Shown here one piece after another: positions 1-10,768 of a stretch of DNA of 10,768 nt. The stretch is taken from NCBI GenBank assembly GCA_946481495.1, contig CAMLNW010000080.1, forward strand, positions 1 through 10,768. Reading direction: 5' to 3'. A program made the translations under genes and the position numbers. Position 1 is the first letter of the stretch; the number at the start of each line of letters is the position of its first letter. This DNA is from an uncultured Actinomycetes bacterium (GTDB lineage Bacteria; Actinomycetota; Thermoleophilia; Solirubrobacterales; Thermoleophilaceae). The notes under the pieces were generated by a model. It had not been told where the DNA came from and ran no database searches. It saw nothing but the letters and a program-made list of their open reading frames with translations.

Positions 1-1
1 G

Positions 2-1366
2 GTCGGGCCGGAGTGCGTCATCGCGGCCGGGAGCGTGGTGGTCGAGGGGGCGAAGGTCCCGCCGCGGTCCGTGGTCATGGGCATCCCGGGCCGGGTGGTG
101 CAGGCCGTCGGCGACAAGTACCGGCAGCGGGCCGAAACCGCCCGCAAACTCGGCTTCGACGCCTTCGAGGCTGGGATCGCCGCCGCGGCCGAGGCGCCCG
201 AGCAACCGGTGCTCGTGACGGTCTTCCTCGACGGCGGGGCCGACGCGCTCTCGATGCTGGCGCCGACCGGGGCGCCACACGCCGCGCGCTACGCCGAGCT
301 GCGGCCGACGCTTGCGCTCGGCCTCGGCGAGAACGGCGCTGCCGAGCTCGGCCCGGCCTTCGCCGAGGACCCCAGCCTGACCTGGCACTCCTCGCTGTCG
401 CCGTTGGCGACGCTGCACGCCGAGGGCAAGGTCAGCGTCCTGCCGGCCGTCGGCTACAGCGACGCCAACCAGTCGCACTTCACCTCGCGCCACTTCTGGG
501 AGGTCGGCGCGACCGACCCGTTCGGCCGCTACGGCTGGATGGGCCGCTACCTCGACCAGCACGGCACGAACGACAACCCGTTGCAGGGGCTCTCGCTCGG
601 CTACGACCTGTCGCCGGCGCTGGCGACGCAGTCGGTGCCGGTCGCGGCGATGTCACGGCCCGAGGAGTACGACTTCGGCGCGCCCGGCGTCTGGGGGCCG
701 GTCGAGGCGAGGATGCTCGACGCGATCGGCGAGCTCGGCGCCCCGCCGACCGACGATCCCGGTCTCGCCGAGGCGCGTGCCGCCGCCGCGGCGACCGGCC
801 GTCTGCGTGCGCAGGTAGCTCCGTTCCAGGGCGGCTACACCACCCCGCCCGGCGTCGGTTACCCCACCGGCTCGTCGTTCTCCGACCGCCTGCGCGCGTT
901 TGCCGCGATGCTCGGCGCGGGGCTGCCGTTGCGCTGCGTCGCGATCAACGGCGCCGGCGGCTACGACACCCACTCCAACCAGGAGGACAGCCTGCCGCAG
1001 AACCTCTCGGTGACGGCCGGCTCGCTGCTCGCCTTCCAGCGCGACCTCGAGGCGCGCGGGCTCGACGACCGCGTGCTGACGCTCGTCTGGAGCGAGTTCG
1101 GCCGCCGCCCGCGCGAGAACGGCTCCGGCACCGACCACGGCGCGGCGGGCTCGGCCTTCCTGATCGGCTCGGCGGTGCGCGGCACGATGATCGGCGAGTT
1201 CCCGGGCATCGGCTCCAACGACCTCGACGAGGACGACAACCTGCGCGCGACCGCCGATTTCCGCGGCGTCTACCGCGGCCTGCTCGAGCAGTGGCTGTCG
1301 GTCGATGCGGCGGCGATCATTCCAAATGCAGGGAACTTCGCCGCGCCGGCCCTGCTCAAGCCCTGA
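2..1366 (+). CDS. Hexapeptide-repeat C-terminus fused to a DUF1501 protein (5' end outside window)
   Basis: The frame is already open at base 2 and closes at TGA 1364-1366, so the N-terminus is missing. The first ~33 visible residues (VGPECVIAAGSVV, then VPPRSVVMGIPGRVV) look like the last coils of a left-handed beta-helix protein of the gamma-carbonic anhydrase/acyltransferase type. After a short linker (about bases 100-200) the frame becomes a DUF1501 domain, a relative of the alkaline phosphatase/sulfatase superfamily: VTVFLDGGADALSML near its start, YSDANQSHFTS, then GGYDTHSNQ, WSEFGRRPRENGSGTDHG and the terminal DFRGVYRGLLEQWL. DUF1501 proteins usually begin with a Tat leader and are exported; none is visible here because the hexapeptide segment occupies that place. 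A GTG at 35 is the first start codon in view but would cut into the beta-helix, so the true start is probably upstream. The biochemical role of DUF1501 is unknown. The join could be a real fusion, a deletion product or an assembly chimera. Confidence 0.8.
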   Translation, partial: VGPECVIAAGSVVVEGAKVPPRSVVMGIPGRVVQAVGDKYRQRAETARKLGFDAFEAGIAAAAEAPEQPVLVTVFLDGGADALSMLAPTGAPHAARYAELRPTLALGLGENGAAELGPAFAEDPSLTWHSSLSPLATLHAEGKVSVLPAVGYSDANQSHFTSRHFWEVGATDPFGRYGWMGRYLDQHGTNDNPLQGLSLGYDLSPALATQSVPVAAMSRPEEYDFGAPGVWGPVEARMLDAIGELGAPPTDDPGLAEARAAAAATGRLRAQVAPFQGGYTTPPGVGYPTGSSFSDRLRAFAAMLGAGLPLRCVAINGAGGYDTHSNQEDSLPQNLSVTAGSLLAFQRDLEARGLDDRVLTLVWSEFGRRPRENGSGTDHGAAGSAFLIGSAVRGTMIGEFPGIGSNDLDEDDNLRATADFRGVYRGLLEQWLSVDAAAIIPNAGNFAAPALLKP

Positions 1367-1383
1367 TCGACCACCTCGCTTGT

Positions 1384-1389
1384 TAGCCT
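1384..1389 (+). promoter_or_regulatory. Putative -10 box of purC, leaderless arrangement
   Basis: TAGCCT fits the actinobacterial TANNNT -10 pattern and ends 7 nt before the GTG start of purC, so transcription would begin at or next to the start codon. There is no Shine-Dalgarno sequence between the upstream stop and this GTG, which agrees with leaderless translation. No convincing -35 box is visible. It would drive the purC-S-Q-L run. Confidence 0.5.
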
Positions 1390-1396
1390 CCGGGCG

Positions 1397-2287
1397 GTGA
1401 CGGAAGCCGCTGCCCTCGCCGATCTTCAGCCCGTCGCCCAGGGCAAGGTCCGCGATATCTACGCTGTGGGCGACAACCAGCTTCTGCTGGTGACATCGGA
1501 CCGCATCTCTACTTACGACGCGGTCCATCCGACGCCGATCCCCGACAAGGGCAAGGTGCTGACCGGACTGTCCTGCTTCTGGTTCGACCGCACCGGCCAC
1601 ATCGTCCCGAACCATCTCGTCTCCTACAGCGAGGTGCCGGACGAGGTACGCGGCCGCGGGCTGCTCGTCGAGCGGCTCGAGATGGCCCAAGTCGAGTGCG
1701 TCGTGCGCGGCTACATCACCGGCTCGGGCTGGACGGACTACCAGTCGACCGGAGCGGTCTGCGGGATCGAGCTGCCGTCAGGGCTGCAGGAGTCCGAGCA
1801 GCTTCCGGAGCCGATCTTCACGCCGGCAACCAAGGCGGCCGTCGGCGACCACGACGAGAACGTCGACTTCGATCGCGCGGCGGAGATCCTCGGCGACCGC
1901 GCGCTGCTCGAGGAGCTGCGGCGGCTGTCGCTGGCGCTCTACGAGTTCGGCGCCGCGCACGCGCGCGAGCGCGGGATCATCCTCGCCGACACGAAGTTCG
2001 AGTTCGGCCGCCGTCCCGACGGGACGATCGTGCTCGCCGACGAGGTGCTGACGCCCGACTCGTCGCGCTTCTGGCCCGCCGACGGCTACGCGCCGGGACA
2101 GGGCCAGCCGAGCTTCGACAAGCAGTTCGTGCGCGACTGGGCCTCGGGCTCCGGCTGGGACAAGGCGCCACCGGCGCCGGCGATCCCCGACGACGTCGTT
2201 GCGGGCACGCGGGCGCGCTACGTCGACGCTTACGAGCGGATCGCCGACGAGCCGTTCACGGCCTGGTTGGAGCGGTCGGGATCGTGA
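1397..2287 (+). CDS. purC: Phosphoribosylaminoimidazole-succinocarboxamide synthase (SAICAR synthetase)
   Basis: This 296-residue cytosolic ATP-dependent ligase joins aspartate to CAIR to give SAICAR in IMP synthesis. Family signatures appear in order: GKVRDIY and LLLVTSDRIS near the N-terminus (glycine-rich ATP-binding part), PTPIPDKGKVLTGLS, VECVVRGYITGSGW, EPIFTPATKA followed by GDHDENV, IILADTKFEFG, then LADEVLTPDSSRFWP and QPSFDKQFVRDW. The length is that of the ~300-residue PurC type rather than the ~240-residue E. coli type. GTG 1397 is chosen because it precedes the conserved N-terminus by a few residues and has a -10 box at leaderless distance. The TGA stop overlaps the GTG start of purS by 4 bases, so the two are translationally coupled. 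No key motif is missing. Confidence 0.97.
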   Translation: MTEAAALADLQPVAQGKVRDIYAVGDNQLLLVTSDRISTYDAVHPTPIPDKGKVLTGLSCFWFDRTGHIVPNHLVSYSEVPDEVRGRGLLVERLEMAQVECVVRGYITGSGWTDYQSTGAVCGIELPSGLQESEQLPEPIFTPATKAAVGDHDENVDFDRAAEILGDRALLEELRRLSLALYEFGAAHARERGIILADTKFEFGRRPDGTIVLADEVLTPDSSRFWPADGYAPGQGQPSFDKQFVRDWASGSGWDKAPPAPAIPDDVVAGTRARYVDAYERIADEPFTAWLERSGS

Positions 2288-2504
2288 GGGCGCGGGTGCT
2301 GATCCGGCCGAAGGAGGGAATCCTCGACCCGCAGGGCCAGGCGGTCGAGCGGGCGCTGCCGGCGCTCGGCTTCGAGGGTGTGGCGAACGTCCACGTCGGC
2401 CGGCTGGTCGAGCTCGACGTCGACTCGGTCGACGCGGTGCCGGAGATGTGCGAGCGACTGCTCGCCAATCCTCTGATCGAGGACTACGAGGTCCTCGCGG
2501 TCGA

Positions 2505-2508
<4 letters not shown>
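2284..2508 (+). CDS. purS: FGAM synthase subunit PurS
   Basis: A 74-residue protein, near the usual ~80 of PurS. PurS is the small structural subunit that bridges PurQ and PurL in the bacterial three-part formylglycinamidine synthase and helps pass ammonia between them. Visible features are the opening beta strand RARVLIRPKEGILDPQG, the helix QAVERALPALGF, the strand VHVGRLVELDV and the closing LLANPLIEDYEVLAVE, all typical of the family. The GTG start shares GTGA with the purC stop and the TGA stop shares GTGA with the purQ start. Identification is supported both by the motifs and by the position directly before purQ and purL. Confidence 0.95.
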
Positions 2509-3169
<661 letters not shown>

Positions 3170-3173
<4 letters not shown>

Positions 3174-5410
3174 GCGCCGAAGCGACGTCGCCGGACCTGC
3201 GCGAGGAGGCCCGCGCGCTTGGGCTGACGGACTCCGAGTACGACCTGATCGGGCAGAAGCTCGGCCGGCCGCCGAACGGCCTGGAGCTCGCGGTCTTCTC
3301 GCTGATGTGGTCGGAGCACTGCGCCTACAAGCACTCGAAGAAGCTGCTGCGGCGGCTTCCGGTCGAGGGGCCGCACCTGCTGATGGGGCCGGGCGAGAAC
3401 GCCGGCGCGGTCGACGTGGGCGACGGGCTGGCGATCGCGTTCAAGGTCGAGTCGCACAACCACCCGAGCGCGGTCGAGCCGTTCCAGGGGGCGGCCACCG
3501 GGGTCGGCGGGATTATGCGCGACATCTTTGCGGTGGGGGCGCGGCCGATCGCGGTGCTCGACTCGCTGCGCTTCGGCGAGCTGGATTCGTCGCGGTCGCG
3601 TTACCTGCTCGACGGCGCGGTGTCGGGGATCGGCCACTACGGCAACTCGATCGGCGTCGCGACCGTCGGCGGCGAGGTCTACTTCGAGGGGCCGTACGAG
3701 CAGAACTGCCTCGTCAACGCGATGTGCCTCGGGATCGCACCGCAGGAGCGGCTGACGCGCAGCGCCGCCGCGGGGCTTGGGAACCATCTCGTGCTGATGG
3801 GCGCGCGCACCGGCCGCGACGGAATCGGCGGCGCATCGGTGCTGGCGAGCGCGGAGCTCGACACCGACGATGCCGACAAGCGGCCGACCGTCCAGATCGG
3901 CGACCCGTTCGAGGAGAAGAAGGTGATGGAGGCCTGCCTCGAGCTACTCGACCGCGAGCTGCTGGCGTCGCTGCAGGATCTCGGAGCTGCCGGTCTCTCG
4001 TCGTCGTCCTCGGAGATGGCGTCCGGTGGCAAGGTCGGGCTCGACATCGACGTCGCCAAGGTGCCGCTGCGCGAGGCCGACATGGAGCCGTTCGAGATCA
4101 TGGTCTCGGAGTCGCAGGAGCGCATGCTCGCCGTCGTCGAGCCGGAGCGGCTGGCCGAGGTCGAGGCGGTCTGCGAGCGCTGGGAGGTCCGCTGCACGGT
4201 GATCGGCTCGGTCACCGACACCCGCCACCTGCGCGTCTTCTCCGGCGACGAGCTGGTCGGCGACATGCCGGTCGAGGCGCTCGTCGACGACTGCCCGCTC
4301 TACGACCTCGCGCCCGAGCAGCCGGCCGAGCAGATCTATCCGGCACCGAAGCAGACGCTGGAGCCGAGCGAGGACCTCGCGGCGAATCTGCTCGCGCTGC
4401 TCGGCTCGTCGAACATCGCCTCGCGCCGGCCGCTATTCGAGCAGTACGACTGCATGGTCCAGTCGCGGACCGTGCGCCGTCCCGAGGTCGCCGACGCCGC
4501 CGTGCTCCAGCTCGCCCACGACACCGGCGGCGGCTCGACCGCGATCGCCGTCTCGATCGACGGCAACGGCCGCCGCGTCGCCTGCGACCCCTACTGGGGG
4601 ACCGTCGAGGCGGTGCTCGAGTGCGTGTCGAACCTCGCCTGCGTCGGTGCCGAGCCGCTCGGCCTGACCAACTGCCTCAACTTCGGCAACCCCGAGAAGC
4701 CACATATCGCCTGGCAGCTCTCCCAGTCGGTCGATGGGATGACTGCCGCGCTGAACGAACTCGGCGTCCCGGTTGTCGGTGGCAACGTCTCGCTCTACAA
4801 CCAGTCCGGCGACGGTCCGATCTACCCGACCCCGGTCGTTGGCATGGTCGGCGCGATCCCCGACGCTGAGCGCGCCGCCGCGATCGGCATCGGCTTCCGC
4901 GAGGAGGGCCACGTGATCGCGATGTGCGGCACGCCGCAGCCCTCGCTAGCCGGCTCCGAGCTCGCCAAGCTGCGCGGCGAGCCACTGCCGACGTCGCTGC
5001 CCCAGGCCGACTTTGCCGCTGTCAAGCAGGCCCAAGACGCCGTCCGCGACGCCGTCCGCGCCGGCGACCTCGCCTCCGCCCACGACATGGCCGAGGGAGG
5101 CTTCCTCGTTGCGATCGCCGAGTGCTGTCTCGCTGGCGGGATCGGAGCAAAGCTCGCCTCGCCTTCCGAGCAAGCCATGCCGGTCGGCTACGCCGACCTC
5201 GAGCCCTACCTCTTCGGCGAGGCCGTCGGCGGCTTCATCGTCTCCGGCACGCGCGAGGCGATCGAGCGTCTGGCCGAGCAAGTCCCGACCGACATCTTTG
5301 GCACCGTCGGTGGCGACACGTTCGAGATCGGCCTTGGTGAACAGCCGGTTCGGGTGCCGCTTAGCTCCTTGCGCGGCGCTCACAGCGCGCTCGCGGCCGC
5401 TTTCTCCTGA
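3170..5410 (+). CDS. purL: FGAM synthase large subunit PurL (small-type)
   Basis: A 746-residue ATP-dependent synthase subunit, the size of Bacillus/Thermotoga-type PurL that works with separate PurS and PurQ. It carries two AIRS-like halves. In the first, MWSEHCAYKHSKK (His50 is the conserved catalytic-region histidine), VESHNHPSAVEPFQGAATG (from residue 94) and LQDLGAAGLSSSSSEMA are visible. The second half has HDTGGGSTAIAV (from His450), NCLNFGNPEKP, VVGGNVSLYNQ and SAHDMAEGGFLVAIAE. ATG 3170 is used because it overlaps the purQ stop by 4 bases (ATGA) and gives the standard N-terminus; an upstream in-frame extension lies inside purQ. Near residue 625 a 12-base tandem duplication repeats the residues DAVR. 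The next gene downstream is not a purine gene, so the operon appears to be interrupted here. Confidence 0.97.
5036..5059 (+). repeat. Two tandem copies of a 12-bp unit within purL
   Basis: GACGCCGTCCGC occurs twice back to back and in frame, encoding DAVRDAVR in a surface-like helix before the SAHDMAEGG motif. It is a short in-frame duplication with no evident effect on the fold. Confidence 0.85.
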
Positions 5411-5462
5411 TCTCGATCCAGATTCCCTCGGGGTCCTCAAGGGTCCGGGGGAGCGCTTGCAT
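5361..5462 (-). pseudogene. Remnant of a VOC/glyoxalase-family gene (C-terminal end only)
   Basis: Read on the - strand from 5462 down to the TAA at 5363-5361, the frame encodes 33 residues beginning MQALPRTLEDPEGIWIEI. The stretch LEDPEGIWIEI matches the last beta strand of vicinal-oxygen-chelate (glyoxalase/bleomycin-resistance) proteins, where a conserved Glu in a DP-x-G-x-x-I-E motif is often a metal ligand. Everything N-terminal to this is absent: an in-frame TAA lies just upstream of the ATG, and base composition changes abruptly there to the AT-rich leader of the next gene. The remnant overlaps the 3' end of purL in convergent orientation for about 50 bases. I infer a once intact gene cut when the restriction cassette arrived. 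The call rests on one short motif, so chance similarity cannot be excluded. Confidence 0.4.
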
Positions 5463-5467
5463 GGTAT

Positions 5468-5490
5468 TTTAGCCTTATATTGAGGCTAAA
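5468..5490. promoter_or_regulatory. Perfect 8-bp inverted repeat, candidate operator over the endonuclease promoter
   Basis: TTTAGCCT, a 7-nt spacer TATATTG and AGGCTAAA form a 23-bp palindrome ending 15 bases before the endonuclease ATG. The spacer contains TATATT (5476-5481), a 5-of-6 match to the TATAAT -10 consensus, so a dimeric repressor bound here would cover the promoter. TTGCAT at 5457 is a possible -35 box, but its 13-bp spacing is too short to be convincing. The repeat is AT-rich and not followed by a T run, so it does not look like an intrinsic terminator. No regulator gene is adjacent, so autoregulation or a distant repressor would have to act. Confidence 0.5.
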
Positions 5491-5494
5491 TGCG

Positions 5495-5499
5495 AAGGA
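5495..5499 (+). promoter_or_regulatory. Shine-Dalgarno sequence of the endonuclease gene
   Basis: AAGGA lies 6 nt before ATG 5506 and fixes that start. It is the clearest ribosome-binding site in the window. The other genes start either by overlap with the gene before or without a visible site, so this gene uses a different initiation style from its neighbours. Confidence 0.7.
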
Positions 5500-5505
5500 T
5501 AAATA

Positions 5506-6399
5506 ATGAGCATCGATATCAAGCCGGGCGGCAAGATCCGCCGAGTAGCCCTTCATCAGCGTTATGGCGGACGGCGGCAGGGCGGCATCAGCCCCTCCAA
5601 GCAGAGCCCCAACGTCTTCTTGATTACCGCGCCGGGATTGGGGGAGCAGCATGGCTACCTCTACGACGGTCCTAACGACGATGGCTACTACCACTACACG
5701 GGCGAGGGCCAGTACGGCGATCAGCGCATGGTTCAGGGCAACCGGGCAATTCGCGACCATGCTGGCGAGGGGCGTGAGCTCCACCTGTTTGAGGCTCAGG
5801 GTCCGGAGCTCCGATACATCGGGGAGTTCGCCTACGTTGACGACTATCAGGCAGAGGCTCCTGAGACCAATGGTGGCGAGCGTCGGGCGGTCATCGTCTT
5901 CCGGCTTGCCCAGCAGGCGGGTGTGCCAGCGACCCCGACCAAGTCCCGCCTCGATCGGCTGAGTGGCGAGGCAGTTGTCGAGGTGCCGGTTGAGCAGCTC
6001 ACAACTGAGACCACGTTGATCGACGGCGATCGTGAGCCTTACGAGGCTGAGCGTCGCGAGCAGAAGCTGGTGCGTTCCTTCTTAGCGGCACTTGAGTTGC
6101 GTGGCCACGACGTCTGCCGGTTGCAGCTCCGCCCCTCGGGCGAGGCAGCACCACTGTTCTGCGATCTCTTCGACAAGACAACGAACACCCTGTATGAGGC
6201 CAAGGGGTCCGTCGCTCGTCCGTCGGTTCGGATGGCCTTAGGTCAACTCGCGGACTACTCCCGTTTCATCAAGCCAACTCCGCAAAGGTCGTTGCTTGTA
6301 CCCCAGAAGCCGCGCCCAGACCTGCTTGCGTTGCTAGACGATCAAGGCGTCGCAGCAACCTGGCCGGACTCAGACGGATTCGTCTCGACCAGTGACTAG
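5506..6399 (+). CDS. Predicted type IV-like restriction endonuclease: SRA-like domain plus PD-(D/E)XK nuclease
   Basis: A 297-residue protein with two parts. Residues ~12-133 resemble the SRA-like (YDG) modified-base-binding domain of ScoMcrA-type enzymes: YGGRRQGGIS, the YDG motif at 53-55, and YTGEGQYGDQRMVQGNRAI (64-82), which parallels the GSGG...DQ...N.AL core of SRA domains. A linker (~134-178) leads to residues ~179-290, which fit a PD-(D/E)XK nuclease: a helix with Glu185, Asp220, then Glu231-Ala-Lys233 (D-x10-ExK), and GQLADY (Gln247, Tyr251) resembling the QxxxY motif. The expected role is to recognise and cut DNA with modified cytosines or other modifications, such as phage DNA. 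No methyltransferase, helicase or McrB-like GTPase is adjacent, so it may act alone. It contains TTA codons (Leu193, Leu246) and less biased third positions than the pur genes, suggesting horizontal transfer. The domain calls are from motif reading only; the modification recognised is unknown. Confidence 0.8.
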   Translation: MSIDIKPGGKIRRVALHQRYGGRRQGGISPSKQSPNVFLITAPGLGEQHGYLYDGPNDDGYYHYTGEGQYGDQRMVQGNRAIRDHAGEGRELHLFEAQGPELRYIGEFAYVDDYQAEAPETNGGERRAVIVFRLAQQAGVPATPTKSRLDRLSGEAVVEVPVEQLTTETTLIDGDREPYEAERREQKLVRSFLAALELRGHDVCRLQLRPSGEAAPLFCDLFDKTTNTLYEAKGSVARPSVRMALGQLADYSRFIKPTPQRSLLVPQKPRPDLLALLDDQGVAATWPDSDGFVSTSD

Positions 6400-6416
6400 A
6401 GTTGAGTACTCTGGTT
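6394..6416 (+). terminator. Possible weak terminator hairpin after the endonuclease gene
   Basis: Bases 6394-6402 can pair with 6408-6416 (seven Watson-Crick and two G-U pairs) around a 5-nt loop, overlapping the TAG stop. Only a short T/G-rich stretch follows, so efficiency would be low. If it works, it would separate the endonuclease transcript from purF. Confidence 0.3.
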
Positions 6417-6469
6417 TGGTTCCCGCCGGGCAGGATTGCCGGCCTTCTAGCAGCCTCTGACCGGTCTTA

Positions 6470-7906
6470 GTGACCTCTCAAACGACGATCCCCGATCGTG
6501 ACGGGCCGCGCGACGAGTGCGGCGTGTTTGGCGTATTCGCTCCCGAATCCGAGGTTGCGCGGCTCGCGTACTTCGGGTTGTTCGCGCTTCAGCACCGGGG
6601 TCAGGAGTCGGCGGGAATCGCAGCCTGCGAAGACGGCCACATCATGACCGTGCGCGATCTGGGCTTGGTGTCGCAGGTCTTCGACGAGCAGAAGCTGAAG
6701 GCGCTGACCGGCGACATGGCGGTCGGGCACGTGCGCTACTCGACGACCGGCTCGTCGGCGTGGGAGAACGCTCAGCCGGTCTACCGCTCCGATCATCGCC
6801 ACCTCGCGCTGGCGCACAACGGCAACCTGATCAACGCCGTCGAGTTGCACGGCGAGCTGCTCGACAAGGGCGTCTCGTTCCGCTCGACTTCGGACTCGGA
6901 GATCATCGCGGCACTGCTGTCGACCCATGAGGCCGACACGATCGAGGAGGCGCTCGCCGAGACGCTGCCGCGCTTGCAGGGGGCGTTCTCGACGGTCGTG
7001 ATGACAACCGACAAGCTCGTCGCCTTCCGCGACGGTGCTGGGTTGCGGCCGCTGTCGCTGGGCAAGATCGGCGAGCGCTGGTGCGTCGCTTCGGAGAGCT
7101 GCGCGTTCGACATCATCGGCGCCGAGCTGGTGCGTGAGGTCGAGCCGGGCGAGATAATCGTGATCTCCGAGGCGGGGATGGAGTCGCGCCAGGCGATCGA
7201 CTCGCCGCGCAAGGCGTTCTGCGTCTTCGAGCACATCTACTTCGCGCGGCCGGACTCGATCCTCGAGGGCAACCGGACCCAGGTCTCGCGGCGCAAGATG
7301 GGCGAGATCCTCTGGCGCGAGTCGCCGGTCGAGGCGGACGTTGTCGTTGCCGTTCCGGACTCCGGCAATCCGGCCGCCGCCGGCTTCTCGAAGGCGTCGG
7401 GGATTCCGCGCGACGAGGGGCTGATCAAGAACCGCTACGTCGCGCGCACCTTCATCCAGCCGGGCCAGGAGCTACGCAAGCATGGCTTGCGGATGAAGTT
7501 CAACCCGCTGCGCGAGGTCGTCGAGGGCAAGCGGCTGGTCGTCGTCGACGACTCGATCGTGCGCGGCAACACGACCCGCCAGATCGTCCAGATGCTGCGC
7601 GACGCGGGTGCGCTCGAGGTCCACATGCGGATCTCGGCGCCGCCGATTCGCTACCCCTGCCACTACGGCGTCGACATGTCGACGACCGACGAGATGGTCG
7701 CCCACGGCCGCAACGTCGAGGAGATCGCCGAGCACCTGGAGTGCGACTCGCTCGCCTACCTCTCGCTCGAGGGCGTTTACGAGGCGATCCGCGGCGAGCG
7801 CGGCACCCACTGCGACGCCTGCTTCTCTGGCGAGTACCCGCTCGACGGCACCGGCGACGCCCAAGGCAAGTACGCCTTCGAGCTGCCCGTCGTCAGCGGC
7901 GGCTGA
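6470..7906 (+). CDS. purF: Amidophosphoribosyltransferase
   Basis: This 478-residue enzyme makes 5-phosphoribosylamine from PRPP and glutamine, the committed step of purine synthesis. The N-terminal Ntn glutaminase domain has RDECGVFGV, with nucleophile Cys17 expected to be exposed by removal of a 16-residue propeptide, then LQHRGQESAGI, VGHVRYSTTG and LAHNGNLIN. The C-terminal phosphoribosyltransferase domain has the PRPP loop VVVDDSIVRGNT (about 357-368). Cys251, Cys397, Cys448 and Cys451 match the four ligands of the [4Fe-4S] cluster in B. subtilis-type PurF. GTG 6470 must be the start: an in-frame TGA at 6458 closes the frame upstream, and the next in-frame GTG lies beyond the nucleophile. 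No ribosome-binding site or good TANNNT box precedes it. purM, a frequent next neighbour, is absent. Confidence 0.97.
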   Translation: MTSQTTIPDRDGPRDECGVFGVFAPESEVARLAYFGLFALQHRGQESAGIAACEDGHIMTVRDLGLVSQVFDEQKLKALTGDMAVGHVRYSTTGSSAWENAQPVYRSDHRHLALAHNGNLINAVELHGELLDKGVSFRSTSDSEIIAALLSTHEADTIEEALAETLPRLQGAFSTVVMTTDKLVAFRDGAGLRPLSLGKIGERWCVASESCAFDIIGAELVREVEPGEIIVISEAGMESRQAIDSPRKAFCVFEHIYFARPDSILEGNRTQVSRRKMGEILWRESPVEADVVVAVPDSGNPAAAGFSKASGIPRDEGLIKNRYVARTFIQPGQELRKHGLRMKFNPLREVVEGKRLVVVDDSIVRGNTTRQIVQMLRDAGALEVHMRISAPPIRYPCHYGVDMSTTDEMVAHGRNVEEIAEHLECDSLAYLSLEGVYEAIRGERGTHCDACFSGEYPLDGTGDAQGKYAFELPVVSGG

Positions 7907-7907
7907 G

Positions 7908-8111
7908 CTAGCGGCGCCTTTCGCGCTCCCGCCGCTTTCGCTCCGCCGCACCCGGCCCGTAGCGATCGTCGGCCTCGTAGCTCGCGATCAAGAGCACAGC
8001 CAGCAGCGCATCTCGCACCAGGTTGCCGAACTCGAGAGCGTCCTGGACGGCACACACCGTCCATACACCGAAGACCAAGATCGGCAGCACGAACAGGATC
8101 GACTTCAGCAT
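7908..8111 (-). CDS. Small membrane protein of unknown function
   Basis: This 67-residue protein begins MLKSILFVLPILVFG. A transmembrane helix is evident at about residues 5-22, a second hydrophobic helix at about 31-45 (LVRDALLAVLLIASY), and the tail from residue 46 is strongly charged, ending in a run of Arg, Glu and Lys, so probably cytosolic. I do not recognise a family. Support for coding: ATG start, a good -10 box at leaderless distance on the same strand, clear membrane-protein character, and a neat fit, the TAG stop lying one base beyond the purF stop in convergent orientation. An alternative + strand frame through this region reads as low-complexity Arg/Ser/Pro and is not credible. 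Confidence 0.6.
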   Translation of the reverse strand: MLKSILFVLPILVFGVWTVCAVQDALEFGNLVRDALLAVLLIASYEADDRYGPGAAERKRRERERRR

Positions 8112-8118
8112 GGCATAT

Positions 8119-8124
8119 ACGCTA
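8119..8124 (-). promoter_or_regulatory. Putative -10 box for the 67-residue membrane protein
   Basis: On the - strand TAGCGT fits TANNNT and ends 7 nt before the ATG at 8111, the same spacing as at purC, implying a leaderless transcript. Its TAG is also the stop codon of the gene upstream, so stop and promoter share bases. No convincing -35 box is visible. Confidence 0.5.
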
Positions 8125-8367
8125 CCACGTGGTTGCGATGTCGTGCAGCAGTGCGAGGCTGCCGATCACGGTCCCAACCGCTGCTCCAAGACCAGCCGCC
8201 CGATCCCAGCGCGGCTCCTCTCGCGTTGCCTCCCACGCGCACATCGCCGCCCCGCCGAAGCTCGCCCAGCCTCCGATGGTCCTGACCAACGGGTCGGTCG
8301 TTTCGCTCAGCGACGCTCCTGCGATGATGCCGGCCGCGGCGGCGGCTAGATGAGACGGAAAGTCCAT
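8122..8367 (-). CDS. Small hydrophobic membrane protein of unknown function
   Basis: From ATG 8367 this gives 81 residues starting MDFPSHLAAAAAGIIAG. Hydrophobic Ala/Gly/Ile/Val-rich segments at about 7-20, 31-45 and 57-75 suggest two or three membrane helices separated by charged loops (SETTDP and ATREEPRWDR). No family is recognised. A start at GTG 8406 would add 13 residues, but ATG is preferred because a plausible promoter ends 7 nt before it. The TAG stop lies 10 bases before the start of the next - strand gene. The gene is divergent from recQ, leaving ~100 bases for both promoters. Confidence 0.55.
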   Translation of the reverse strand: MDFPSHLAAAAAGIIAGASLSETTDPLVRTIGGWASFGGAAMCAWEATREEPRWDRAAGLGAAVGTVIGSLALLHDIATTW

Positions 8368-8374
8368 GGCGGCC

Positions 8375-8403
8375 AGGTTGTCGAGCGCCGTGTGACGGGA
8401 CAA
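8375..8403 (-). promoter_or_regulatory. Putative promoter of the 81-residue membrane protein
   Basis: On the - strand TTGTCC (8403-8398) and CAACCT (8380-8375) are separated by 17 bases, and the -10-like box ends 7 nt before ATG 8367. Each box matches its consensus only partly, but the spacing is ideal and repeats the leaderless layout seen elsewhere in the window. It would lie inside the coding region if the GTG 8406 start were used instead. Confidence 0.4.
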
Positions 8404-8455
8404 CACCGGCGCGACACAGGTCTGTGACGGCGGTCTTGGCGGCCGGTGGCGGCGC

Positions 8456-8461
8456 TACGGT
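8456..8461 (+). promoter_or_regulatory. Putative -10 box of recQ
   Basis: TACGGT fits TANNNT and ends 9 nt before the recQ ATG, so any leader would be only 1-3 nt. No Shine-Dalgarno sequence precedes the ATG. A -35 box is not clear. This promoter may also serve purN. Confidence 0.4.
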
Positions 8462-8470
8462 TGCCGGGCG

Positions 8471-10237
8471 ATGGAGTTGGAACAGGCGCTGCAGAAGTAC
8501 TTCGGGTTCTCGGCTTTCCGGCCGGGGCAGCGCGAGGCTTGCGAGGCGGCGCTCGCGGGTCGCGACACGCTGGTCCTGATGCCGACCGGCGGCGGCAAGT
8601 CGCTCTGCTACCAGCTGCCGGCGCTGATGCGCGACGACCTGACGATCGTCGTGTCGCCACTGGTGGCGCTGATGCAGGACCAGGTCGAGGCGCTACAGGC
8701 GCGCGGGCTTGGCGACCGGGTCGCGCTCGTCAACGCGCAGCGCGACGCGGCGACGAACGCCGAGACGCTGCGCCACGCCGCTGGTGGCGACCTGAGCCTG
8801 CTCTATGTCGCTCCGGAGCGGTTTGCCTCGCCGGGCTTTCTGGAGGCGATGCAGGACGTGCGGATCGGCCTGTTCGTCGTCGACGAGGCACACTGCGTGT
8901 CGCAGTGGGGACACGACTTCCGGCCTGACTACTTCCGGCTCGCGGACGCCGCGCGCTACCTCGGCGCCGGTTCGATCGTCGCATCGACGGCGACGGCGAC
9001 TCCGCGCGTCGCGCTCGACATCGCCCGCCGGCTCGGGCTCGACGAGCCGGTCAAGGTGTCGACCGGATTCGACCGGCCGAACCTGTCGTTCGTCGTCGCC
9101 CGGCCCGGAGGCCATGAGAAGCCTGCGCTGATCGCGCAGGCTTTGAAGGAGGCGGACGCGCTGCCGGCGATCGTCTACGCCGGCACGCGCGCCGGCACCG
9201 AGGAGATCGCCGAGCAGTTGACCGAGGCGCTCGGCGAGCCCGCGCTCGCCTACCACGCCGGTCTCGACCGCCAGACGCGTGCTGACGTCCAACGGAGCTT
9301 TCTCGCGGACGACGTGCGCGTGATCGTCGCGACCAACGCCTTTGGCATGGGCGTCGACAAGCCGAACGTCAGGACCGTGATCCACGCCAGCACGCCGGCC
9401 TCGCTCGAGGCCTACTACCAGGAGGCAGGCCGCGGAGGACGCGACGGCCTGCCGGCACGCGCGCTGTTGCTCGCCGAGAACCGCGACAAGGCGCTGCACG
9501 TCCACTTCATCAAGCGCGAGGAGGTCGACGAGAAGCTGCCGGCCAGGCTCTACGAGCAGCTGCGCGCCGCGACCAACGAGAACGGCCGCTACGCCGTCGA
9601 AGCGAGCGACCTCGTCGGCGCCGTCGGCGGAATGCCCGACCGCCTGCGCGCCGTGCTCGGTCACCTCACCCGCGCCGGCGCGATCTCGCCGTCGCCGTCC
9701 TCACCCGACCGCGTCGCCGGCAAGATCGTCGCCCCCTACGAGCGTTTGATCGCCGCTCAGTGCCGCCGCTCCGTCGAGGAGGGCGCCAGCGCACGCTGGC
9801 GCCAGTACCGCGAGATCTGGGCCTACGTCGAGAGTGATCGTTGCCGCCGCACCGCGATCCTGAAGCACTTCGGCGATGGCGGCAGGGACTCCTCTCCCGT
9901 CCCCTGCTGCGACGTCTGCAACAAAGACCTCATCCCCCTACTCCCACCAATGCCACAACACGAGGTCGCCAACCTCGACGACGCGATCATCTCCGTAGCC
10001 CGCCTCGCCAAGCCGGCGATCGGACGCACGACCTGCGCCGCGATCGTCCACGGCGGCCGCAGCCAGAAGATCGAGCGCAACTCCTACGACGGCCTGCCGG
10101 GCTACGCCGCCGCCGCGCACATGCGCCGCGCCGACATTCTCACCCGGGTCGACGAGCTGATCGCCGCCGGTTCGATCGAGGTCTCCGGCGGCATCCGTCC
10201 CACTCTCAGCGTGCCCGCCGCGCGGCTGGCCGCCTGA
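8471..10237 (+). CDS. recQ: ATP-dependent DNA helicase RecQ (no HRDC domain seen)
   Basis: A 588-residue superfamily 2, 3'-5' helicase acting in recombination and fork repair. Motifs in order: FGFSAFRPGQ (motif 0), MPTGGGKSLCYQLPAL (Walker A, Lys43), VVDEAHCVSQWGHDFRPDY (DEAH box and the RecQ aromatic loop, about 137-154), ASTATATPRV (motif III), ATNAFGMGVDKPNVR (motif V) and YYQEAGRGGRDG (motif VI, about 315-326). The zinc-binding part has CRRTAILKHFGD (Cys458) and CCDVC (Cys479/480/483), with spacing slightly different from the E. coli C-x16-C-x2-C-x2-C pattern. A winged-helix-like RQC part follows to the end. The usual HRDC domain is not apparent, although the length is close to E. coli RecQ. 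ATG 8471 precedes the conserved N-terminus directly. It ends 5 bases before purN and is probably cotranscribed with it. Confidence 0.95.
   Translation: MELEQALQKYFGFSAFRPGQREACEAALAGRDTLVLMPTGGGKSLCYQLPALMRDDLTIVVSPLVALMQDQVEALQARGLGDRVALVNAQRDAATNAETLRHAAGGDLSLLYVAPERFASPGFLEAMQDVRIGLFVVDEAHCVSQWGHDFRPDYFRLADAARYLGAGSIVASTATATPRVALDIARRLGLDEPVKVSTGFDRPNLSFVVARPGGHEKPALIAQALKEADALPAIVYAGTRAGTEEIAEQLTEALGEPALAYHAGLDRQTRADVQRSFLADDVRVIVATNAFGMGVDKPNVRTVIHASTPASLEAYYQEAGRGGRDGLPARALLLAENRDKALHVHFIKREEVDEKLPARLYEQLRAATNENGRYAVEASDLVGAVGGMPDRLRAVLGHLTRAGAISPSPSSPDRVAGKIVAPYERLIAAQCRRSVEEGASARWRQYREIWAYVESDRCRRTAILKHFGDGGRDSSPVPCCDVCNKDLIPLLPPMPQHEVANLDDAIISVARLAKPAIGRTTCAAIVHGGRSQKIERNSYDGLPGYAAAAHMRRADILTRVDELIAAGSIEVSGGIRPTLSVPAARLAA
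9782..9803. repeat. Perfect 10-bp inverted repeat with 2-nt centre inside recQ
   Basis: GGCGCCAGCG, then CA, then CGCTGGCGCC. It encodes part of the GASARWRQ stretch between the helicase core and the zinc ligands. It could form a tight mRNA hairpin, or simply reflect GC-rich codon use. Confidence 0.85.
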
Positions 10238-10242
10238 TCGAC

Positions 10243-10768
10243 ATGGCATTTCGCGTCGGCGTCCTGATCTCAGGCGAGGGCAGCAACCTCCAGGCGCTGA
10301 TCGACCAGGTCCATGGCCGCGACGGCATCGAGGTCACCTGTGTCGCTTCGAGTCGCGCCGGCGCGCGCGGCCTCGAGCGAGCGACGGCCGCGGGCGTCGA
10401 GGGCGCCGTCTTCGCCAAGAGCGATCACCCCGACCGCGACGCGCGCGATGCCGCGCTCGGCAACTGGCTCGACGACCACCGGATCGACCTCGTCGTGCTC
10501 GCCGGCTTCATGGAGATCCTCGGCGGGCCTTTCATCCGGCGCTTCGAGGGGCGGCTGATCAACGTCCACCCGTCGCTGCTGCCGGCGTTCCCGGGCGTGC
10601 GCGCGATCGAGCAGGCGCTCGACTACGGTGTCCAGGTCAGCGGGGTCACGGTCCACTACGTTGACGAGGGGGTTGACACAGGGGCGGTCGTACTGCAAGA
10701 GGCGTTCGAGCTTGCATATGCTCGCGCGGTGGAGGAAGTCGAGAGGGTGACGCACGAGATCGAGCACC
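10243..10768 (+). CDS. purN: Phosphoribosylglycinamide formyltransferase, 3' end outside window
   Basis: About 175 residues are visible before the frame runs off the right edge. PurN transfers a formyl group from 10-formyltetrahydrofolate to GAR, giving FGAR, the substrate of the PurS/Q/L complex encoded to the left. Visible motifs: VGVLISGEGSNLQALI (phosphate-binding N-terminus), VVLAGFMEIL, INVHPSLLPAFPG with the catalytic Asn and His, and VHYVDEGVDTG with the catalytic Asp. The family is usually ~190-210 residues, so only a short tail is missing. ATG 10243 is 5 bases after the recQ stop, with no evident ribosome-binding site; reinitiation after recQ is plausible. Confidence 0.95.
   Translation, partial: MAFRVGVLISGEGSNLQALIDQVHGRDGIEVTCVASSRAGARGLERATAAGVEGAVFAKSDHPDRDARDAALGNWLDDHRIDLVVLAGFMEILGGPFIRRFEGRLINVHPSLLPAFPGVRAIEQALDYGVQVSGVTVHYVDEGVDTGAVVLQEAFELAYARAVEEVERVTHEIEH

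Follow-up and report, generated by a model that had tools for sequence, protein, structure and literature searches.

A single restriction-like gene lies inside a purine biosynthesis cluster in the window (the whole 10,768-nucleotide stretch of DNA analysed here), and it raises the question of what its product would recognise, how it would cut, and whether it works alone. An initial annotation had proposed a modification-dependent enzyme acting as a compact single-gene defence against phages with modified DNA, and we evaluated this from the gene outwards to its relatives, their neighbours and the genomes that carry them.

A foreign-looking gene between purL and purF

The candidate endonuclease gene (5506–6399, forward strand) is an open reading frame of 297 codons with an ATG start, preceded by a ribosome-binding site read from the sequence (GAAGGA, 5494–5499, forward strand) 6 nt upstream of the ATG, and its predicted product is a 297-aa SRA-PD-(D/E)XK protein. 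GC content by codon position (0.69/0.45/0.73) is coding-like, and this is a real gene. Its third-position GC of 0.73 is well under the 0.90–0.92 of purC, purL, purF and recQ, and its leader is AT-rich (49.5% GC), both of which fit a foreign origin. That leader contains, upstream of the ribosome-binding site, a perfect 8-bp inverted repeat (5468–5490, no strand assigned; arms TTTAGCCT/AGGCTAAA, 7-nt loop) whose arm length was reached in 0 of 300 mononucleotide shuffles, possibly an operator or an RNA hairpin. We rejected it as a conserved element of the family since, of 79 relatives tested, just three have upstream arms of at least 8 bp, and these differ in sequence.

NCBIfam model matches show that purC, purQ and purL precede the gene and that purF, a recQ-family helicase and purN follow it, the flanks being purL (3131–5410, forward strand; NF002290, 881 bits) and purF (6470–7906, forward strand; TIGR01134, 533 bits). 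A scan of nine window proteins recognised no methyltransferase, and none of the defence families scored above its cut-off (the RecQ-like protein matched DpdF below it), so the description of a solo gene in a purine cluster stands. At the window edge, the first open frame (2–1366, open at that edge) carries a DUF1501 domain at residues 310–411 and begins with about 45 residues resembling the tail of a hexapeptide acyltransferase, a pattern that suggests a fusion or an assembly joint.

In the window, purL and purF are separated by 1059 nt, with the endonuclease gene inside. We compared this interval across ten related genomes with a located PurL, nine from the class of G003 and G004 (63–72% identity) and G553. 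Five of the ten (L101, L107–L110) have 122–166 nt between the aligned PurL and PurF ends, L106 has a gap of 571 nt, L105 one of 1.2 kb, L104 one of 3.3 kb and L102 one of 4.0 kb, and in L103 PurF was not found within 8.6 kb. Because gap sizes differ in this way, the interval takes cargo in several lineages, and the best reading is that the endonuclease gene was acquired between purL and purF. Cargo seen in L102, L104 and L105 comprises a sigma-70-type gene with a SnoaL domain, a GH31 glycosidase and an unrecognised 182-aa protein. The idea that the interval is a defence hotspot was not borne out, the other recognised cargo not being defence-like.

A predicted SRA pocket and nuclease site, both conserved

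Structure prediction and profile searches recovered the two-domain build first proposed, namely an SRA domain at residues 1–144 (5506–5937, forward strand) and a PD-(D/E)XK nuclease domain at residues 180–297 (6043–6396, forward strand), joined by a linker at residues 145–179 (5938–6042, forward strand) where model confidence is lowest (block means 65–82). The model, built from 92 sequences, has a pLDDT of 90.8 and replaced an earlier one from 38 close relatives (pLDDT 79.6).

The SRA assignment to the ScoMcrA type was upheld, as the closest solved SRA to the window protein is that of ScoMcrA, and the motifs YTGEG (residues 64–68), D72-Q73 and G78-N79 are all present. Alignment of the SRA core, together with conservation, predicts a flipped-base pocket (5656–5697, forward strand) formed by Y51 (5656–5658), D54 (5665–5667) and Y64 (5695–5697). 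Across the 92-sequence family alignment, in which identity falls to 31%, Y51 is kept in 90 sequences, Y64 in 91 and D54 in 87 with E in the other five, alongside D72 (90/92), Q73 (91/92) and N79 (92/92); a residue pattern kept across this alignment is not due to chance. Excerpts of PMC6212794 describe how Tyr55, Asp58 and Tyr67 hold the flipped base in TagI, and give the pocket carboxylate as Asp in UHRF1 and Glu in UHRF2; our alignment to TagI starts with its residue 54, opposite profile position 51, counted as G50. The GY-x-D...YTG stretch of SUVH5, the 5mC reader in our comparison, lines up with G50-Y51...D54...Y64-T65-G66 in the window protein, and where SUVH5 has a long insert between YTG and DQ the window protein has a short loop. 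Since a short loop replaces the insert, an NKR-type finger is not expected, and the window protein presumably does without one.

The C-terminal domain has a predicted alpha-beta-beta-beta-alpha-beta nuclease core and resembles Can2/AF1548/XisH. Its catalytic motif (6163–6258, forward strand) rests on conservation and on the model core and comprises D220 (6163–6165), E231-A-K233 (6196–6204), Q247 (6244–6246) and Y251 (6256–6258), so that every catalytic residue originally named was located, D220 in 89 of 92 sequences and the other four in 90 of 92 each. Position 231 is E in 90 sequences, D in two and Q in none, and the plain pattern EAK followed by G, S or A fails in 12 of the 80 loci L001–L080. 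The Q247-xxx-Y251 spacing is reminiscent of what we take to be the QxxxY motif of RecB-like nucleases.

These data bear on whether the protein could be a decayed or regulatory SRA protein devoid of nuclease activity, for which we see only the slightest chance. The poorly modelled linker would suit such a protein, as would four of the 92 aligned relatives, in which one or more of D220, E231 and K233 are missing, so that some family members may be inactive. Against this, the window protein is among the 88 of 92 that keep all three, and its residues 180–297 are modelled at block means of 88–98.

A large and patchily distributed family

A protein search returned 1278 relatives at E≤0.001 among 4358 candidates, and the 120 listed of these 1278 are 291–315 aa long and carry the precomputed domain PF26348, which we take to be the ScoMcrA-like SRA domain. 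In a scan of genomes, 300 stretches encoding a relative were confirmed; the best 80 of the 300, which we kept, come mainly from Actinomycetota, with Pseudomonadota, Myxococcota and Chloroflexota also among them. The family tree needs several phylum changes, its deep forks being weak, and does not by itself prove transfer. Mobile DNA contributes matches in 35 of 72,556 plasmid records (8 of the 35 covering at least 80% of the protein) and in 2 of 50,697 phage records, both entries of Gordonia phage Sidious, and a viral-contig scan yielded no relative, none of its three pattern matches being confirmed.

Pfam and NCBIfam gave no family name for the protein. The window protein had no Pfam match at E≤1 and none in NCBIfam, where the 92 relatives gave one chance repeat match; a local Pfam scan of 38 sequences gave four families that each matched one member weakly (including SAD_SRA, E 0.0075); and PHROGs returned only phrog_15103, of unknown function, over the SRA half. 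PADLOC mREase_IV (PDLC03662) matched the window protein at E 0.0056 over residues 13–95 only and 49 of the 92 relatives at E≤0.001; none of the models in NCBIfam, PADLOC and local Pfam spanned the whole protein. In both VIA lists one domain may crowd out another, so that a family missing there may yet be present. The open-licence literature, taken as titles and abstract starts, held no study that we recognised on this exact family, which is weak evidence of novelty; the excerpts of PMC6769113, on Frankia type IV enzymes, contain nothing that places those enzymes inside or outside the family.

Distant relatives combine the same type of SRA with HNH, and on haloarchaeal plasmids it is part of a McrB-like AAA protein. 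One such plasmid (L111:3452–7078) encodes a product of roughly 1208 aa whose N-terminal third contains this SRA type and whose McrB-like AAA domain lies further on, and a 450-aa gene with no clear solved relative follows.

Relatives have varied neighbours and no obligate methyltransferase

Across 82 loci, for which context groups and neighbours were derived with a simple gene caller and clustering, the neighbours of relatives are mostly unrelated and fall into 50 context groups, and the relatives are not always paired with a methyltransferase. We scanned 125 immediate neighbours (132 less seven omitted from the long list), all of 80–900 aa and complete within their contigs, and the families named here are among the 25 of 70 Pfam families (all those with at least two members) and 25 of 95 PADLOC families tabulated. 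These include seven Prim-Pol, three integrase, two resolvase and two N6/N4 methyltransferase proteins, N6_N4_Mtase being the only methyltransferase family among the 25 of 70, with a few single-member ones possible in addition.

One partner recurs across genera, a SauUSI-like gene (1028–1103 aa) that adjoins the relative in 8 of the 82 loci, five from Streptomyces, two from Nonomuraea and one from Actinomadura. Pfam and PADLOC scans of three of the eight gave a PLD domain, a ResIII helicase and DUF3427, as in SauUSI, together with a PADLOC mREase_IV match; all eight proteins align over about 1040 residues with the L034 copy at 45–89% identity, and a ninth member of the cluster (L035, third gene upstream; 394 residues, 25%) was left out of the count. 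The gene lies on the same or the opposite strand (L021, L031, L034, L036, L038, L040, L050, L066), which sets two type IV enzymes abreast. The initial picture of a compact single gene is therefore right, with the qualification that a minority of relatives stand beside a SauUSI-like enzyme or, in phage and plasmid, beside methyltransferases.

The latter cases would be expected if the protein were one half of a restriction-modification pair, namely its restriction enzyme, with the methyltransferase lost or encoded elsewhere, since distant relatives do adjoin methyltransferases in phage Sidious (gp63 with gp64-65), in Streptomyces seoulensis (L077) and on plasmid pSITFR-21a. These relatives share only 31–36% identity, however, their methyltransferases are N6/N4 or weakly adenine-like with no C5 enzyme among them, the N6_N4_Mtase family accounts for 2 of 125 neighbours among the 25 of 70 families listed, and none was recognised in the window. 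We regard such a pair as improbable. In Sidious (L082:5989–8388) the 34% relative gp63 is followed by the two methyltransferases, so this phage-borne version may be paired with them; on the Streptomyces plasmid (L112:3562–5924) a ‘DNA methylase’ with weak similarity to the BrxX adenine methyltransferase precedes the relative.

Other contexts were seen as well. A Streptomyces clade (L052–L078) has longer relatives (about 337 aa) that often adjoin a Prim-Pol-type gene (two examples scanned), which suggests carriage on integrative elements. In L047 and L049 a Beta_protein (PF14350) gene lies upstream of the relative, the L047 copy matching PADLOC PD-Lambda-2_C. Beside the relative in L045 (11113–16649), a DUF3375 protein is followed by 246-aa and 1116-aa open frames, an arrangement presumably reminiscent of the JetABC part of Wadjet.

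In two groups, carriers are depleted of C5 methyltransferases

A 5mC-cutting enzyme should not be compatible with C5-cytosine methyltransferases in one host, and carriers would be expected to be without them, and a possible incompatibility of this kind is established in excerpts of PMC12707154. Among carrier genomes reached through the loci (L012 and L021 left out of this search), 1 of 48 in one set and 2 of 30 in another had a match to the C5 methyltransferase family PF00145. To compare carriers with non-carriers, we drew 199 Streptomyces genomes (the genus of G674, L005), 39 of them carriers and 128 with PF00145, a carrier being defined here and in the next group by any match at E≤1e-10, partial and distant ones included. 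PF00145 occurred in 8 of the 39 carriers vs 120 of 160 non-carriers (Fisher p=4.8e-10), only one of the eight (G851) owing to a short gene fragment, and in 2 of 13 when carriers were restricted to the closest relatives (E below 1e-60; p=3e-5), whereas the control family PF01555 (N6/N4 methyltransferases) showed no difference (14/39 vs 70/160, p=0.47). In 150 genomes of the G694 family (L030, Nonomuraea), PF00145 was present in 1 of 16 carriers, there merely as a 149-aa open frame, vs 85 of 134 non-carriers (p=1e-5).

Counted by gene context, a C5-positive genome occurs in 3 of the 47 groups with a genome searched and in 1 of 15 Streptomycetaceae groups, a set listed by hand in which two groups also contain other families and from which the L004 group is omitted, though the L004 genome, titled Microtetraspora, is in the Streptomyces draw. 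Different gene contexts do not prove separate acquisitions, and kinship among genomes is controlled only partly, through the N6/N4 comparison and these contexts. Carriers in two actinobacterial groups are thus depleted of C5 methyltransferases. The depletion was not seen in the window's own class, where PF00145 is rarer (56 of 309 genomes) and any family match occurs in 9 of 399 genomes: at least three of the nine genomes with a match have PF00145 (G156, G162, G202; distant, HNH-type or C-domain-only matches), and the two with full-length relatives (G003, G004) lack it, so that the pattern is neither repeated nor cleanly contradicted there. Since SauUSI-like or other type IV enzymes may be present in carriers too, the depletion need not stem from the endonuclease gene alone, and part of it could come from those enzymes.

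This distribution also weighs on two alternatives. An enzyme of the same kind could be tuned to hypermodified phage cytosine (5hmC, glucosyl-5hmC) or to some other base, with little action on 5mC, and SRA preferences do vary among known enzymes, PvuRts1I and AbaSI depending on 5hmC or g5hmC (PMC6212794, excerpt) and ScoMcrA preferentially cleaving 5hmC DNA (PMC7461809, excerpt). A 5mC-blind enzyme would not exclude C5 methyltransferases, yet carriers are found without them, and the pocket residues align with those of the 5mC reader SUVH5, which makes this tuning unlikely in our estimate. Alternatively, the protein could be a repair nuclease guided by its SRA to damaged or deaminated 5mC sites (NucS/EndoMS-like) and no restriction enzyme; repair at 5mC predicts C5 methyltransferases in carriers, the opposite of what we observed, and the patchy occurrence (any match in 9/399 genomes of the class, 39/199 of Streptomyces) is unlike that of a repair gene, so we give this little credence. 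The modification-dependent restriction role first suggested is supported by the SRA fold and pocket, the nuclease core and the depletion of C5 methyltransferases, and with regard to target it is the emphasis that changes, the distribution favouring 5mC as the main trigger and not hypermodified phage DNA alone. None of the outcomes named at the outset as fatal to the proposal came about, as the predicted fold has an SRA pocket, the C-terminal domain has a nuclease core, and relatives do not always come with a methyltransferase.

A stand-alone 5mC-dependent endonuclease as the favoured reading

Taken together, we think it likely that the gene encodes a stand-alone 5mC-dependent restriction endonuclease (type IV, or type IIM should its cuts fall at a fixed distance), acquired between purL and purF. 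The fold, the conserved residues, the insertion, the varied contexts with no obligate partner and the scarcity of C5 methyltransferases in carriers of two actinobacterial groups are computed observations, and from them we infer how the window protein would work. Its N-terminal SRA would flip a 5-methylated (probably also a 5-hydroxymethylated) cytosine into the Y51/D54/Y64 pocket, the C-terminal PD-(D/E)XK domain (D220, E231, K233, Q247/Y251) would cut nearby DNA without NTP, and a dimer would probably be the cutting form. No partner methyltransferase would be needed in this putative defence role because host DNA is expected to be without the mark.

A wider proposal, which we rate as evenly balanced between right and wrong, is that a large unnamed lineage of partner-free, 5mC-dependent endonucleases of about 300 aa, apparently assembled from a ScoMcrA-type SRA and a RecB/Can2-like PD-(D/E)XK domain, forms a common type IV barrier in Actinomycetota that crosses phyla, in some genomes occurs together with SauUSI-like enzymes, and through its 5mC toxicity shapes the C5 methyltransferases of its hosts. 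If the favoured reading is right, ‘hypothetical protein’ entries in many soil actinobacteria would become predicted 5mC-dependent restriction enzymes, poor transformation by methylated plasmids and the scarcity of C5 methyltransferases in these hosts would gain a testable reason, and a 297-aa NTP-free 5mC-dependent nuclease would offer a small reagent for methylation mapping. Comparing co-occurrence with C5 vs N6/N4 methyltransferases is in addition an inexpensive means of guessing which base is targeted by other modification-dependent enzymes that await characterisation.

Comparison with known modification-dependent enzymes

Three features of a type IV/IIM enzyme are present, namely a modified-base reader (SRA fold with a conserved predicted pocket), a complete nuclease active site (PD-(D/E)XK with D220, E231 and K233) and no methyltransferase of its own, to which the relatives in phage Sidious and on pSITFR-21a are exceptions. 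For a fourth, a cut that would be confined to modified DNA, the depletion of C5 methyltransferases speaks indirectly. The domain order had been thought unusual and is not: an N-terminal SRA followed by a C-terminal PD-(D/E)XK domain is the order of the MspJI family (MspJI, LpnPI, AspBHI, FspEI; excerpts of PMC6212794 and PMC12707154), so the layout was already known, and a member of that family is the top whole-chain Foldseek match (4f0p, E 1.7e-8). MspJI enzymes differ in being about 450 aa long, vs 297 aa here, and in an active site of the PD-QxK form (PMC12707154, excerpt), a pattern that E231-A-K233 does not fit; MspJI is absent from the phmmer and hmmsearch matches listed at E≤1 and E≤10, which is no proof that the two are unrelated in sequence.

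ScoMcrA (Streptomyces coelicolor, an SBD-SRA-HNH type IV enzyme; PDB 5zmm/5zmn) has the same type of SRA, with an HNH nuclease in place of PD-(D/E)XK, and its cuts in methylated plasmids cluster near methylated cytosines (PMC7461809, excerpt). This closest solved SRA is what could point to phosphorothioate DNA, one of the substrates initially put forward for cleavage tests, as the thing recognised. ScoMcrA reads sulfur through a separate sulfur-binding domain (PMC6224610, excerpt), however, and its alignment with the window protein begins in the SRA and leaves no residues to spare for such a domain; because the match covers the SRA and not the sulfur-binding domain, we consider a phosphorothioate target very improbable.

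TagI and ScoA3IV are SRA-HNH enzymes and so differ in their nuclease, and PvuRts1I and AbaSI combine SRA and PD-(D/E)XK as the window protein does, but with the nuclease first. SauUSI (PLD-helicase-SRA, DUF3427) likewise reads 5mC/5hmC through an SRA (PMC7913695, excerpt), unlike the window protein in being an ATP-dependent 5mC/5hmC enzyme (PMC7913695 and PMC3874153, excerpts) of about 950–1060 aa with a PLD nuclease. The best reading is thus of a variant combination within a known kind of enzyme, the MspJI plan fitted with a ScoMcrA-type reader and an EAK nuclease.
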